A DNA stretch of 64,000 bases, taken from Dechloromonas agitata is5. GTDB lineage: Bacteria; Pseudomonadota; Gammaproteobacteria; Burkholderiales; Rhodocyclaceae. The position numbers were made by a program, and so were the translations under genes. Where the stretch lies: positions 372,001 through 436,000 of the forward strand of contig NZ_KI912532.1 in NCBI RefSeq assembly GCF_000519045.1, given 5' to 3'. Positions 1 through 64,000 of the stretch are shown here, piece after piece. Under the pieces are notes generated by a model. It was given only the letters and a program-made list of their open reading frames with translations, did not search any database and was not told the origin of the DNA. Position 1 is the first letter of the stretch. Each line of letters starts with the position of its first letter.

Positions 1-76
1 GCAGAACGGCGGCCAGCGCCTCGCCATCGCGCAGGTGCAGGTGCCAGTCGTCGGGACGGGTAATGGTCAGTTGCAT
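1..76 (-). CDS. pyrC: Dihydroorotase, N-terminal fragment (cut by window edge)
   Basis: Only the first 25 codons are in the window; the gene continues beyond base 1. The visible protein begins MQLTITRPDDWHLHLRDG. The RPDDWHLHLRDG stretch carries the HxH metal-binding pair that opens class II (PyrC-type) dihydroorotases, which close carbamoyl-aspartate to dihydroorotate in pyrimidine synthesis. The ATG is preceded by a GGAGG-like ribosome site, and a TAGAAT -10-like hexamer lies just upstream. The gene is divergent from the radical SAM gene. Confidence 0.85.
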   Translation of the reverse strand, partial: MQLTITRPDDWHLHLRDGEALAAVL

Positions 77-178
77 ACTCGGGACATCCTCCAATAGTCG
101 CATTCTAACAGGCCGAAAGGAGGACAGACCCACGGCCCCGGCTTCATTAGAATCCCCGGCTTCCCGTGAGGACACCCC

Positions 179-1357
179 ATGACCGACATCGTACTGCAGC
201 CCCATCCCGCTTCCCGCCGCATTCCCGCATCCGACCCGGATCCCATCATCGGCGGCCGGGTTGAATTGCAACTGCTGACCACGCTCAAGTGCAACCTGAA
301 ATGCACCTATTGCTCGCTCGGCGTCGGCGACGTGCTCGGCTCGCAGAACCACGTCGAATACACCGTCGACGAACTGGCCGCCTTCGTGGACAAGCATCTG
401 CAGGGCAAGGAGGTGTACGTCACCTTCTACGGCGGCGAGCCGACGCTGAATCTCGACATGATGCTGGAGGTCATGCAGCGCTTCCCGCTCTTCCGCTTCC
501 AGTTACAGACCAACGGTACGCTACTCGACGGCCTGCCCGACTGGGCGCTCGGCCGGCTGTCCAACATCCTCGTCTCGATTGACGGCAGCGAGGCGACCAC
601 CGACGGCTATCGCGGCCGCGGCATCTACCGGCAGGTGCTGAAGAACCTGGCGGCGGTGCGCGACAAGATCGGCGGCACGGTGACCGCCCGCGTCACCTGG
701 GGCAACCCGGCCACCACGTTCGAGGAACTCGATGAACTGGTCAGCGCCGACGGCCATTTCGACTACCTGTACTGGCAGTTCGTCGCCGACGAGATGTATG
801 CCGGCGATTCCGTCGAGCAACGCCAGGCCGTGCTGGTGCCGCTGATCGAAAAATTCTTCTCGCGCACCGACGTGCTCTACCCGCTGATCCCGCTGATGGG
901 CATCGTCCGCAACAAGGTGCTGCCGACGCGTGGCCAGGAACTCTACGCCGGCCTGACGCAATGCCGCGTGTCGACCCACCTGATCAACGTCATGCCCAAC
1001 GGCCAGATCTACCCCTGCCCGGACATGATGTACGCCCACGACATGCAGATGGGCGACGTGCGCAGCAACTGGCTGAAGAAGAGTCCGCTGCAACCCGCCG
1101 CCAGCATGCCCTGCGAAGGTTGCGAGGCCTTCTCGTGGTGCCGCCGCAACTGCATGAAGAACCTCTGGCTGGGCTACGTCAAGAACGACCTGCGCTATCG
1201 CGCCAACGTCGTTGAGCCGATCTGCGACCTGTTACGTTTCATGGGCCGCGAGATCGACAAGCACGACCCGCAAGCGTGGTTCGCTCGCCTGCCCGTGCCG
1301 CTACGCCGGCAGATCACCGACTGCGAGGTTTACGAGTACGTCGAGATCATGCCCTGA
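179..1357 (+). CDS. Radical SAM/SPASM domain protein
   Basis: A 392-residue enzyme. Cys38, Cys42 and Cys45 form the CX3CX2C motif that binds the SAM-cleaving 4Fe-4S cluster, and a YGGEP motif follows at 84-88. The C-terminal third is rich in Cys (about 262, 280, 312, 315, 321, 325, 349), which fits a SPASM or twitch domain holding auxiliary Fe-S clusters. Such proteins usually modify peptides or mature other enzymes. No precursor peptide, peptidase or transporter gene is adjacent, so the substrate is unknown. The ATG follows a GAGG-type ribosome site and is divergent from pyrC. It ends 6 bp from the convergent rsmI stop. Confidence 0.8.
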   Translation: MTDIVLQPHPASRRIPASDPDPIIGGRVELQLLTTLKCNLKCTYCSLGVGDVLGSQNHVEYTVDELAAFVDKHLQGKEVYVTFYGGEPTLNLDMMLEVMQRFPLFRFQLQTNGTLLDGLPDWALGRLSNILVSIDGSEATTDGYRGRGIYRQVLKNLAAVRDKIGGTVTARVTWGNPATTFEELDELVSADGHFDYLYWQFVADEMYAGDSVEQRQAVLVPLIEKFFSRTDVLYPLIPLMGIVRNKVLPTRGQELYAGLTQCRVSTHLINVMPNGQIYPCPDMMYAHDMQMGDVRSNWLKKSPLQPAASMPCEGCEAFSWCRRNCMKNLWLGYVKNDLRYRANVVEPICDLLRFMGREIDKHDPQAWFARLPVPLRRQITDCEVYEYVEIMP

Positions 1358-1363
1358 GCGACA

Positions 1364-2212
1364 TCAGCCCTTCAGACTCAGCGCCAGGTCGTACAGCGCG
1401 TTTTTTGACGCCCCGGTAATGCTCGCGGCGAGCTTCGCGGCCTGCTTGGTGGGCAGGCCATCCGCCAGCAGCAGCTTGAGGACGCGCTCGCCTTCGCCGC
1501 TGTCGGCCTCGCCGCTGGCGCCGGACAGCATCAGCACGAACTCGCCGCGCTGGCGGTTGGGGTCGGCCTTCAGCCAGTCCAGCGCCTCGGGCAGCGGCAG
1601 GGAATGGATGGTTTCGAACAGCTTGGTCAGTTCGCGGCCGATGACCAGGGTGCGCTGGCCGAAAACGCTGGCCAGATCGGCCACGGTATCGAGTACGCGG
1701 TGCGGGGCTTCGTAGAAAACGAGGGCCGCCGGGATGTCGGACAGGGCTTCGAGGGCCTGGCGGCGCTGGCCGGATTTGGCGGGCAGGAAACCGTAGAACA
1801 GGAAGTGCTCGTCGAGCAGGCCGGAGGCGGAGAGCGCCGTGGTGGCGGCACAGGGGCCGGGCAACGGCACGACGCGGCCACCGGCTTCGCGCACGGCGGC
1901 GACGATGCGGGCGCCGGGATCGGAGATGCCGGGGGTACCGGCGTCGGAAATCAGGGCGACGGATTCGCCGGCCTGCAGTTTTTCAACGATGCGGGCGGCC
2001 GCTTCGTTTTCGTTGTGCTGGTGCGCCGGCAGGGTGCGGGCCCGGGCGCCGAGTTGCTTGAGCAGCGGGCCGCTGTGCCGGGTGTCTTCGGCTGCCACCC
2101 AGGGCACGCTGCGCAGGATTTCCTCGGCGCGGCGGGTGAGATCGGCCAGGTTCCCGAGCGGGGTCGGGACGACATACAATGCGGCGCATTCCTGCGTCAT
2201 GGATTCCGTCAT
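1364..2212 (-). CDS. rsmI: 16S rRNA (cytidine1402-2'-O)-methyltransferase RsmI
   Basis: 282 residues from the ATG at 2212; a second in-frame ATG lies at 2200. The N-terminus reads [15 protein letters not shown] and is followed by AAEDTRHSG, both typical of the RsmI (YraL) branch of tetrapyrrole-methylase folds. GTPGISDPG and PLPGPCA form the SAM pocket. RsmI methylates the ribose of C1402 in the decoding centre of 16S rRNA. The reading frame stays open upstream, but that extension lies over yraN and has no family similarity. It is divergent from yraN with only 9 bp between starts, so the promoters must overlap the coding sequences. Confidence 0.95.
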
Positions 2213-2221
2213 AGTTTGGGC

Positions 2222-2584
2222 ATGCGAACAAAAGCCGACGATACCACCACCGCCCGCGGCCGCGAAGCCGAAGACAGGGCGGCACGCCATCTGGAGCGCC
2301 ACGGCCTGCGCGTCGTGGTGCGTAATTTCCGGGTGCGCGGTGGCGAGATCGACCTGATCTGCCGCGACGGCAAGGCACTGGTTTTCGTCGAGGTGCGCCT
2401 GCGCAGCCGCAGCGATTTCGGCGGCGCGGCGGCCAGCATCACGACGACCAAGCAGCGGCGCATCATCCTCGCCGCCCAGCATTACTTGGCCGGCCAGCCG
2501 GAATGCGATTGCCGCTTCGATTGCGTGCTGATCGAGGGCGAACGGCTGGCATGGCTGAAAAATGCGTTTTCTGCTGACGCTTAG
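2222..2584 (+). CDS. YraN family protein (UPF0102, endonuclease-like fold)
   Basis: 120 residues. The sequence contains [16 protein letters not shown], then [10 protein letters not shown] and [10 protein letters not shown]. These match the conserved E...(G)EIDL...FVEVK core of UPF0102, which resembles PD-(D/E)XK nucleases; its biological role is unsettled. The start is the ATG at 2222, although the reading frame is open far upstream over rsmI. The position between rsmI and gmhA/dolP matches the yraL-yraN-diaA-yraP order of enterobacteria, but the lpoA (yraM) gene found there is absent. The last 23 bases overlap the HIRAN gene. Confidence 0.92.
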
Positions 2585-2927
2585 CCTGCTGTTCTGGCTC
2601 GGCGTCTCGCGGGCCGAAGGCGGGCGCGTGCTGATCCAGCATTCGCCGCTGGCCGGCAGCCAGTATTACGCGTTGAGCACGGTGTGGCAGGAGATCCGGC
2701 CGGGTGACGCCTTGGCGCTGGTGCGCGAAGCGGACAACCGCCATGACCGCCACGCCATCCGCGTCGAATGGCGCGGCCACACGCTGGGTTATGTGCCGCG
2801 CACCGAGAATCGGGTCATCGCCGCAGCACTCGATGCCGGCGACCGCCTGACAGCGCGCGTGTCGTCGGTGAGCGACAACAAAAACCCCTGGCAACGGGTG
2901 GCCTTCGAAGTCTTCATCGAGCTGTGA
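2562..2927 (+). CDS. Secreted HIRAN domain protein
   Basis: 121 residues. The first about 18 form a hydrophobic signal peptide ([15 protein letters not shown]). The rest is a single HIRAN-type domain: hydrophobic strands around SPLAGSQYY, then [18 protein letters not shown] and [12 protein letters not shown]. The D/N-x-H-D-x-x-A-I-x-V core is the diagnostic part. In Rad5/HLTF helicases HIRAN binds 3' DNA ends, but here it stands alone and seems to be exported, so a DNA-repair role is doubtful. It overlaps the end of yraN by 23 bp and is probably translationally coupled. Confidence 0.8.
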
Positions 2928-2971
2928 GGTAGAATGATGCGATCTTCTACAGCCCCAAGCCCTTGACCGAT

Positions 2972-3562
2972 ATGGATTTGATCGCCCGCGTTGCCAGGAA
3001 TTTCGAGGACAGCGCCCAAACCAAGCTCAATGCCGTCGACGCGATGGCCGCACCGATCGCCGCCGCCATCGAGACGATGTTCCACTGCCTGATCAACGGC
3101 GGCAAGATTCTCGCCTGCGGCAACGGCGGCTCGGCCGGCGACTCGCAGCATTTCGCCGCCGAACTGATCGGCCGCTTCGAGGCCGAGCGCCAGGAACTGG
3201 CAGCCATCGCGCTGACCACCGACAGCTCGATCCTGACTGCCGTCGGTAACGACTATTCGTTCAACCAGATCTTCTCCAAGCAGGTGCGCGGCCTCGGTCA
3301 CGCCGGCGACGTGCTGCTCGCCATCTCGACCTCGGGCAATTCCGCCAACGTCATCGAGGCGATCAAGGCGGCCCACGAGCACGACATGCGCGTCGTCGCG
3401 CTGACCGGCAAGGGCGGCGGCCAGATCGGCGAGATGCTGCGCGACGACGATATCCACCTTTGCGTGCCGGCCGACCGTACGGCACGTATTCAGGAAACTC
3501 ACCTGGTTGCCATCCACTGCCTGTGCGACGGGATCGACGCACTTTTGTTGGGAGTCGAATGA
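2972..3562 (+). CDS. gmhA: Phosphoheptose isomerase (SIS domain; GmhA/DiaA family)
   Basis: 196 residues from the ATG at 2972; a TTG three codons upstream is a possible alternative. The single SIS domain shows [20 protein letters not shown] and AISTSGNS for sugar-phosphate binding and [11 protein letters not shown] near the end. The residues match GmhA of pseudomonads better than enterobacterial DiaA, in which CGNGGS is altered. GmhA converts sedoheptulose 7-phosphate to D-glycero-manno-heptose 7-phosphate for LPS core heptose. rfaE2 of the same pathway lies at 21.4 kb. It overlaps the next start by four bases. A DiaA-like role in replication initiation is the alternative. Confidence 0.85.
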
Positions 3563-4227
3563 TGCAAAAAGCCAAACTGAGCCTGGCCGCCCTCGCCCTG
3601 ATCGTCGCCCTGCCCGGCCTGCAGGGTTGCGTCGAAGTCGCCCTGCTCGGCACCGCCGCGGCGAGCGGCGTGATGTCGGCCCACGACCGCCGGTCGACCG
3701 GCACACAGACCGACGACGAAACGACGGAATGGAAGGCCAACAACCACGTGCCGGCCCAGTACAAGGACACGGCACACGTCAATTTCACGTCCTTCAACCG
3801 TCGCCTGCTGATCACCGGCGAGGTACCGAACGAGGAAGCCAAGTCGGTCATCGAAAGCGAAGTGCGCAAGATCGAGGGCGTCAAGGACGTCTACAACGAA
3901 CTCGGCATCGGCCCGGCCACCCCGCTCTCCAGCCGCAGCAACGACAGCTTCATCACCTCCAAGGTCAAGGCCCGCCTGGTCGATAGCAACCAGATCTCGG
4001 CCAACCACATCAAGGTGCTGACCGAGCGCGGCATCGTCTTCCTGATGGGCATTGTCAACGAGCGCGAAGCCAAGGTCGCCATCGCCGTCGCCCGCACAAC
4101 GGCCGGTGTCGTCAAGGTGGTTAATGTGCTGGAAGTGGTCGGCGAGGACGAAACCCGCCGCCTCGACCAGCAGGTACTCGGCGCCCGCAAGACGCCGCCG
4201 GCCAGCGCGCCGGTCGAGAATCGCTGA
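3559..4227 (+). CDS. dolP: Outer-membrane BON-domain lipoprotein (DolP/YraP-like)
   Basis: 222 residues. A lipoprotein signal peptide ends at LPGLQGC (lipidated Cys about residue 20). Two BON domains follow, at about 70-125 and 145-205, with the conserved Gly turns in [16 protein letters not shown] and [16 protein letters not shown]. DolP binds anionic phospholipid in the outer membrane and helps maintain envelope integrity and BAM function. The start ATGATG overlaps the gmhA stop, so the two are coupled. A hairpin that may end transcription follows 33 bp after the stop. Confidence 0.9.
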
Positions 4228-4259
4228 TTCCCGCCGCCGCACAACGGGAGTAAGCTGAC

Positions 4260-4292
4260 AGGGCGTCCCGGCGATCACCGCCGGGGCGCCCT
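4260..4292 (+). terminator. Hairpin downstream of dolP
   Basis: Arms AGGGCGTCCCGGCG (4260-4273) and CGCCGGGGCGCCCT (4279-4292) pair over 14 bp with one G:T wobble, around a 5-base loop. The T-run afterwards is weak (GATCGTTT), so termination may be partial or Rho-assisted. Confidence 0.5.
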
Positions 4293-4315
4293 GATCGTTT
4301 GGGGGAGGGGGCTCC

Positions 4316-4699
4316 ATGAATCTCGAAAAAGTCATTTTCGGTTTCTTCATTTTGTTGGCGGCAACGCTCAACTTCGGTTTCTTCATCGGGGACATCGGCA
4401 ACCCGGAACTGCACAGCGTCTATGAACTCGCGGCCGCGCTGGTCGTCAGCCTGATCGCCACGGCGCTCAAATTCGGCGACCGTACGCAGATCGGCGCCAT
4501 CCACCTGTCCACCAGCCTGGTCGCCGATCTGCAGCTGATCGCCGCCGCCATCACCTGGGGCGTTGCCGTGCATGTCACGGGCGTCGGCATGACGCCGCAT
4601 GTCACCTCCAGCGTCGTGTCGCTGTCGGGCGGCGCGCTGTTCGCCAACATCGTCTCCGTCGTCATCCTGATCGTCGAAACGGTGATGCTGCGCCGCTGA
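4316..4699 (+). CDS. Small membrane protein paired with the potassium channel
   Basis: 127 residues, almost entirely hydrophobic, with about four predicted membrane segments (about 6-26, 38-54, 66-88, 100-124). Few charged residues lie between them apart from ALKFGDRTQIGAIH. I do not recognise a functional family with certainty; it resembles small DUF6394-type proteins found next to TrkA-type channels. It starts at a good ATG and ends 10 bp before the channel gene, so the two are probably co-transcribed. An accessory role for the channel is inference from position only. Confidence 0.7.
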   Translation: MNLEKVIFGFFILLAATLNFGFFIGDIGNPELHSVYELAAALVVSLIATALKFGDRTQIGAIHLSTSLVADLQLIAAAITWGVAVHVTGVGMTPHVTSSVVSLSGGALFANIVSVVILIVETVMLRR

Positions 4700-4709
4700 G
4701 GCCGCCATC

Positions 4710-6392
4710 ATGAACAGCGCCTTCTTCCTGGTGCTCCGGCGCATGCGGGCGCCGATCATCGTGCTCATCGTCATCTACGCCATTTCGGTGATCGGCCTGA
4801 CGCTGGTGCCGGGTGTCGACGCCGACGGCAAGCCGACGCCGCCGATGAGCTTCTTCCACGCCTTCTATTTCATCAGCTACACGGCAACGACCATCGGCTT
4901 CGGCGAAATTCCGGTCGCCTTTTCGGACGCGCAGAGACTGTGGGTGATGGTCTGCATCTACCTGACCGTGGTCGGCTGGTCGTATTCGGTCGTCACGCTG
5001 ATCGCCCTGCTCCAGGACAAGGGCTTCCAGAACACGCTGACCACCAACCGCTTCGCCCGGCGGGTCCGGCAGACCAAAGAGGACTTCTACCTGATCTGCG
5101 GCTGCGGCGAGACGGGCGGCCTGATCGCCCGCAGCTTCGACCATGTCGGACAGGCTTTCGTGGTGCTGGAAAAGGACGAAATGCGCGTCGAGGAACTCGA
5201 CCTGCTCGATTTCAAGACCGATACGCCGGCCCTCGCGGCCGATGCGCGGCTGCCCGACAACCTCAAGCTGGCCGGCCTGAATCACCCGAAATGCCGGGGC
5301 GTGCTGGCGATGACCAACGACGACCAGAGCAACCTGGCCATTGCCATCGCTGTCCGCCTGCTCAACCCGAAAATCCCGGTCATCGCCCGCGCCGAGTTGG
5401 CGGCGACGGCGGCCAACATGGCCTCCTTCGGTACCGACCACATCATCAATCCGTTCGAGCGCTTCGCCGACAGCCTGGCGCTGGCCATCGCCGCACCGGA
5501 GCGCTTCCGGCTGATCGAACTGCTCACCAGCCTGCCGGAAACCGCCCTCCCCGAGCCACACCGGCCGCCGCGCGGGCACTGGATTCTCTGCGGCTACGGG
5601 CGTTTCGGCCATGCCATCGCCAGCCGCCTGCGCAACAACGGCATCGCGCTGACCATCATCGACTCCAGCGCCCGGGATAGCGACCACGACATCACCGGCG
5701 ACGGCACCGAGGCATCCACCCTGCGCCAGGCCGGTATTGAAAAGGCCGACGGTATCGTCGCCGGCAGCAACAACGACATCAACAACCTGTCGATCGCCGT
5801 GACCGCCGCCGAGCTCAAGCCGGACCTGTTCGTTGTCGCCCGCCAGAACCAGGCGGCCAATGCGGCGTTGTTCGATGCCTATGCCGCCGATTTCACCGTG
5901 CTGCCCAGCCGGATCATCGCGCAGGAGTGCATCGCCCTGCTCACCGCCCCGCTGCTCGCCCGCTTTCTCGAACGCCTGCCGCACCTCGACGAAGCCGCCT
6001 GCCACCAGTTGGCTGAACGACTGAGCGAGGCCTGTGGCGGCCGGACACCGGTCGTCTGGGACAACCGCCTCAACGCCGCCGAGGCGCCCGCCGCCTGGCA
6101 GGCCCTGATGCATGACCAGCCCATCCGGGTCGGCGACTTGCTGATCGATGGCACGGAGCGCAGTCGCCGTCTGCCGGTCGTGCCGCTGATGATCGAACGC
6201 GGCGATGCCTGCCGCCTGTTGCCGGACGACGACGAAGCCCTGCAGGCCGGCGACCAGCTGCTCTTCGCCAGCCCGCTGAGCGCCCAGCGCAACCTGGAAC
6301 TGACGCTGCGCAACGCCAACGAACTGGAATACGTGCTGCACGGCCACGAGAAATCCGGCAGCCTGCTCGGCAAGCTGCTGGCTGCGCATTGA
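4710..6392 (+). CDS. Potassium channel with two cytoplasmic RCK (TrkA-N) domains
   Basis: 560 residues. Two membrane segments (about 13-33 and 77-100) flank a pore loop whose filter is TTIGFGE (60-66), the K+ signature TVGYG in a TIGFG variant. Two Rossmann-type RCK units follow: FYLICGCGETGGLIARS near 127 and HWILCGYGRFGHAIAS near 289. The second is followed by a TrkA-C-like region about 440-560. Nucleotides or ions bound by RCK domains normally gate such channels. The fused tandem RCK arrangement resembles Ca2+- or ligand-gated prokaryotic channels. The ligand cannot be read from the sequence. Confidence 0.88.
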   Translation: MNSAFFLVLRRMRAPIIVLIVIYAISVIGLTLVPGVDADGKPTPPMSFFHAFYFISYTATTIGFGEIPVAFSDAQRLWVMVCIYLTVVGWSYSVVTLIALLQDKGFQNTLTTNRFARRVRQTKEDFYLICGCGETGGLIARSFDHVGQAFVVLEKDEMRVEELDLLDFKTDTPALAADARLPDNLKLAGLNHPKCRGVLAMTNDDQSNLAIAIAVRLLNPKIPVIARAELAATAANMASFGTDHIINPFERFADSLALAIAAPERFRLIELLTSLPETALPEPHRPPRGHWILCGYGRFGHAIASRLRNNGIALTIIDSSARDSDHDITGDGTEASTLRQAGIEKADGIVAGSNNDINNLSIAVTAAELKPDLFVVARQNQAANAALFDAYAADFTVLPSRIIAQECIALLTAPLLARFLERLPHLDEAACHQLAERLSEACGGRTPVVWDNRLNAAEAPAAWQALMHDQPIRVGDLLIDGTERSRRLPVVPLMIERGDACRLLPDDDEALQAGDQLLFASPLSAQRNLELTLRNANELEYVLHGHEKSGSLLGKLLAAH

Positions 6393-6703
6393 TCCGGCGG
6401 CCTCGGCACCCCGCGAGCAACTCACACATTAGCTACGCGCGGACAGCCGCACCGAAACGCTTCTGACCCGGCAGCCCCACCTGCTGCTTTCTCCTGGCGC
6501 CACGCCCCTCCGGTTTCCCCGACGCCCTGGCATTGAAGGGCAGATTTCAGCACCCGCTGCGGGTTACCGGCTTCCAGTACTGAAGGAGCAAAACTGCACA
6601 CGCCCTGCTTAGCCTACATTAAAATGTGGCAAATTTATCCACCAAATTCCATTATTGGGAATTATGCCAAATTCATACGCACAACAGCTTCAGGACGGCC
6701 GCC
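6393..6703. other. Intergenic region upstream of the hybrid kinase
   Basis: About 310 bp with no convincing gene. The first 200 bp are GC-rich and featureless. The last 90 bp turn AT-rich (ATTAAAATGTGGCAAATTT near 6619-6637), which is where a promoter would be expected. An imperfect inverted repeat AATTCC...GGGAATT lies near 6646-6664. The kinase frame is open back to a GTG at 6626, but that stretch has no family similarity. Confidence 0.5.
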
Positions 6704-9661
6704 ATGCCTGATGTGAACCGGCCGCCTGCCGCCGCATCTCGGGCAACGCGAGGGCGCGCCTTCTGGCAATTGGTGGCGGGCGTCGTCGTCGTCAACCTGG
6801 TCATCCTCGCCATCGGCATCCAGAGCCTGCTCTACAGCCATGCCCGGACGCTGGAAAAGGTACGCGAGTCGACGACCAACCTGGCTTTCCTGATCGAGCA
6901 GAACGTTGCGGACAGTGCGCGCCGCATCGACCTTGCCCTGCTCAACATCGTGCATATGCTGGAGCACGAACAGGAACAGGGCGGCATCGACCCGGTGGAG
7001 GTCGCGCATGTACTCGCCTTGCAGAGCGAGCAGTTGCCGGAAGTGGATGCCTTCCGGGTCACCGACGCGACGGGCCGCCTGCGCTGGGGCAAGGGGGTCA
7101 CGTCGGAAACGCAGGAAACCTATGCCGACCGCCCCTTCTTCGCCGCACATCAGGTTGCGCCGGGCCGGGCCATGGTGGTCGGCGAACCGGTCATCGGCCG
7201 GGTGTCGAACATCTGGGTGATTCCCTTCACCCGCTCCTACCGCAAGCCGGATGGCAGCCTGGCCGGCGTCATCAATGCCACCGTCGCGCTCTCCCATTTC
7301 TACGATCAGTTGTCCACGCTGAAACTCGGGCCGCACGGCTCGGCCATCATCCGGCATCTCAACCACAGCCTGGCGACACGCTACCCGGCTATTGATGGCC
7401 CGGCCGGGACGATCGGCGACCGAACGGTGTCGCGCGAATTCCTCGCCATCCTCGATTCCGGCGTCAAGGAAGGGCATTTCCACACCCTCAACCCACCGGA
7501 CGGCATCGAAAGGAGCTATGCCTTCCGCCGCATCGAGGGCCTGCCCTACATCCTGGCCGTCGGCCGGGCACCGGCGGATTACCTGGACGTCTGGCGCGAG
7601 GAGCGGCGCAACGTCATCCTGTTTGTCAGCGCCTTTTTCCTGCTCAGCCTGGCCGCCGCCTGGCTGATGTACCGCCACTGGCAGCGCAATCTCGAACACA
7701 CCGCCGCCCTGGTCGAATCCGAGGCGCGTTTCCGCAGCTATGTCGAATCGGCCCCGGTCGGCATTTTCGTCGCCGACGCCCAGGGCGACTACGTGGACGT
7801 CAATCCGGCCGGCTGCGAACTGGTCGGCTATAGCCGCGACGAATTGCTGCAGATGAATATCCGCGACCTGGCGCCGCCCAACCTGCTGGCCACGCACGAG
7901 GTGCAGTACGAGCACAACAAGCGCAGCCGCGTGAGTGACAGCGAAATCACCCTGCGCTGCAAGGACGGGCATCTGATCCATACGACGCTGCGCACCATCA
8001 TGCTGCCCGGCGAACGGGTCATGGGTTTCTGCAGCGACATGACGGAACACAAGCGGGCACAGGAGGCTCTGCTCGAAAACGAGAGCCGCTTCCGGCGCAT
8101 TTCGTCGATGAGCAGCGACCTGATCTACTCCTGCCGGCGCGACGACGAGGGCGCGTTCCGCATCGACTGGATCGGCGGCCAGGCCGAAAAGCTGTTCGGC
8201 TACAGCGCGGCGGAAATCCGCCAGCGCGGCAGCTGGCGCGATTTCGTCTGCACCGACGACCAACCGCTTTTCGCCCGCCAGATCTCCCAGCTGCAAGCCG
8301 GCGAGAGCAGCGCCTTCGTTGTCCGCGCCCAGCACCGCGACGGTTCGCTGCACTTCCTGCACAGCGTGGCGGAAATCGAGCTCGGCCCGGATGGCGAGGC
8401 AGTGCTCTATGGCGCGATCCGCGACATCACCGAACTGGAGAACTACCGCCTGGACCTGGAACGACTGGTCGCCGAGCGCACCTACGAACTGAGCGTCGCC
8501 AAGGAAGCTGCGGAAAAGGCCAATCAGTCGAAGAGCGCCTTCCTGGCCAACATGAGCCATGAAATCCGCACGCCGCTCAACGCCATCACCGGCATGTCAC
8601 ATCTGCTGCGCCGCGCCGGCTGCACGCCGGAGCAGGCCGAACGCCTGGACCGCATCGAGAGCGCCAGCGAACACCTGCTCGACATCATCAACGCCGTGCT
8701 CGACCTGTCGAAAATCGAGGCCGGCAAGTTCGCCCTGGAAGAAACCCGCGTCAATCTCGGCAGCCTGATCGGCAATGTCTGCTCGATGATCCAGGAGCGA
8801 GCCGACGCCAAGCAGCTGGCACTGATCCGCGACATCGCCCCGCTGCCCTGTGGTGTACTCGGCGATCCGACCCGCCTGCAGCAGGCGCTGCTCAATTTCG
8901 CGAGCAATGCCGTCAAATTCACCGAATCCGGCCACATCGCCTTCCGCACCCGGCTGCTGGCCGAGGAGCCGGAGGCGGTGGTCATCCGGTTCGAGGTCGA
9001 GGACACCGGCATCGGCGTCGCCCCCGACGCACAGGGCCGCCTGTTCAGCGCCTTTGAGCAGGCCGACAACTCGACGACGCGCAAGTACGGCGGTACCGGG
9101 TTGGGCCTGGCGATCACCCGGAAGCTGGCCGAGCTGATGGGAGGCGACACCGGCTTTTCCAGCACGCCGGGCCAGGGCAGCCTGTTCTGGTTCTCGGCCC
9201 GCCTGAAGAAGGACCCGCACGGTGAGCTGCCCGGGGCCGTCGAGCCGGCCAAGGTCGACGACCGGGCGATCGCCGAGCGCTTCACCGGGCGCCGGGTCCT
9301 GCTCGTCGAGGACGACGAGATCAACCGCGAGGTCGCCTTCGCGCTGCTCGCCGACACCGGGTTGATCGTCGATGCGGCGGAAAACGGTGCCGAGGCCCTG
9401 GCCAGGGCGCAAGCGAGCGATTACGACGTGATCCTGATGGACATGCAGATGCCGGTCATGGACGGCCTGGAGGCGGCACGCCGCATCCTCGCCCTGCCCG
9501 GCCGCGCCACCGTACCGATCATCGCGATGACCGCCAATGCCTTCGCCGAAGATCGCCTGCGCTGCGAAGAAGCGGGCATGAAGGATTTCATCGCCAAGCC
9601 GGTCGACCCCGACCAACTGTTCGAGCGCCTCTATCACTGGCTGGCGCGGGCGGAGGATTGA
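6704..9661 (+). CDS. Hybrid sensor histidine kinase (periplasmic sensor, two PAS, HisKA, HATPase, REC)
   Basis: 985 residues from the ATG at 6704; an upstream GTG at 6626 would add 26. A membrane segment at about 22-44 and another at 304-323 enclose a periplasmic dCache-like sensor with the DRPFF...[10 protein letters not shown] pattern. PAS domains follow at about 338-450 and 460-580. HisKA contains [14 protein letters not shown] with His619. HATPase shows [17 protein letters not shown] and GGTGLGLAI. The C-terminal receiver has the acceptor Asp913 in ILMDMQMP. No Hpt or output protein is adjacent, so its target is unknown. It ends convergent with the NTF2-like gene. Confidence 0.9.
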
Positions 9662-9670
9662 AGCCCACCG

Positions 9671-9695
9671 GCAAGGCGCCGATACGCCGTGCTTT
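9671..9695 (+). terminator. Weak hairpin between convergent genes
   Basis: GCAAGGCG (9671-9678) pairs with CGCCGTGC (9685-9692) at seven of eight positions, followed by only TTTC. It lies between the convergent kinase and NTF2-like stops, so it could serve either strand. Confidence 0.25.
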
Positions 9696-10117
9696 CAGGC
9701 CGCCAGCACCCGGCGCAGGCCGCGCATCAGCAAACCGAGGCCGGGCAGCTTCATGTACAGCTCCTCGCCGGTGTCCCAGTAGTCGCGGTGGTAGCAAACC
9801 TTGCCGTCGGCGTCGAAACGCAAGTGCGACACGCCGCGCATGACCTGCGTCTGCCCCTTGCCCCACAGCCGCACCCGGAAGCAGAACTCCCAGACCAGCA
9901 TGGCGCCGCCGGCATCGACGACCTGGTCGACCACGACGAAGCGTGGTTCGTCGACCTGCTTGAACATGTGGCTGAAGATGCGCTGGATGGCCGGAATACC
10001 GCGCACTTCGTTGAAGGGATCCTTGAACCAGGCATCGGGGCTGTAGAACTCGGGAAAACGGGCCACGCTGTCCGGCGCGAAGCTGTTGTAAAAGTCGATC
10101 AGGCGGTCGAGGTTCAT
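9695..10117 (-). CDS. NTF2-like (SnoaL-type) protein
   Basis: 140 residues forming one NTF2-like cone. The sequence has LIDFYNSFAPDSVARFPEFY, FKDPFNEVRG, MFKQVDEPRF and a closing HRDYWDTGEELYMKLPGLG. Related proteins are small-molecule isomerases or hydrolases, or have no known activity. The gene is last in a four-gene operon; its ATG is one base after the SDR stop. Similar proteins accompany SDR, DUF3833 and CFA-like genes in light- or stress-induced clusters of other proteobacteria, so a role in modifying a lipid or small molecule is plausible but unproven. Confidence 0.75.
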   Translation of the reverse strand: MNLDRLIDFYNSFAPDSVARFPEFYSPDAWFKDPFNEVRGIPAIQRIFSHMFKQVDEPRFVVVDQVVDAGGAMLVWEFCFRVRLWGKGQTQVMRGVSHLRFDADGKVCYHRDYWDTGEELYMKLPGLGLLMRGLRRVLAA

Positions 10118-10118
10118 C

Positions 10119-10874
10119 TCAGCCTCCGGTAAAGCGGCGAATGAGGGGGAAATACCAGCGGTAGGGCAGGATGGCGAAGAGCTTGAGCAGGCGGGTGAAA
10201 CGCTTGGGGAAGTGAATCTCGAAATGCCCAGCCGCGAAGCCGTCGATGATGGCCTGCGCCGCCTGCCCGGGTGTTTGCAGGGCCGGCATGGTGAAATCGT
10301 TCTTGGCCGTGAGCGGGGTGGAGACGAAGCCCGGGTTGATCGCCCAGACGCCGATCCCCTTCGGCGCCAGATCGAGGTACAGGCACTCGGCGAAGTGGAT
10401 CAGCGCCGCCTTGCCCGGCCCGTAGCACAGGGCCTTGGGCAGGCCGCGATAACCGGCGACGCTGGCCACGAAGGCGATGCCGCCGCCCGGCTGCAGGTCG
10501 GGCAGGACGGCTGCCGCCAGGCGCAGGGCGCCGTTGAAATTGACGGTGAGCACCTGCTCGGCAACCGCCAGATCGAAACTGTCAGCGCGCATCGGCACAT
10601 AGTCGCCGGCCAGGTAGATCACGAGGTCGATGCCGCCCAGCGTGGCAACGACCTGCCGGCGGGCTTCGGCCAGGCTGGCGGCGTCGGTCGCGTCACAGGG
10701 AACGCACAAGGCGTCGGCGATGCCCAACGTCTGCAACTTGTCCGCCCGGCGTGCCGACAAGGCCAAGCGGGCGCCGCGCTCGGCCAGGGCCTGCGCCAGT
10801 GCAGCCCCGATGCCGGACGAGGCACCGACCAGCCAGACGCGCCTGGCGCGCCACGCGCGGATCGGCGGGTTCAT
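10119..10874 (-). CDS. Short-chain dehydrogenase/reductase
   Basis: 251 residues from the ATG at 10874. Classical SDR motifs are intact: the nucleotide-binding GASSGIG at 17-23, YLAG at 87-90 and the catalytic Ser138, Tyr151 and Lys155 (YGPGK). It therefore should be an active NAD(P)H-dependent oxidoreductase; the substrate is unknown. The start overlaps the DUF3833 stop by four bases (ATGA), and the downstream NTF2-like gene begins one base after its stop. This tight coupling suggests the three work in one process. Confidence 0.88.
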   Translation of the reverse strand: MNPPIRAWRARRVWLVGASSGIGAALAQALAERGARLALSARRADKLQTLGIADALCVPCDATDAASLAEARRQVVATLGGIDLVIYLAGDYVPMRADSFDLAVAEQVLTVNFNGALRLAAAVLPDLQPGGGIAFVASVAGYRGLPKALCYGPGKAALIHFAECLYLDLAPKGIGVWAINPGFVSTPLTAKNDFTMPALQTPGQAAQAIIDGFAAGHFEIHFPKRFTRLLKLFAILPYRWYFPLIRRFTGG

Positions 10875-11401
10875 GGCGCGCCTCGCTTGACGAAGGTGAG
10901 CGTCACTTCGCCGAGATTGAAACCCCATTTGGACATGTACGACCGGTTCAGCATCACCTTGTCGTCCATCAGGAACATCCAGTCGTCAAAATCGACGTGG
11001 TAAGTCTTGCCATCGACCGGCAGGGCCAGCACGTAGCGCCAGCGTAGCGCATTGCCGGCCACTTCACCGATGGCCTCGCCGACCACGTCGTCGGCGGTGC
11101 CGCGCCAGGTGCCGTCCGGCTGGCGTTTCAGCGTCCACACCCGGCGCGAGGTGGTGCCGTCCGACCACTGGAAGTGTTCGTCGAGCACGCCGGTATCGCC
11201 CTGCCATTGGGCGTCGATGACGACATGGAAGCGCTTCTTCACCTCGCCGGAACGCCCCTGGAACATGCCCCAGGCGTCGAGCGTGCCATTCAGGTAGGTC
11301 TTCAGGTCGAGGGCCGGCTGCTCGGCGCGGTATTGCTCGACCCCGGTCGAGGCGCAGGCGGTCAGGCCAAGGGAAAACAGGGCAGCAGTCAGCAGTTTCA
11401 T
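10871..11401 (-). CDS. DUF3833 lipoprotein
   Basis: 176 residues from the ATG at 11401. A lipoprotein signal (LLTAALFSLGLTAC, Cys about 16) is followed by a DUF3833 domain with YLNGTLDAWGMFQGRSGEV, GTTSRRVWTLKRQPDGTWRG and DDWMFLMDDKVMLNRSYMSKWG. The family has no assigned activity; the repeated strands suggest a lipocalin-like barrel that could hold a hydrophobic ligand (inference). It overlaps both neighbours by four bases, so MFS-DUF3833-SDR-NTF2 form one translational chain. Confidence 0.85.
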   Translation of the reverse strand: MKLLTAALFSLGLTACASTGVEQYRAEQPALDLKTYLNGTLDAWGMFQGRSGEVKKRFHVVIDAQWQGDTGVLDEHFQWSDGTTSRRVWTLKRQPDGTWRGTADDVVGEAIGEVAGNALRWRYVLALPVDGKTYHVDFDDWMFLMDDKVMLNRSYMSKWGFNLGEVTLTFVKRGAP

Positions 11402-12621
11402 GTTCGGATCTCCAGAGAAGCGCGCCAGCGCCACAACAGCGCGGCGGCGATGGCCTTGAAGGCGAGCGGCAGCAAGGCGTAGGTGAAGGTCAGCGCCGGC
11501 AACCCGCCCGTTCCACCGGGCACGTAGCCGAGTTGGCCGAGCAGGGGCAGCGCCAGGCCAGCGGCGAGCGCCAGGTTGAGCTTGGCGACGAAATTCCACA
11601 CCCCGAAACAGGCCCCGGCCTGCCCCTGACGTTCGCCGAGATCGGCGGCAATCGCCGCCGGCAAGGCAAGGTCGGCGCCCAACGCCAGGCCGGAAGCGAG
11701 GCAGATCAGCGCAAAGGGATAGAGATCGCCCGGCCCGAGCAGGCTGGCCCCGGCGAAGGCCAGCATGGCGAGCAGCATCGCCGCGAGCCAGGCCGACGTA
11801 CGCCCGAAGGAAGCCGACAGGCGCACCCAGATCGGCAACGATGAAGCCCCGGCGACAAAATACAGGGCCAGCAAGCCGCCGCTCGCCGCCGGCGCCTGCA
11901 GTACATCGGCGACAAAGAACAGGAAGAGCGTGGCCGGCAAGGCAGCGGCAATGCCATTGGCGACGAAGACCGCCAGCAGCCGGCGAAAAGCGGAATCGGC
12001 AAAGACCCGCCGCAGGCTGGGCCAGAGCGGCGCACCGGCGACCGCGGCCGGCGTCCCGGCACCGACCCGCAGGAAGGTCGTCGCCGCGGCGGCGAGCAGG
12101 AGCGGCGGCAGCAGCCAGGCCAGCCGGGCGATGCCTTCGGCCAGTTCGCTCGCCAGGAAGGACGGCAGCGCGGCGGCGAGTACCACGCCGACCAGACCGA
12201 AACCCTCGCGGGCAGCGGTCAACCGGGTACGTTGTTCCGGCATCTGGCCGATATCCGCCCCCCAGGCTTGGTAAGCCACGGTCGCAGCGGAAAAGCCGAG
12301 ATAGGTCAGGGCCAGCGAGGCGAGCAGCCAGGCTTCCACCCCGCTCGATGGCGGGTTGAGCAGGGCAACGAAACCGAGGGCGAAGGGCAGCAGCGCGACC
12401 GCCAGCATCGCCCGCCGGGGCAGACGGTCGGCCAGCCAGCCGAGCCAGGGATCGACGAAGGCATCGAGCAGGCGGGCACCGAGCAGGATGGTGCCGAGCA
12501 AGGCCAGGCTGAGGCCGGTGGTTTCGGCATAAAAATGGGGGATGTGGACGTAGATGGGGAGGGCGGCGAAGGCCAGGGGGAGGCCCAGGGCACCGTAGGA
12601 GAGGATGCGGGGGGAGGTCAT
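11398..12621 (-). CDS. MFS transporter of the GPH (sugar:cation symporter-like) type
   Basis: 407 residues with about 12 membrane segments. ARLLDAFVDPWLGWLADR is the GPH/MFS_2 signature (D...DP..G...DR) between segments 2 and 3. Despite the family name, many members next to lipid genes do not carry sugars. It begins the operon MFS-DUF3833-SDR-NTF2. The DNA immediately upstream is filled by the inverted repeat pair, so any promoter must lie in or next to repeat copy A, or transcription must read through from the chalcone-isomerase-like gene. Confidence 0.82.
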   Translation of the reverse strand: MTSPRILSYGALGLPLAFAALPIYVHIPHFYAETTGLSLALLGTILLGARLLDAFVDPWLGWLADRLPRRAMLAVALLPFALGFVALLNPPSSGVEAWLLASLALTYLGFSAATVAYQAWGADIGQMPEQRTRLTAAREGFGLVGVVLAAALPSFLASELAEGIARLAWLLPPLLLAAAATTFLRVGAGTPAAVAGAPLWPSLRRVFADSAFRRLLAVFVANGIAAALPATLFLFFVADVLQAPAASGGLLALYFVAGASSLPIWVRLSASFGRTSAWLAAMLLAMLAFAGASLLGPGDLYPFALICLASGLALGADLALPAAIAADLGERQGQAGACFGVWNFVAKLNLALAAGLALPLLGQLGYVPGGTGGLPALTFTYALLPLAFKAIAAALLWRWRASLEIRT

Positions 12622-12650
12622 GGGGAGAGTGCTCCCCTGCTCTTCAAACC

Positions 12651-12899
12651 GGGGTCAGGCCACGGTTTGTGGGTTTGGCGCTCGTGCAACCGTTGTTTTT
12701 CGCGCTTGAGGCGCGCCGGACTTTCTTTTGCTTCGCCAAAAGAAAGTCCGCAAAGAAAAGGCGACCCGGCGTCAGCGCCCGCTGTGCGGGTTCCCTGCGC
12801 TACTCGTCGTTGGCGGGGGCTGCGGAACTCGGGGCTACGCCCCTCAGACAGTCCTCGCCCTTTTTCCGCCAACGCCTCCGTTGCTCGGCGCTGTCGACG
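12651..12899 (+). repeat. Structured repeat, copy A (left arm of an inverted pair)
   Basis: About 250 bp beginning GGGGTCAGGCCACGGTTT. It shows clear similarity along its length to the reverse complement of 12995-13256. Shared blocks include CGTTGTTTTTCGCGCTT, GGGGGCTGCGGAACTCGG and ACAGTCCTCGCCCTTT. It contains a small CGCGC/GCGCG hairpin at 12701-12715 and a long perfect hairpin at 12717-12750. A reading frame across it exists in both copies but looks like a by-product of the repeat. The boundaries are estimated by eye. Confidence 0.85.
12717..12750 (+). repeat. Perfect hairpin inside repeat copy A
   Basis: CGGACTTTCTTTTG (12717-12730) pairs without mismatch with CAAAAGAAAGTCCG (12737-12750) around the 6-base loop CTTCGC. 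The equivalent hairpin in copy B has a different stem sequence but is also perfectly paired. Confidence 0.9.
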
Positions 12900-12994
12900 G
12901 GAAGCTGAAAAGCGCCACGCGCACAAACCGCTGCCGCTACACCATGCTTGGAAAACCACGCTACCGGTTGTTCCGCGACGCCTTTCGGGCCCCT

Positions 12995-13256
12995 TGTGAG
13001 ACGCTGAGCAACGCAGGTTGGGGCGGATAAAGGGCGAGGACTGTTTGAGGGGTGCAGCCCCGAGTTCCGCAGCCCCCGCCCCAACCGAGTAGCGCAAGGA
13101 ACCGGGCAACGCCCGGCGTCGACCAGGGTCGCCTTCTTCTTTGGCTACTTTCTTCTTGGCGACGCAAGAAGAAAGTAGCTCGCGCCGCAAGCGCGAAAAA
13201 CAACGGCTGCACGAGGGCCAAACCCCAAACCCGGCAAAACCGTGGTCTGACCCCAA
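12995..13256 (-). repeat. Structured repeat, copy B (right arm of an inverted pair)
   Basis: About 260 bp, similar to copy A when read on the minus strand from GGGGTCAGACCACGGTTT. The copies differ at many positions, so the pair is old or came from two different family members. The roughly 95 bp between the copies shows no gene. The pair occupies the gap between the chalcone-isomerase-like gene and the MFS operon. Confidence 0.85.
13144..13179 (-). repeat. Perfect hairpin inside repeat copy B
   Basis: GCTACTTTCTTCTTG (13144-13158) pairs perfectly with CAAGAAGAAAGTAGC (13165-13179) around a 6-base loop, with one further G:T pair outside. Relative to copy A each arm has gained a base and changed two others, and the opposite arm changed to match. 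Confidence 0.9.
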
Positions 13257-13282
13257 TTCAACCGCAGGAGCAGAGGACAAAC

Positions 13283-13792
13283 TCACCCCGCCCTCCTCAA
13301 TAACGCCTCCCGCAATTCCGGCGCACTCGTCCGCGCATCCAGCCAGATCGCAAAAAACTGCCGCGCAAACGCCGCCTCGGCAATTTCCCCCAAGGGCTGC
13401 CCGTTGAATAGAAACGCCGCCCCCTCCGGCCGATACACACCCAGAATGTGATCGCCCGCCTTCACATCGGGAAAGAGCCGCGCCATCGCCTCGCCCCAGC
13501 GTTTCAGCAAGGCCTCGTCGGCCACGAAACGACGCATTTCCTTGACGCTCGCCTCGGCAATCGCCTTGCCCGCGATATTCCGCTTGTAGTCCAGGCGCAG
13601 GGCCAGCGGCGGCCGCAAGGGATCGTCGCCGGCCCACAAGGTCGCCTCATAGACCAGAAAGCCGAAGCGGCGGAATTCGCCATTGCCCCAGCGTTTCAGC
13701 CCCGCCGTCGGATCACCGTTGCCCCAGGCCGCGAAGGGCAAGCCGGCCAGGGCGAACAGCAGCGCCCGTCGCCGTTCGGAATCCACTGCCAT
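13283..13792 (-). CDS. Chalcone-isomerase-like exported protein
   Basis: 169 residues from the ATG at 13792; an ATG at 13849 would give 188 but overlap the CFA-like gene. A signal peptide (RRRALLFALAGLPFAAWG) is followed by a chalcone-isomerase-like (Chalcone_3) domain with FRRFGFLVYEATLWAG, LRLDYKRNIAGKAIAEASV and ARQFFAIWLDARTSAPELRE. Bacterial members are not known to act on flavonoids; the fold binds fatty acids in plant FAPs, which suits its place behind a fatty-acid-modifying gene. It starts 25 bp after the CFA-like stop and is the last gene of the left-running operon before the repeat pair. Confidence 0.82.
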   Translation of the reverse strand: MAVDSERRRALLFALAGLPFAAWGNGDPTAGLKRWGNGEFRRFGFLVYEATLWAGDDPLRPPLALRLDYKRNIAGKAIAEASVKEMRRFVADEALLKRWGEAMARLFPDVKAGDHILGVYRPEGAAFLFNGQPLGEIAEAAFARQFFAIWLDARTSAPELREALLRRAG

Positions 13793-13817
13793 CTGCCGCG
13801 CCCCGGGCGCGACGAGA

Positions 13818-15002
13818 TCAACGATGCGCGAGTTCAAACTGGACGACATCGATGCTCCCGGCCCGGAAGCCGGCCTCGCAGTAGCACAGGTACATCCGCC
13901 ACAGGCGACGGAAGGTTTCGTCGAAACCGAGCTTCTGGATTTCCGGCCAGCGGGTTTCGAAGGCAGCGCGCCATTCGGCCAGGGTGCGGGCGTAATCGAG
14001 GCCGAAGGCGTATTCGTTGCGCACGACCAGGCCCTGGCGGGCGGCCGCGCTGCGGAAGGCGGCACGCGAGGGCAACATGCCGCCGGGGAAGACGTATTGC
14101 TGGATGAAATCGGTGCCCTTGCGGTAGGCGGCGAACAGGTCGTCGCGGATGGTGATGCTCTGGATCACCGCCCGCCCACCGGGCTTCAGCGCGCCGGCCA
14201 CGGTCTTGAAGTAGCTCGGCCACCAGCGTTCGCCGACGGCTTCGAACATTTCGATCGACACGACATGGTCGAACTGCTCCTTGTTGTCGCGGTAGTCCTG
14301 CAGGCGCAGGTCGGCCGCCGGTACGCGGTGCTGCGCCCAGGCCAGCTGGGCCGGCGACAGGGTCAGGCCGGTGACCTTGAGCCCGGCCTGATCGGCCAGT
14401 TCGGCAAAGCCGCCCCAGCCGCAGCCGATCTCCAGCACGCTCTGCCCCTGGCTGGCCTGCAGGCAGTGCAGGATGCGCTGGTACTTGGCGTGTTGCGCCG
14501 CCTCCAGCGAACCGTCGTCGACATCGCGGTAGATGGCCGCCGAATAGCTCATGCTCGGGTCGAGCCACTGACTGTAGAAGGCGTTGCCCAGGTCGTAGTG
14601 GGCCATGATGTTGCGCTTGCTGCCGGCCTTGCTGTTGCGGTTCAGCCAGTGGCGGACGCGGGCGGCGAGCAGCTGGCGCCAGGAGCCGTAGAGCGCCTTC
14701 TGCAGCACCTCGCGGTTGGCCACCAGCAGCGTGAGCAGGCCGGTGATGTCCGGCGAATCCCACAGGCCGTCGAGATAGGCTTCGGCCAGGCCGATGTCGC
14801 CGCGCGCCAGCACCCGGCCGAACATCGCCTCGTCGTGCACCTGCAGCGTCACCCCCGCCTCACCGTCGCCGAAAAGGGCGCAGGAGCCGTCCGGCAGACG
14901 CACTTCGAGCAAGCCGCCCTGCAGCTTTTCGAGCAGGTCGAAGACCGTCCGGGTGTCGCGGGCCAGGTTTTCACTGCCGCGCAGAATCAGGGTGTTATTC
15001 AT
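13818..15002 (-). CDS. Cyclopropane-fatty-acid-synthase-like SAM methyltransferase
   Basis: 394 residues. The SAM site is VLEIGCGWGGFAELA (189-203) and the family frame is clear (HYDLGN, EMFEAVG, YVFPGGMLPS). It should transfer a methyl group to the double bond of a membrane phospholipid acyl chain. Compared with E. coli Cfa as I remember it, three bicarbonate ligands are changed: Cys139 becomes Ala155, His266 becomes Gln281, Tyr317 becomes Arg345, while Glu239 is kept (Glu254). The product may therefore not be a plain cyclopropane. It overlaps DUF1365 by four bases and follows the FAD oxidoreductase, an arrangement like genes for methyl-branched or furan fatty acids. Confidence 0.85.
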   Translation of the reverse strand: MNNTLILRGSENLARDTRTVFDLLEKLQGGLLEVRLPDGSCALFGDGEAGVTLQVHDEAMFGRVLARGDIGLAEAYLDGLWDSPDITGLLTLLVANREVLQKALYGSWRQLLAARVRHWLNRNSKAGSKRNIMAHYDLGNAFYSQWLDPSMSYSAAIYRDVDDGSLEAAQHAKYQRILHCLQASQGQSVLEIGCGWGGFAELADQAGLKVTGLTLSPAQLAWAQHRVPAADLRLQDYRDNKEQFDHVVSIEMFEAVGERWWPSYFKTVAGALKPGGRAVIQSITIRDDLFAAYRKGTDFIQQYVFPGGMLPSRAAFRSAAARQGLVVRNEYAFGLDYARTLAEWRAAFETRWPEIQKLGFDETFRRLWRMYLCYCEAGFRAGSIDVVQFELAHR

Positions 15003-15763
15003 TTTGTCGATTCCTGTAGGGGTTGGGTTGCGGGATGCGCGCCGCGGAAGGGCACGCCCTTGAGCCAGAGTTTCAATGCCTGCCAATGGATGCGCGCCAT
15101 CACCCCGAGCGTCAGCAGGGGCATGCGCAGGAAGGCGCCGAGCAGGGCCGCCGCCGACCAGTCGCGCGGCTTGCCGGAGATGGAGGTGAGCAGGAGCTCA
15201 CCCTCGGCATCGTCGTAGTCGATACGGGCCAGTTGCACGGCGCGCTGCAGATGGAAGCGGAAGCGGTAGCCCCCTTCGACTTCGTTGAAGGGCGAGACGT
15301 GGAACAGCTTGGTTGCCGTCATTTCCTCGCCATCGTGCAGCGGCTCGCCATGGCGATGCAGCAGATAGCTGTGCGTGCCGCCGAAAGTGTTGTTCACCTC
15401 GGCCAGGATGGCGATCAGCGCCCCGCTGCGGTCGTGGCAATACCAGAAGCTGACCGGATTGAAGACGTAGCCGAGCACGCGCGGGAAGGTCTGCAGCACG
15501 ATCTCGCCGTCGGCCGGCAGGCCATGCTGGCGCAGCAGGCCTTCGATCCACGGCAATAGCGGGCTGCCGTCACGTGGACCATGATCCTGACTGCGGAAGC
15601 TGAGCAGGTTGGGCTGGTCGACCGAGAAGATGCCGCACTTCGCTGTCGCCAGATCACGCACCGGCAACTGCACGTAGAACACCGGATAGACGAAGGCATT
15701 GACCTTCGGCCGCAGGCGGCGGTGCATGACGTGGCCGAGACAGAGTTGCGGGCGGGTGTTCAT
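14999..15763 (-). CDS. DUF1365 family protein
   Basis: 254 residues. The start LCLGHVMHRRLRPKVNAFVYPVFY, then FNPVSFWYCHDRSG and LAEVNNTFGGTHSYLL are hallmarks of DUF1365. The domain has no proven activity, but it is nearly always encoded between a FAD-dependent oxidoreductase and a CFA-like methyltransferase, as here (8 bp after the former, overlapping the latter). A role in making or delivering a modified acyl chain is the usual inference. No signal peptide is seen; a weak hydrophobic stretch near 215-235 could touch the membrane. Confidence 0.88.
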   Translation of the reverse strand: MNTRPQLCLGHVMHRRLRPKVNAFVYPVFYVQLPVRDLATAKCGIFSVDQPNLLSFRSQDHGPRDGSPLLPWIEGLLRQHGLPADGEIVLQTFPRVLGYVFNPVSFWYCHDRSGALIAILAEVNNTFGGTHSYLLHRHGEPLHDGEEMTATKLFHVSPFNEVEGGYRFRFHLQRAVQLARIDYDDAEGELLLTSISGKPRDWSAAALLGAFLRMPLLTLGVMARIHWQALKLWLKGVPFRGAHPATQPLQESTK

Positions 15764-15770
15764 GGCCGCC

Positions 15771-17081
15771 TCAGGCTGTCTCGGTTTCGTGCAGCACGGC
15801 CGGCGTCTCGCCCTGCCAGGGCGCCCGGATGCCCATGCCGTTCACCACGCGCAGTGCCGACTTCAGGCCGTCTTCGTTGAAACCGTAGCTGCCCCAGGCA
15901 CCGGCCAGCCAGATGCCACCTTCGCCCTGCACATCGGCCAGACGCTGCTGGGCGGCGATGGCGGCGGCATCGAAGATCGGGTGGGCATAGTCGAACTCGG
16001 CGATGACCTTGGCCGGATCCGGCTCGCGCGCCGGGTTCAGCGTGACGACGACCGGCGTTTCGAAGGGCAGCGGTTGCAGCTTGTTGATCAGGTAGGACAC
16101 GCCAACCGGCTGGTCACCCGGTTCGCCCTGGCCGGCAAAGTAGTTCCAGGCCGACCACAGCTTCCGGTCGCGCGGCAGCAGGGCCGGGTCGGTGTGCAAC
16201 AGGGCGCGGTTCGGCTGGTAGCGGATGGCCGACAGCACGTCGCGCTGGCCGTCGCTGGCCGTGAAGCCGAGGATGCCCAAGGCCTGGTCGCTGTGGCAGG
16301 CCATCACCACCTGGTCGAAGCGCTCGCAGCCGCCGTCGTGGGCGACGGTCAGGCCGTCGGCGGCCCGCGTCACGGCGCGCACCGGGCAGGCCAGGCGGAT
16401 GTCGTCGAGCTGGGCGGCGATCTTCTTCACGTATTCGCGGCCGCCGCCCTGCACCGTGCGCCACATCGGCCGGTCGAAGACCTGCAACAGGCCGTGGTTC
16501 TGGCAGAAGCGGATGAAGGTGGCGAGCGGCATGTCGCGCATCTGGCCGGTCGGGCAGGACCAGATGGCGGCCGCCATCGGCAGCAGGTACCAGTCGGAGA
16601 AAGCGGCCGAGTATTTGCCGGCTTCCAGGAAATCGCGCACGCTGCGCTGGTCGTTCGGGTGGCTGACCAGCCAGGCCGTGCTCTCGCGGTTGAAACGCAG
16701 GATGTCGGACAGCATGCTCCAGAAGGAACGGCGGAGCAGGTTGCGCTTCTGTCCGAAGATGGTCGCCAGGTTGCTGCCGGCCCATTCGAGATCGGGGTTT
16801 TCCAGGCTGACCGCGAAGGACATCTCGGTCTCGACGCTGTCCACCCCGAGCAGTGCGAACAGCGCGATCAGGTTGGGGTAGGTTTTTTCGTTGAAGACCA
16901 GGAAACCGGTATCGACCGGGTGCGTCTTGCCTTCCAGCGTCACGTCGACGGTATTGGTATGGCCGCCGAGATAGCTGCCGGCCTCGAACAGCGTCACCTC
17001 ATGCTGGCGGCTGAGCAGCCAGGCACTGGCCAGCCCGGAGATGCCGGCGCCGACGACGGCGATGCGTTGCTTCCTGTTCAT
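15771..17081 (-). CDS. FAD-dependent oxidoreductase (amine-oxidase/desaturase fold)
   Basis: 436 residues. The N-terminal Rossmann motif VVGAGISGLASAWLLS (9-24) and the following YLGGHTNTVDV bind FAD. Near the C-terminus GIWLAGAWGSYGFNEDGLKSA closes the flavin site. It belongs to the NAD(P)/FAD amine-oxidase-like group that accompanies DUF1365 and CFA-like proteins; in furan-fatty-acid pathways a flavoprotein of this kind introduces a double bond after methylation. FolE2 ends 10 bp upstream. Substrate and electron acceptor are not visible. Confidence 0.88.
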   Translation of the reverse strand: MNRKQRIAVVGAGISGLASAWLLSRQHEVTLFEAGSYLGGHTNTVDVTLEGKTHPVDTGFLVFNEKTYPNLIALFALLGVDSVETEMSFAVSLENPDLEWAGSNLATIFGQKRNLLRRSFWSMLSDILRFNRESTAWLVSHPNDQRSVRDFLEAGKYSAAFSDWYLLPMAAAIWSCPTGQMRDMPLATFIRFCQNHGLLQVFDRPMWRTVQGGGREYVKKIAAQLDDIRLACPVRAVTRAADGLTVAHDGGCERFDQVVMACHSDQALGILGFTASDGQRDVLSAIRYQPNRALLHTDPALLPRDRKLWSAWNYFAGQGEPGDQPVGVSYLINKLQPLPFETPVVVTLNPAREPDPAKVIAEFDYAHPIFDAAAIAAQQRLADVQGEGGIWLAGAWGSYGFNEDGLKSALRVVNGMGIRAPWQGETPAVLHETETA

Positions 17082-17091
17082 GATTGCCCCC

Positions 17092-17892
17092 TTAGTCGTT
17101 ACTGCCGTAAAGCTCGGCGTAGGCCGAGTGGTTATGGATGGATTCGAAGTTCTCCGACGCGACCTTCCATTCGGCGACGCGCGGCTCGTTCATCAGGCGC
17201 AGCGCGATGTCGCGCACCAGGTCTTCGACGAACTTCGGGTTGTCGTAGGCACGCTCGGTCACCCACTTCTCGTCCGGCCGCTTCAACAGGCCGAACACCT
17301 CGCAGGAGGCCTCCTCCTCGGCAATGCGCACCAGTTCCTCGATCGCCATCGGCTGGCGCAGGCGGGCTTCCAGCGTGATGTGCGAGCGCTGGTTATGGGC
17401 GCCGTAGTCGGAAATCTTCTTCGAGCACGGGCACAGGCTGGTCACGGCGGCAACGACGCGCAGCGTCAGGTCGGTGCGCTGACCTTCGCGGCGTTCGGCG
17501 ATCAACGCCACGTCGTAGTCGAGCAGGCTTTCAACGCCCGATACGGGCGCCGCCTTGCGGATGAAGTACGGGAAGCTCAGTTCGATGCGGCCGCTGCGTG
17601 CATCGAGGCGCAGCAGCATGGCGTCGAGCAGGCGGCACAGACCGTCCTGGGTCAGCGCCTCGCGCTGCATTTCGATCAACTCGACGAAGCGCGACATGTG
17701 GGTGCCCTTGACCTCCGGCGGCAGGCCAACGGTCATCGCCAGCGTGGCGACGGTAGCGACCTGCTCACCGTCAGCACCGGCCAGTTGCAGCGGATAACGC
17801 AGTCCCTTGACGCCAACCTGCTGGATGGCGAGACGGCGGTTATCCGGGGTGGCCTGCACATCGGGCAGGAAGATATTCTCGGGTGCGTTCAT
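17092..17892 (-). CDS. folE2: GTP cyclohydrolase IB (FolE2)
   Basis: 266 residues. The central [20 protein letters not shown] carries the metal-binding Cys (154 or 156) and the neighbouring His typical of FolE2; [10 protein letters not shown] and EDLVRDIA also match. FolE2 opens GTP to 7,8-dihydroneopterin triphosphate, first step of folate and pterin synthesis, with broader metal tolerance than the zinc-only FolE. Placement inside a light/oxidative-stress-type operon, 33 bp after the glutathione peroxidase, suggests induction when zinc enzymes or folates are damaged, or when photolyase-type pterin cofactors are needed. Whether a second folE exists cannot be seen here. Confidence 0.93.
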
Positions 17893-17925
17893 CGTGGGCT
17901 CCTGGCGGGTGGCGTGGGGTAGGTG

Positions 17926-18495
17926 TTAGGGGGCGTTCAGAAATTCGTCGATCTTCTTCAGCAGGTCCTTGTCTTCCGGTTTGGTGAAGCTGGTGTAGGC
18001 CACCACCTTCGTACCGTCGCGGTTGATCAGGTACTTGTGGAAGTTCCACTTCGGGGTGCTGCCGGTGATGTCGGCCAACTGGCGATAGAAGGCGTTGGCA
18101 CCCTTGCCCTTGACCACCGTCTTGCTCGCCATCGGGAACTCGACGCCGTAGGTCAGGCGGCAGAAATCAGCGATCTCCTTGTCGCTGCCCGGCTCCTGCT
18201 CACCAAAGTCGTTGGACGGGAAGCCGAGCACGACCAGGCCCTTGTCCTTCAGCCGGGCGTAGAGCTTTTCCAGGCCGTCGTACTGCGAGGTGAAACCGCA
18301 GTAGCTGGCGGTATTCACCACCAGGATGACCTTGCCGGCGTACTGACAGAGCGGCATCGGCTTGCCGTCCTGCAGGGTCGTGAAATTGTGATCGAGCAGC
18401 GAGGGACAGGCAGCCGAGGCCCCGAGCGGCACGACACTGGCCGAGAGCAGGCCGGCGATACCGAACCAACGTTTGAAGAATGTGTTCATGTTCAA
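17926..18495 (-). CDS. Periplasmic glutathione-peroxidase-family protein (Cys type)
   Basis: 189 residues. A signal peptide (FGIAGLLSASVVPLGASA) directs it to the periplasm. The peroxidatic Cys66 lies in VNTASYCGFTSQY, Gln100 in FGEQEPG and Trp150-Asn151 in KWNFHKYL, the usual catalytic set; Cys112 may be the resolving residue. Cys-type members generally take electrons from thioredoxin-like proteins rather than glutathione. It is first in a six-gene left-running operon and has a well-formed promoter (TTGACA, 17 bp, TATCTT). Its role is probably to reduce lipid or organic peroxides. Confidence 0.9.
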   Translation of the reverse strand: MNMNTFFKRWFGIAGLLSASVVPLGASAACPSLLDHNFTTLQDGKPMPLCQYAGKVILVVNTASYCGFTSQYDGLEKLYARLKDKGLVVLGFPSNDFGEQEPGSDKEIADFCRLTYGVEFPMASKTVVKGKGANAFYRQLADITGSTPKWNFHKYLINRDGTKVVAYTSFTKPEDKDLLKKIDEFLNAP

Positions 18496-18506
18496 CCTCG
18501 CTTTGT

Positions 18507-18521
18507 TTTGTCCTAGACAAA
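18507..18521. promoter_or_regulatory. Palindrome in the leader of the peroxidase operon
   Basis: TTTGTC-CTA-GACAAA is a perfect 6-bp inverted repeat. It lies just downstream of the predicted transcription start of the left-running operon. A related 15-mer TTTGTTCAGGACAAA at 18581-18595 matches it at 12 of 15 positions. It probably binds the adjacent MerR-type regulator (inference). Confidence 0.6.
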
Positions 18522-18537
18522 TTACGTCTTTGTTCGT

Positions 18538-18566
18538 AAGATAGTGAGCAAAGAATCATTTGTCAA
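18538..18566 (-). promoter_or_regulatory. Promoter of the peroxidase-folE2-lipid operon
   Basis: Read on the minus strand: TTGACA (18566-18561), 17-bp spacer, TATCTT (18543-18538). The -35 hexamer is a perfect consensus. It overlaps the first 11-bp repeat of the operator cluster, so a bound regulator would cover it. Confidence 0.7.
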
Positions 18567-18591
18567 CGGTTTGTCTAACTTTTGTTCAGGA
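18559..18591. promoter_or_regulatory. Three 11-bp direct repeats, CarH-type operator candidate
   Basis: TTTGTCAACGG (18559-18569), TTTGTCTAACT (18570-18580) and TTTGTTCAGGA (18581-18591) are head-to-tail with exactly 11-bp spacing. CarH tetramers are known to bind tandem 11-bp repeats. The first repeat covers the -35 of the left operon and the third covers the AGGA ribosome site of the regulator gene itself, so binding could repress both directions. Confidence 0.65.
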
Positions 18592-18597
18592 CAAATT

Positions 18598-19500
18598 ATG
18601 AGCACCCTCAGTTTCAATATTGCTGCAGTCGAGCGCGACACCGGGCTGTCCAAGGATGTCCTGCGCATGTGGGAGCGGCGCTACGGCTTTCCGGTTCCCG
18701 AACGCGATGCCAACGGCGAGCGCCTCTACCCGGCTGCCCAGGTCGAACGCCTGCGCCTGATCAAACGCCTGATGGATCAAGGACATCGACCGGGCAAGCT
18801 GATTGCTGCCCCGGAAGAGGAACTGGCCGCGCTCGCCCCGCGCCGGCCGCGCGAGACGGCCGCCCCCCTGCCGAAAGCGGCGGGCGACAGCCTGGACGAG
18901 TTGATCGAATACATCCGCCGCCACGATGGGCCGGGTTTCCAGCAGGCCATGCAGCAACGCCTGGTGCGCCAGGGCTTGCAGGCGTTTGTCCAGGACACCG
19001 TGGCCCCGCTGACGCGCCGCGTCGGCGAAGCCTGGGAGGAAGGCAACATCGAGGTCTTCGAGGAACACCTGTTCACCGAACTGACCAAGCGCCTGCTCCG
19101 CCAGACCATCGCCACACTGCCCGCCGGCCGCGGCCCGCGCGTGCTGCTGACCACCGTGCCGGAAGAACAGCACGTCCTCGGCCTGCTCATGGTCGAGGCC
19201 CTGCTCGCTCTCGAAGGTGCCGAGTGCATCCCGCTCGGCACGCAGATGCCGCTGCTCGACATCGGCCGCGCCGCCGAAGCCCACGCGGCCGATATCGTCG
19301 CGCTCTCCTTCTCCATCGCCTTCCCGCAGCGCCAGATCGGCGGCCTGGTTCAGCACCTGCGCCAGATCCTGCCGCCGACGGTCGCCCTCTGGGTCGGCGG
19401 CGGTGGCATTCGGCGCCTGGCGGCGCAACCCGGGGTCGCCTTGCTACCCCAGCTACCCGACGCCATCGCCGCCCTGCAAGCCTGGCGAGGCACCCACTGA
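18598..19500 (+). CDS. B12-binding MerR-family regulator (CarH/LitR-type photoreceptor)
   Basis: 300 residues. The MerR winged helix is at 5-72 (NIAAVERDTGLSKDVLRMWERRYGF). A helical cap follows with Trp146, Glu156 and His157, reproducing the W-x9-E-H motif that covers adenosylcobalamin in CarH. The Rossmann B12 domain has Glu190, His192 and Gly195 (EQHVLG); His192 lies 35 residues after His157, the spacing I recall between His142 and His177 of Thermus CarH. In the dark, B12-bound tetramers repress; light breaks the Co-C bond and releases DNA. The ATG has an AGGA site 6 bp upstream. It is divergent from the peroxidase operon and begins the photolyase operon. Confidence 0.88.
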   Translation: MSTLSFNIAAVERDTGLSKDVLRMWERRYGFPVPERDANGERLYPAAQVERLRLIKRLMDQGHRPGKLIAAPEEELAALAPRRPRETAAPLPKAAGDSLDELIEYIRRHDGPGFQQAMQQRLVRQGLQAFVQDTVAPLTRRVGEAWEEGNIEVFEEHLFTELTKRLLRQTIATLPAGRGPRVLLTTVPEEQHVLGLLMVEALLALEGAECIPLGTQMPLLDIGRAAEAHAADIVALSFSIAFPQRQIGGLVQHLRQILPPTVALWVGGGGIRRLAAQPGVALLPQLPDAIAALQAWRGTH

Positions 19501-19652
19501 AGTCCGGCTTTCGCGGCAACAAGGCCGCCCTGCCCTGCAAGCCCTGCCAGTCCTGTGGCCGATCAATGAGCTGGCGGCGTAAATGGGCGGCCAACTGGGA
19601 GCGCGTGCGCTACTGCTCGGTTGCCTGCCGGCGGAAGGCCCGCGCGACCTGA
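19497..19652 (+). CDS. DUF2256 small zinc-ribbon-like protein
   Basis: 51 residues, too short for most gene lists. It has no ATG: the best start is CTG at 19497, overlapping the regulator's TGA in a CTGA arrangement, with GAGG about 7 bp upstream. The sequence NKAALPCKPCQSCGRSMSWR, then KWAANWERVRYCSVACRR, is characteristic of DUF2256. Cys14/17/20 and Cys40/44 could bind one zinc. DUF2256 genes are often next to cryptochrome or photolyase-like genes, and here the photolyase starts 9 bp downstream. Its function is unknown. Confidence 0.85.
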   Translation: MKSGFRGNKAALPCKPCQSCGRSMSWRRKWAANWERVRYCSVACRRKARAT

Positions 19653-19661
19653 AGCGTTTTC

Positions 19662-21188
19662 ATGAACCGCCTGTTCCTGATCCTCGGCGATCAGCTCCAT
19701 CCCGATCCGCACCCGCTGCTCGTCGACTTCGACCCGGCGCACGACCGCCTGCTGATGGTCGAGGCCAGCGAGGAATCGACCCATGTCTGGAGCCACCAGG
19801 CACGCAGCGCGCTTTTCCTGGCCGCCATGCGCCACCGCGCCGCCGCCTTCCGTGCCGCCGGACTGCCGCTGACCTACCGGCAGCTGGGCGAGCACCCGCA
19901 GGCCAGCCTCAGCGCCACCCTGTGCGCTGAAATTGGTAGCACCCGCCAGGTCGTCATGCTCGAAGCCGGCGACTACCGGCTGCAGCAGGCGATCCAGAGT
20001 GCCTGCACGGCGGCTGGCGTTGCACTGGAAAACCGCCCCGATCCGCACTTTCTCTGCGCGCAGGGTGAATTCAACGCCTGGGCCGGCGACAAGACGAACC
20101 TGCGCCTCGAATTCTTCTACCGCTGGCAACGTAAGCGGCACGGCATCCTGATGGCCGGCGATACGCCAGTCGGTGGCCAGTGGAATTTCGATGCCGACAA
20201 TCGCCAGTCCTTCGGCCGCCAGGGGCCAGGCCTGTTACCGCCGCCTCCGCACTTCGCGCCCGACGCCCTGACCCGCTCGGCCATCGCCGATGTCGAACGC
20301 CATTTCCCCGAGCATCCGGGCCGCACCGCCCATTTCGGCTGGCCGGTGACGACGGCACAGGCCCACACCGCGCTCGACGACTTCATTACCCACCGCCTGC
20401 CGGAATTCGGCCGCTGGCAGGACGCCATGTGGAGCGGCCAGCCCTTCCTGTGGCACTCCCTGCTCTCGGCCGCGCTGAACCTCAAGCTGCTCGACCCGCG
20501 TACGGTGATCGGCGCCACCGTCGCCGCCTACGAATCCGGCCGCGTGCCGCTCGCTGCTGCCGAAGGCTTCATCCGGCAGATACTCGGCTGGCGCGAATTC
20601 GTCCGCGGCGTCTATGGGCGACAGATGCCGGCGCTGGCCGAAGCCAACCAGTACGGCCACACCACACCGCTGCCCGGCTGGTTCTGGACCGGCCACACCC
20701 ATGCCGCCTGCCTGGCCGCCGCCATCGGCCAAACGCTGGAGCACGGCTACGCCCATCACATCCAGCGCCTGATGATCACCGGCAACTTCGCCCTGCTCGC
20801 CGGCCTGCAACCGCGCCAGGTGGCCGACTGGTATCTTGCTGTCTATGTCGACGCCGTGGCCTGGGTTGAGGAACCGAACACCCTGGGCATGGCGCTCAAC
20901 GCTTGGCCGGGCATGACCAGCAAGCCCTACTGCGCCAGCGGCGCCTACATCGACCGGATGAGCGACTATTGCCGCGGCTGCCGCTACAACCCGAAAACCC
21001 GCGTCGGCCCCGGTGCCTGCCCCTTCACCACGCTGTACTGGGATTTCCTGGCCCGCCACCGCCAGCGCTTCGCCGCCAATCCCCGGATGGCCATGCCGCT
21101 GAAAAATCTCGACCGCCTGAGCGACACCGAACTAAACGCCATCCGCCACCAGGCAGCGAACCTGCGCGCCGATTTCGACGGGGTGTGA
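19662..21188 (+). CDS. FeS-BCP photolyase/cryptochrome (PhrB/CryB type)
   Basis: 508 residues. The N-terminus FLILGDQLHPD is the DPRP/FeS-BCP start rather than a classical photolyase start. Cys350, Cys437, Cys440 and Cys453 correspond almost exactly to the four 4Fe-4S ligands reported for Agrobacterium PhrB (350, 438, 441, 454). The FAD domain contains GWREFVRGVYG, HHIQRLMITGNFALL and EEPNTLGMALNAW. Family members repair 6-4 photoproducts or act as blue-light regulators and carry a lumazine antenna. It shares an operon with the B12 regulator and DUF2256, so it should be light-induced. Confidence 0.92.
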   Translation: MNRLFLILGDQLHPDPHPLLVDFDPAHDRLLMVEASEESTHVWSHQARSALFLAAMRHRAAAFRAAGLPLTYRQLGEHPQASLSATLCAEIGSTRQVVMLEAGDYRLQQAIQSACTAAGVALENRPDPHFLCAQGEFNAWAGDKTNLRLEFFYRWQRKRHGILMAGDTPVGGQWNFDADNRQSFGRQGPGLLPPPPHFAPDALTRSAIADVERHFPEHPGRTAHFGWPVTTAQAHTALDDFITHRLPEFGRWQDAMWSGQPFLWHSLLSAALNLKLLDPRTVIGATVAAYESGRVPLAAAEGFIRQILGWREFVRGVYGRQMPALAEANQYGHTTPLPGWFWTGHTHAACLAAAIGQTLEHGYAHHIQRLMITGNFALLAGLQPRQVADWYLAVYVDAVAWVEEPNTLGMALNAWPGMTSKPYCASGAYIDRMSDYCRGCRYNPKTRVGPGACPFTTLYWDFLARHRQRFAANPRMAMPLKNLDRLSDTELNAIRHQAANLRADFDGV

Positions 21189-21372
21189 GGGGGATTGAAC
21201 GCCAAGGCGCAAAGGTGTGGCCAAGAAAGGCGAGGACAAACAAGGTTGTTCCCTTTGCGCCTGCTTGGCGCCCTACCGTCTCGGCGACGAGGGTTGATTC
21301 TGATTTTCAGGATTACTGCAGTACCGACCAGCCGCGCATTAAAATGTCGAAATCACCAACCGCCTACCGATC
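21189..21372. repeat. Intergenic repeat of the CGCAAAGG family
   Basis: CGCCAAGGCGCAAAGG (21200-21215) faces CCCTTTGCGCCTGCTTGGCG (21251-21270), an imperfect inverted repeat with a 3-base insertion and a loop of about 35 bases. Similar degenerate sequences lie at about 22999-23033 and 30131-30212. No gene is present. TAAAAT at 21340-21345 may be the -10 of rfaE2. Confidence 0.55.
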
Positions 21373-21861
21373 ATGACCTACGCCGCCCCCGCTTTCGAAT
21401 CCAAGATCTGCCCGCCCGACCAACTGGCCGCCCGCGCTGCCCAACTGGCCCGGCCGCTGGTATTCACCAACGGTTGTTTCGACATCCTGCACCGCGGTCA
21501 TGTCACCTACCTGGCGCAGGCCGCCGCGCTCGGCACCAGCCTGGTCGTCGCGCTGAATACCGACGCCTCGGTCAAGCGCCTCGGCAAGGGCGACGACCGC
21601 CCGGTCAATACACTGGAAGACCGCCTCGCGGTGATGGCCTCGCTCGGCTGCGTGGCGCTGGTCACCTGGTTCGACGAAGACACCCCGCTCCAGCGCATTC
21701 TCGATTGCCGGCCGGAAATCCTGGTCAAGGGCGGTGACTGGCCGATAGACAAGATCGTCGGCTGCACCGAAGTGCGCGGCTGGGGCGGCACGGTGCACTC
21801 CATCCCCTTCATCCACCAGAAATCGACGACGGCGCTGCTGGAGAAGATCCGCCGCCTGTAA
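21373..21861 (+). CDS. rfaE2: D-glycero-beta-D-manno-heptose 1-phosphate adenylyltransferase
   Basis: 162 residues, a stand-alone nucleotidyltransferase domain equivalent to the C-terminal half of enterobacterial HldE. VFTNGCFDILHRGHVTYL holds the HxGH-type signature, and PEILVKGGDWPIDKIVG is the usual RfaE2 motif; STTALLEKIR closes the domain. It makes ADP-heptose for the LPS inner core and thus works with gmhA at 3 kb. The kinase half (rfaE1) is not in this window. The diguanylate cyclase starts 7 bp after its stop. Confidence 0.93.
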   Translation: MTYAAPAFESKICPPDQLAARAAQLARPLVFTNGCFDILHRGHVTYLAQAAALGTSLVVALNTDASVKRLGKGDDRPVNTLEDRLAVMASLGCVALVTWFDEDTPLQRILDCRPEILVKGGDWPIDKIVGCTEVRGWGGTVHSIPFIHQKSTTALLEKIRRL

Positions 21862-21868
21862 GCCCGCC

Positions 21869-22990
21869 ATGACCACGCAGTCGCAAGCCTTCACGCTGAC
21901 CGAACAGGAAACGCACATACGTTTGCGGGCGGCAGCCTTCGTCGGCGTCGGGGTGCCGGCGCTGATCTATTTCGGGATCATGGCCGCCATCGAAAGCGAA
22001 TGGGTGCTCTGTGCCCTCGCCTTCATCACTTCCGCCACCATCGTCGTCTGCTTCCTGTTCCTCTGGCAACGCCGTCGCGGCTATGCCGCCGTGCGCCCGG
22101 CCATCGCCTGCTACACGGCCTTGCTGCTCTATCTCGTCGCCTTTTCCGGGCCGGAACATGTACGCACCCTGTGGCTACTGACCCTGCCGCTGGTTTCCAC
22201 CCTCCTGCTGCCACCGCGCGAAGGCGGCATCTGGGCAGCTGGCTCGATGCTGATGGCCGCCTACCTGATGCTGCAGGGAGGCCGGTTCGATGGCAGCAGC
22301 AGCTACTCCGCCGCCTACATCCTTCGCTTCACCATCGTATACGGCCTGCTCAGCGCCGTGCTGATCTGGTCGGAAATCCTGCTTCAGCGCTACCAGGCCC
22401 GCCTGCAGGGGCAGAACGCGATGCTGGCCGAGGAACGCGATCGCCTGGAAAAGGAAGTCATCGAGCGCGCCGCACTGGAGGAAGAACTGCGCTATCTGGC
22501 GACAACCGCCCCGCTGACCGGCCTGCTCAACCGCCGCGCCTTCATGGCCATGCTGGCCGGTGAGCTGACACGCAGCCAGCGGCTACGCAGCCGCTTCACC
22601 GTACTGATGCTCGACATCGACCATTTCAAGCAGATCAACGACAGCCACGGCCACCCGGCCGGCGATGCCGTGCTGGTCCATGTCGCGGCACTGCTCACCG
22701 AGCAGTTGCGCGGCATCGACAAGCTGGCCCGGATCGGCGGCGAGGAATTCGCCATCATGCTGGTCGACACCCCGGCCGACAGCGCCGCCGGCGTCGTCGG
22801 CCGCCTGCTCGACGCGATTCGCCACAAACCGGCCGAACACCCGGCCAGCCACCAGCCGATTGCCTTCACGGCCAGCATCGGCTGCACCGAAAGCCTGCCG
22901 GACGATGATGAACTGAGCGCCCTCGCCCGTGCCGACCGGGCGCTCTACATCGCCAAACAATCAGGGCGCGACCGCCACGCCTGGGTTTGA
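21869..22990 (+). CDS. Membrane diguanylate cyclase (GGDEF)
   Basis: 373 residues. About six membrane segments (about 24-170) form an uncharacterised sensor, then a short coiled coil (about 175-208) leads into the GGDEF domain. The active site is GGEEF at 290-294, and RGID at 281-284 is an intact inhibitory I-site five residues before it, so the enzyme should make c-di-GMP and be feedback-inhibited. The usual DPLTGL motif reads APLTGL. It is probably co-transcribed with rfaE2. Confidence 0.9.
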   Translation: MTTQSQAFTLTEQETHIRLRAAAFVGVGVPALIYFGIMAAIESEWVLCALAFITSATIVVCFLFLWQRRRGYAAVRPAIACYTALLLYLVAFSGPEHVRTLWLLTLPLVSTLLLPPREGGIWAAGSMLMAAYLMLQGGRFDGSSSYSAAYILRFTIVYGLLSAVLIWSEILLQRYQARLQGQNAMLAEERDRLEKEVIERAALEEELRYLATTAPLTGLLNRRAFMAMLAGELTRSQRLRSRFTVLMLDIDHFKQINDSHGHPAGDAVLVHVAALLTEQLRGIDKLARIGGEEFAIMLVDTPADSAAGVVGRLLDAIRHKPAEHPASHQPIAFTASIGCTESLPDDDELSALARADRALYIAKQSGRDRHAWV

Positions 22991-23038
22991 GATAAATCCT
23001 TTCACCGCAGACGCGCCGAAGCCTTTCGCCTTTAAGCC

Positions 23039-24931
23039 CTACAACACTACCTGCGTGCCGAGTTCGACGACGCGGTTACTCGGGATGTTGAAGAAGGCGG
23101 TGGCCGGGCTGGCGTTGCGGAACATGGCAATGAAGATCTTTTCCCGCCAGAAGGCCATTTCCGAGCCCAGGCGCGGGATCAGCGTTTCGCGGCCGATGAA
23201 GTAGGAGGTTTCAAGCGGGCTGAATTCCAGGCCGGCATCGGCGCAGAGCGACAGGGCGACCGGGATGTCCGGCTCATCCTTGAAACCGTACTGGATGACG
23301 ACGCTCCAGAAGTTTTCCTTGAGCTGGCGCACCTCGACGCGGTCGATGTCCGGCACGTAGGGCACGTCGAAGAACTGCACTGAGACGAGCACGACGCGCT
23401 CGTGCAGCACCTTGTTGTGCATCAGGTTGTGCAACAGCGCGTGCGGCACGCCCTTCGGGTCGGCGTTGAGGAAGACCGAGGTGCCGGCCACCCGCGTCGG
23501 CATCGACGAGGCCAGCGAATCGAGGAACAGCGCCAGCTCCAGGCGTTCGCCCTTGAGGCGGTCGGAAAGCAGCTGGCGACCGCGTTTCCAGGTGGTCATC
23601 AGCACGAAGACCGCCATTCCGGCAACCAGCGGGAACCAGCCGCCATCCGGAATCTTGAGGATATTGGCGGTCAGGAAGACCAGTTCGACGGCGAGGAAGA
23701 AGGCAAACAACAGGCCGGCACGCAGCCAGCCCCAGCCCCATACCTTGGCGGCAACGACGGTGGCCAGGATGGAGGTGATGACCATGTCGCCAGTCACCGC
23801 GATGCCGTAGGCAGCGGCCAGGTTGTTCGACGACTTGAAGCCGAGCACGAGGATCATCACGGCCACCATCAGGCCCCAGTTGACCGCCGGCAGGTAGATC
23901 TGGCCCTGCTCCTTCTCGCTGGTGTGCTGCACTTCCATGCGTGGCACGAAGCCGAGCTGCATGGCCTGGCGGGTCACCGAGAAGGCCCCGGAAATGACCG
24001 CCTGCGAGGCGATGACGGTGGCCAGCGTCGCCAGGCCGATGAGCGGGTAGAGCGCCCAGTCCGGCGCCGAGCGGTAGAAGGGGTTGTCAGCCACCGCCGG
24101 GTCGGCAAGGATGGCGGCGCCCTGACCCATGTAGTTGAGGACCAGCGCCGGCAGCACGAAAGCGAACCAGGCCCGCGATATGGGCTTGCGGCCGAAGTGG
24201 CCCATGTCGGCATAGAGCGCCTCGGCCCCGGTCACGGCGAGCACCACGTTGCCCATGGCGACCAGCGACATGGCCTTGTTGGCGAGCAGGAATTCGAAGC
24301 CATACAGCGGATTCAGCGCCATCAGGATTTCCGGATGGTCGATGATGCTGTGGATGCCGAGCAGCGCCAGCACGCTGAACCAGACCAGCATGACCGGGCC
24401 GAAGAAGGCACCGACCACGGCGGTGCCGCTCTTCTGCACGAAAAAGAGGCCGAACAGCACGACGATGGTGATCGGGATGACGAAGGGGTGCAGCGCCGGT
24501 GCCCCGACCTCCAGCCCCTCGACGGCCGAGAGCACCGAAATCGCCGGGGTCACCATGCCGTCGCCGTAGAACATGGCGGCGCCGAGCACGCCGACGATCA
24601 TGATCCATTTTCCGTGATGCGGCTTGTCCTGCACCGTGTGCAGGGCCAGCGCGATGAGCGCCATGATGCCGCCCTCGCCGCGGTTGTCGGCGCGCATGAT
24701 GAAGGTCACGTACTTGACCGAGACGACGATGACCAACGCCCAGAAGAACAGCGACAGGCTGCCGTAGATATTGGCCTGGTTGACCGGAATCGGATGATTG
24801 CCGGCGAAGACTTCCTTCACCGCATACAGCGGGCTGGTCCCGATGTCGCCGTAGACGACGCCGAGGGCGGCCAGCGCCAGGGCGGCGAAGCGCGTGCCGG
24901 TCGTCCCGCCGGCCGATTGATGACTGCTCAT
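23039..24931 (-). CDS. kup: Low-affinity potassium uptake protein Kup
   Basis: 630 residues from the ATG at 24931; the frame stays open 16 codons upstream to a weak start. The N-terminal ALGVVYGDIGTSPLYAVKEVF is the KUP/HAK signature. About 12 membrane segments follow with FYGDGMVTPAISVLSAVEGLE and GAEALYADMGHFG, and a cytoplasmic tail of about 170 residues ends the protein. It takes up K+ with protons. A second K+ gene in the window is the channel at 4.7 kb. It runs behind the HDOD gene with about 100 bp between. Confidence 0.93.
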   Translation of the reverse strand: MSSHQSAGGTTGTRFAALALAALGVVYGDIGTSPLYAVKEVFAGNHPIPVNQANIYGSLSLFFWALVIVVSVKYVTFIMRADNRGEGGIMALIALALHTVQDKPHHGKWIMIVGVLGAAMFYGDGMVTPAISVLSAVEGLEVGAPALHPFVIPITIVVLFGLFFVQKSGTAVVGAFFGPVMLVWFSVLALLGIHSIIDHPEILMALNPLYGFEFLLANKAMSLVAMGNVVLAVTGAEALYADMGHFGRKPISRAWFAFVLPALVLNYMGQGAAILADPAVADNPFYRSAPDWALYPLIGLATLATVIASQAVISGAFSVTRQAMQLGFVPRMEVQHTSEKEQGQIYLPAVNWGLMVAVMILVLGFKSSNNLAAAYGIAVTGDMVITSILATVVAAKVWGWGWLRAGLLFAFFLAVELVFLTANILKIPDGGWFPLVAGMAVFVLMTTWKRGRQLLSDRLKGERLELALFLDSLASSMPTRVAGTSVFLNADPKGVPHALLHNLMHNKVLHERVVLVSVQFFDVPYVPDIDRVEVRQLKENFWSVVIQYGFKDEPDIPVALSLCADAGLEFSPLETSYFIGRETLIPRLGSEMAFWREKIFIAMFRNASPATAFFNIPSNRVVELGTQVVL

Positions 24932-25034
24932 GACTGCTCCCTGCGTGTCGCGGCCTTCTCGGTGAGCCGCTTTCTGCACTTATCCTGCTGCACCGGCCTG
25001 ACCATTTTCTGACACGCCGGCGAATCGCAGCCGA

Positions 25035-25883
25035 TTAGCCGCCCAACGCGGCCTTCAGCGACAGCACTTCTTCTTCCGACTCCTCGACGATCTCGGCCAG
25101 GGTGTCGGCATCGAACAGCGTGTCGAGTATCGAGGTATCGACCGGCGCATCGAGTTCCGGATCGCGCCAGCAGGAAGTCCGGTTGGCGATCTTGTTGGCG
25201 ACGTAGAGCACGTCCGAGAGATTGGAGACCGCACTGATTTCGCGATCGGTTTCGTGGTCGCGCACGGCTTCGAGGACCGGCTCGGGCGAACCGAGGGCCG
25301 ACAACAGGGCGTGGCCGATGTTGTCGTGCCAGCCGACCAGCAGGGCATGCAATTCAGCCTTGTCGGCAACCAGTTCCGGGAAGTTGGCGGCACGCGACAT
25401 CAGATAGAAGACGCCGAGGTCATGCACCAGGCCGGTGAACATCGCCTCGTCGCCGTTGATCTTCGCCAGCTTGCGGGCCAGCACACGGCACAGCGCGGCC
25501 ACATGCGAGGTGTGCTCCCACAGGCGCTGCGAAATGCCCTCGAACGGCTGCATCTGCTTGGATTTCAGCAGCTGCTCCATGGCCACCGCGAAGGATACCG
25601 TGCGCACCGCCTCCATGCCGACGCGGACAATGGCGCTCTTCACATCGGCAATCTCGCGACCGCTCGGGTTGAGGGCCACCGAGTTCGCCATGCGGATGAT
25701 CTTGGCGCTCATCAGCGGCTCGGCACCAACCAGCTTGGCCAGCTGATCGACGCTCAGGTTGGGATCCTTGAGCGCGGTGCGGACCTGGAAGGTGATGTCG
25801 AGAAAGGTCGGGAAGGTGATTTCGGAACCCGACAAATCGCGGGCGATATCTTCGAGAATCTTGAAGGTGACGGCGTTGGTCAT
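25035..25883 (-). CDS. HDOD domain signalling protein
   Basis: 282 residues, essentially a single HDOD domain (about 20-225), with LAKLVGAEPLMSAKIIRMANS and LVHDLGVFYLMSRA. HDOD is a degenerate HD fold that usually lacks phosphodiesterase activity; one HD pair (VHDLG) remains but the full metal set is not evident. Such proteins act as adaptors in c-di-GMP, chemotaxis or stress signalling. There is no attached receiver or output domain. The partner is unknown. Confidence 0.85.
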   Translation of the reverse strand: MTNAVTFKILEDIARDLSGSEITFPTFLDITFQVRTALKDPNLSVDQLAKLVGAEPLMSAKIIRMANSVALNPSGREIADVKSAIVRVGMEAVRTVSFAVAMEQLLKSKQMQPFEGISQRLWEHTSHVAALCRVLARKLAKINGDEAMFTGLVHDLGVFYLMSRAANFPELVADKAELHALLVGWHDNIGHALLSALGSPEPVLEAVRDHETDREISAVSNLSDVLYVANKIANRTSCWRDPELDAPVDTSILDTLFDADTLAEIVEESEEEVLSLKAALGG

Positions 25884-25955
25884 GCGACTACCCCTGCAAC
25901 GGTGATGCGGACGAAGGGCCGGAAACGCATGGTGTTCCCGGCAGCCGAACGGGCC

Positions 25956-26414
25956 TCAGAACGGAATGTCGTCGCCCAGATCGTCGAAGGAAGGCTTCGG
26001 CTTGTTCTTCGGCGGGGCCGGTGCGTAATCGGTCGGTTCGTCGTAACCGCCACCGCCGCCGGCCGGTGCCCCCATCCCCTGGCGGGAACCGAGCATCTTC
26101 ATGTCGTCGCAGCGGATTTCGGTGGTGTAGCGCTCCTGGCCGTCCTTGTCCGTCCATTTGCGGGTGCGCAGGCTGCCCTCGACATAGACCTGCGAGCCCT
26201 TCTTCAGGTATTGGCCGCAAATTTCGGCCAGCTTGCCGAAGGCGGAAATCCGGACCCACTCGGTCATTTCCTTGCGTTCGCCGGTCTGCTTGTCCTTCCA
26301 GGTCTCGGTGCAGGCGATGCTGAAGTTGCAGATCGCCTCGCCGCTGGCAGTGTAGCGGGTTTCCGGATCACGCCCCAGATTGCCGATGCCTATCCATTTG
26401 TTAACCGATGCCAT
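25956..26414 (-). CDS. ssb: Single-stranded DNA-binding protein
   Basis: 152 residues. The OB fold (2-110) includes [36 protein letters not shown] and [16 protein letters not shown] Gly/Pro linker leads to the acidic tip DDIPF, which recruits replication and repair partners. It starts 12 bp after the MFS gene, the MFS-ssb order common in betaproteobacteria, where uvrA is often the divergent neighbour; here uvrA is about 9 kb away. Confidence 0.96.
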
Positions 26415-26426
26415 TGCGAATGTCTC

Positions 26427-27635
26427 CTAAGCAGTTTGAGCCGCCTCGGCAGGCTGTCGCCGCTGCGGGAAATTCATCGTCGCTGCCACCGCCAGCCAGG
26501 TCAGGGCCAGGCCGGCGCAGGCGGCAAAGACGGCATTATCGCTGAAATGCTGCGCAATATATCCACCGGCGGCGCCGCCGATGAACAGGCCGATGGCCTG
26601 CGTCGTGTTGTAGACGCCGAGGGCAGCGCCCTTGGCCGCCGGCGGCGCGGTGCGCGAAACCAGCGAAGGCAGCGTTGCCTCCAGCACGTTGAAGGCAACG
26701 AAGAAAAGCAGCAGCCACAGGGCGAGCAGCCACAGGTTGTCGTGCAGCACATAGAGGCCGATCTGGACGACGGCGAGCAGGCCGACGGCAGCCAGGAAGA
26801 CCGGTCGCATCTTGTCCTTGCGCTCGGCGGCGATGATGGCCGGCACCATGACCACGAAGGACACCAGCACGGCCGGCAGGTAGACCTGCCAGTGCGCGGC
26901 CGGCGGCAGGCCGCCAAAATCGACCAGGGCGTGCGGCAGGACGACGAACATCGCCATCTGCACCATGTGCAGCGTGAAGATGCCGAGATTGAGGCGCAGC
27001 AGGTCGGCATCGAACAGGACGCGGCGCAGCGGCAGCTTTTCGTGGCCATGCGGCGCCGGGGCCGGCGGCACGGCCTTGAGCAGCAAGCCGATGGCGGCCA
27101 GGGCGAGCACGCCGGTCAGCACGAACAGGCCGGACATGCCGATCCAGCCGTAAAGCACCGGGGCCCCCACCAGCGACAACGCAAAGACGAGGCCGATCGA
27201 GGAGCCGATCATGGCCATCACCTTGGTCCGGTGCTGCTCGCGCGTCAGGTCAGCGGCCAGCGCGGTGACGGCAGCCGAAATGGCGCCCGCCCCCTGCAGC
27301 ACGCGGCCGACGATGATCCAGGTCATGTCCGGCGCCCAGGCGGCGACGAAGCTGCCGAGGGCGAAGACGAGCAGGCCGACGACGATGACCAGCTTGCGGC
27401 CGAAGTAATCGGAGGCGACACCATAGGGAATCTGGAAGAAGGCCTGGGTCAGGCCATAGGCGCCGAGCGCGAAGCCGACCAGCGCCAGGTTGTCGCCGCC
27501 GGGCAGCGTCTTGGCGTGCACCGAGAAGACCGGCAGGATCAGGAACAGCCCGAGCATGCGCAGGGCGAAGATGGAAGCCAGCGAAGCGCCGGTACGGCGT
27601 TCCTCCGGGGTCATGCGGTCGGTTGGGGCAGACAT
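26427..27635 (-). CDS. MFS efflux transporter
   Basis: 402 residues from the ATG at 27635. Twelve membrane segments; the loop 2-3 motif is GVASDYFGRKLVI, the MFS motif A, and ILPVFSVHAKTLPGG and GLVFALSLVGAPVLYGWIG fit the YajR-like drug:proton antiporter group, without the extra C-terminal domain of YajR. The substrate is unknown. It is directly upstream of ssb and divergent from the dicarboxylate-type symporter. Confidence 0.85.
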   Translation of the reverse strand: MSAPTDRMTPEERRTGASLASIFALRMLGLFLILPVFSVHAKTLPGGDNLALVGFALGAYGLTQAFFQIPYGVASDYFGRKLVIVVGLLVFALGSFVAAWAPDMTWIIVGRVLQGAGAISAAVTALAADLTREQHRTKVMAMIGSSIGLVFALSLVGAPVLYGWIGMSGLFVLTGVLALAAIGLLLKAVPPAPAPHGHEKLPLRRVLFDADLLRLNLGIFTLHMVQMAMFVVLPHALVDFGGLPPAAHWQVYLPAVLVSFVVMVPAIIAAERKDKMRPVFLAAVGLLAVVQIGLYVLHDNLWLLALWLLLFFVAFNVLEATLPSLVSRTAPPAAKGAALGVYNTTQAIGLFIGGAAGGYIAQHFSDNAVFAACAGLALTWLAVAATMNFPQRRQPAEAAQTA

Positions 27636-27735
27636 TTTGCTCTGATTATGTTGCATTGCAGCGAGAGGCAAATATTAGCAGGTTTGACTGAAGCCTCGCT
27701 GAATCGCCGGGGCAAGAGTCCCCACCCCGACGACT

Positions 27736-27780
27736 GTTCGGATTTCCGAACGGCCGGTTGGCGGCCGATCCGGAATTCCG
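27736..27780 (+). promoter_or_regulatory. Twin palindromes, likely DctD-type activator sites
   Basis: GTTCGG-ATTT-CCGAAC (27736-27751) and the core CGGAATTCCG (27771-27780) share CGGAWTTCCG-like centres 32 bp apart, three helical turns, so two dimers would sit on one face. They lie about 70-105 bp upstream of the sigma-54-like promoter, the usual enhancer distance. The core resembles the CGGAAATCCG-type DctD sites of rhizobia as I recall them. Confidence 0.6.
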
Positions 27781-27847
27781 ACCGCAGCACTTCGCCGGGC
27801 ACCTGTGCAACCCCTTGAAAACAGCCACTTGGGGAGCAGCCGGCACC

Positions 27848-27863
27848 TGGCACGCGACATGCA
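27848..27863 (+). promoter_or_regulatory. Sigma-54-type promoter of the symporter gene
   Basis: TGGCACGCGACATGCA matches TGGCACG-N4-TTGCA with one mismatch; the GG and GC doublets are correctly spaced. It is 65 bp before the symporter ATG. Confidence 0.65.
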
Positions 27864-27927
27864 ATGGAATGCAGGCACAAGCGCCTGATCCAGGCGACCT
27901 TCAACCCTGCATGACGAGGAAACCCGC

Positions 27928-29229
27928 ATGAAAATGAATCGCCTGACCACCTGGATCGGCATCGCCATGGTCCTTGGCATCGTGGTCGGCTACGCCTGCC
28001 ACGCGCTGGCGCCGACGCCCGCCGCCGCCAAGGAAATCGCCGGCTATTTCAGCATCCTGACCGACATCTTCCTGCGCCTGATCAAGATGATCATCGCGCC
28101 GCTGATTTTTGCGACGCTGGTCGCCGGCCTGGCCAACATGGGCGACTCGAAGACCGTCGGCCGGATCGGCGCCAAGGCGCTCGGCTGGTTCGTCGGCGCC
28201 TCGTTCTGCTCGCTGTTCATCGGCCTGCTGCTCGCCAACCTGCTGCAGCCGGGTGCCGCGCTCGCCGTGCCGCTGCCCGAGTCGGCCGCCGGGCTCAACC
28301 TGAAAACCGGTGCGCTGAATCTCAAGGATTTCATCACCCACGTCTTCCCGAAGAGCATCGTCGAGGCGATGGGCGCCAACGAAGTGCTGCAGATTCTCGT
28401 CTTCGCCGTCTTCTTCGGCCTGGCGCTCGGCCACCTGCACAACCAGACGGCGCGTTCGCTGGTCAATACGATGGACGAAATTGTCCATGTCATGCTCAAG
28501 GTCACCGACTACGTGATGCGCTTCGCACCGTTTGGCGTCTTCGGTGCGGTGGCTGGGGCAATTACCACGCAGGGCCTGGGCATGCTGCTCGTCTTCGGCA
28601 AATTCATGGCCAGCTTCTATATTGCGCTGGCCGTGCTCTGGGCCATCCTGATCGGTGCCGGCTATCTGGTGCTCGGCAAGGACATCTTCCGTCTGCTCAA
28701 GCTGGTGCGTAGTCCGATGCTGGTTGGCTTCTCGACGGCGAGCAGCGAGTCGGTCTATCCCAAGCTGATGGAACAACTGGAAAAGTTCGGCATCAAGAAC
28801 CGCGTCACCGGCTTCGTGCTGCCGCTCGGCTATTCGTTCAACCTCGACGGTTCGATGATGTACACCACCTTCCTGGCGCTGTTCATCGCCCAGGCCTACG
28901 ACATCCCGATGACGCTGACCTCCCAGATCACCATGCTGCTGGTCCTGATGGTGTCGTCCAAGGGCATCGCCGGCGTGCCGCGCGCCTCGCTGGTCGTCGT
29001 CGCCGCCGTGCTGCCCATGTTCGGCCTGCCGGAAGCCGGCCTGCTGCTGGTGCTCGGCATCGACCACTTCCTCGACATGGGGCGCACCGTCACCAACGTG
29101 CTGGGCAACGCCATCGCCACCAGCGTCGTCGCCAAGTGGGAAGGCGCCATCGACCCGGTGCCGGAGGCGTTGGCCGAGGCCGACGAAGCCCTGCCGGTGC
29201 CGGACGAGCCCGTCGCCCAGCCGGCCTGA
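27928..29229 (+). CDS. Dicarboxylate/amino-acid:cation symporter (DAACS family)
   Basis: 433 residues. SILTDIFLRLIKMIIAPLIF is the family signature near residue 45. The serine-rich re-entrant motif is STASSESVYP, and SFNLDGSMMYTTFLALFIAQ is the helix 7 motif that binds cations. ISLLLVLMVSSKGIAGVPR-like sequence follows in hairpin 2. DctA and GltP belong here; this sequence does not settle succinate/malate versus glutamate/aspartate. The sigma-54 promoter, upstream palindromes and downstream DctB/DctD-like pair favour C4-dicarboxylates. A strong terminator follows. Confidence 0.88.
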   Translation: MKMNRLTTWIGIAMVLGIVVGYACHALAPTPAAAKEIAGYFSILTDIFLRLIKMIIAPLIFATLVAGLANMGDSKTVGRIGAKALGWFVGASFCSLFIGLLLANLLQPGAALAVPLPESAAGLNLKTGALNLKDFITHVFPKSIVEAMGANEVLQILVFAVFFGLALGHLHNQTARSLVNTMDEIVHVMLKVTDYVMRFAPFGVFGAVAGAITTQGLGMLLVFGKFMASFYIALAVLWAILIGAGYLVLGKDIFRLLKLVRSPMLVGFSTASSESVYPKLMEQLEKFGIKNRVTGFVLPLGYSFNLDGSMMYTTFLALFIAQAYDIPMTLTSQITMLLVLMVSSKGIAGVPRASLVVVAAVLPMFGLPEAGLLLVLGIDHFLDMGRTVTNVLGNAIATSVVAKWEGAIDPVPEALAEADEALPVPDEPVAQPA

Positions 29230-29285
29230 CCCCCGTTTGTCTCCTCCGGGTGCGGCCATCCCTTTGCGGCCGCCACCCCTTGTCC

Positions 29286-29317
29286 GCCCGGTGCCCCCCC
29301 CGCACCGGGCTTTTTTT
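29286..29317 (+). terminator. Rho-independent terminator after the symporter gene
   Basis: GCCCGGTGC (29286-29294) pairs perfectly with GCACCGGGC (29302-29310) around seven C, followed by seven T. Confidence 0.9.
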
Positions 29318-29351
29318 CCGTATCCTCCCCGCCTCACCCCGCGCCCCCGCC

Positions 29352-30107
29352 ATGATCGACTGGACCCTCCTCATCCCCGCAGCCTTCTTCGCCGGTATGG
29401 TCGATGCCGTAGTCGGCGGCGGCGGCCTGATCCAGATTCCGGTGCTGCTCGGCCAGTTTCCGCAGACCGCCATCCCGACACTGTTCGGCACCAACAAGCT
29501 GTCGAGCATCGCCGGCACCGGGGCCGCCCTGTGGCGCTACGCGCGCAGCGTGCGCATCCCGTGGCCCGTCGTGCTGCCCGCCACCGCCGCCGCCCTGCTC
29601 GGCGCCTGGGGCGGTGCCGCGCTGGTCGCCTGGCTGCCGCGGGAAACCATGCGCCCGCTGGTCGTCGTACTGATGATCGCCGTCGCGCTCTACACCTTCC
29701 TGAAAAAGGATTTCGGGCAGCAGGTGACGCGCCCCCTGCTCCCCGGCGACCGCTGGAAGGGGGCAGCCTTCGGCGGCCTGATCGGCCTCTACGACGGCTT
29801 CTTCGGACCGGGCACCGGCAGCTTCCTGATCTTCGGCTTCATCCGCCTGTTCGGCATGGATTTCGTGCAGGGATCGGCCAGTGCCAAGGTCATCAACTTC
29901 GCCACCAACCTGTCGGCCATCGCCTTCTTCGCCAGCCACGGGCCGTTGCTCTGGCAGGTCGGCCTGGTGATGGCCGTCTGCAACCTGGCCGGCTCCTGGC
30001 TCGGCACGCACCTGGCGCTCAAGCACGGCGCCGGCTTCATCCGCAAGGCCTTCCTCGGCGTGGTGGTCGTGCTGATCGCCAAGCAACTGGCCGATCTCGC
30101 CGGCTGA
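29352..30107 (+). CDS. TSUP (TauE/SafE) family membrane permease
   Basis: 251 residues from the ATG at 29352; the open frame extends upstream across the terminator and is not real there. About eight membrane segments. The two family repeats start with FFAGMVDAVVGGGGLIQIP and GLIGLYDGFFGPGTGSFLIF. TSUP proteins move sulfite, sulfonates or other organic anions; members near dicarboxylate systems are uncharacterised. It has its own start after a strong terminator, so it needs a separate promoter. Confidence 0.88.
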   Translation: MIDWTLLIPAAFFAGMVDAVVGGGGLIQIPVLLGQFPQTAIPTLFGTNKLSSIAGTGAALWRYARSVRIPWPVVLPATAAALLGAWGGAALVAWLPRETMRPLVVVLMIAVALYTFLKKDFGQQVTRPLLPGDRWKGAAFGGLIGLYDGFFGPGTGSFLIFGFIRLFGMDFVQGSASAKVINFATNLSAIAFFASHGPLLWQVGLVMAVCNLAGSWLGTHLALKHGAGFIRKAFLGVVVVLIAKQLADLAG

Positions 30108-30299
30108 GCGCTTGTGAAAATTTCAAAGTCCGCCGCAAAGGCGCGCAGGCACCAAGGTTTCGCAAAGGAAAACAGGGCGAGACAAAGCGCCTTCCTTGGC
30201 GTTTGCTGTGCGTCTTCGCCCCTTTCCGGTGGGTGTTCCCCATATTTTGACGACCTCCTGGCGCGGTAACATAGGTCATCGCGCTGCCCCCGCCCGTCC
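30108..30299. repeat. Intergenic region with a CGCAAAGG-family repeat
   Basis: About 190 bp before dctB. CGCCGCAAAGGCGCGCAGGC near 30131-30150 and CGCAAAGG near 30161 face CCTTCCTTGGCGTTTG and related sequence near 30190, an imperfect inverted arrangement like that at 21.2 kb. The dctB promoter probably lies in the last 60 bp, but no clear hexamers are seen. Confidence 0.45.
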
Positions 30300-32150
30300 A
30301 TGCCCCGCTTCCGCTCCCTGCCGCTGCTTCTCGTTTGCCTGCTGCTGGTCGGCCTCAGCGGCTTTTCCGCCTACCGCATCGGGCAGCGCCTCGGCATCGC
30401 CGACCTGCGGGCGACCGGACTGCACCGGCTCGACCTCTACGCCGCCAGCCTGGAACGCGAGATCGGCAAATACGCCTTCTTGCCCGGCACGCTCAACCTT
30501 GAACCGGCAGTGCTCGATCTGCTCGCCGGCCAGGGCGGCGATGCGGCAGGCGGGCGGGTCAATGCCTATCTGGAAAAACTGAATGAACGGGCCGGCACGC
30601 TGTCGATCTACGTCCTCGACGCCAGCGGCAAGGTGGCCGCTGCCAGCAACTGGCGTCGACCGGACAGCTTCGTCGGCGAGGACCTCTCCTTCCGCCCCTA
30701 TTTCCGCGAAGCGATCGAAACTGGCACCGGCCGCTTCTTCGGCATCGGCACGACGCGCGGCGAGCCCGGCTACTACCTGGCCTCGGCGCTGACCGGCGAG
30801 AGCGGCACGCTGGGCGTGGCGGTGATCAAGGTCAGCCTGGAACAACTGGAAAAATCCTGGAGCACGGTCGAAGCGCCGGTCCTGGTCGCCGACGAGAACG
30901 GTGTCGTCATCCTCTCCGCCGTCGCCGGCTGGAAATTCACCACGCTCCGGCCGCTCGACGAGGCCACCCGCGCCGCCTTCGACCATACCCAGCAGTACAA
31001 CCGGCGCGCCCTGCAGCCGCTCGGCGTCAGGCCGCTCGGCGACATCGACTACGGCGTGCGCCTGGTGCACATCGCGGCCAGCGGGCCGGAGACCATCTCG
31101 GTCTATCCGGTCACCGGGCGCTTCCTCGAGCAATCGCGCACCCTGCCCGGCACACCGTGGACACTGACCGTGCTCTCCCATCTCGAACAGGTCGACAATC
31201 TGGCCCAGAGCCGCGCTGCGCTGGCTGCCATCGCTGCTGCCTGCCTGTGCCTGCTCGGCATCATCCTCAACGAACGGCGCCGCCACCTGCGCGACCGGCT
31301 GGCTGCCCGCGAGGCGCTCCAGCAGGCGCACGACGACCTGGAACGCAAGGTCGAGGAACGCACCGCCGACCTCTCGGCCGCCAACCGCCAGCTACAGGAC
31401 GAGATCGGCGAACGCATCCGCGCCGAGCGCACATTGCGCGCCGCCCAGGACGAACTGGTGCAGGCCGGCAAGCTGGCGGTGATCGGCCAGCTATCGACCG
31501 GCATCGCTCATGAGCTGAACCAGCCGCTCGCCGCATTGCGTACCCTGTCGGCCAACGCCGAGCGCTTCCTTGAACGGGGCGACGTCGACACCACGCGCAC
31601 CAATCTCGGCCGCATCGCCGACCTGGTCGATCGCATGGGCCGCATTACCGGCCAGTTGCGCAATTTCGCCCGCAAATCGAGCGGCCAGTCGGCCCCGGTG
31701 GCGTTGTGCCACGCCGTCGACAATGCCCTGGACCTGCTCGATGCCCGCCTGCGCCGGGCCAGTGCCGAGGTGGCCCGTTCCTGCCCGGTCGATGAGCCGG
31801 TGGCGCTGTGCGATGCCAATCGCCTGGAGCAGGTACTGGTCAACCTGATCGGCAACGCGCTCGACGCCATGGCCGGCCAGCCCCGGCCGCGCATCGACCT
31901 CGCCTGGGAATGCGCCGACGGCCGTGTCCGCCTGCATGTCCGCGACCATGGCCCCGGCCTCAGTGCCGAGGCACAGGCCCACCTGTTCGAACCCTTCTTC
32001 ACGACCAAGCCGGCTGGTGACGGGCTCGGCCTCGGGCTGACCATTTCGGCCGGTATCGTCCGCGATTTCGGCGGCAGCCTGCACGGCGCCAACCACCCGG
32101 ACGGCGGTGCCGTCTTCACCCTCGAACTCCCGCTCGCCCCCACGCCATGA
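30300..32150 (+). CDS. dctB: DctB-like C4-dicarboxylate sensor histidine kinase
   Basis: 616 residues. Membrane segments at about 7-24 and 303-324 enclose a periplasmic double-PAS (dCache) sensor containing DLSFRPYFREAIETGTGRFF and IGTTRGEPGYYLA, the typical DctB binding region. A coiled coil (about 335-390) precedes the HisKA box STGIAHELNQPLAALR with His404. HATPase shows NLIGNALDAM, DHGPGL and GDGLGLGLTI. It overlaps the response regulator by four bases (ATGA). The predicted target is the sigma-54 promoter at 27.8 kb. Confidence 0.88.
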   Translation: MPRFRSLPLLLVCLLLVGLSGFSAYRIGQRLGIADLRATGLHRLDLYAASLEREIGKYAFLPGTLNLEPAVLDLLAGQGGDAAGGRVNAYLEKLNERAGTLSIYVLDASGKVAAASNWRRPDSFVGEDLSFRPYFREAIETGTGRFFGIGTTRGEPGYYLASALTGESGTLGVAVIKVSLEQLEKSWSTVEAPVLVADENGVVILSAVAGWKFTTLRPLDEATRAAFDHTQQYNRRALQPLGVRPLGDIDYGVRLVHIAASGPETISVYPVTGRFLEQSRTLPGTPWTLTVLSHLEQVDNLAQSRAALAAIAAACLCLLGIILNERRRHLRDRLAAREALQQAHDDLERKVEERTADLSAANRQLQDEIGERIRAERTLRAAQDELVQAGKLAVIGQLSTGIAHELNQPLAALRTLSANAERFLERGDVDTTRTNLGRIADLVDRMGRITGQLRNFARKSSGQSAPVALCHAVDNALDLLDARLRRASAEVARSCPVDEPVALCDANRLEQVLVNLIGNALDAMAGQPRPRIDLAWECADGRVRLHVRDHGPGLSAEAQAHLFEPFFTTKPAGDGLGLGLTISAGIVRDFGGSLHGANHPDGGAVFTLELPLAPTP

Positions 32151-33487
32151 CCGACAACCTCCGAATCCTGATCATCGAAGACGACCCCGACGTTGCGCTT
32201 GGCTGCGAGCAGGCGCTGCAGCTCGAAGGCTTTACGGCCGAAGTCGCCGGCAGCGCCGAACAGGGGCGAAAACGCCTGGGCGCCGACTTTCCCGGCATCG
32301 TGGTCAGCGACATCCGCTTGCCCGGCCAAGACGGCCTGAGCCTGCAGCGCGACCTGCACACCCTCGACCCGGAGCTGCCGGTGGTGCTGATCACCGGCCA
32401 CGGCGATGTGTCGATGGCCGTGCAGGCGATGAAGGATGGCGCCTACGACTTCCTGCAAAAGCCGTTCGCCCCCGAGCAGCTGGTCGACATCGCCCGCCGC
32501 GCGCTGGAAAAACGCCGGCTCGTCCTCGAAGTGCGCGCCCTACGCCGCCAGCTCGACCAGCGCGACCGTCTGGAAGCCCGGCTGATCGGCAACTCCCCCG
32601 GCATGGTGCGCGTCCGCGGCCTGATCGGGGCGTTGGCCAACAGCGCGGCCGACGTGCTGATCCACGGCGAAACCGGCACCGGCAAGGAACTGGTCGCCCG
32701 CTGCCTGCATGACGCCAGCCCCCGCGCCAAAGGGAATTTCGTCGCGATCAACTGCGGCGGCCTGCCGGAAACCCTGTTCGACAGCGAGATCTTCGGTCAC
32801 GAGGCCGGTGCCTACACCGGTGCCGGCAAGCGGCGCATCGGCAAGATCGAGCACGCCAACGGCGGCACGCTCTTCCTCGACGAAATCGAGAGCATGCCAC
32901 TGCCGATGCAGATCAAGCTGCTGCGCGTACTGCAGGAACGGACGCTCGAACGCCTGGGGTCGAACACGCCGATTCCGGTCGATTGCCGCGTGATCGCCGC
33001 GACCAAGGAAGACCTGCTCGGCCTCTCCGAACAGGGCCGTTTCCGCGCCGACCTCTATTACCGCCTGTCCGTCGCCACGCTGCCGCTGCCGCCACTGCGC
33101 GAACGGCGCGAGGACATTCCGCTGCTCTTCGAGCATTTCCTGCTACAGGCCGCCGCCCGCCACGAGCGCGCGGTACCGGCGACGCTGCCCGGCCGTATCC
33201 AGCAACTGGTCGGCTACGCCTGGCCCGGCAACGTGCGCGAGCTGCGTAACGTCGCCGACCGTTGCGTCCTCGGCATCGAAGCCGGCTCGCCGCCCTTCGG
33301 CCTGGCCGCTGCCGATACCGCCCGCCCGCTCAACGAAAGCGTCGAAGCCTTCGAGCGCGCCTTGATCGCCGACGCCCTGCGCCGCCACGGTAGTCTGGCC
33401 CGTACCGCCGAAGCCTTGGCCGTCGCCAAGACCACGCTGCACGATAAGATCCGCAAATACGGGCTGGGCGAGAGCAGCCCGGCATAG
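32147..33487 (+). CDS. dctD: DctD-like sigma-54-dependent response regulator
   Basis: 446 residues. The receiver (1-120) has Asp55 in SDIRLPG. The AAA+ domain has Walker A GETGTGKE (174-181), the sigma-54 contact loop as GAYTGA (221-226; Tyr for the usual Phe, a tolerated variant) and Walker B GGTLFLDE (239-246). A Fis-type helix-turn-helix closes the protein ([20 protein letters not shown]). [14 protein letters not shown] after the loop is DctD-like. It should oligomerise on phosphorylation and open sigma-54 promoters. Confidence 0.9.
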
Positions 33488-33556
33488 CCGCAGCGATGGC
33501 CGCTCCGGCAAGGCCAGCAGACGGTACACTGGGGACCCCGTTCGCCTGACATCGAC

Positions 33557-34183
33557 ATGCTCTCCGCTGAACAGTTTTTCGGTTTCCTGCTCGCCGCCTC
33601 CGTCATTACCGTCGCCCCCGGCCCGGACAACATGATGGTCCTCAGCCTCGGCATGGCGAAGGGCCGCCGGCCCGGCATCGCCTTCGGACTGGGGTGTGCG
33701 CTCGGCTGCCTGAGCCACACCCTGCTGGCGGTGATCGGCGTCAGCGCCCTGATTGCCGCGTCGCCGGAAGCCTTCACGGCGCTCAAAGTCTGCGGCGGGC
33801 TTTACCTGGTCTGGCTGGGTGTCAATGCGCTGCGCAGTGCGAGCGGCGCCACGGTCAGAAAGGCGAGCGACGACCAGCCCAGTCCCCGGAGATTGCTCGT
33901 CAAGGGCATTATTGCCAACGCCATCAATCCGAAAGTCATCCTGTTCTTCCTGTCCTTCCTGCCCCAGTTTGTCGTCCCGGGCCATGGCAGCGTCGCCGCG
34001 CAAATGGCGTGGCTGGGCATCATCTTCACCATGCAGGCCGCCGTGATATTCGGCCTGCTCGGCTATTTCTCCGGCGCGGTCGGTCAGTGGATCAATACCC
34101 GCCCGCGGCTTGGCACGGCAATGGACCGCCTGAGCGGGATGATCTTCGTCGGACTGGGACTGCGGCTCATCGTGAGCCGCTGA
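33557..34183 (+). CDS. LysE/RhtB family amino-acid exporter
   Basis: 208 residues with about six membrane segments. AASVITVAPGPDNMMVLSLGMAKGRRPG is split over two helices and is the family signature; GLYLVWLGVNALR and NAINPKVILFFLSFLPQFV are also typical. Members export amino acids such as homoserine, threonine, leucine or lysine; the substrate cannot be told. It is convergent with the M48 protease gene, with a terminator in between. Confidence 0.9.
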   Translation: MLSAEQFFGFLLAASVITVAPGPDNMMVLSLGMAKGRRPGIAFGLGCALGCLSHTLLAVIGVSALIAASPEAFTALKVCGGLYLVWLGVNALRSASGATVRKASDDQPSPRRLLVKGIIANAINPKVILFFLSFLPQFVVPGHGSVAAQMAWLGIIFTMQAAVIFGLLGYFSGAVGQWINTRPRLGTAMDRLSGMIFVGLGLRLIVSR

Positions 34184-34224
34184 TCGTCAATCAGGCATCG
34201 TCCCGATCTGCCAAGCTCCCCCGA

Positions 34225-34255
34225 CAGAAAGAAAAAGCCGGGGCGCGCCCGGCTT
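34225..34255 (-). terminator. Terminator of the M48 protease gene
   Basis: Read on the minus strand, AAGCCGGG (34255-34248) and CCCGGCTT (34242-34235) pair over 8 bp around GC-rich CGCGC, followed by TTTCTTTCT. It lies between convergent genes and may also slow transcription from the LysE side. Confidence 0.75.
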
Positions 34256-34282
34256 CGTTCATCCAAACGGCGCTAAGGCCGC

Positions 34283-35113
34283 TTAGGGCTTGGCCAGCTT
34301 GCCGGCCGTCTTCTCGGCCGCCAGGCGGTCTCGGATGTGCTGGGCACGCTCGGACGAGGCGGGGTGCGAGCTGAGCATGCTGCTGTTGTCGCCCAGCTTG
34401 GCCAGCTTTTCGAAGGCGGTGACCAGGCCATCGCGACGCATCTTGGCGGCGGTCAGCAGGTCGAAGGCATAGTCGTCCGCCGCGGTTTCCTGGGCCTGCG
34501 AGAATTGGGCGTTGACCAGTTTCTCGGCCAGATCGCCGATCTCGGAGGCGGACAACGCAGCGACGGCGGAATTGCCGGCGGAGGCGGCTGCCTGGCGGGC
34601 GGCGCCGGCGGCGTAGGCAACCTGCATGGCTTTCTTCGAATGGCCGAGCGCGACATGGCCGATTTCGTGGCCGATGACACCGCGCAGTTCGTTGTCGTTC
34701 ATCTTCTCCATCAGGCCGGAATAGACGCGTACGCAGCCATTGTTCATGGCCCAGGCATTGATTTCCTTGGTCTCGTACACCTTGTAGTTGAGAGCGACGC
34801 CTTCGACCTCCTTGGGCATGCCCTTGACCAGCCTGGCCAGGCGCTGCGCCGCCTTGCCCTTCGGCGGCGCAAGCTTGGCCTTGCCATCCATCTCGGCACA
34901 GGATTTATCGGCCAGCTGCATCACGTCGGCGTCGCTCAGCGTCACGGCCTGGGCTGCTGCCGCCGAGGCCTTGAGCAGCCCTTCGGCATCGGCGCTGGAA
35001 GCGACGTTGCCGGTATTGCTGCAGGCGGCCAGGGTAAAGGCAGCGAGAACAGCGGCCAACAGCGGGCGGATCGGGCGGCCTGTTGCGTTATCGGAAAGAG
35101 AAGAACGGTTCAT
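34283..35113 (-). CDS. M48 family metalloprotease, lipoprotein
   Basis: 276 residues. A lipoprotein signal ends at FTLAAC (Cys31). The zinc site HEIGH is at 149-153, with a downstream Glu in [12 protein letters not shown] as the likely third ligand. The catalytic domain resembles LoiP/YggG, proteases of the outer membrane that respond to envelope stress. The residue following lipidated Cys is Ser, which favours outer-membrane sorting. It is divergent from uvrA. Confidence 0.88.
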
Positions 35114-35238
35114 GGATTTATCCTGTCGTGTTGGCGAGAAGGCCGCCAGGCGGCGGCAAGGGCCGAAATATTATCACATGAGCATAATTTGATTGTCATT
35201 GACGCACAGCAGACGACCGAAGCAGCCGCCGCCCCTTA

Positions 35239-35254
35239 CTGTACAAATCAACAG
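35239..35254 (+). promoter_or_regulatory. SOS (LexA) box upstream of uvrA
   Basis: CTGTACAAATCAACAG fits the LexA consensus CTGT-N8-ACAG perfectly at the outer arms. It is 66 bp before the uvrA ATG, with a TATAGT -10-like hexamer between (35284-35289). SOS control of uvrA is established in other proteobacteria. Confidence 0.75.
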
Positions 35255-35320
35255 CTGTTCGTGCATGTCAGCCCTGTTTTGCGTATAGTTCCCCCTCTCC
35301 CCAACCGTTCCCGAACAGCG

Positions 35321-38142
<2,822 letters not shown>

Positions 38143-38146
<4 letters not shown>

Positions 38147-38535
38147 GCCACGAACCGGCCAAGAGCGCCATCGACGAATTCAAGGGCAAGCAGGGCCTGA
38201 CCCGGCTGATCAACGCGCTGGGTTATTCGAAGGATGGCTTGTCGGCGGCCTGGAAGAACGAAGCAGCGTTTCGCGAGGAAGTCCTGCTTGCCGCAGTGAC
38301 CCTACCGCTCGCCTTCTACCTGGGCCAGACCGGCATTGAGCGGGCCCTGCTCGCTGGCAGCATCCTGTTCATCCTGATTGTCGAAATCCTCAATTCGGCG
38401 GTCGAGGCGGTGGTCGACAAGGCCTCGCCGGAAAAGCACGAGCTGGCCAAGCGGGCCAAGGACATGGGCAGTGCCGCCGTGCTGTTGTCGCTGCTCAACG
38501 CCGCCGTGATCTGGGCCTGCGTGCTGTGGCGCTGA
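38143..38535 (+). CDS. dgkA: Diacylglycerol kinase
   Basis: 130 residues with three membrane helices. [23 protein letters not shown] is the family start (in two parts) and [19 protein letters not shown] is the DgkA signature with the catalytic Glu. It phosphorylates diacylglycerol to phosphatidic acid in the inner membrane. Diacylglycerol is released when phosphoethanolamine is transferred from phospholipid, so the convergent phosphoethanolamine transferase next door is a metabolic partner. It is coupled to uvrA by an ATGA overlap. Confidence 0.95.
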
Positions 38536-38542
38536 GCGCCGA

Positions 38543-38560
38543 CTGAGCCGGCCGGCTCAG
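38543..38560. terminator. Palindrome between convergent dgkA and phosphoethanolamine transferase
   Basis: CTGAGCCGGCCGGCTCAG is an 18-bp perfect palindrome that runs into the stop of the minus-strand gene. There is no T-run, so it may be a weak bidirectional terminator or coincidence. Confidence 0.35.
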
Positions 38561-40224
38561 GGCCGGCGGCATTTGGCAGAGAAATCCATTTCCGGCGTGT
38601 AGACCGACGTCTTCACGTCGAGCAAGCCGAGCAGGCTGTGAAAGAGGTGGTCGTGGCTGAGCGGCGTTGCCGCCACCTGAGCGATGCAGCCCTGATCGAG
38701 CGCAAAACTGGCCGGGAAGCCGGACGAGAACCACATCACCATCGGCACCTTGGTCTGCACGTCAGGGGCGATCTTGTATGGCACACCGTGCAGGAAAAGG
38801 CCCTTCTCACCGAGCGATTCGCCGTGGTCGGAAACATAGAGCAGGGCCGAGTCATGGTCCTCATGCGCGCGCAGGGTGCGGACCAGCGACGCGACGACAT
38901 GGTCGGTATAACGGATCGCATTGTCGTAGGCATTGACGATGCTCTCGTTGCTGCACTTGGGTAGATCCGGGTCCTCGCAGGCCGGCGTGAATTGCTTGAA
39001 TTCATCTGGGTAGCGCTTGAAGTAGGCCGGACCGTGGTTGCCCATCTGGTGCAGGACGATCAGCAGGTTGCCCGGCGTTTCGCTGACCACTTGCTTCAGG
39101 GTGTCGACCAGCGCACCGTCGAAGCATTCGCTACCGGTACAGTGCGCCGGCGACAGGGCCGGATCAGGGCGCAGCGACTCGACCCCGTTGCAAACGCCCT
39201 TGCAGCCGGACTGGTTATCCACCCACACAACACGGAAGCCCGCGCGGGCCACGACGTCGAGCACCGATTCGCTGTTGCGGATGCGTGTTTCGTCATAGGC
39301 GCGCCGTCCCCAGGGTGAAAAGATGCAGGGCAGCGAGGTTTCCGTGTCCGTGCCGCAACTGGTCACGTCGGCGAAGTTGATGATGCCGGCCTCGGCGGCC
39401 AATTCCGGGGTCGTCTGCCGGGCATAGCCGGACAGCCCCCAGTTGGCGGCGCGCGCCGTTTCACCGAGCACCATGACCATGACCACCGGCTTCTGCCGGC
39501 CGCCCCAGCCGGTGCCCGGCACGGCATCAGCACCGACCGGCTCGCGCACGCGGTTGACCTCCTTGGCCTGGCTACGCGCCACCTGGCTCAGCGAATAGAG
39601 GTAATTGGCCGGCGTCACCAGGAAACGCAGTTCGCGGTTGTTGCGCATCAACGAGGCGAGATCCTGGAAATTGACGAACACTGCGCCGCCCGCCACGAGC
39701 AGGGCAAGCAGCAGGCTGCCGGCACGCACCAGCAGGGCGCGCCCGAACGGCCGCTGGCGCAGGCGGACGCGGCTCAGCAGCCAGATCGGCAGGACGGCAT
39801 AGAGCAGAAGCTGCGGGATCAACGACCAGGTCATCAGATCGCGCGCCTCGCGCACATCGGTGGCCAGCACGTTGCGCAGCATGGCGGTGTCGAGATAGAC
39901 CTTGTAGCGGGTCATGAAATGCACGGCGAAGGCCGTCACGACGAACAGCAGGGCGAGCAGCGGCTTGGTCGTCCAGCGCGTTGCGACGACGCCGAGCAGC
40001 ACGAAATGAATGGCAACCAGGCCAACCAGCAGCGAACCGCCCAGCAGCCAGGTGCCCGGCTGAGCGAGGTCGTAGCCGGCCAGCGTGCCGGACAGGAACA
40101 GGCCATTGCAGAACAGCGCGAAGAACAGGCTGGCGAGCAACAGCACGCCCTCGGTGGAGAGGACGAGTTCTCCCGCCGCCAGGCGTTGAACGAAGGAAAT
40201 GAGCGCTGTCAGCGGACGACGCAT
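38557..40224 (-). CDS. eptA: Phosphoethanolamine transferase (EptA/MCR family)
   Basis: 555 residues from the ATG at 40224; a GTG three codons upstream is possible. Five membrane helices (about 27-190) precede a periplasmic alkaline-phosphatase-like domain. The metal-coordinating Glu255 and nucleophile Thr256 are in VLGETARAANW; SDHGESLGEKGLFLHG supplies further zinc ligands. Several Cys pairs (CGTDTETSLPC, CKGVCNG) should form disulfides. The enzyme decorates lipid A phosphates with phosphoethanolamine and lowers affinity for cationic peptides. It is a chromosomal gene next to dgkA, with no mobile element nearby. Confidence 0.9.
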   Translation of the reverse strand: MRRPLTALISFVQRLAAGELVLSTEGVLLLASLFFALFCNGLFLSGTLAGYDLAQPGTWLLGGSLLVGLVAIHFVLLGVVATRWTTKPLLALLFVVTAFAVHFMTRYKVYLDTAMLRNVLATDVREARDLMTWSLIPQLLLYAVLPIWLLSRVRLRQRPFGRALLVRAGSLLLALLVAGGAVFVNFQDLASLMRNNRELRFLVTPANYLYSLSQVARSQAKEVNRVREPVGADAVPGTGWGGRQKPVVMVMVLGETARAANWGLSGYARQTTPELAAEAGIINFADVTSCGTDTETSLPCIFSPWGRRAYDETRIRNSESVLDVVARAGFRVVWVDNQSGCKGVCNGVESLRPDPALSPAHCTGSECFDGALVDTLKQVVSETPGNLLIVLHQMGNHGPAYFKRYPDEFKQFTPACEDPDLPKCSNESIVNAYDNAIRYTDHVVASLVRTLRAHEDHDSALLYVSDHGESLGEKGLFLHGVPYKIAPDVQTKVPMVMWFSSGFPASFALDQGCIAQVAATPLSHDHLFHSLLGLLDVKTSVYTPEMDFSAKCRRP

Positions 40225-40277
40225 GTAAACCACCCGAAAAAACGAACCCGAAATTCTAACTGGCGGCCCGCCGCCGT

Positions 40278-41579
40278 TCAGGGGTTTTCTTGTGGTGAAT
40301 TTGTGACAGGCGGCGGGCTGATCACCACGCGGTTGCGGCCCTGGCGCTTGGCTTCGTAGAGCGCCTCGTCAGCCTGGCGTAGCGCGCTTTCGATCGGGCA
40401 TTCGCTGGCATCGGCCAATCCGATGCTGACGGTCGCCCGGACACGGCGCCCGTCGGCCAGCGGCACGTCGTGACCGGCACAGGCCAGGCGCAGCCGCTCG
40501 GCAAGCCGGGCGGTTTCGGCCGGACCGATTTCGGGGAAGAGAAAGGCGAATTCCTCGCCGCCATAGCGGCAGACAAGATCGGACTGGCGCAGGGTCTCCC
40601 GCACCTGCTCGGCAAAGGCGCGCAGCACGGCATCGCCGGCCGCATGGCCGTAGGTGTCGTTGAGCTTCTTGAAACTGTCGAGATCGGCCATCGCCACCGT
40701 CACCGGCCGCCGGTAACGCTGCGCCCGCTGTTGCTCCATCTCGGCTGCCTGCAGGAAATAACGGCGGTTCATCAGGCCGGTCAGGCCGTCCTTGTTGGCC
40801 AGCGCCTCCAGCCCGCGGCGAATCTCCTCGTTCTGGATGAGCAGCGCGTGGTGCTCGCGGATGCCCTCCTCGACGGCCTGGATTTCCAGCATGCGCGAGG
40901 TGTTGAAGGTCGGCTCCGGCTGCTCGGCGGACAGGTTGGACAGCGCCTGATCGATGCGCTGCAGCGGATGGATCAGGTGGCGGCGAACCAGCACGATGAA
41001 GGCGAGCAGGAAGAAACCGACCAGCACGAGCACGATCAGCAGCTTGTAGCGCGCCAGTTTCATGGCAGCCAGCGCCTGGTTCAGTTCGCCGCTCGCCAGG
41101 TCCACGCCCTCGACCGACACATCGTCGATCTGCAGGCCAAGCCGCCCCGACAGCCGCTGCCATTGTTCGTATTGCGCCGCCGACCGCGGCCGCCCGTCGG
41201 CCCACTGGCGCACCACCTGGCCGAGGAAATACTCGGTTTCACGGGCCATGGCCGCCGCCCCCGGGTGTTCCAGCACACTGGGATGGCTGGCGATCAGCGT
41301 CACGACGAACATCGACTGCTGGCGGGCCGCCGGCGAACTGACGGCGAAGATGCGCTCGCCTTCCTGGCGCAGTTGCTCAAGATTACGGGCCAGACGCTGG
41401 TAACGGATGATCTCCGGCACCGTCCGCTCCTGCAGCCGGCTGTTGGTGTCGATGACGCGCTGCTGGTCGTCGGCGAGCAAGAGGACGGCGACGCTGAAAG
41501 CCAGCACGAAGACCCCGGCCAGCAGGCCAAAGGCCTGGTCGGCATGGACACCGCGCGGACGGGGCTGGACGCCGGACAT
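40278..41579 (-). CDS. Membrane diguanylate cyclase with periplasmic sensor
   Basis: 433 residues. Membrane helices at about 17-36 and 180-199 enclose a helical periplasmic region of about 140 residues; a HAMP-like linker and coiled coil lead to GGDEF. The active site is GGEEF (340-344) with an intact I-site RQSD (331-334). Its ATG shares one base with the stop of the preceding binding-protein gene, so the two are translated together, suggesting ligand binding in the periplasm controls c-di-GMP synthesis. Confidence 0.9.
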   Translation of the reverse strand: MSGVQPRPRGVHADQAFGLLAGVFVLAFSVAVLLLADDQQRVIDTNSRLQERTVPEIIRYQRLARNLEQLRQEGERIFAVSSPAARQQSMFVVTLIASHPSVLEHPGAAAMARETEYFLGQVVRQWADGRPRSAAQYEQWQRLSGRLGLQIDDVSVEGVDLASGELNQALAAMKLARYKLLIVLVLVGFFLLAFIVLVRRHLIHPLQRIDQALSNLSAEQPEPTFNTSRMLEIQAVEEGIREHHALLIQNEEIRRGLEALANKDGLTGLMNRRYFLQAAEMEQQRAQRYRRPVTVAMADLDSFKKLNDTYGHAAGDAVLRAFAEQVRETLRQSDLVCRYGGEEFAFLFPEIGPAETARLAERLRLACAGHDVPLADGRRVRATVSIGLADASECPIESALRQADEALYEAKRQGRNRVVISPPPVTNSPQENP

Positions 41580-42322
41580 CAGCTGACGCGGAACGGCAGG
41601 AAACGCGAGTTGATGCGATCGTAAGCGCCATTGCGCTTGATGCGATCGAGGGCCATGTTGATTTCCTGGCGCAGTTCCGGGCGGCGCGGCGAAATGCTGA
41701 AGGAAACGTCGCCCCCCAACTCCGGTGCGCGCAACACGGTGGGGAGCAGGCCCAAGCGGCGGAAAGCCTCGCTTTTCTGCATGTGCAGTGCGACGATCAT
41801 CGGCACCAGGGCCGCCTGCGCCTCACCGCCCAGCAGTACCCGCTTCAGTTCGCGGCTGTTGCGCACCGGCCGGGGCTCCCACCCCTGGCGCCGGGCATAG
41901 TCCTCCTGGATCGAACCCTGAACGACGGCGACACGCAGGCCGGCGCGCCCCGGGGGCACGTCCTGCCCGGCCAGCCACAGGCTGAGCGAACGGTAATAGG
42001 GGTTGGCCTGCGGCAACTTGCCCCGCAATTCCGGCATTTCGAACACGCCGCTCGCTGCCAGATCGGCCCTGCCCTGCTGCAGCCGGTCGAGGAATTCGTC
42101 CTGGTTGGTCACGTCAAACTGGCAGGTGGCGCGAATTTCGGCGCACAGGGCGCGGACGACCTCGACGCTGAACCCGGTCAGGCGGCCCGTTTCGTCGTGG
42201 TAGGCCATCGGCGCGGCATCCGTCGGCACCAGCACGCGCAGCACGGCCGGCTGCCCGCCCTGGGCGGCGACCCGGGTAGACAGCAAGAGCGCGAGCAGGA
42301 ACAGGAGGAGATAGCGCGACAT
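41579..42322 (-). CDS. Periplasmic substrate-binding protein (SBP_bac_3 type)
   Basis: 247 residues from the ATG at 42322; weaker starts lie up to 42388. A signal peptide (YLLLFLLALLLSTRVAAQ) is followed by a bilobed binding fold with MAYHDETGRLTGFSVEVVRAL and LQQGRADLAASGVFEMPELRG, as in amino-acid ABC binding proteins. No permease or ATPase gene is nearby; the only partner is the overlapping diguanylate cyclase. The conserved Arg that clamps the amino-acid carboxylate is not obvious. Confidence 0.85.
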   Translation of the reverse strand: MSRYLLLFLLALLLSTRVAAQGGQPAVLRVLVPTDAAPMAYHDETGRLTGFSVEVVRALCAEIRATCQFDVTNQDEFLDRLQQGRADLAASGVFEMPELRGKLPQANPYYRSLSLWLAGQDVPPGRAGLRVAVVQGSIQEDYARRQGWEPRPVRNSRELKRVLLGGEAQAALVPMIVALHMQKSEAFRRLGLLPTVLRAPELGGDVSFSISPRRPELRQEINMALDRIKRNGAYDRINSRFLPFRVS

Positions 42323-42398
42323 GCCGAAGTCATTCGCAAGTAACGACCGGACAGTATAAGCCATTCGCATACCCGCAGGGTGCCGCACTCCCGCGAAT

Positions 42399-45300
42399 TT
42401 ATCCGAGCGGCAGTTCGATCAAGCGTCCCTGCAGCGGGAAATAGATCGCCGCCCGCACCGGCAGCGGGTCACCAGCGAATAGCCGGGCGTAGCGTTCGAG
42501 CTGCGGCCGATGGCTCTCGGCGCGCGCAGCCAGTTCGGCATCCGGCAGACGGGCCGTCTTGTAGTCGATGATCCAGCGGGCGCCGTCGGCGATGAAGCTG
42601 CGGTCGATGACATGATGGCTGAGCCCGGCGGCATCGGCGGAGGTCCAGCCCTGCTCGGCCGCCGCCTCGGGGTGGGCGGCGAGCAGCCAGCGGCCGGTGT
42701 CGCTGCTCAGCGTGGCACGCAGGGCGGCGACGGCCTCGGCGGCACCGCTCGCCGCCTCGTCGGCAGCATGGCCACGCGCTTCCAGCCAGCGGCGATAAGC
42801 CGGCTGCAATGCTGCCACACGTTCGGCCGACCAGGCTTCCACGCCCTGCCCGGCGATCAGTTCCAGGCAACGATGGACCAGCGTGCCGACCGAGGCGTCG
42901 AGCGACAGGCCGCTGGCGGTCGCCTCGGCATCGAGCGGATTGTCGGCCGGGCGAACACCGCTCGGTGGCGCCTGCAGGCTGTCCGGCACGGCCGGTTGGC
43001 GCAGGCGGAGCAGGGGCGGCACGAAGGTCGCCGGATCGATGCCGGCCGCCGCCACCGCGGCTGGCGCGACGGCCAGCGCGGCAGCAAAGGCCGGCTGGGC
43101 GACACCCGGCCAGAGCAGGCGCAGCAGGCTGCCGCTGGCCGGTGGTTTCAGGCCGTCATCCTTTTTCTCGTCGGCCGCCGCGCTGCCGACCAGGTGCAGG
43201 CGACGAATCGCCCGCGTCGCGGCGACGTAGAGCAGGCGTTCGCTTTCGTGCGCTGCCCGCTCGGCTTCCAGCTTGCGCAGGTAGTCGTAGGCGGTCGGCT
43301 CGGCCTTGTCGCTGCCCTTCTGGCGCATCGGTGCGACCAGCAGATGTTCGTCGCCATCGACCCCGGCCACTTCGTCCCAGAGCAGCAGGTTGCTCTCGCC
43401 GCCCCCCGTTTCACGGTGCAGGCCGGGCAGGATCACGGTGTCGAATTCGAGGCCCTTGGATTTGTGGATGGTCATCATCTGCACCGCCCCGCCCTGTGGG
43501 TCGGCCGGCGCAAACAGTTCGGCGGCCTGGGCGGCGAGGGTTTCCGGATTCAACTTGCCGGCGGCGGCCAGCCGGTCGACCAACGCGAAGAAGGCCGCGA
43601 CGTCATCCAGTGCTGCCGGCGCCTCCAGGCAGCGCGGCCCGCCGAGCATCAGCCAGACGCCCTCCAGCCAGCGGCGCGGATGCTGCCGGTCACGGGCGGC
43701 AAAGGCGGTGTGCAATACGCCGCGGACATGCAGCAGGCGCTGCCGGCCGTCGGCCGACAGGTGCTGCAGGCGGGCTTCGTCTTGCATCAGTTGCCAGACC
43801 GTACGACGCCGGTCGTCGGCGGCCAGCGCATGCAAGTCGGCCAGCGTCAGGCCGCACCACGGGGCGCGCAGCACGGCCAGCCAATGCACGCGGTCGGCGC
43901 GGTGATGCAGGGCGCGGTGCAGGGTAAGCAGGTCCTGCACGTGCTGGCGGCCATCCAGCCCTTCGATATCGACCGCCTGGAAACGCAGGTCGGGCGCGCT
44001 GCGGCGGATTTCGGCAACCAGCTTATCGAGGTGGCTGCGCGCCCGGACCAGCACCGCTATGCGCTCATCCGGCGCTTCCTGGCGGGCCTGGCGGATCAGC
44101 GTCAGCACCTGGCGCGCCTCCTCGGCCGCCGCATCGCAGCCGGGGCGCTCGATGACCGGATGCACGCTGACACCGCTATCGGCCCGCGCGGTTTTGGTCG
44201 CCGTCGATTCGGCATAGCGCACGGCACCCGTGGCCGGCCAGTCCTCGGCCGGGAAGATGCTGGGGAAAGCGCCATTGACCCAATCGACGATGCCCGGATA
44301 GGAGCGATTGTTGCGGTAGAGGCGCAGGTGTTCGAGGTGGATGCTGCCGATGCCGCGTTCGCGGACACGCAGGAAGAGGCCGACATCGGCCTTGCGGAAG
44401 CGGTAGATGGACTGCATCGGGTCGCCGACCACGAACAGCGTGCGCCCGTCGTCCGGCAGCCAGCCTCGCGTCAGGCGGTTGAGCAGGCCGACCTGGGTCG
44501 GACTGGTGTCCTGGAATTCATCGACCAGCAGATGGCGGATGGCATAGTCGAGGGCCTGCGCCAGATCGGTCGGCGCCTCGTCCTCACCCAGCGCCAGGCC
44601 GGCACGGGCGGCGATCTCGATGAAATCGACCTCGCCGGTCTCCTGGAAGGCCAGCCAGAGTTGCCCGGCGGCCAGCCGGAGCAGGCGGGAGAAGCACTCG
44701 ACGGTCGCCCATTCGGTTTCGCTCAGCTGCGGCTGCGGCAGCGCGAGCAGCACGCCGAGCACCTCCTCCACCCCACTCGTGGCGCGCAGCTCGGCAAGCA
44801 GTTCGAGCATCGCCTTCTTCTGATCGGCGAATTCCTTGTCGGCAGGAAAGCCACAGCGTTTGTCCACCGTCTTGCGCACACTGCCGGTACCGGTCAGCAG
44901 CAAGCCGGCCAGGGCCTGCCAGCGCGGCAGATCGGCGATGCCGGCAGTGAGCGGTGCCGCCCATTCGGCCAGCGCATCGCAGATGCCCGGCGCGTTGGCG
45001 GCGGCAAAGCGGGCCAGCGGCATGAGCAGCGACTGTACCCGGCCATTCACCAGGCTGGCCGCCGTCGCCAGATCGCGCTCGATCAGCGCCGCGAAGCCGG
45101 CTTCGACCTCGGCCTTCATCGCACCGCTCTCGATGCGCGAGGCGTGGTGCAGCCACTGGTCGCGCTTGCCGAGCATGGCGACGAGCAGGCTTTCCAGACG
45201 CCCGGCGTTGTTGTCCATGAAGGCCAGCGCACCGGCCACCACGTCGGCGTCGTCGCCGCCGGCCTCGACCATTTCCAGCGTACGGCGTGCCGCGGCCGCG

Positions 45301-45758
45301 TAGTGCGCTTCGGCGTCCTCGGCGACGCCGGGCTGGCTGCCGAAACGGCTGAGGTAGGGCATCTGCCTAGCCAGGCTGGCGCACAGCGCGTCGAGCGTCG
45401 TGATGCGCAGGCGCCCGGGATGGTCGAGCAGGCCCCAGGCGCGCTCGGCATCGCGCGCCAGTGCCTGGCTGGCCAGGCGGAAGGTCAGCTGCTTGTGCGG
45501 CTCGACCGGCAAGACGCCGCTTGCTGCCGTTTCGAGGCTACGCAGGATGCGGTCGCGCATCTCGGTCGCTGCCTTGTTGGTGAAGGTCAGCGCCAGCACT
45601 TCCTCGGGATGCTCGACGGTGGCGAGCAGGCGCAGGTAGCGCTGGGTGAGCAGTTCGGTCTTGCCCGCCCCGGCCGGCGCCTCGACGATGAAGGAGGCAA
45701 GTGCCAGCGCCCGTTCGCGGGCGGCGTGGTCTTCGGCCAGGCGGTCGGGCGGCGTCAT
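42399..45758 (-). CDS. addA: AddA-like helicase-nuclease (UvrD fold plus PD-(D/E)XK)
   Basis: 1119 residues from the ATG at 45758, 4 bp after the STAS stop. Walker A APAGAGKT lies at 27-34, followed by superfamily 1 motifs LALTFTNKAATEM, LLVDEFQDTSPTQ, VVGDPMQSIYRFR and TIHKSKGLEFDTV. The C-terminus has GTLVHRCLEL and the nuclease motif IIDYKT (Asp1065-Lys1067). With AddB it processes double-strand ends for RecA, the counterpart of RecBCD. The addB gene is in the same operon but separated by two unrelated genes. Confidence 0.9.
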   Translation of the reverse strand: MTPPDRLAEDHAARERALALASFIVEAPAGAGKTELLTQRYLRLLATVEHPEEVLALTFTNKAATEMRDRILRSLETAASGVLPVEPHKQLTFRLASQALARDAERAWGLLDHPGRLRITTLDALCASLARQMPYLSRFGSQPGVAEDAEAHYAAAARRTLEMVEAGGDDADVVAGALAFMDNNAGRLESLLVAMLGKRDQWLHHASRIESGAMKAEVEAGFAALIERDLATAASLVNGRVQSLLMPLARFAAANAPGICDALAEWAAPLTAGIADLPRWQALAGLLLTGTGSVRKTVDKRCGFPADKEFADQKKAMLELLAELRATSGVEEVLGVLLALPQPQLSETEWATVECFSRLLRLAAGQLWLAFQETGEVDFIEIAARAGLALGEDEAPTDLAQALDYAIRHLLVDEFQDTSPTQVGLLNRLTRGWLPDDGRTLFVVGDPMQSIYRFRKADVGLFLRVRERGIGSIHLEHLRLYRNNRSYPGIVDWVNGAFPSIFPAEDWPATGAVRYAESTATKTARADSGVSVHPVIERPGCDAAAEEARQVLTLIRQARQEAPDERIAVLVRARSHLDKLVAEIRRSAPDLRFQAVDIEGLDGRQHVQDLLTLHRALHHRADRVHWLAVLRAPWCGLTLADLHALAADDRRRTVWQLMQDEARLQHLSADGRQRLLHVRGVLHTAFAARDRQHPRRWLEGVWLMLGGPRCLEAPAALDDVAAFFALVDRLAAAGKLNPETLAAQAAELFAPADPQGGAVQMMTIHKSKGLEFDTVILPGLHRETGGGESNLLLWDEVAGVDGDEHLLVAPMRQKGSDKAEPTAYDYLRKLEAERAAHESERLLYVAATRAIRRLHLVGSAAADEKKDDGLKPPASGSLLRLLWPGVAQPAFAAALAVAPAAVAAAGIDPATFVPPLLRLRQPAVPDSLQAPPSGVRPADNPLDAEATASGLSLDASVGTLVHRCLELIAGQGVEAWSAERVAALQPAYRRWLEARGHAADEAASGAAEAVAALRATLSSDTGRWLLAAHPEAAAEQGWTSADAAGLSHHVIDRSFIADGARWIIDYKTARLPDAELAARAESHRPQLERYARLFAGDPLPVRAAIYFPLQGRLIELPLG

Positions 45759-45762
45759 CGGC

Positions 45763-46068
45763 TCAGGCAATGCGGAACAGGCGGGCGAAATTGGCGATCT
45801 CCAACACCTGCTTGACCATGCCGTGCGTGCCGGTCAGTTCGACCTCCTTGCGCACGTTGCCGAGCTTCTCGCGCAGCAGGAGCAGCATGCCGAGCGCCGC
45901 GCTGTCGAGATAATCGACGCCGGAAAAATCGAGGACAACGGTGCGCACGGCCGGATCGGCGATATACGGCTCGTAGGCAGTCCGGAATTCGCGGTGCGAA
46001 TCGAACTGGAAGCGCCCCTTCAGGCGCAGGGTCGCCGTGGCGTTGAGGACGGCAGTCTGGATTTCCAT
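45763..46068 (-). CDS. STAS domain protein (anti-sigma-factor antagonist-like)
   Basis: 101 residues, one STAS domain. VVLDFSGVDYLDSAALGMLL contains the usual phosphorylation site Ser56 behind Asp55. Such proteins switch partners by Ser phosphorylation, or scaffold signalling, but no kinase or phosphatase gene is in reach. It sits between an FMN reductase and addA, 4 bp before the latter, so it is translationally linked to a repair enzyme without an evident reason. Confidence 0.88.
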   Translation of the reverse strand: MEIQTAVLNATATLRLKGRFQFDSHREFRTAYEPYIADPAVRTVVLDFSGVDYLDSAALGMLLLLREKLGNVRKEVELTGTHGMVKQVLEIANFARLFRIA

Positions 46069-46132
46069 TTTTCTTCCTTGTCGCTACCTGTTCAAAACAA
46101 CTGATCGCCAAGACACCGGCGATGAGCGCCCA

Positions 46133-46678
46133 TCAAACGATCCGGCGCGCCCAGGCCGCCAGCGCCTGCATCTGTGCCGCGACCTGCTGGATCAGCCGGG
46201 CGTCGGTCAGGTTGCCGTCGGCATCGAAGCCACCGGCGAAGGCGTTGGCGAAGACTTCCGGCTTGTTGAGCGGGTGCAGGTCGAGGAACACGCAGACCTG
46301 GCGCAGATGGTATTGCGCCCGGGAGGTGCCCATGCCGCCACCGGCCCCCAGGATGGCGGCTGGCTTGCCGGCGAGCAGGGCGTTGTTCGGCTCGCGCGAG
46401 GCCCAGTCCAGCGCGTTCTTCAAGGCCGGGGCGAGCGAATAGTTGTATTCCGGGCAGGCCAGGACCAGCGCATCGGCGGCGCCCATCTGGGCGAGCAGGG
46501 TCTGGACGGCCGCCGGCTTGTCGCTCAGGTCGGCATTGTAGAAAGGCACGGCCGAGAGGTCGGCGATCTCCATCGAGACGCCCTCCGGCAGTTCGGCCAT
46601 CGCCGCCCGCAGCAGGCCGGCGTTGGTGGACTGGCGGCGCAGGCTGCCGCAGATACCGAGGAATTTCAGTTCGCGCAT
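46133..46678 (-). CDS. NADPH-dependent FMN reductase / quinone reductase
   Basis: 181 residues, flavodoxin-like fold. GICGSLRRQSTNAGLLRA binds the FMN phosphate, and CPEYNYSLAPALKNALDWAS is the family signature near the isoalloxazine. Relatives (ChrR, azoreductase, SsuE-like) reduce quinones, chromate or free flavin with NADPH. It begins 21 bp after addB and precedes the STAS gene by 64 bp. Confidence 0.9.
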   Translation of the reverse strand: MRELKFLGICGSLRRQSTNAGLLRAAMAELPEGVSMEIADLSAVPFYNADLSDKPAAVQTLLAQMGAADALVLACPEYNYSLAPALKNALDWASREPNNALLAGKPAAILGAGGGMGTSRAQYHLRQVCVFLDLHPLNKPEVFANAFAGGFDADGNLTDARLIQQVAAQMQALAAWARRIV

Positions 46679-46699
46679 GATTTTCTCCTGTTCAACACC

Positions 46700-49393
46700 T
46701 CAAGGGCCCCCATCGCCACCGACGGCCAGCTCCCCGGCCACCGCCAGCAAACGGCGGCGCTCCGGCAAACGCAGCAGCGGCAGCACTTCGCAATACTGCA
46801 GATCCTTCTCGTCGGCGTAGCAGACGCCCGCCACCCCGGCCTTCACTTCGCCGGCAATCGCATGCAGGCGTTCCCGCCAATGCGTAATGACCGCGATCCA
46901 GTCCGGGAATTCGGCCGGATCGAAGATTTTCTGCTTGTCATCGCCGATGCCCTGCACGCCGGGCAGGATGTCCTTTTCGTCGGCCACCCCGGCAAAAGCC
47001 GGCTTGTCGAGCAGCACCTTGGCGAACACCACCGCCGCCACCTCGTCGTTGACCAGCGCGGCATAGATCGGCAATTGCGGCTCGGTGAGGCGCTGGCCGG
47101 CCCAGTTCTTCGTGTCGATGCTGGCACCGGTCTTGTAGTCGATGATCACCTGCCGGCCGTCGGCCAGTTGGTCGATGCGGTCGACCACCATCCGGACCTT
47201 GATGCCCTCGATCTCGACTTCAGCCGGCTGTTCGCAGGCGATGACCACGAAAGGCAGGCCACGCCGGGCCTCGACCTGCAGCCAGAGATCGAGCAGCTTG
47301 ACCAGGCGGCCCGCCTCCAGTTCGCGAAAGCGGGCCGGCAGGACCGTCCGCCGCTCTGTCTCGAAGCCTTGCAGGGCATCGGCAACAGCCTCGGCGATGG
47401 CCTGCTGGCGGTCGCTACCGGAGAGCGCGGCGAGCGCCTCCGACCTGCGTACCTGGTTCCAGAAGGCTTCCAGCGCCGCATGCACCAGCGTGCCGCGGGC
47501 GGCCGGATCGAGGCCCTCGACCGGCTCCTCCATCGCCTCGCCACCCAGCCGGTACTGGTAATAGGCCCAGGCCGGGCAAATCGCCTGGGCACGCAGCAGC
47601 CAGCTGCCGCCGGAGACTTTCTCACCCTCGGCCACTGGCGGTGCACTGGCATCTTCCACCTCGGCCAGCGCGTCACCCGCCGTACGAGCCAGTTCGCCAG
47701 CCAGCGTGGTCAAGCGCGACGCCTCGGCCGGGGCCGGCGGCAGCCCGCCGAGCAAGGGGCTAGGGCGCAGCACGCGGTTACCGTCGGCTTCGGCATAGGA
47801 AAAACGGACATCGGGTGCCGCCTGCAGCAGGCGGGCGTGCACCCGCCGGGCGAAGTCGAGCTCGACCTCGGCGCTGGCGTGGCTGGCCCCGGCGGCGCGG
47901 AGTAGCTCGGCCGGCAGCAACGGATTCGGGCGGGGCGGCGGCGGCCACTGGTCATCGTTCATGCCCATTACCCACAGGCTGTCGAAGGCCAGGCCGGCGC
48001 TCTCCAGCACGCCGAGCACCTGGATGGCCGGCTGGCCGCGCGTTTCCGGCTGGAACAGGCGCTGCCGGCAGAGCTGGCTGAGGCGCCGGGCCGCTTCGCT
48101 AAAGGGGATGCTGCCGAGCAGCGCGTCGAAGCGGCCAAAACCGTCAAGCACCTCGCCGAAGGCCCGGCGGGCCTGGAATTCGTGGCTGGACAAGGGCCGG
48201 TCGCCCGGCCAGCCGAGCGCCGCCAGGCATTGGCGGAAAACGCCGGCCCAGGCACCGGGCAGCAGCTTGCGCGGCACCGCATCGGTCACCGCGAGAAACG
48301 CGGCCAAGGCGGCCGTCGTCTGCGGGCAGAGGGGGGCGTCCTCGGCCGCCAGGCGTTCGGCCAGGCGGAGCACGGCAGCCCAGGTCGTGAAATACGGCAG
48401 ATCGCGGCGCAGCGCGACATCCAGCCGGGCCCGGCCATCCGCTTCGCCTTCGGCCGCCGACCAGCCGCCGGCCAGCAGGAGGGCCGACAGGCGCGCCTGC
48501 TCGACTTTGGCCCGACCGCCGCCGAGGGCCAGCCAGTCGAGGGCGACGCGGATCAGCGGCAGGTCAGCCAGCGGCCGGCCGAGCGAGAAGTTGAAGCAGC
48601 GCGGCTGCTCGGCGGCATCCGGCCGGATCAGGGCCGGATGCAGCACGTCGTCGAGCAGGAATTCGAGTTGGTCGCGCACGCCGGCCAGGTCGGGCGCCAC
48701 GATGCCGAGCCGGGCGGCTGGCCGTTCCGCCAGTTGCTGGCGCGCCCAGGCGACAACGGCGGCACATTCCGCCGCCCGGTCGGCGCAGGCCAGCACGCTG
48801 CGCCGGCTGCCGTCATGCGGGCCGGCCGGTAGCGTTTCGACATGGACGCCACGGCCAGCCAAGGCGGCCATCAGATCGCGTTCGAGCGGCGTGAAGCGGT
48901 CGAAACCGGCGAAGATAATGCGTTCCGGCAACCCGAAGTGGCCAGCCGCAACCAGATCGATCAATTGCCGCTGCACGCCGGTGGCATCCAGCCAGCCGCC
49001 GGCCCGGCACCGCCTGTCGAACTCGGCCTGCCAGCCGGCGAACAGGCGCGCCTCGTCGGAAGCCAGGGCGCCGCCCGGCTTGAGTTGCCAGACGCGACAC
49101 AGGGCCTGCGCCTCGGCGGCCGAGGCCGCCATGCCCTGGATGTCGAACAGCGGGGTCGCCTCATTCAACGCGGCGGCAATCACCTTTTCCCAGAGCAGGC
49201 GCTCGGCGAAGGGATCGAGCGCCGCCGGCAGCTCGGCAATGCCGCTCAGCTGCGCCGCGTCGGCCAGTTCGCCCAGCCACTGGCCGAGCGTCAGCGCCCG
49301 CCGGGTCGGCCACACCGTGCGGCCGGGCGGCACTTCGCCGCGCAGGGTCTGGGCCAGGCGGGTCGTGGCGCACAGGGTCAGGCTGTCGCTCAA
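46700..49393 (-). CDS. addB: AddB-like PD-(D/E)XK nuclease of recombination repair
   Basis: 897 residues if started at TTG 49393, which has GGACGGAG about 8 bp upstream; TTG 49411 is the alternative, and there is no ATG. The N-terminal helicase-like region lacks a Walker A lysine (LCATTRLAQTLRG), as expected for an inactivated AddB subunit of the betaproteobacterial type. The C-terminus holds CPAWAYYQYRLGG, GTLVHAALEAFW and the nuclease core VIIDYKTG (Asp752, Lys754). Cys857 and Cys868 may complete an Fe-S site with the upstream Cys. The gene follows the ComEA-like gene closely. Confidence 0.87.
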   Translation of the reverse strand: MSDSLTLCATTRLAQTLRGEVPPGRTVWPTRRALTLGQWLGELADAAQLSGIAELPAALDPFAERLLWEKVIAAALNEATPLFDIQGMAASAAEAQALCRVWQLKPGGALASDEARLFAGWQAEFDRRCRAGGWLDATGVQRQLIDLVAAGHFGLPERIIFAGFDRFTPLERDLMAALAGRGVHVETLPAGPHDGSRRSVLACADRAAECAAVVAWARQQLAERPAARLGIVAPDLAGVRDQLEFLLDDVLHPALIRPDAAEQPRCFNFSLGRPLADLPLIRVALDWLALGGGRAKVEQARLSALLLAGGWSAAEGEADGRARLDVALRRDLPYFTTWAAVLRLAERLAAEDAPLCPQTTAALAAFLAVTDAVPRKLLPGAWAGVFRQCLAALGWPGDRPLSSHEFQARRAFGEVLDGFGRFDALLGSIPFSEAARRLSQLCRQRLFQPETRGQPAIQVLGVLESAGLAFDSLWVMGMNDDQWPPPPRPNPLLPAELLRAAGASHASAEVELDFARRVHARLLQAAPDVRFSYAEADGNRVLRPSPLLGGLPPAPAEASRLTTLAGELARTAGDALAEVEDASAPPVAEGEKVSGGSWLLRAQAICPAWAYYQYRLGGEAMEEPVEGLDPAARGTLVHAALEAFWNQVRRSEALAALSGSDRQQAIAEAVADALQGFETERRTVLPARFRELEAGRLVKLLDLWLQVEARRGLPFVVIACEQPAEVEIEGIKVRMVVDRIDQLADGRQVIIDYKTGASIDTKNWAGQRLTEPQLPIYAALVNDEVAAVVFAKVLLDKPAFAGVADEKDILPGVQGIGDDKQKIFDPAEFPDWIAVITHWRERLHAIAGEVKAGVAGVCYADEKDLQYCEVLPLLRLPERRRLLAVAGELAVGGDGGP

Positions 49394-49415
49394 GCGCGTC
49401 GCTCCGTCCAATCGC

Positions 49416-50048
49416 TCAGTTGGCCGAAGCCGGGCGCGCCGGGGCCGCCGGCCGGGGCGGCATGGCCGGCGACGCAGGAATGGCTGGAGAAGCCGAACGG
49501 GCGCCCGGCATGGCCGGTGCGGCCGGTGCGGCGGGTGCCCCGATCGCCGAGGCTGCCGGCTTGCCCTCGGCCATCGGCCGGGCCGGCATGGCGGGTGCAG
49601 CCGGACGGGCCGGCGCCGGTTTCAGGTCGCTCGACGCCTGGGCGGGGCCGGCCGGCATCGCCGGGGCAGCCGGGCGGGCGGGACTTGCCGCCGGGCCGGG
49701 CTGGGCACGCGGCGGCGCCTGCACAGCGGGCCTGGCCGGCTCGCGCGGTGCTGCCGCGGGTGGGGCGGGCGGCACCTTGATGGTCCGCGAGCCGCCACCG
49801 ATGACGACGTCGCGGCGGATATCCTGCAGCGTCGCGGGGCCGATGCCGGGTACGTTCTGCAACTCGTCAACCGACTTGAAGGGGCCGTGTTGCCGGCGGT
49901 AATCGACAATGGCCTGCGCCTTGGCCGGCCCGATGCCTTTCAGGCCATCGAGTTCTTCCGGCGTCGCGGTGTTGATGTTGATCTGGGCCAGCGCCAGGCC
50001 GGCCCAGAGCAGCGCGGCCGAGGCAAAAGTCAGGAAACGTGCTTGCAT
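49416..50048 (-). CDS. ComEA-like helix-hairpin-helix protein with long Ala/Pro tail
   Basis: 210 residues from the ATG at 50048. A signal peptide (FLTFASAALLWAGLALA) precedes a ComEA-type (HhH)2 domain at about 22-85: ININTATPEELDGLKGIGPA and FKSVDELQNVPGIGPATL. Normal ComEA proteins end here. The remaining about 120 residues are a low-complexity tail of PARPAAPAMPA-like units, likely extended in the periplasm. ComEA binds incoming DNA in natural transformation. It is first in the operon with addB, which suits a DNA-handling role. Confidence 0.85.
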   Translation of the reverse strand: MQARFLTFASAALLWAGLALAQININTATPEELDGLKGIGPAKAQAIVDYRRQHGPFKSVDELQNVPGIGPATLQDIRRDVVIGGGSRTIKVPPAPPAAAPREPARPAVQAPPRAQPGPAASPARPAAPAMPAGPAQASSDLKPAPARPAAPAMPARPMAEGKPAASAIGAPAAPAAPAMPGARSASPAIPASPAMPPRPAAPARPASAN

Positions 50049-50100
50049 GCGTGCTCTCCCCGATGTCGTTGAATCGGGGAGTATGCCACCGCCCGGGCGC

Positions 50101-52290
50101 TCAGGGCGTGCCGATGAACAGGAAAAGGTTGGACACCCGGCTCGACGAATAGCCGAAGCCGACGTAGGCCTGACCGAGCGGCGTCTGGCCGCCCAGGTAG
50201 ATGGCGGCCGAATCGGCCAGGCCGTCGCGTTTCGCTTCGGAATAGCGGGTGCCGACCTTGGCCGCCTCCAGCGCGAACCCGAGGCGCATGTCGCCGCGCA
50301 GACCGAGCGGCAGGCGGCCAATGATCTGCTCGGTGCGCAGGCCAACGTAGCGGATGTCGTCGCCGATCACCTGATTCGGGGCATAGGCGGTCATGTTCAG
50401 GAAACCGCCGAGATAGCCGGCGTCGTAGAGCGGCAGCACGCCGCGCGGCGAGCCGGTATAGCGGAAGCGGGCATTGAATACCGTGCCGCCGAGCGAGAAC
50501 GCCCCCTGCAGGTTGGCATCGGCCCGCGAGTAGCCGACTTCCGGCGAATCGAAGTAAGCCAGTTGGGCCGCCCAGCCACGGGTCGGAAAATGCATGCGGT
50601 CGAACTGGTCGAAGTCGAGGCTCGCCTTCCAGCCGCCGAAGGCCGCATCGACATCGGGCAGCGACCGGCTGCCAATGTCGAGGTCGTAATGCCGGTGGCG
50701 CTGCACCCAGCCCAGGCGCAGGGGGCCGAGCAGGCCGACATTGGCGCCGAGATAGACGCCGTAACCGCGTTCGGTGACCTTGTACTGGGCGATGCGGGCG
50801 TCGTTCCGGTAAATGTTCTGGCGCGTCTGCTCGATGCCGGCCGACGCTTCGACGAAGTAGCGCTGCGCTGCATCGAGTGGCTGGTAGAAATTACCGCCAA
50901 GCCGGTTGGTTGAGCCGACATCGCCGGTGACGAGCAGTTCGCCGCCCAGCCGGTTGAGCCAGGTCGAATGATAGGCGGCGCGCAGGCCGAAGGCCGTACC
51001 CTGACTATTGTCGGCCTGCAGGCTGATGCCGAAACGCAGGTAGTCCGGCCCCCAGCGCTTTTCGAGCGGCATGACGCGCAGGATGTGCCGGTCGCGCTGG
51101 GTCAGCACGCTGTAATCGACGCTTTCGTACCAGCCGTCGCCATAGACGCGCAGCAAATCGCGGTTGATTTCCGACGGCCGGATGGTCTGTCCCGGTTCGA
51201 CATGCAGGTGGCGCTCGACAACGGCCGGGTTGACCTTCTGCAGGCCGACGATCTGGATTTCGTCGATGCGCGGCGAACTGCGCCGCCTGACTTCGATACC
51301 CTGCCACCACGCGGCGTAGGCCTCGGGCGACACGGCCAGTCGGGCCAGGCGCCCGCTCAGCGCTTCGGCCGCCTGCCGGCCGCGTTCGGCTGCTTCCGCA
51401 TGGCGCGAGAAATCGCCGGCGGTCAGGCCGTCGAGATCCGGCTGCAGGTAGAGGTCGCCATCGCGCAACTGGGCGCGCGACAGCTGGACGTTCTGCTCGG
51501 TCAGGATGGCGATCATCTGCGCCGAGACGGTGATCAGCGAACCGACTTCCTCGGCCCTGAGCAACGGTGTGCCGACATTGACCGCGATGACCACGTCGGC
51601 CTGACAGCGGGCGCGCACCTCGGCCACCGGCAGGTTGTCGACCAGGCCGCCATCGACCAGCTTGCGCCCCCGGTAATCGACCGGGGCGAGCAGCCCGGGG
51701 ACCGACATGCTGGCGCGCATGGCCTGGCTGAGCGGCCCGTCGCGGAAGACCACCCGCTCGCCGTTGCCGATGTCGGTGGCGATGATGGACAAGGGCAGCG
51801 GCAAGTCCTCGATATTCCGCTCGCCCTGGTTGGCGCGCACCAGCTGGTTGAGGAAGAGCTTGATCTTCTGGCCGGTGACGACGCCGGACTGGTACTTAAC
51901 GCCGTCGGTCATCACGCCACTTTCCGAACCGGGCAGGAAGCGGCGTGCCAGCTGCTTGCTGCGCGGGCTCAGTTCGGCGTATTCGGGGTTATCGATGAAC
52001 ATCTCGTTCCAGTCGACGGCGCCCAATGCGGCGCGCATCGCCGCTGGCGACAGGCCGGCCGCCCAGGCCCCGGCGACCAGTGCGCCCATGCTGGTGCCAG
52101 CCACGCAATCGACCGGCACGCGGTTCCGCTCGAGCACTTCCAGCACGCCGATGTGGGCGGCGCCGCGCGCCCCGCCCCCGCCGAGGACGAGGCCGATGCG
52201 CGGCCGGGCGGCATCGGCCGCCTGGGCCAGGGAAGACGCGGCCAGCAGGGCGATGCTCAGGATGCGGAACAGGGCGGGGAGACGGGGCAT
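50101..52290 (-). CDS. Patatin-like phospholipase with outer-membrane barrel (PlpD type, type Vd secretion)
   Basis: 729 residues. After a signal peptide (1-25) comes a patatin domain with the oxyanion GGGGARG (37-43), nucleophile Ser67 in GTSMG and Asp213 in DGG. A POTRA-like region (about 335-400; IDEIQIVGLQKVNPAVVERHL) links to a 16-strand Omp85-type barrel to the C-terminus. PlpD proteins carry their lipase across the outer membrane. The gene lies downstream of the OmpA-family gene, separated by a terminator. Confidence 0.9.
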   Translation of the reverse strand: MPRLPALFRILSIALLAASSLAQAADAARPRIGLVLGGGGARGAAHIGVLEVLERNRVPVDCVAGTSMGALVAGAWAAGLSPAAMRAALGAVDWNEMFIDNPEYAELSPRSKQLARRFLPGSESGVMTDGVKYQSGVVTGQKIKLFLNQLVRANQGERNIEDLPLPLSIIATDIGNGERVVFRDGPLSQAMRASMSVPGLLAPVDYRGRKLVDGGLVDNLPVAEVRARCQADVVIAVNVGTPLLRAEEVGSLITVSAQMIAILTEQNVQLSRAQLRDGDLYLQPDLDGLTAGDFSRHAEAAERGRQAAEALSGRLARLAVSPEAYAAWWQGIEVRRRSSPRIDEIQIVGLQKVNPAVVERHLHVEPGQTIRPSEINRDLLRVYGDGWYESVDYSVLTQRDRHILRVMPLEKRWGPDYLRFGISLQADNSQGTAFGLRAAYHSTWLNRLGGELLVTGDVGSTNRLGGNFYQPLDAAQRYFVEASAGIEQTRQNIYRNDARIAQYKVTERGYGVYLGANVGLLGPLRLGWVQRHRHYDLDIGSRSLPDVDAAFGGWKASLDFDQFDRMHFPTRGWAAQLAYFDSPEVGYSRADANLQGAFSLGGTVFNARFRYTGSPRGVLPLYDAGYLGGFLNMTAYAPNQVIGDDIRYVGLRTEQIIGRLPLGLRGDMRLGFALEAAKVGTRYSEAKRDGLADSAAIYLGGQTPLGQAYVGFGYSSSRVSNLFLFIGTP

Positions 52291-52307
52291 GGAGCACTTT
52301 CAAGCGT

Positions 52308-52336
52308 AAAAAAAGCCCTGCCGAGGCAGGGCTTTT
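52308..52336 (-). terminator. Rho-independent terminator of the OmpA-family gene
   Basis: AAAAGCCCTGCC (52311-52322) pairs with GGCAGGGCTTTT (52325-52336); on the minus strand the stem runs into a seven-T tract. It separates the OmpA-family gene from the patatin gene. Confidence 0.9.
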
Positions 52337-52354
52337 CGGTACGGCGTCGGCGGA

Positions 52355-53011
52355 TTACTTGGTGCCGATGACTTCGATGTCGACGCGGCGGTCCGGCTGC
52401 AGGCAGTCGATCAGTGCCTTGGTCTTCTTGTCGCCCTTGCACTTGTTGCCGGTGACCGGCTGCTTCTCGCCCTTGCCTTCGGTGTAGACGCGGTTGGCTT
52501 CGATGCCCTTGGCAACCAGGTATTCCTTGACAGCGGCAGCGCGCTTCTCGGACAGCTTCTGGTTGTAGGAATCGGAACCGATGCGGTCGGTGTGGCCGAC
52601 GGCCAGGATCACTTCCAGCTTGATTTCCTTGGCCTTGGCAACCAGCTCGTCGAGCTTGGCCTTGCCTTCCGGACGCAGGACAGCCTTGTTGAAGTCGAAC
52701 AGGGCGTCAGCGGCGACGGTGATCTTCTCGCCGGTCGGCTTGACGCCGGCCGGGGCGGCCGCGGCACCTGCCGGAGCGGACTTCGGCTCGCAGGCTTCCT
52801 TCGGCAGCAGGTCCTTGTCGCACTCGCAACCGGCCTTGTCCTGGGCGGCGGCAGCCGGGGTCCAGTAGCCATCGCGCCAGCACAGGCCGAAACCGCTCTT
52901 GGCGACGACGTCGCGCTGGTCGATCAGGTAGACGCGCTCCTGCGCGACAGCGGAGAAACCGATACCGGCCAGCAGGGCCAGAACCAGGGACTTCTTGGCG
53001 ATGTTCATCAT
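52355..53011 (-). CDS. OmpA family outer-membrane protein
   Basis: 218 residues from the first ATG of the MMN pair, with GGAG 10 bp upstream. A signal peptide (LVLALLAGIGFSAVAQ) is followed by a short Cys-containing segment and an Ala/Pro linker, with no OmpA beta-barrel. The OmpA-C domain (about 92-218) binds peptidoglycan: LFDFNKAVLRPEGKAKLDEL and GHTDRIGSDSYNQKLSEKRA. Codons are strongly biased to CTG, GCC and AAG, as in highly expressed genes. A promoter and a strong terminator bracket it as a single transcript. Confidence 0.92.
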   Translation of the reverse strand: MMNIAKKSLVLALLAGIGFSAVAQERVYLIDQRDVVAKSGFGLCWRDGYWTPAAAAQDKAGCECDKDLLPKEACEPKSAPAGAAAAPAGVKPTGEKITVAADALFDFNKAVLRPEGKAKLDELVAKAKEIKLEVILAVGHTDRIGSDSYNQKLSEKRAAAVKEYLVAKGIEANRVYTEGKGEKQPVTGNKCKGDKKTKALIDCLQPDRRVDIEVIGTK

Positions 53012-53056
53012 ATTGGGCAAACTCCAAAATTGGTTTATTTGATTTGCAACCGTGAG

Positions 53057-53083
53057 ATTCTATTACGAATCGTCACCGTTCAA
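53057..53083 (-). promoter_or_regulatory. Possible promoter of the OmpA-family gene
   Basis: TTGAAC (53083-53078) and TAGAAT (53062-53057) on the minus strand, separated by a short 15-bp spacer. It lies in an AT-rich stretch about 45 bp before the start codon. Confidence 0.4.
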
Positions 53084-53184
53084 CCACTCTTGGCATACAG
53101 CCGACTGGCCAGTAACGGCGCCACTTCCGGTAACATCGGCCCATCAGGCGACGACTCGCGCCTCGCCAGGAATCCGAAATAACG

Positions 53185-55242
53185 ATGACAAGAATTCGCG
53201 CCCTTTTCCGCTGGCTGCTGGGCAAATCCGTCTCCGCCGGCGATCCGCTGGGCGAGGCGCTGGAGCGCTTCCGCCAGCCCGAAGCCAACACGCTGGAGCT
53301 GCTCCGCCGCCTGGTTGCCGTGCTACGCCCGGCGAATGGCCACGACCAGGCGAGCAGCCAGCGTTACAAGGCCATGCTCGACCGCCTGGTCGCCGATCCC
53401 GACCTGCGTGCCGCCTTCTGCGGCCATGTCGTGCATTTCATCGCCACCCGCCGCCTGATCACCTTCTTCACTGACAGCGGCATCCTGCCGGGCACCGGTT
53501 TCTTCTCCGAATGGGGCCGCATCCTCGGTAACCGCTTGCTACCGGAAGTCCCCGACGAGCGCCGCCTGAAGGACTGCCTGCATGTCATCTTCCACCGCTC
53601 CGACGACTGGCGCTGGCTACAGGAGATGCCGACCGATCAGGCGCAGCGCTTCTGGGAATTGATCGCCCCCGAGCAGGTGCTCGGCAACATCGACTGGCGC
53701 AGCATCCAGGAGCAGATGCTCGATTCCGTGCTGCTCCTCGCCCACCGGGTCAGCGGCCTGGGCATCGAGAGCGAGCTGATGCGCGCCTCGCCCAATTTCG
53801 ACGACGACCGGCCGCGCTTCATCATGCTGTCATCGGAGGCGCTCGAATTCGTCAACGCCTTCCGCGCCGCGCTCGACGATCCGGGGCAGCAAGCCGACGA
53901 CGGCAGCCAGGTGCTGGTCATCGCCGACCAATGCCAGGAAACACTGCAGAAAACCCGCAAGCGGGCACTCACGGTCGGCACCAGCCTGCATCTTTCCTAC
54001 CTGCTGACCCGCAGCGAACAGAGCCTCGAACGCCTGCGCGACCTGATCGCCATCCTCGTCGCCAGCCAGCGGGCGGAAACCCACGCGGCAGCGGTCCGCG
54101 CCTGGGGCGAATTCGCGCACGCCGCCTTCATTGCCGAGAACCGGCGCAACAGCCTGCGTTTCTACCTGGCCCAGCTCTCCGGCCTGCTCGCCGTCCGGGT
54201 CACGGAAAACGCCGCCCGTTCCGGCGAACACTACATCTGCGAATCGGACACCGACTATCGCCGGATGTGGCTGTCGGCCGGCGGCGCCGGGGTTTTCATC
54301 GGCCTGATGGCCCTGCTCAAGATCAAGGCCGCCGCGCTCGGCGCCCCGCTGTTCGGCGAGGCCTTCCTGTACAGCATGATCTACGGCCTCGGCTTCGTGC
54401 TGATCTACCTGCTCGGCATGACCGTCGCCACCAAGCAGCCGGCCATGACGGCACAGACGCTGGCCGGCCTGCTCGGCGACCTCAAGCTCAACCGCAGCGC
54501 CGATCTCGAACGCCTGGTCGATGTCATCACGGCCGTCTGCCGCAGCCAGCTGGCCGCCATCGCTGGCAACGTGATGGTCGCCCTGCCGGTCGCCATCGCC
54601 GTCGGTTTCGGCCTCGCCCACCTGCATGGCGCGCCGCCGATCAGCGTCGACAAGGGCGCCCACCTGCTGGCCGATCTCGATCCGCTGAGCTGGGCGCTGC
54701 CGCACGCCGCCATCGCCGGCTGCTTCCTCTTCCTGTCCGGCCTGATCACCGGCTACTTCGACAACCGCGCCGCCTACCGCGACATCGGCCCGCGCATCGG
54801 CCGGCTGGGCTGGCTGAAGGCGCTCTTCGGCCAGGCCCGGGCGAATCGCATCGGCAGCTACATCCAGGATCGCCTGGGCGGCATCATGGGCAACTTCCTG
54901 TTCGGCTGCATGCTCGGCTCGACCGGCGTCATCGGCACCATCCTCGGCCTGCCGCTCGACATCCGGCACATCGCCTTCTCGTCGGCCAATCTCGGCTACG
55001 CCCTGATCGGCTTCCAGTTCGACCTGCCGCTCAAGGCCATCGCCTGGGCGGCGCTCGGCGTCGCCGCCATCGGGTTCACCAACCTGACGGTCAGCTTCGC
55101 CCTCGCCCTGCGCACCGCCATGCGCGCCCGCGGCGTGCAGTTCGCCCACGGCGGACCGCTGCTCCGTGCGCTGTGGCGCCGCCTGCGCCAGCAGCCGCGC
55201 AGCTTCTTCCTGCCGCCCCGACCGACCGGCGGCGGCGCGTAA
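53185..55242 (+). CDS. Gcr-type membrane protein (annotated elsewhere as site-specific recombinase)
   Basis: 685 residues. The first half is helical and cytoplasmic (GDPLGEALERFRQPEAN..., then a long helical region with HRSDDWRWLQ). The second half has six or so membrane segments (about 365-640), e.g. GAGVFIGLMALLKIKAAAL and GNFLFGCMLGSTGVIGTIL. This matches the family labelled SpecificRecomb/Gcr, but no Ser or Tyr recombinase motif is present and the membrane segments make recombination implausible. It ends 9 bp before tamA, so a role in envelope assembly is more likely. Confidence 0.82.
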   Translation: MTRIRALFRWLLGKSVSAGDPLGEALERFRQPEANTLELLRRLVAVLRPANGHDQASSQRYKAMLDRLVADPDLRAAFCGHVVHFIATRRLITFFTDSGILPGTGFFSEWGRILGNRLLPEVPDERRLKDCLHVIFHRSDDWRWLQEMPTDQAQRFWELIAPEQVLGNIDWRSIQEQMLDSVLLLAHRVSGLGIESELMRASPNFDDDRPRFIMLSSEALEFVNAFRAALDDPGQQADDGSQVLVIADQCQETLQKTRKRALTVGTSLHLSYLLTRSEQSLERLRDLIAILVASQRAETHAAAVRAWGEFAHAAFIAENRRNSLRFYLAQLSGLLAVRVTENAARSGEHYICESDTDYRRMWLSAGGAGVFIGLMALLKIKAAALGAPLFGEAFLYSMIYGLGFVLIYLLGMTVATKQPAMTAQTLAGLLGDLKLNRSADLERLVDVITAVCRSQLAAIAGNVMVALPVAIAVGFGLAHLHGAPPISVDKGAHLLADLDPLSWALPHAAIAGCFLFLSGLITGYFDNRAAYRDIGPRIGRLGWLKALFGQARANRIGSYIQDRLGGIMGNFLFGCMLGSTGVIGTILGLPLDIRHIAFSSANLGYALIGFQFDLPLKAIAWAALGVAAIGFTNLTVSFALALRTAMRARGVQFAHGGPLLRALWRRLRQQPRSFFLPPRPTGGGA

Positions 55243-55251
55243 AATGACGGC

Positions 55252-56940
55252 GTGTTCGCCCGCCGCCCCGCCCCCCTCCTCGCTACCTGCCTGCTCGCCA
55301 TCGCCCTGCCGCTGACGGCGGGCGAGTTGGTCCTGCAGGCACCGGACGAGATCGACGAACTGCTCGCCCCCTACCTGCCCGAGGAAGCCGGCAACACCCG
55401 CCGGCTGCAGGGTACGCTGAGCGAGATCCTGGCCACCGAAGGCTATTTCGCGCCGGAATTCACCTTCCGCGAGGTCGATGGCGAGGTGCACCTGAACATC
55501 GACCCCGGTCCGCGCACCCGCATCGCCTCCCTCGACCTGGCGATCGACGGCCCGCTCGACGCGCCGGCCCGGGCCGATATCGTGCGCGACTGGCGCCTGC
55601 CGATCGGCCAGCCCTTCCGCCAGGAAGACTGGAACACCGCCAAGCAGCAGGTGCTGGCCCGCCTTTTGGCCGGCGAGCATGCCGACGCCCGGTTGCTCGA
55701 CAGCGAAGCGACGATCGACGTCGAAACGCACCGCGCCGCGCTGCGCGCCCATTACGATGCCGGGCCGCGCTACCGCTTCGGCAACCTGCGCGTCGAGGGC
55801 CTGCAGCAATACTCGCCGGAACTGGTCGCCCGCTATAACCGCGTCGTCGAATCCGGCCAGCCGTACCGCGAGGACAACCTGAACACGCTGCAAAGCACGC
55901 TGCAGGCAACCCCCTATTTCTCGTCGGTGCAGGCCGGCATCGACCGCGACGCGGCCGAAATCGGTGCCGATGGCACGGCGACGGTACCGGTCGTCGTCCG
56001 CGTCCGCGAGCGTTCACCGCGCCGGATGGCCTTCGGTGCTGGCGCCAGCTCCAACACCGGCGCCCGCGTCGAATTCAACTACCACGATGCCAACCTGGCC
56101 GGCCGGGCCTGGGAACTGGACACCGGCCTGCGCCTGGAGCAGAAGAAGCAGACCGCCTACGCCGACGTCTTCCTGCCGCCTGACCCGCGCTTCCGCCGCC
56201 ACAGCCTCGGCGTCATGGCAGAGCGGACCGACATTGCCGGCCTGCAGACCGAGCGTTACGCCTTCGGCGCGCAGACCGTGCAGCAGCGCGGCAGTGTCGA
56301 GCAGCGCCTGTCGCTCAACTGGCAGAACGAACTGCGCGAGCCGGACGGCGCCGAGCCGGTGACCAGCCGGGCCTTGGTGCCGAACGCGATGTGGACCTGG
56401 CGGCACGTGGACAACCGGCTCGATCCGCGCCAGGGCACCGTGCTGATGGGCCAGATCGGCGGCGGCAGCCGGGCCACCCTCTCCGACCAGAACTTCGTCC
56501 GCCTGCACAGCCGGGTCCAGCAATACATCCCGCTCGGCCGGCGCGACACGCTGATCCTGCGCGGCGAACTCGGCTACACGCTGGCCGATTCGCGCCACCG
56601 CATCCCGCAGGACTACCTGTTCCGTACCGGCGGCGCCGGCAGCGTGCGCGGCTACGCCTACCAGAGCCTGGGCATCAAGGAGGGGGCGGCGACGGTCGGC
56701 GGTCGCTACCTGGCCATCGCCAGCGTCGAAATGACACACTGGCTGGACGAGGACTGGGGCGTCGCCGCCTTCATCGACGCCGGCGACGCAGTCGATTCGC
56801 TGCAGGATGTCCGCCTGGCGCTCGGCTACGGCCTCGGCGCCCGCTGGCGCAGCCCGGCCGGACCGCTCGGCGTGGACCTGGCCTACGGCGAACGGACGCG
56901 CGGCTTCCAGCTCCATTTCTCGCTGGCTATCCCGTTCTGA
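55252..56940 (+). CDS. tamA: Translocation and assembly module subunit TamA
   Basis: 562 residues from a GTG. Signal peptide 1-23, then three POTRA-like domains to about 245 (RIASLDLAIDGPLD, YRFGNLRVEGLQQYSPELV) and an Omp85 barrel that ends in Phe (FQLHFSLAIPF). The barrel motif GGAGSVRGYAYQSLG is the conserved loop 6 V/I-R-G-(F/Y) element. With TamB it forms an envelope-spanning system for outer-membrane protein assembly or phospholipid transport. TamB starts 1 bp after its stop. TAAAAT around the upstream stop codon may be an internal promoter. Confidence 0.92.
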   Translation: MFARRPAPLLATCLLAIALPLTAGELVLQAPDEIDELLAPYLPEEAGNTRRLQGTLSEILATEGYFAPEFTFREVDGEVHLNIDPGPRTRIASLDLAIDGPLDAPARADIVRDWRLPIGQPFRQEDWNTAKQQVLARLLAGEHADARLLDSEATIDVETHRAALRAHYDAGPRYRFGNLRVEGLQQYSPELVARYNRVVESGQPYREDNLNTLQSTLQATPYFSSVQAGIDRDAAEIGADGTATVPVVVRVRERSPRRMAFGAGASSNTGARVEFNYHDANLAGRAWELDTGLRLEQKKQTAYADVFLPPDPRFRRHSLGVMAERTDIAGLQTERYAFGAQTVQQRGSVEQRLSLNWQNELREPDGAEPVTSRALVPNAMWTWRHVDNRLDPRQGTVLMGQIGGGSRATLSDQNFVRLHSRVQQYIPLGRRDTLILRGELGYTLADSRHRIPQDYLFRTGGAGSVRGYAYQSLGIKEGAATVGGRYLAIASVEMTHWLDEDWGVAAFIDAGDAVDSLQDVRLALGYGLGARWRSPAGPLGVDLAYGERTRGFQLHFSLAIPF

Positions 56941-56941
56941 C

Positions 56942-59900
56942 ATGCGGCGCCGCATCCTTGCCCTCCCGCTGCTCGCCGGCGCCACGCTCCTCGGCGGCGC
57001 CACCTGGCTGACCACCAGCGACAGCGGCCTGCACAGTGCCCTCGACCTGGCGCGGCGTGCCAGCGGCGGCCAGTTGCAGTTCGAACAGGCGAGCGGCCGG
57101 CTGATCGGCCCGCTGAGCATCGCCAGCCTGCGCTGGCAGGGGGCCGACCGGCAGGTCGAGGCCAGCGGCATCCGCTTCGACTGGTCGCCGGCCGCCCTGC
57201 TCCGGGGCGAACTGCGCATCACCGAACTCGCCATCGACACGCTGGCCATCACCCAACCACCCAGCTCCACGCCCGCCGTGCTGCCCGGCGACCTGCAGCT
57301 GCCGGTCAGTCTCGCGGTCGGCCGGCTCAGCCTCGGGCAACTCCATCTCAACGGCCAGCCGCTGGCCAGCGCCATCGCCGCACGCCTGAGCAGCGACGGT
57401 CGCCAGCACCGGATCAGCGACCTGCACCTGCAAGCCGCCGATGTGGCGCTGAGCGGCCAGGCCAAGCTCGACGGCCAGCCCCCCTTCCCGCTGAGTGCGA
57501 CGCTCGACCTCCAGGGCCAGCTTGACCAACGACCACTCGCCCTCGCCGCCACGGCGCAAGGCCAGCTCGACCGCATCGGGCTAGAGGTGGTCGCCCGCCA
57601 AGGCATTGCCGGCCAGGCTAGCGCGACGCTCACCCCCTTTGCCGCCGCGCCCTTCGCCAGCGCCCGCCTGCAACTCGACCACCTCGACCCGGCCGGCTGG
57701 CTGGCCGGGGCGCCGCAGGCCGAACTGACCCTGGTTGCCGACATCGTGCCGCTCGACGACGGCATCGCCGGCAGCTTCGGCCTGACCAACCAGCAGCCCG
57801 GTCCGCTCGACCGCCAGCGCCTGCCGCTGAGCACCCTCGCCGGCACGCTGACCTGGCAGGACGACACCCTGCACCTCGCCACCCTGCACGCCGCGCTACC
57901 CGGCGGCGGCGAACTGGCCGGCCAGGGCAGCTTCCGCGCCGGCCGCCTCGACCTCGACCTGCAGGCCAGCCGCCTCGACGCCCGGCAACTCGTCTCCGCC
58001 CTGCACCCTACCCGCCTGGCCGGGCCGCTGGCCGCGACGCTGGCCGGCGAGCGGCAAAGTCTGCACCTCGACCTGCGCGACGCCACCTTCAGTCTCCTTG
58101 TCGAAGCCGAGCGGGTCGGGCAGAAACTCCAGCTGCCCCGCCTGCGCCTGGCGGCCGGCGACGCCCACCTGGAAGCCAAGGTCGAGCTCGATCTCGGCCC
58201 ACAACGCACGTTCAGCGCCACCGGCGAACTGCAGCATTTCGACCCGAGCCGCTTCGGCCAGCTGCCGGCCGGCCGCCTCAACGCCCGGCTGACGGCCAGC
58301 GGCCGGCTCGCCCCGCAAGCAGTGGTCGACGCCGCCTTCACGCTACAGGACAGCCAACTGGCCGGCCAGGCGCTGAACGGCCGGGGGCAATTGAACATCG
58401 CCTGGCCGCGCATCCCCCGCGCCGACATCGAACTCGCCGCCGGCGACAACCGGCTCGCCGTGCATGGCGCCTACGGCCAGCCGGGCGACCGCATCCGCTT
58501 CACCCTCGACGCGCCGCGCCTGGCCGCCTTCGGCCTGGAGGGCGGCCTCCACGGCCAGGGCGAGGTAGCCGGCGCGGCGCAGCAGCCGCAGCTCAACGCG
58601 ACGCTGCGCGCCGAGCGGCTGGGCTGGCCGGGGCGCGGACGGCTCAACGGCCTGACGCTGGAAGCCGAGCTCGGCAGTGCCGCCGCCGCGCCCCTGCGCC
58701 TCGACCTCGCCGTCGCCAGCCTCGACCTGCCCGATCAGCCCGGCCTGCTGCGCGCCATCCGCCTGCTGGGCGAGGGCAGCAATCTGGCACATCGCCTGAG
58801 CGCCCGGGCCGACCTCGCCCATCGCGACCAACTGGCCCTGCGTCTCGACGGCGGCTGGAACGCAACGACGGGCATCTGGTCCGGCCAGCTCGGCGAAGCC
58901 CGGCTGAGCAGCCCCGACCCGGCCCGCAATGTCCGCCTGCTCGCCCCGGCACCGCTCACCCTGGCGGCGACGCACTGGCAGGCCGGCCCGCTGCGCCTGG
59001 CCGGCGACCCGCTCGACTGGCAGGCAACGCTGCAGGCCGCCGCCGACGCCAAGCGGGTCGACGCCAGCCTGAGCGCGCACGGCAGCCGCATCGGCCAGAT
59101 CGAAGGCAGCCTGCGCGCCACCCTTGCCGGCGCCTGGTCGCCGGCCCGCGATGCGCCGTGGCAGGGCCGCCTGCGCGCCGACATCGGCGACCTCGGCTGG
59201 CTGGCCGACCTGCTCGGCGAGGAATGGCAGAGCGCCGGCCGGCTGAACGGTGAGCTGCAGCTGGCCGGCACCCCGAACCGGCCGTTGCACAGCGGCCGCC
59301 TGCATGGCGAACAGCTCGCCCTGCGCCTGCCGGCCCAGGGACTGAACCTGGCGCATGGCGAACTGGACATCGATCTGCGCGACAACCTGCTGCACATCAA
59401 CCGCTTCGCTTTCGACAGCCTGCTCCAGCCCCTGCCCCGCCCGCTTCGTCTGGAAGCGCGCGGCGACCTCTCCGGCCTGGACAAGACGCCCGGCCGGCTC
59501 GACGTCAGCGGCGAACTGCGCCTCGGTGGCCAGGCGGGCGCCGAAAGCGGCTGGCTCGACGTGCGCCTCGATCGGCTCGGTGCCTTCCAGTTGCCCGACC
59601 AGTGGGTCGCCGTTTCCGGCAACGGCCGGTTGAGCTGGCAGGACGGCACCCTCGGCACGCGGGCCAGGCTGGCGGTCGATGCCGGCTACTGGCAACTGGC
59701 CAAGGCCGGCACGCCGCGCCTGTCGGATGACGTCGTCGTTCGCCGCCCGGGGAGTGCGGCGCCGGCCGCGACGCTGCGCCCGAAGGTCGAACTCGACATC
59801 GCCACGGAGCTGGGCAGCAATTTCCTGTTCAACGGCGCCGGCCTGAACAGCCGGCTGACCGGCGAAGTCCGCATCACCGCCCAGGGCCGCGACCTGCCCC

Positions 59901-60583
59901 GGGCGAGCGGCACCATCCGGACACGTGGCGGCCGTTTCGAGGCCTATGGCCAGAAGCTGGCCATCGAGCGCGGCGCGCTCAACTTCAACGGCCTGCTCGA
60001 CAATCCCGGCCTGGACGTGCGCGCCGTTCGCAAGGGCCTGGCCGTCGAACCGGGCGTGCAGATCGGCGGCACGGCGCAGAAGCCGACGGTGAAGCTGGTT
60101 TCCGATCCCGAACTGCCGGACGCCGAAAAACTCGCCTGGCTGGTGCTCGGCCACGGCTCGGAGCAGATGGGTGCGGGCGATGCGACGACCCTGCTCTCGG
60201 CAGCGAGCGGCCTGCTCGGCAACGATTCGGGCAATGTTGTGCAGCAGATCAAGAAAACCTTCGGCTTCGACGAACTCGGCGTCCGCCAGGGCCGGCTGGG
60301 GGACAGCGGCGGCCGCCAGCAGGTCAGCCGGGTGGCGGGCGGCAGCGTGGACACGACGGGCAGCACCGGACAACAGATTTTCTCGGTCGGCAAGCGCCTG
60401 TCGTCGAATGCGCTGCTCTCCTACGAGCAGACGCTGGGCCGGGCGGAAGGCATCGTCAAGCTGACGGTCAACCTGACCCGGCAGATCGCCGTCATCGGCC
60501 GGGCCGGCAGCGACAATGCGCTGGACGTGTTCTACACCCTGACCTTCGGCCGCCCTCCGCCGCCCGCACGGCGAGGCGATTGA
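56942..60583 (+). CDS. tamB: Translocation and assembly module subunit TamB
   Basis: 1213 residues. One N-terminal membrane anchor (about 5-22) is followed by a long repetitive beta-strand region that forms the periplasm-spanning groove, and the conserved DUF490/TamB domain (about 880-1213). Key parts are GGRFEAYGQKLAIERGALNF, DNPGLDVRA and AWLVLGHGSEQ. Such AsmA-like bridges are thought to carry phospholipids between the membranes. It forms an operon with the Gcr-like gene and tamA and is convergent with a hybrid kinase. Confidence 0.92.
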   Translation: MRRRILALPLLAGATLLGGATWLTTSDSGLHSALDLARRASGGQLQFEQASGRLIGPLSIASLRWQGADRQVEASGIRFDWSPAALLRGELRITELAIDTLAITQPPSSTPAVLPGDLQLPVSLAVGRLSLGQLHLNGQPLASAIAARLSSDGRQHRISDLHLQAADVALSGQAKLDGQPPFPLSATLDLQGQLDQRPLALAATAQGQLDRIGLEVVARQGIAGQASATLTPFAAAPFASARLQLDHLDPAGWLAGAPQAELTLVADIVPLDDGIAGSFGLTNQQPGPLDRQRLPLSTLAGTLTWQDDTLHLATLHAALPGGGELAGQGSFRAGRLDLDLQASRLDARQLVSALHPTRLAGPLAATLAGERQSLHLDLRDATFSLLVEAERVGQKLQLPRLRLAAGDAHLEAKVELDLGPQRTFSATGELQHFDPSRFGQLPAGRLNARLTASGRLAPQAVVDAAFTLQDSQLAGQALNGRGQLNIAWPRIPRADIELAAGDNRLAVHGAYGQPGDRIRFTLDAPRLAAFGLEGGLHGQGEVAGAAQQPQLNATLRAERLGWPGRGRLNGLTLEAELGSAAAAPLRLDLAVASLDLPDQPGLLRAIRLLGEGSNLAHRLSARADLAHRDQLALRLDGGWNATTGIWSGQLGEARLSSPDPARNVRLLAPAPLTLAATHWQAGPLRLAGDPLDWQATLQAAADAKRVDASLSAHGSRIGQIEGSLRATLAGAWSPARDAPWQGRLRADIGDLGWLADLLGEEWQSAGRLNGELQLAGTPNRPLHSGRLHGEQLALRLPAQGLNLAHGELDIDLRDNLLHINRFAFDSLLQPLPRPLRLEARGDLSGLDKTPGRLDVSGELRLGGQAGAESGWLDVRLDRLGAFQLPDQWVAVSGNGRLSWQDGTLGTRARLAVDAGYWQLAKAGTPRLSDDVVVRRPGSAAPAATLRPKVELDIATELGSNFLFNGAGLNSRLTGEVRITAQGRDLPRASGTIRTRGGRFEAYGQKLAIERGALNFNGLLDNPGLDVRAVRKGLAVEPGVQIGGTAQKPTVKLVSDPELPDAEKLAWLVLGHGSEQMGAGDATTLLSAASGLLGNDSGNVVQQIKKTFGFDELGVRQGRLGDSGGRQQVSRVAGGSVDTTGSTGQQIFSVGKRLSSNALLSYEQTLGRAEGIVKLTVNLTRQIAVIGRAGSDNALDVFYTLTFGRPPPPARRGD

Positions 60584-60628
60584 ACGTCGGACGATCCACC
60601 GCTCCGGCGCGGTGAAATCACCACGCCC

Positions 60629-63136
60629 TCACACCGGGGCTTGCCCGCCCAACCAGCGCTGCAGCACCGCGGCCAGCTGTTCGCGGGCGAGCGGCTTGGC
60701 GAGGAAATCATCCATGCCCGCCTCGCGGCAACGCGCGCTGTCTTCGGCAAAGGCCCCGGCAGTGAGGGCGACGATGGGCAGGCGGGAACGGCCGGTGGCC
60801 TGCTCCCAGTCACGGATGCGGCGCGTCGCTTCGAGGCCGTCCATGACCGGCATCTGGACGTCCAACAGCACCAGCTCGCAGGGCTCGCCGCCGGTCAGCC
60901 GCTGCACGGCCTCGCGGCCGTTCTCGGCCGTGCTGGCGGAGATGCCGAGTTTGCCGAGCAAGGCCTGGGCGACCTTGCGGTTCACCGCGTTGTCATCGAC
61001 GACGAGGACCCGGCCGATCGCGGGGACCGCCGGGGCGTCAAGCGGTGCCGCGGCGACTGGCAGTCGCTCGCCCTGCCGGCTGTCGCTGCCGGCAGCGATG
61101 CGTTCGGCCCGGATGCGGAACCAGAAGGTGGCCCCCTCGCCCGGCCGGCTGTCGACACCGACCGAACCGCCCATCAGCTCGGCCAGCCGGCGGACGATGG
61201 AGAGCCCCAGCCCGGTCCCGCCATACTGCCGGGTAGTCGAGCTGTCGGCTTGCGAGAAGGCATGGAAGAGCAGCCCCTGCTTTTCCGGGGCGATGCCGAT
61301 GCCGCTGTCGCGCACCGCGAATTCGAGTGTCGCGTGATGGTCGTCGCTGTCGACCAGGCGGCCCTCGACCCGGACGTAGCCCTGGGCGGTGAACTTGACG
61401 GCATTGCTGACCAGGTTGGCCAGCATCTGACGGATACGAAGCGGGTCGGCCCGATAACGCTGGCCGGCTTCGCCGTGCCATTGCCCCTGCAGGTCGAGCG
61501 ATTTCTCCCGGGCGCTGGCCGAGAACAGGGCGACGGATTCGTGGATCAACTGCTGCGGCGAGAAAACGGCGTCCGACAGCTCGAACTTGCCGGCCTCGAT
61601 CTTCGAGAGGTCGAGGACATCGTTGAGCAGGGTCATCAGCGTCTGACCGGAGTTCAGGATGGTCCGCGCGTAATCGAGGCGCTCGCCGGCCGGCAGGTCA
61701 GGCGCCAGCAGAAGCTGGGCCATGCCGAGGATGCCGTTCATCGGCGTGCGGATTTCGTGCGACATCGTCGCCAGGAAGCGGCTTTTTGCCTGGCTGGCGC
61801 TTTCTGCCGCCTCCTTGGCCAGGTAGAGCTCGGTGATGTCGATGCGGAAGCCGACGATGAAACCCTCCGGCGTCTTGCGCTCGCGGATACGCAGCCAGCG
61901 GCCGTCGTCGAGCCGCTGGATGAGGTCGGTGTTGCCGCTGCGGTGAACCGTCAGGCGCTCGGCCACCCATTCGTCCACACGGCCGATGGCCGCCTGGTAC
62001 TGGCCCCGCTCGGCACCGGTACGGATGATTTCCTCGAAGGTGTTGCCCGGCACCAGCAGGTCGGCCGAGGTCTGATAGTAGTCGCGGTACTGCTCGTTGC
62101 AGAAGGCCAGACGGTCGTTCTCATCGTAGATGACGAAGGCCTCGCCGATGGTTTCGACGGCCGAGCGCAGCATGGCCTGGCTGGCCTGCAACTGTTGCTC
62201 GACGACCGCCCGGGTGACGAGGGCGCGGTACAGCATCAGCAACAGCACAATGACGATCAGGGAGCCGCCAGCGCCGAACATCAGGACCATTTGCCGATAA
62301 TGCACGTAAGGCAGCAAAGCCCGCTCTACCGAACGCCCGACATTGACGGTCAGACCGTACTCCGGCAAACGGTAGAACCCGTAAATGCGCTCGACGCCAT
62401 CGATCTTGCCGACCCGGACGTAGGAACCGGACTGGGCCGGATCGGGCTGCAGGAAAGGCAGGTCGGCCAGTTTCTTGCCCATCGCCTGCAGGCCCTCTGG
62501 ATGACGGGCCATGAATTCGCCGCTGTCGGCCACCAGCGAAATCGTGCTCTCCTGGCCCAGGCGTTGATGGAAGGCGGTGAAAATATCCGGACTCACCGAC
62601 ACCACGAGGACGCCTTTGAAGGCACCGCCCTCGATGATCGGCCGGGTGAACTGGATCGACCACTTACCCGACACCTTGCCGAGCAGCGGCTTGCTGATGA
62701 ACAAGCGATCACCGCCGCCGACATGGGCCCGGAAATGCTCGCGTTCGCCGAGATAGACCCGCGTCTTGGGCGCCTCCAGATTGGAGAAAGCCAACCAGCC
62801 ATCCTGGTCGATGATGGCGATCTGAAAGGCGACATCGGCCATGTAACCCTGGCGCTGGCGGACAATCTCGCCAAAGCGCCGGGCATCGCCATCCCAGCGC
62901 GTGCGCAGGTCGAGCAGGATCTCATTGAGCCGCTTGATCAGCGAATTCGCGTTTTCGGCTGCCGCCTGTGCCTGGAATTCGGTACTCAGCCGGGTCTCAC
63001 GCAAATCGGCACTCTTGCGGCGATCGAGTTGGTAAGTCACAGCCAGCCAGATGATGGCCAGACACACCGCCAGCAGGCTGGCAAATATCGCCTTCAGCGG
63101 AATTCCGCCCAGTTTTGGCAAGGAAGCCTTGGTCAC
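60629..63136 (-). CDS. Hybrid sensor histidine kinase (periplasmic dCache sensor, PAS, HisKA, HATPase, REC)
   Basis: 835 residues from GTG 63136, which has AGGA 7 bp upstream; TTG 63202 would add 22. Membrane helices at about 15-36 and 281-303 enclose a dCache-type sensor with YLGEREHFRAH and FTRPIIEGGAFKGVLVVSV. One PAS follows (about 315-440). HisKA has [14 protein letters not shown] with His460; HATPase shows NLVSNAVKFTAQG and GGTGLGLSI; the receiver has Asp759 in LLDVQMPVMDG. Target unknown. It resembles the kinase at 6.7 kb in plan but has one PAS less. Confidence 0.9.
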   Translation of the reverse strand: MTKASLPKLGGIPLKAIFASLLAVCLAIIWLAVTYQLDRRKSADLRETRLSTEFQAQAAAENANSLIKRLNEILLDLRTRWDGDARRFGEIVRQRQGYMADVAFQIAIIDQDGWLAFSNLEAPKTRVYLGEREHFRAHVGGGDRLFISKPLLGKVSGKWSIQFTRPIIEGGAFKGVLVVSVSPDIFTAFHQRLGQESTISLVADSGEFMARHPEGLQAMGKKLADLPFLQPDPAQSGSYVRVGKIDGVERIYGFYRLPEYGLTVNVGRSVERALLPYVHYRQMVLMFGAGGSLIVIVLLLMLYRALVTRAVVEQQLQASQAMLRSAVETIGEAFVIYDENDRLAFCNEQYRDYYQTSADLLVPGNTFEEIIRTGAERGQYQAAIGRVDEWVAERLTVHRSGNTDLIQRLDDGRWLRIRERKTPEGFIVGFRIDITELYLAKEAAESASQAKSRFLATMSHEIRTPMNGILGMAQLLLAPDLPAGERLDYARTILNSGQTLMTLLNDVLDLSKIEAGKFELSDAVFSPQQLIHESVALFSASAREKSLDLQGQWHGEAGQRYRADPLRIRQMLANLVSNAVKFTAQGYVRVEGRLVDSDDHHATLEFAVRDSGIGIAPEKQGLLFHAFSQADSSTTRQYGGTGLGLSIVRRLAELMGGSVGVDSRPGEGATFWFRIRAERIAAGSDSRQGERLPVAAAPLDAPAVPAIGRVLVVDDNAVNRKVAQALLGKLGISASTAENGREAVQRLTGGEPCELVLLDVQMPVMDGLEATRRIRDWEQATGRSRLPIVALTAGAFAEDSARCREAGMDDFLAKPLAREQLAAVLQRWLGGQAPV

Positions 63137-63242
63137 GCGCTCATCCTGTTTATCAATTTCTGCAAGCAGGCCCCCGGGGACTCGCTGTGTTGTAGGGTCC
63201 AATGCCGATTATGGCGAAAGACATACCCCGCCACCAGCCCGG

Positions 63243-64000
63243 CTAAATGCTGCCGGTGCTCCGTCGTCGGATCAACCTCTGCAGGCGCCGGATCAGGTCA
63301 TCGACGTAGGTGAAGACCACCGGGATGACGAGCAGGCTGAGAAAGGTCGAGGTGATCAGGCCGCCGATCACGACGATCGCCATCGGCGCCCGGAAGCTCG
63401 GATCGACGCCGATGCCCAGCGCGATCGGCATCATGCCGGCCCCCATCGCGACGGTGGTCATCACGATCGGCCGGGCCCGCTTGCGGCACGCGTCGAGCAG
63501 CGCGCTCCAGCGGTCCAGCCCATGCTCGCGGCGGGCGAGCACCACATAATCGATGAGCAGGATGGAGTTCTTGGTGGCGATGCCCATCAGCATGATCAGG
63601 CCGATCATCGACGGCATCGACAGCGCCTTCTGCGTCACGAACAAGGCCAGGAAGGCGCCCGGCACCGACAGCACGAGGGCGGCGAGGATGGTCACCGGCT
63701 GCACGAAATCCTTGAAGAGCAGGACCAGCACGATATAAATGCAGAGTACGCCGGTCGCCATGGCCAGCGCGAAGCTGGCGAACAGCTCGCCCATCGCCTC
63801 GGCGTCACCCACCGTGGTCTGCAGGATGCCCGGCGGCAACTGGGCGATGCTGGGCAGCGCCAGCGCCCTGGCTTCCACCTCGCCGAGCGGCTGGCCGTTC
63901 AGCTCGATCTCAAAATTGATGTTGCGCAGCCGATCATAGCGGTCGATCTCAGCCGGGCCGCCGGCCAGGCTGATCGACGCCACGTTGGCCAGCGTCACCG
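63243..64000 (-). CDS. RND efflux permease, C-terminal part (cut by window edge)
   Basis: About 250 codons of the C-terminal end; the gene continues past base 64000. SMPSMIGLIMLMGIATKNSI is the conserved helix-10/11 motif of AcrB-type pumps, and GGLITSTFLSLLVIPVVFTY is the final helix. The porter-domain end IAQLPPGILQTTVGDAEAMG is visible before. Multidrug (HAE1) pumps fit best; heavy-metal types are less likely. Substrate and partner proteins lie outside. Confidence 0.9.
   Translation of the reverse strand, partial: VTLANVASISLAGGPAEIDRYDRLRNINFEIELNGQPLGEVEARALALPSIAQLPPGILQTTVGDAEAMGELFASFALAMATGVLCIYIVLVLLFKDFVQPVTILAALVLSVPGAFLALFVTQKALSMPSMIGLIMLMGIATKNSILLIDYVVLARREHGLDRWSALLDACRKRARPIVMTTVAMGAGMMPIALGIGVDPSFRAPMAIVVIGGLITSTFLSLLVIPVVFTYVDDLIRRLQRLIRRRSTGSI

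Follow-up and report, generated by a model that had tools for sequence, protein, structure and literature searches.

The window, the whole stretch of 64,000 nucleotides analysed here, corresponds to C1:372001-436000 of the Dechloromonas agitata is5 genome, which was searched as one contig of 3,627,226 bases. It contains a carH/LitR-type regulator gene that diverges from a series of leftward genes and precedes a photolyase-related gene. Gene spacing suggests an operon on each side, the leftward one predicted to begin with the glutathione-peroxidase-like gene. The genes are listed below by position, strand and product; their frequency as neighbours was counted at 80 named loci, with flanks of up to 5 kb and several flanks shorter.

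13283..13792, minus strand: chalcone-isomerase-like protein (start taken from the frame of ORF 13283-14065; 41/80 loci)
13818..15002, minus strand: cyclopropane fatty acid synthase-like methyltransferase, CMAS (start taken from the frame of ORF 13818-15086; 56/80 loci)
14999..15763, minus strand: DUF1365 protein (58/80 loci)
15771..17081, minus strand: FAD-dependent amine-oxidase-like protein (beside CarH in 60/80 loci)
17092..17892, minus strand: GTP cyclohydrolase FolE2 (above the NCBIfam cutoff; 32/80 loci)
17926..18489, minus strand: glutathione-peroxidase-like protein, predicted by eye to be exported (Pfam GSHPx, 1e-34; 40/80 loci)
18598..19500, plus strand: carH/LitR-type regulator (MerR winged helix at residues 7-63, linker, B12-binding four-helix bundle, Rossmann domain)
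19662..21188, plus strand: deoxyribodipyrimidine photolyase-related protein of the cryptochrome/photolyase kind (Pfam DPRP, 3.9e-66; downstream of carH)

The photolyase-related gene occurred within the examined flank in only 5/80 loci. Between carH and this gene lies a short frame that we take to be DUF2256-like. No carotenoid gene was found among the neighbors of carH in the window. Farther left, between an MFS-like gene and the chalcone-isomerase-like gene, window positions 12663-13233 hold nested long inverted repeats of 102 nt (84%) and 65 nt (85%).

The region between the two divergent genes is dense with putative operator and promoter elements:

18507..18521, unstranded: palindrome 1, 15 bp, TTTGTCCTAGACAAA (conserved in the family together with palindrome 2)
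18514..18519, plus strand: rightward -35 box TAGACA (from a promoter scan of 18400-18700)
18529..18533, plus strand: candidate half-site TTTGT, 22 bp past the start of palindrome 1 (kept in the window's clade only)
18537..18542, plus strand: rightward -10 box TAAGAT (overlapping the leftward -10 box, the two jointly reading TAnnnTA at 18537-18543)
18538..18543, minus strand: leftward -10 box TATCTT (from the promoter scan)
18559..18569, plus strand: 11-bp repeat 1, TTTGTCAACGG (exact match)
18561..18566, minus strand: leftward -35 box TTGACA, inside repeat 1 (from the promoter scan)
18570..18580, plus strand: 11-bp repeat 2, TTTGTCTAACT (the additional unit found in the window's own clade)
18581..18591, plus strand: 11-bp repeat 3, TTTGTTCAGGA (the left half of palindrome 2, holding the AGGA ribosome site)
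18581..18595, unstranded: palindrome 2, 15 bp, TTTGTTCAGGACAAA (on the carH ribosome site)

A first-pass annotation of this DNA had reported three TTTGTY repeats with starts exactly 11 bp apart, two TTTGT...ACAAA palindromes, and an overlap of the repeats with the leftward -35 box and the carH ribosome site. All of these were reproduced: the repeats begin at 18559, 18570, and 18581, the palindromes occupy 18507-18521 and 18581-18595, TTGACA falls in repeat 1, and AGGA (18588-18591, ahead of the carH ATG at 18598) falls in repeat 3. Published CarH operators are described as tandem 11-bp repeats of a TnnACA half-site, one of which encloses the -35 box; Thermus has three such repeats and Bacillus megaterium four (PMC8156234, PMC9304148). 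This core fits all three repeats, which read TGTCAA, TGTCTA, and TGTTCA on the plus strand; the array thus has the form of a CarH-type operator, with 3/3 TGTnnA cores and TTGACA within the first repeat. When random sequences were drawn from a first-order Markov model of the AT-rich spacer itself, the triple appeared in 6 of 200,000 draws and the two palindromes in 0 of 200,000. The first-pass annotation had also proposed looking for the same repeats elsewhere in the genome; with up to 2 mismatches allowed, the triple was found once, at 0 mismatches, and a backwards control also gave one match within 2.

Several features go beyond that annotation, namely, a rightward promoter, a -10 element shared by both directions, and a constancy across the family that belongs to the palindromes and not to the three repeats. 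The promoter scan returned exactly two promoters, compared with 0.1 expected in shuffles: TTGACA-17-TATCTT leftward and TAGACA-17-TAAGAT rightward, their -10 boxes overlapping on opposite strands and each -10 hexamer matching at just 4/6 positions. The rightward -35 box is at the same time the inner, promoter-proximal half of palindrome 1, a TnnACA half-site. Assuming the usual 7 bp between -10 box and start, transcription is predicted to begin at 18531 leftward and at 18549 rightward, 18 bp apart. In sequence form, the overlapping symmetric -10 boxes and the start distance of about 18 bp are those of a bidirectional promoter; 18 bp is given as the commonest start-site distance at such promoters in Escherichia coli (PMC12825309). 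The same scan reported a terminator-like stem at window positions 18527-18554, spanning the shared -10 box (1 found, 0.5 expected), which is probably due to chance.

The regulator is matched by the Pfam models MerR_1 (3.9e-14), B12-binding_2 (2.2e-9), and B12-binding (1.6e-8), and its closest solved structure by sequence is Thermus CarH (5c8d, 6.1e-31). Its predicted fold (mean pLDDT, 88.5) retrieved Thermus CarH chains as the top Foldseek matches at about 32% identity, with its B12 part aligning to them at about 2.7 Å. The predicted whole chain does not superpose on CarH, probably because the model places the two domains differently relative to each other. In its own genome the regulator was the sole match at E values up to 0.001; the nearest named relative, at 84% identity, belongs to a Dechloromonas MAG, and a class-wide search at E values up to 1e-40 returned 9/321 genomes, the window's own included.

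The first-pass annotation held that the regulator keeps every residue expected of a CarH-like photoreceptor, which proved true of the adenosyl cap and the lower ligand. The motifs W146-x9-E156-H157 and E190-x-H192-x-x-G195 are both there, without variation across 17/17 aligned sequences, the window's included, and W-x9-E-H occurs in 108/109 distinct relatives (from 114 loci, of 118 tried). The two His residues do stand 35 positions apart, with 34 residues between them rather than the 35 originally given. Three other positions depart from expectation. The residue directly after W146, at the position of Thermus His132, is Glu, so that the light-state bis-His ligation of Thermus CarH lacks its His here; among the 109 relatives this position is Glu in 55, Met in 30, Ala in 9, Leu in 8, Thr in 2, and His in 1. 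The GxxH signature reads EEQH, with Glu replacing a Gly that is found in 14/109 relatives. The V/T position of SxV/T is Ser (S237-F238-S239, invariant in 17/17). Accordingly, the SignatureFinder B12-photoreceptor signature is matched strictly in three of its four elements (GEAW, EH, and GTQMP, with GxxH absent), while within ExHx2G-x41-SxV/T-x22-27-GG the ExHxxG motif, the x41 spacing, the first Ser, and x27-GG all fit, as counted by hand. The NCBIfam equivalog TransRegCarH (NF052513) scored 130.6 bits, under its cutoff of 400 bits.

In domain terms, the protein combines an N-terminal MerR winged helix, both B12 domains, and the W-x9-E-H cap, as in CarH/class I LitR; presence of the B12-binding Rossmann domain places it outside class II LitR. 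The W-x9-E-H adenosyl cap is reported not to occur in CarA and, together with the B12 motif, is said to define CarH homologues (PMC8156234, PMC9304148). Two cobalamin adenosyltransferase families, which make adenosylcobalamin, are encoded in the same genome.

To gauge which operator elements are conserved, we searched family genomes for two palindromes separated by 40 to 70 bp. This pattern was present in 154/395 genomes, and the backwards control gave at least one match. Among 199 family genomes for which the regulator (E up to 1e-30) and the pair were scored per genome and the two lists matched by hand, the pair occurred in 69/80 genomes with the regulator and in 0/119 without it. Eleven of the 80 regulator-bearing genomes lacked the pattern, and a few matches sat away from the carH locus (e.g., in genomes G018 and G145). 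Loci of this type were found in Dechloromonas, Azonexus, Zoogloea, and Accumulibacter relatives, as well as in Ramlibacter and Noviherbaspirillum.

The distance between palindrome centers, taken at at least 115 places in 112 genomes, fell into two classes, 62 to 64 bp (n = 67, of which 57 at 63 bp) and 72 to 77 bp (n = 48, of which 37 at 74 bp), with no intermediate value among the 115 listed places. Wider gaps of 71 to 100 bp were found in only 7/395 genomes (control, 2 matches in one genome); thus, the two classes are not an artefact of the upper limit of the search pattern. A set of named genomes, partly overlapping the first set, gave 80 loci, of which 4 were unreadable, 9 had no pair, and 67 had a pair, at 62 to 63 bp in 24 and at 72 to 76 bp in 43. 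In other family genomes the pair was present in 58/67 readable loci, one of them at 86 bp (52 distinct sequences), a count that contains some duplicates of the same locus, the window's among them. Distinct operators numbered 111, and 96 of these have a spacing of exactly 63 bp (n = 39) or 74 bp (n = 57).

Across the 96 operators, TAnnnTA stood at the predicted offset in 85, compared with no more than 3 at any other tested offset (17 to 51). The T corresponding to position 18537, which lies outside the leftward hexamer, was kept in 33/39 operators of the 63-bp class and in 57/57 of the 74-bp class. Because a leftward promoter alone would not need this T, its retention provides the strongest support for a shared -10 box. 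The inner palindrome halves carried TnnACA/TGTnnA in 37/39 and 28/39 operators of the 63-bp class and in 57/57 and 50/57 of the 74-bp class. Palindrome 2 is partly a ribosome site and palindrome 1 partly a -35 box; thus, their conservation need not entirely reflect protein binding. Judged from these alignments, what is constant across the family is a pair of palindromes flanking a predicted bidirectional promoter.

Starting from parts, conservation, and spacing seen in the sequence, and treating transcription starts, operons, binding, B12 loading, light release, and repression as predicted steps, we consider it likely that a B12-binding repressor locks a bidirectional promoter in the dark and that light releases both directions. 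The regulator would be an adenosylcobalamin photoreceptor-repressor of the CarH/class I LitR kind. In darkness, its oligomer would occupy two operator blocks flanking the promoter: on the left, palindrome 1, whose inner half holds the rightward -35 box; on the right, the 11-bp array, with repeat 1 on the leftward -35 box and palindrome 2 at its far end, over the carH ribosome site. A single symmetric -10 box (TAnnnTA) with 17-bp spacers would serve both directions. With both blocks occupied, both -35 boxes would be hidden, and carH and the photolyase-related gene on the right would be shut together with the glutathione peroxidase, FolE2, FAD oxidase, DUF1365, and cyclopropane fatty acid synthase genes on the left. 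Illumination would break the Co-C bond and take the oligomer off the DNA, both promoters would fire, and fresh CarH synthesis would reset the switch. Several observations count against this reading: the change of His132 to Glu, the pairless genomes (11/80) and off-locus pairs, the 4/6 matches of the -10 hexamers, and the scarcity of the photolyase gene at these loci (5/80).

A more specific form of this mechanism, in which one dark oligomer (or two that touch) bridges both palindromes over the shared -10 box, folds the promoter into a compact closed complex, and is opened by light without a His132 switch, is possible but doubtful. The two spacing classes lie near whole helical turns, about 6 for 62 to 64 bp and about 7 for 72 to 77 bp, which would let both palindromes face the same side of the helix. 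In a tree built from 72 regulators, parsimony calls for no fewer than 3 changes of spacing class, and 2 changes are forced by well-supported branches. A shift between 6 and 7 turns therefore appears to have happened at least twice, be it by gain or by loss, which the tree does not tell apart. Such spacing fits bridging, yet the phase of the -35 boxes alone would give the same numbers, a loop of 63 to 74 bp is tight, and the related genomes in these counts are not independent.

The first-pass annotation envisaged a single tetramer on the three tandem 11-bp repeats, shutting both directions until light arrives; binding would then resemble that of Thermus CarH, and palindrome 1 would be no operator. 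The annotation's description of the locus was confirmed in part and its interpretation supported in part: a CarH-type two-way switch remains the best reading, but a tetramer on the array alone is probably an incomplete mechanism, and we regard this version as unlikely. The exact TGTnnA matches with a -35 box inside one repeat agree with it, as does the published view that in Sorangium one CarH site per region governs overlapping divergent promoters (PMC9304148). Where the middle repeat exists, all three repeats are kept in 41 to 42 of 42 operators. However, the middle repeat carries TGTnnA in 42/57 distinct 74-bp operators and is absent from the other 15, the 39 distinct 63-bp operators have no room for it and fit two repeats only, and palindrome 1 persists in operators with a reduced array.

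In the named operator set, which is richer in near relatives of the window, the repeat 1 slot matched TTTGTY at 5/6 positions or better in 30/37 operators of the 74-bp class compared with 7/20 of the 63-bp class. The repeat 2 slot did so in 35/37 of the 74-bp operators, and the half-site at 18529 did so in 35/37 compared with 2/20 of the 63-bp class. In the first set, the leading TT of repeat 1 was kept in only 3/21 63-bp and 7/24 74-bp sequences, whereas GTCAA of the -35 box was kept in 35/39 and 54/57 distinct operators of the two classes; outside the window's clade, repeat 1 is thus largely the -35 box. Of the two long-spacing groups on the regulator tree, one is rich in Accumulibacter and the other is the clade nearest the window. 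The middle repeat and the half-site at the place of 18529 occur together in 34/37 named operators at exactly 74 bp, one of these 37 falling in the Accumulibacter-rich group. On this comparison, the triple array is a clade-level elaboration that is well kept in the window's own clade.

The palindromes as the family-wide constant would also suit a classical MerR mode, in which each 15-bp palindrome is bound by its own dimer and the 11-bp step simply reflects the helical turn. One long-spacing group (72 to 76 bp) comprises six rows, five of which carry the name Accumulibacter; it has the extra turn even though the middle repeat is absent in 6/6, as this mode would allow. We nevertheless hold it to be improbable, since the outer palindrome halves seldom fit the TnnACA core (1/39 and 9/39 in the 63-bp class; 0/57 and 4/57 in the 74-bp class). 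For Myxococcus CarA, moreover, inverted repeats were proposed first, and later binding work is described as suggesting direct repeats (PMC8156234, PMC9304148).

That the light-state His and the signature Gly are missing raises the question of whether the protein senses light at all, or instead represses the same promoter in response to B12 level or redox state or, like CarA, independently of B12. In Thermus CarH, His132 is described as the cobalt ligand of the lit state, and tetramer break-up as largely dependent on it; most of an H132A variant stayed tetrameric after light, although an earlier report cited in the same source has it coming apart (PMC10442372). Other B12 photoreceptors do without this residue, having Arg in CtMerR and Gln or Tyr in two photocobilins, and CtMerR still cleaves its Co-C bond when illuminated (PMC11796333). 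Because the position varies in this way, we treat His132 as nondefining for CarH/class I LitR. The adenosyl-capping motif that CarA lacks is retained in nearly all relatives, and genes for photolyase-related and glutathione-peroxidase-like proteins adjoin the regulator, so that a repressor blind to light seems quite unlikely. A MerR-type activator that realigns an over-long spacer would account for the MerR domain, but both spacers have the normal length of 17 bp and need no realignment and the half-sites lie on the -35 boxes rather than on the spacer, which leaves this explanation very little probability.

If the repressor acts at the carH locus as proposed, it may have further targets. With up to 3 mismatches tolerated, a genome-wide scan found 38 matches to the palindrome compared with 33 in the backwards control; thus, only the best sites are informative. 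A stricter scan that also demanded a -10 box at N17 (up to 3 mismatches) gave 13 matches and 22 in the control, and its sites at 0 to 1 mismatches, for which the control was compared by total only, were those of carH, a DUF3429 gene, and an ABC transporter gene:

C1:3055995-3056030: DUF3429 gene site (palindrome and TGGACA-17-TATAGT upstream)
C1:2443967-2444002: ABC transporter ATPase gene site (palindrome 63 bp before the gene; TGGACA-17-CACAAT)

At DUF3429 loci of the same genus, the palindrome recurred at 0 to 1 mismatches in 10/10, compared with 0/8 in other families. It lay 124 to 140 bp upstream of the match or about 875 to 926 bp upstream, and at the longer distance the intervening gene resembles a short-chain dehydrogenase by eye. 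By this comparison of sequences, the DUF3429 gene is probably a second member of the regulon. The ABC transporter gene was not retained as a firm target, as the palindrome stood just upstream in 1/8 same-genus loci, that of the window's genome itself. Three other sites were set aside: C1:3055570 lies inside the DUF3429 coding frame, C1:864677 lies inside a long ORF, and no ORF of at least 80 aa is listed at C1:2988355.

Among the closest known systems is Thermus thermophilus CarH (PDB entries 5C8D, 5C8E, and 5C8F), which shares the domain order, the fold, the W-x9-E-H cap, the ExHxxG lower ligand, and three tandem 11-bp half-sites with the -35 box within one. The window differs in the missing His132 equivalent, in sequence (about 32% identity over the fold match), in having a second palindromic operator beyond the two-way promoter, and in the absence of a carotenoid gene among the neighbors. 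Sorangium cellulosum CarH at PcrtSc1/PcrtSc2 likewise pairs one B12 repressor and 11-bp repeats with overlapping divergent promoters; its divergent carotenoid genes are reported to be repressed in the dark with B12, with one CarH site per region (PMC9304148). Shutting both directions at once is thus not a new idea. In Sorangium, however, the targets are carotenoid genes, and the available text of that source makes no mention of paired palindromes at a fixed helical spacing (PMC9304148).

With respect to target genes, the window resembles the class II LitR regulators of Pseudomonas (PmlR1/PmlR2 and PplR), whose described targets include photolyase/cryptochrome, an FAD oxidoreductase, a UfaM-type methyltransferase, and FolE, and which also use two sites, one on the -35 box and one in the 5' leader (PMC9758184). 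Unlike the window regulator, those proteins are described as having no second B12 domain, a short-LOV partner that senses the light, and the site TGTACA-N12-TGTACA (PMC9758184). A possible link to furan fatty acids is suggested solely by likeness to this class II gene set. Bidirectional promoters of E. coli, such as PacrA/acrR, share the symmetric -10 box, frequent 18-bp start distances, and an autorepressor gene on one side, whereas the window has a light/B12-type repressor and half-sites on both -35 boxes (PMC12825309).

Among the literature matches listed, a coverage from which subscription journals are mostly missing, we found no published account of a system of this kind; two features are new relative to those matches, a palindrome pair spaced at nearly whole turns and a shared -10 promoter whose two -35 boxes each carry a half-site. 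If the proposed mechanism is true, the locus would offer a naturally occurring two-way promoter under light control, in which each -35 box bears a repressor half-site, and would tie B12 photoreception to genes for fatty acid modification, folate, and photolyase. It would also make testable how CarH-type proteins without His132 release DNA and by what means both directions of a bidirectional promoter are silenced together, and so small a two-way light switch could serve optogenetics.

A further occurrence of the palindrome was noted in genome G717 (L218:350-1477). There, a row of genes encoding a START-like protein, a short LOV protein (GRNCRFLQG), and the ABC transporter is preceded by a copy with 1 mismatch, and a DUF2256-like gene flanks this copy on its opposite side (all genes recognized by eye). 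By its position, this candidate site of a B12 sensor may control the gene of a blue-light sensor.
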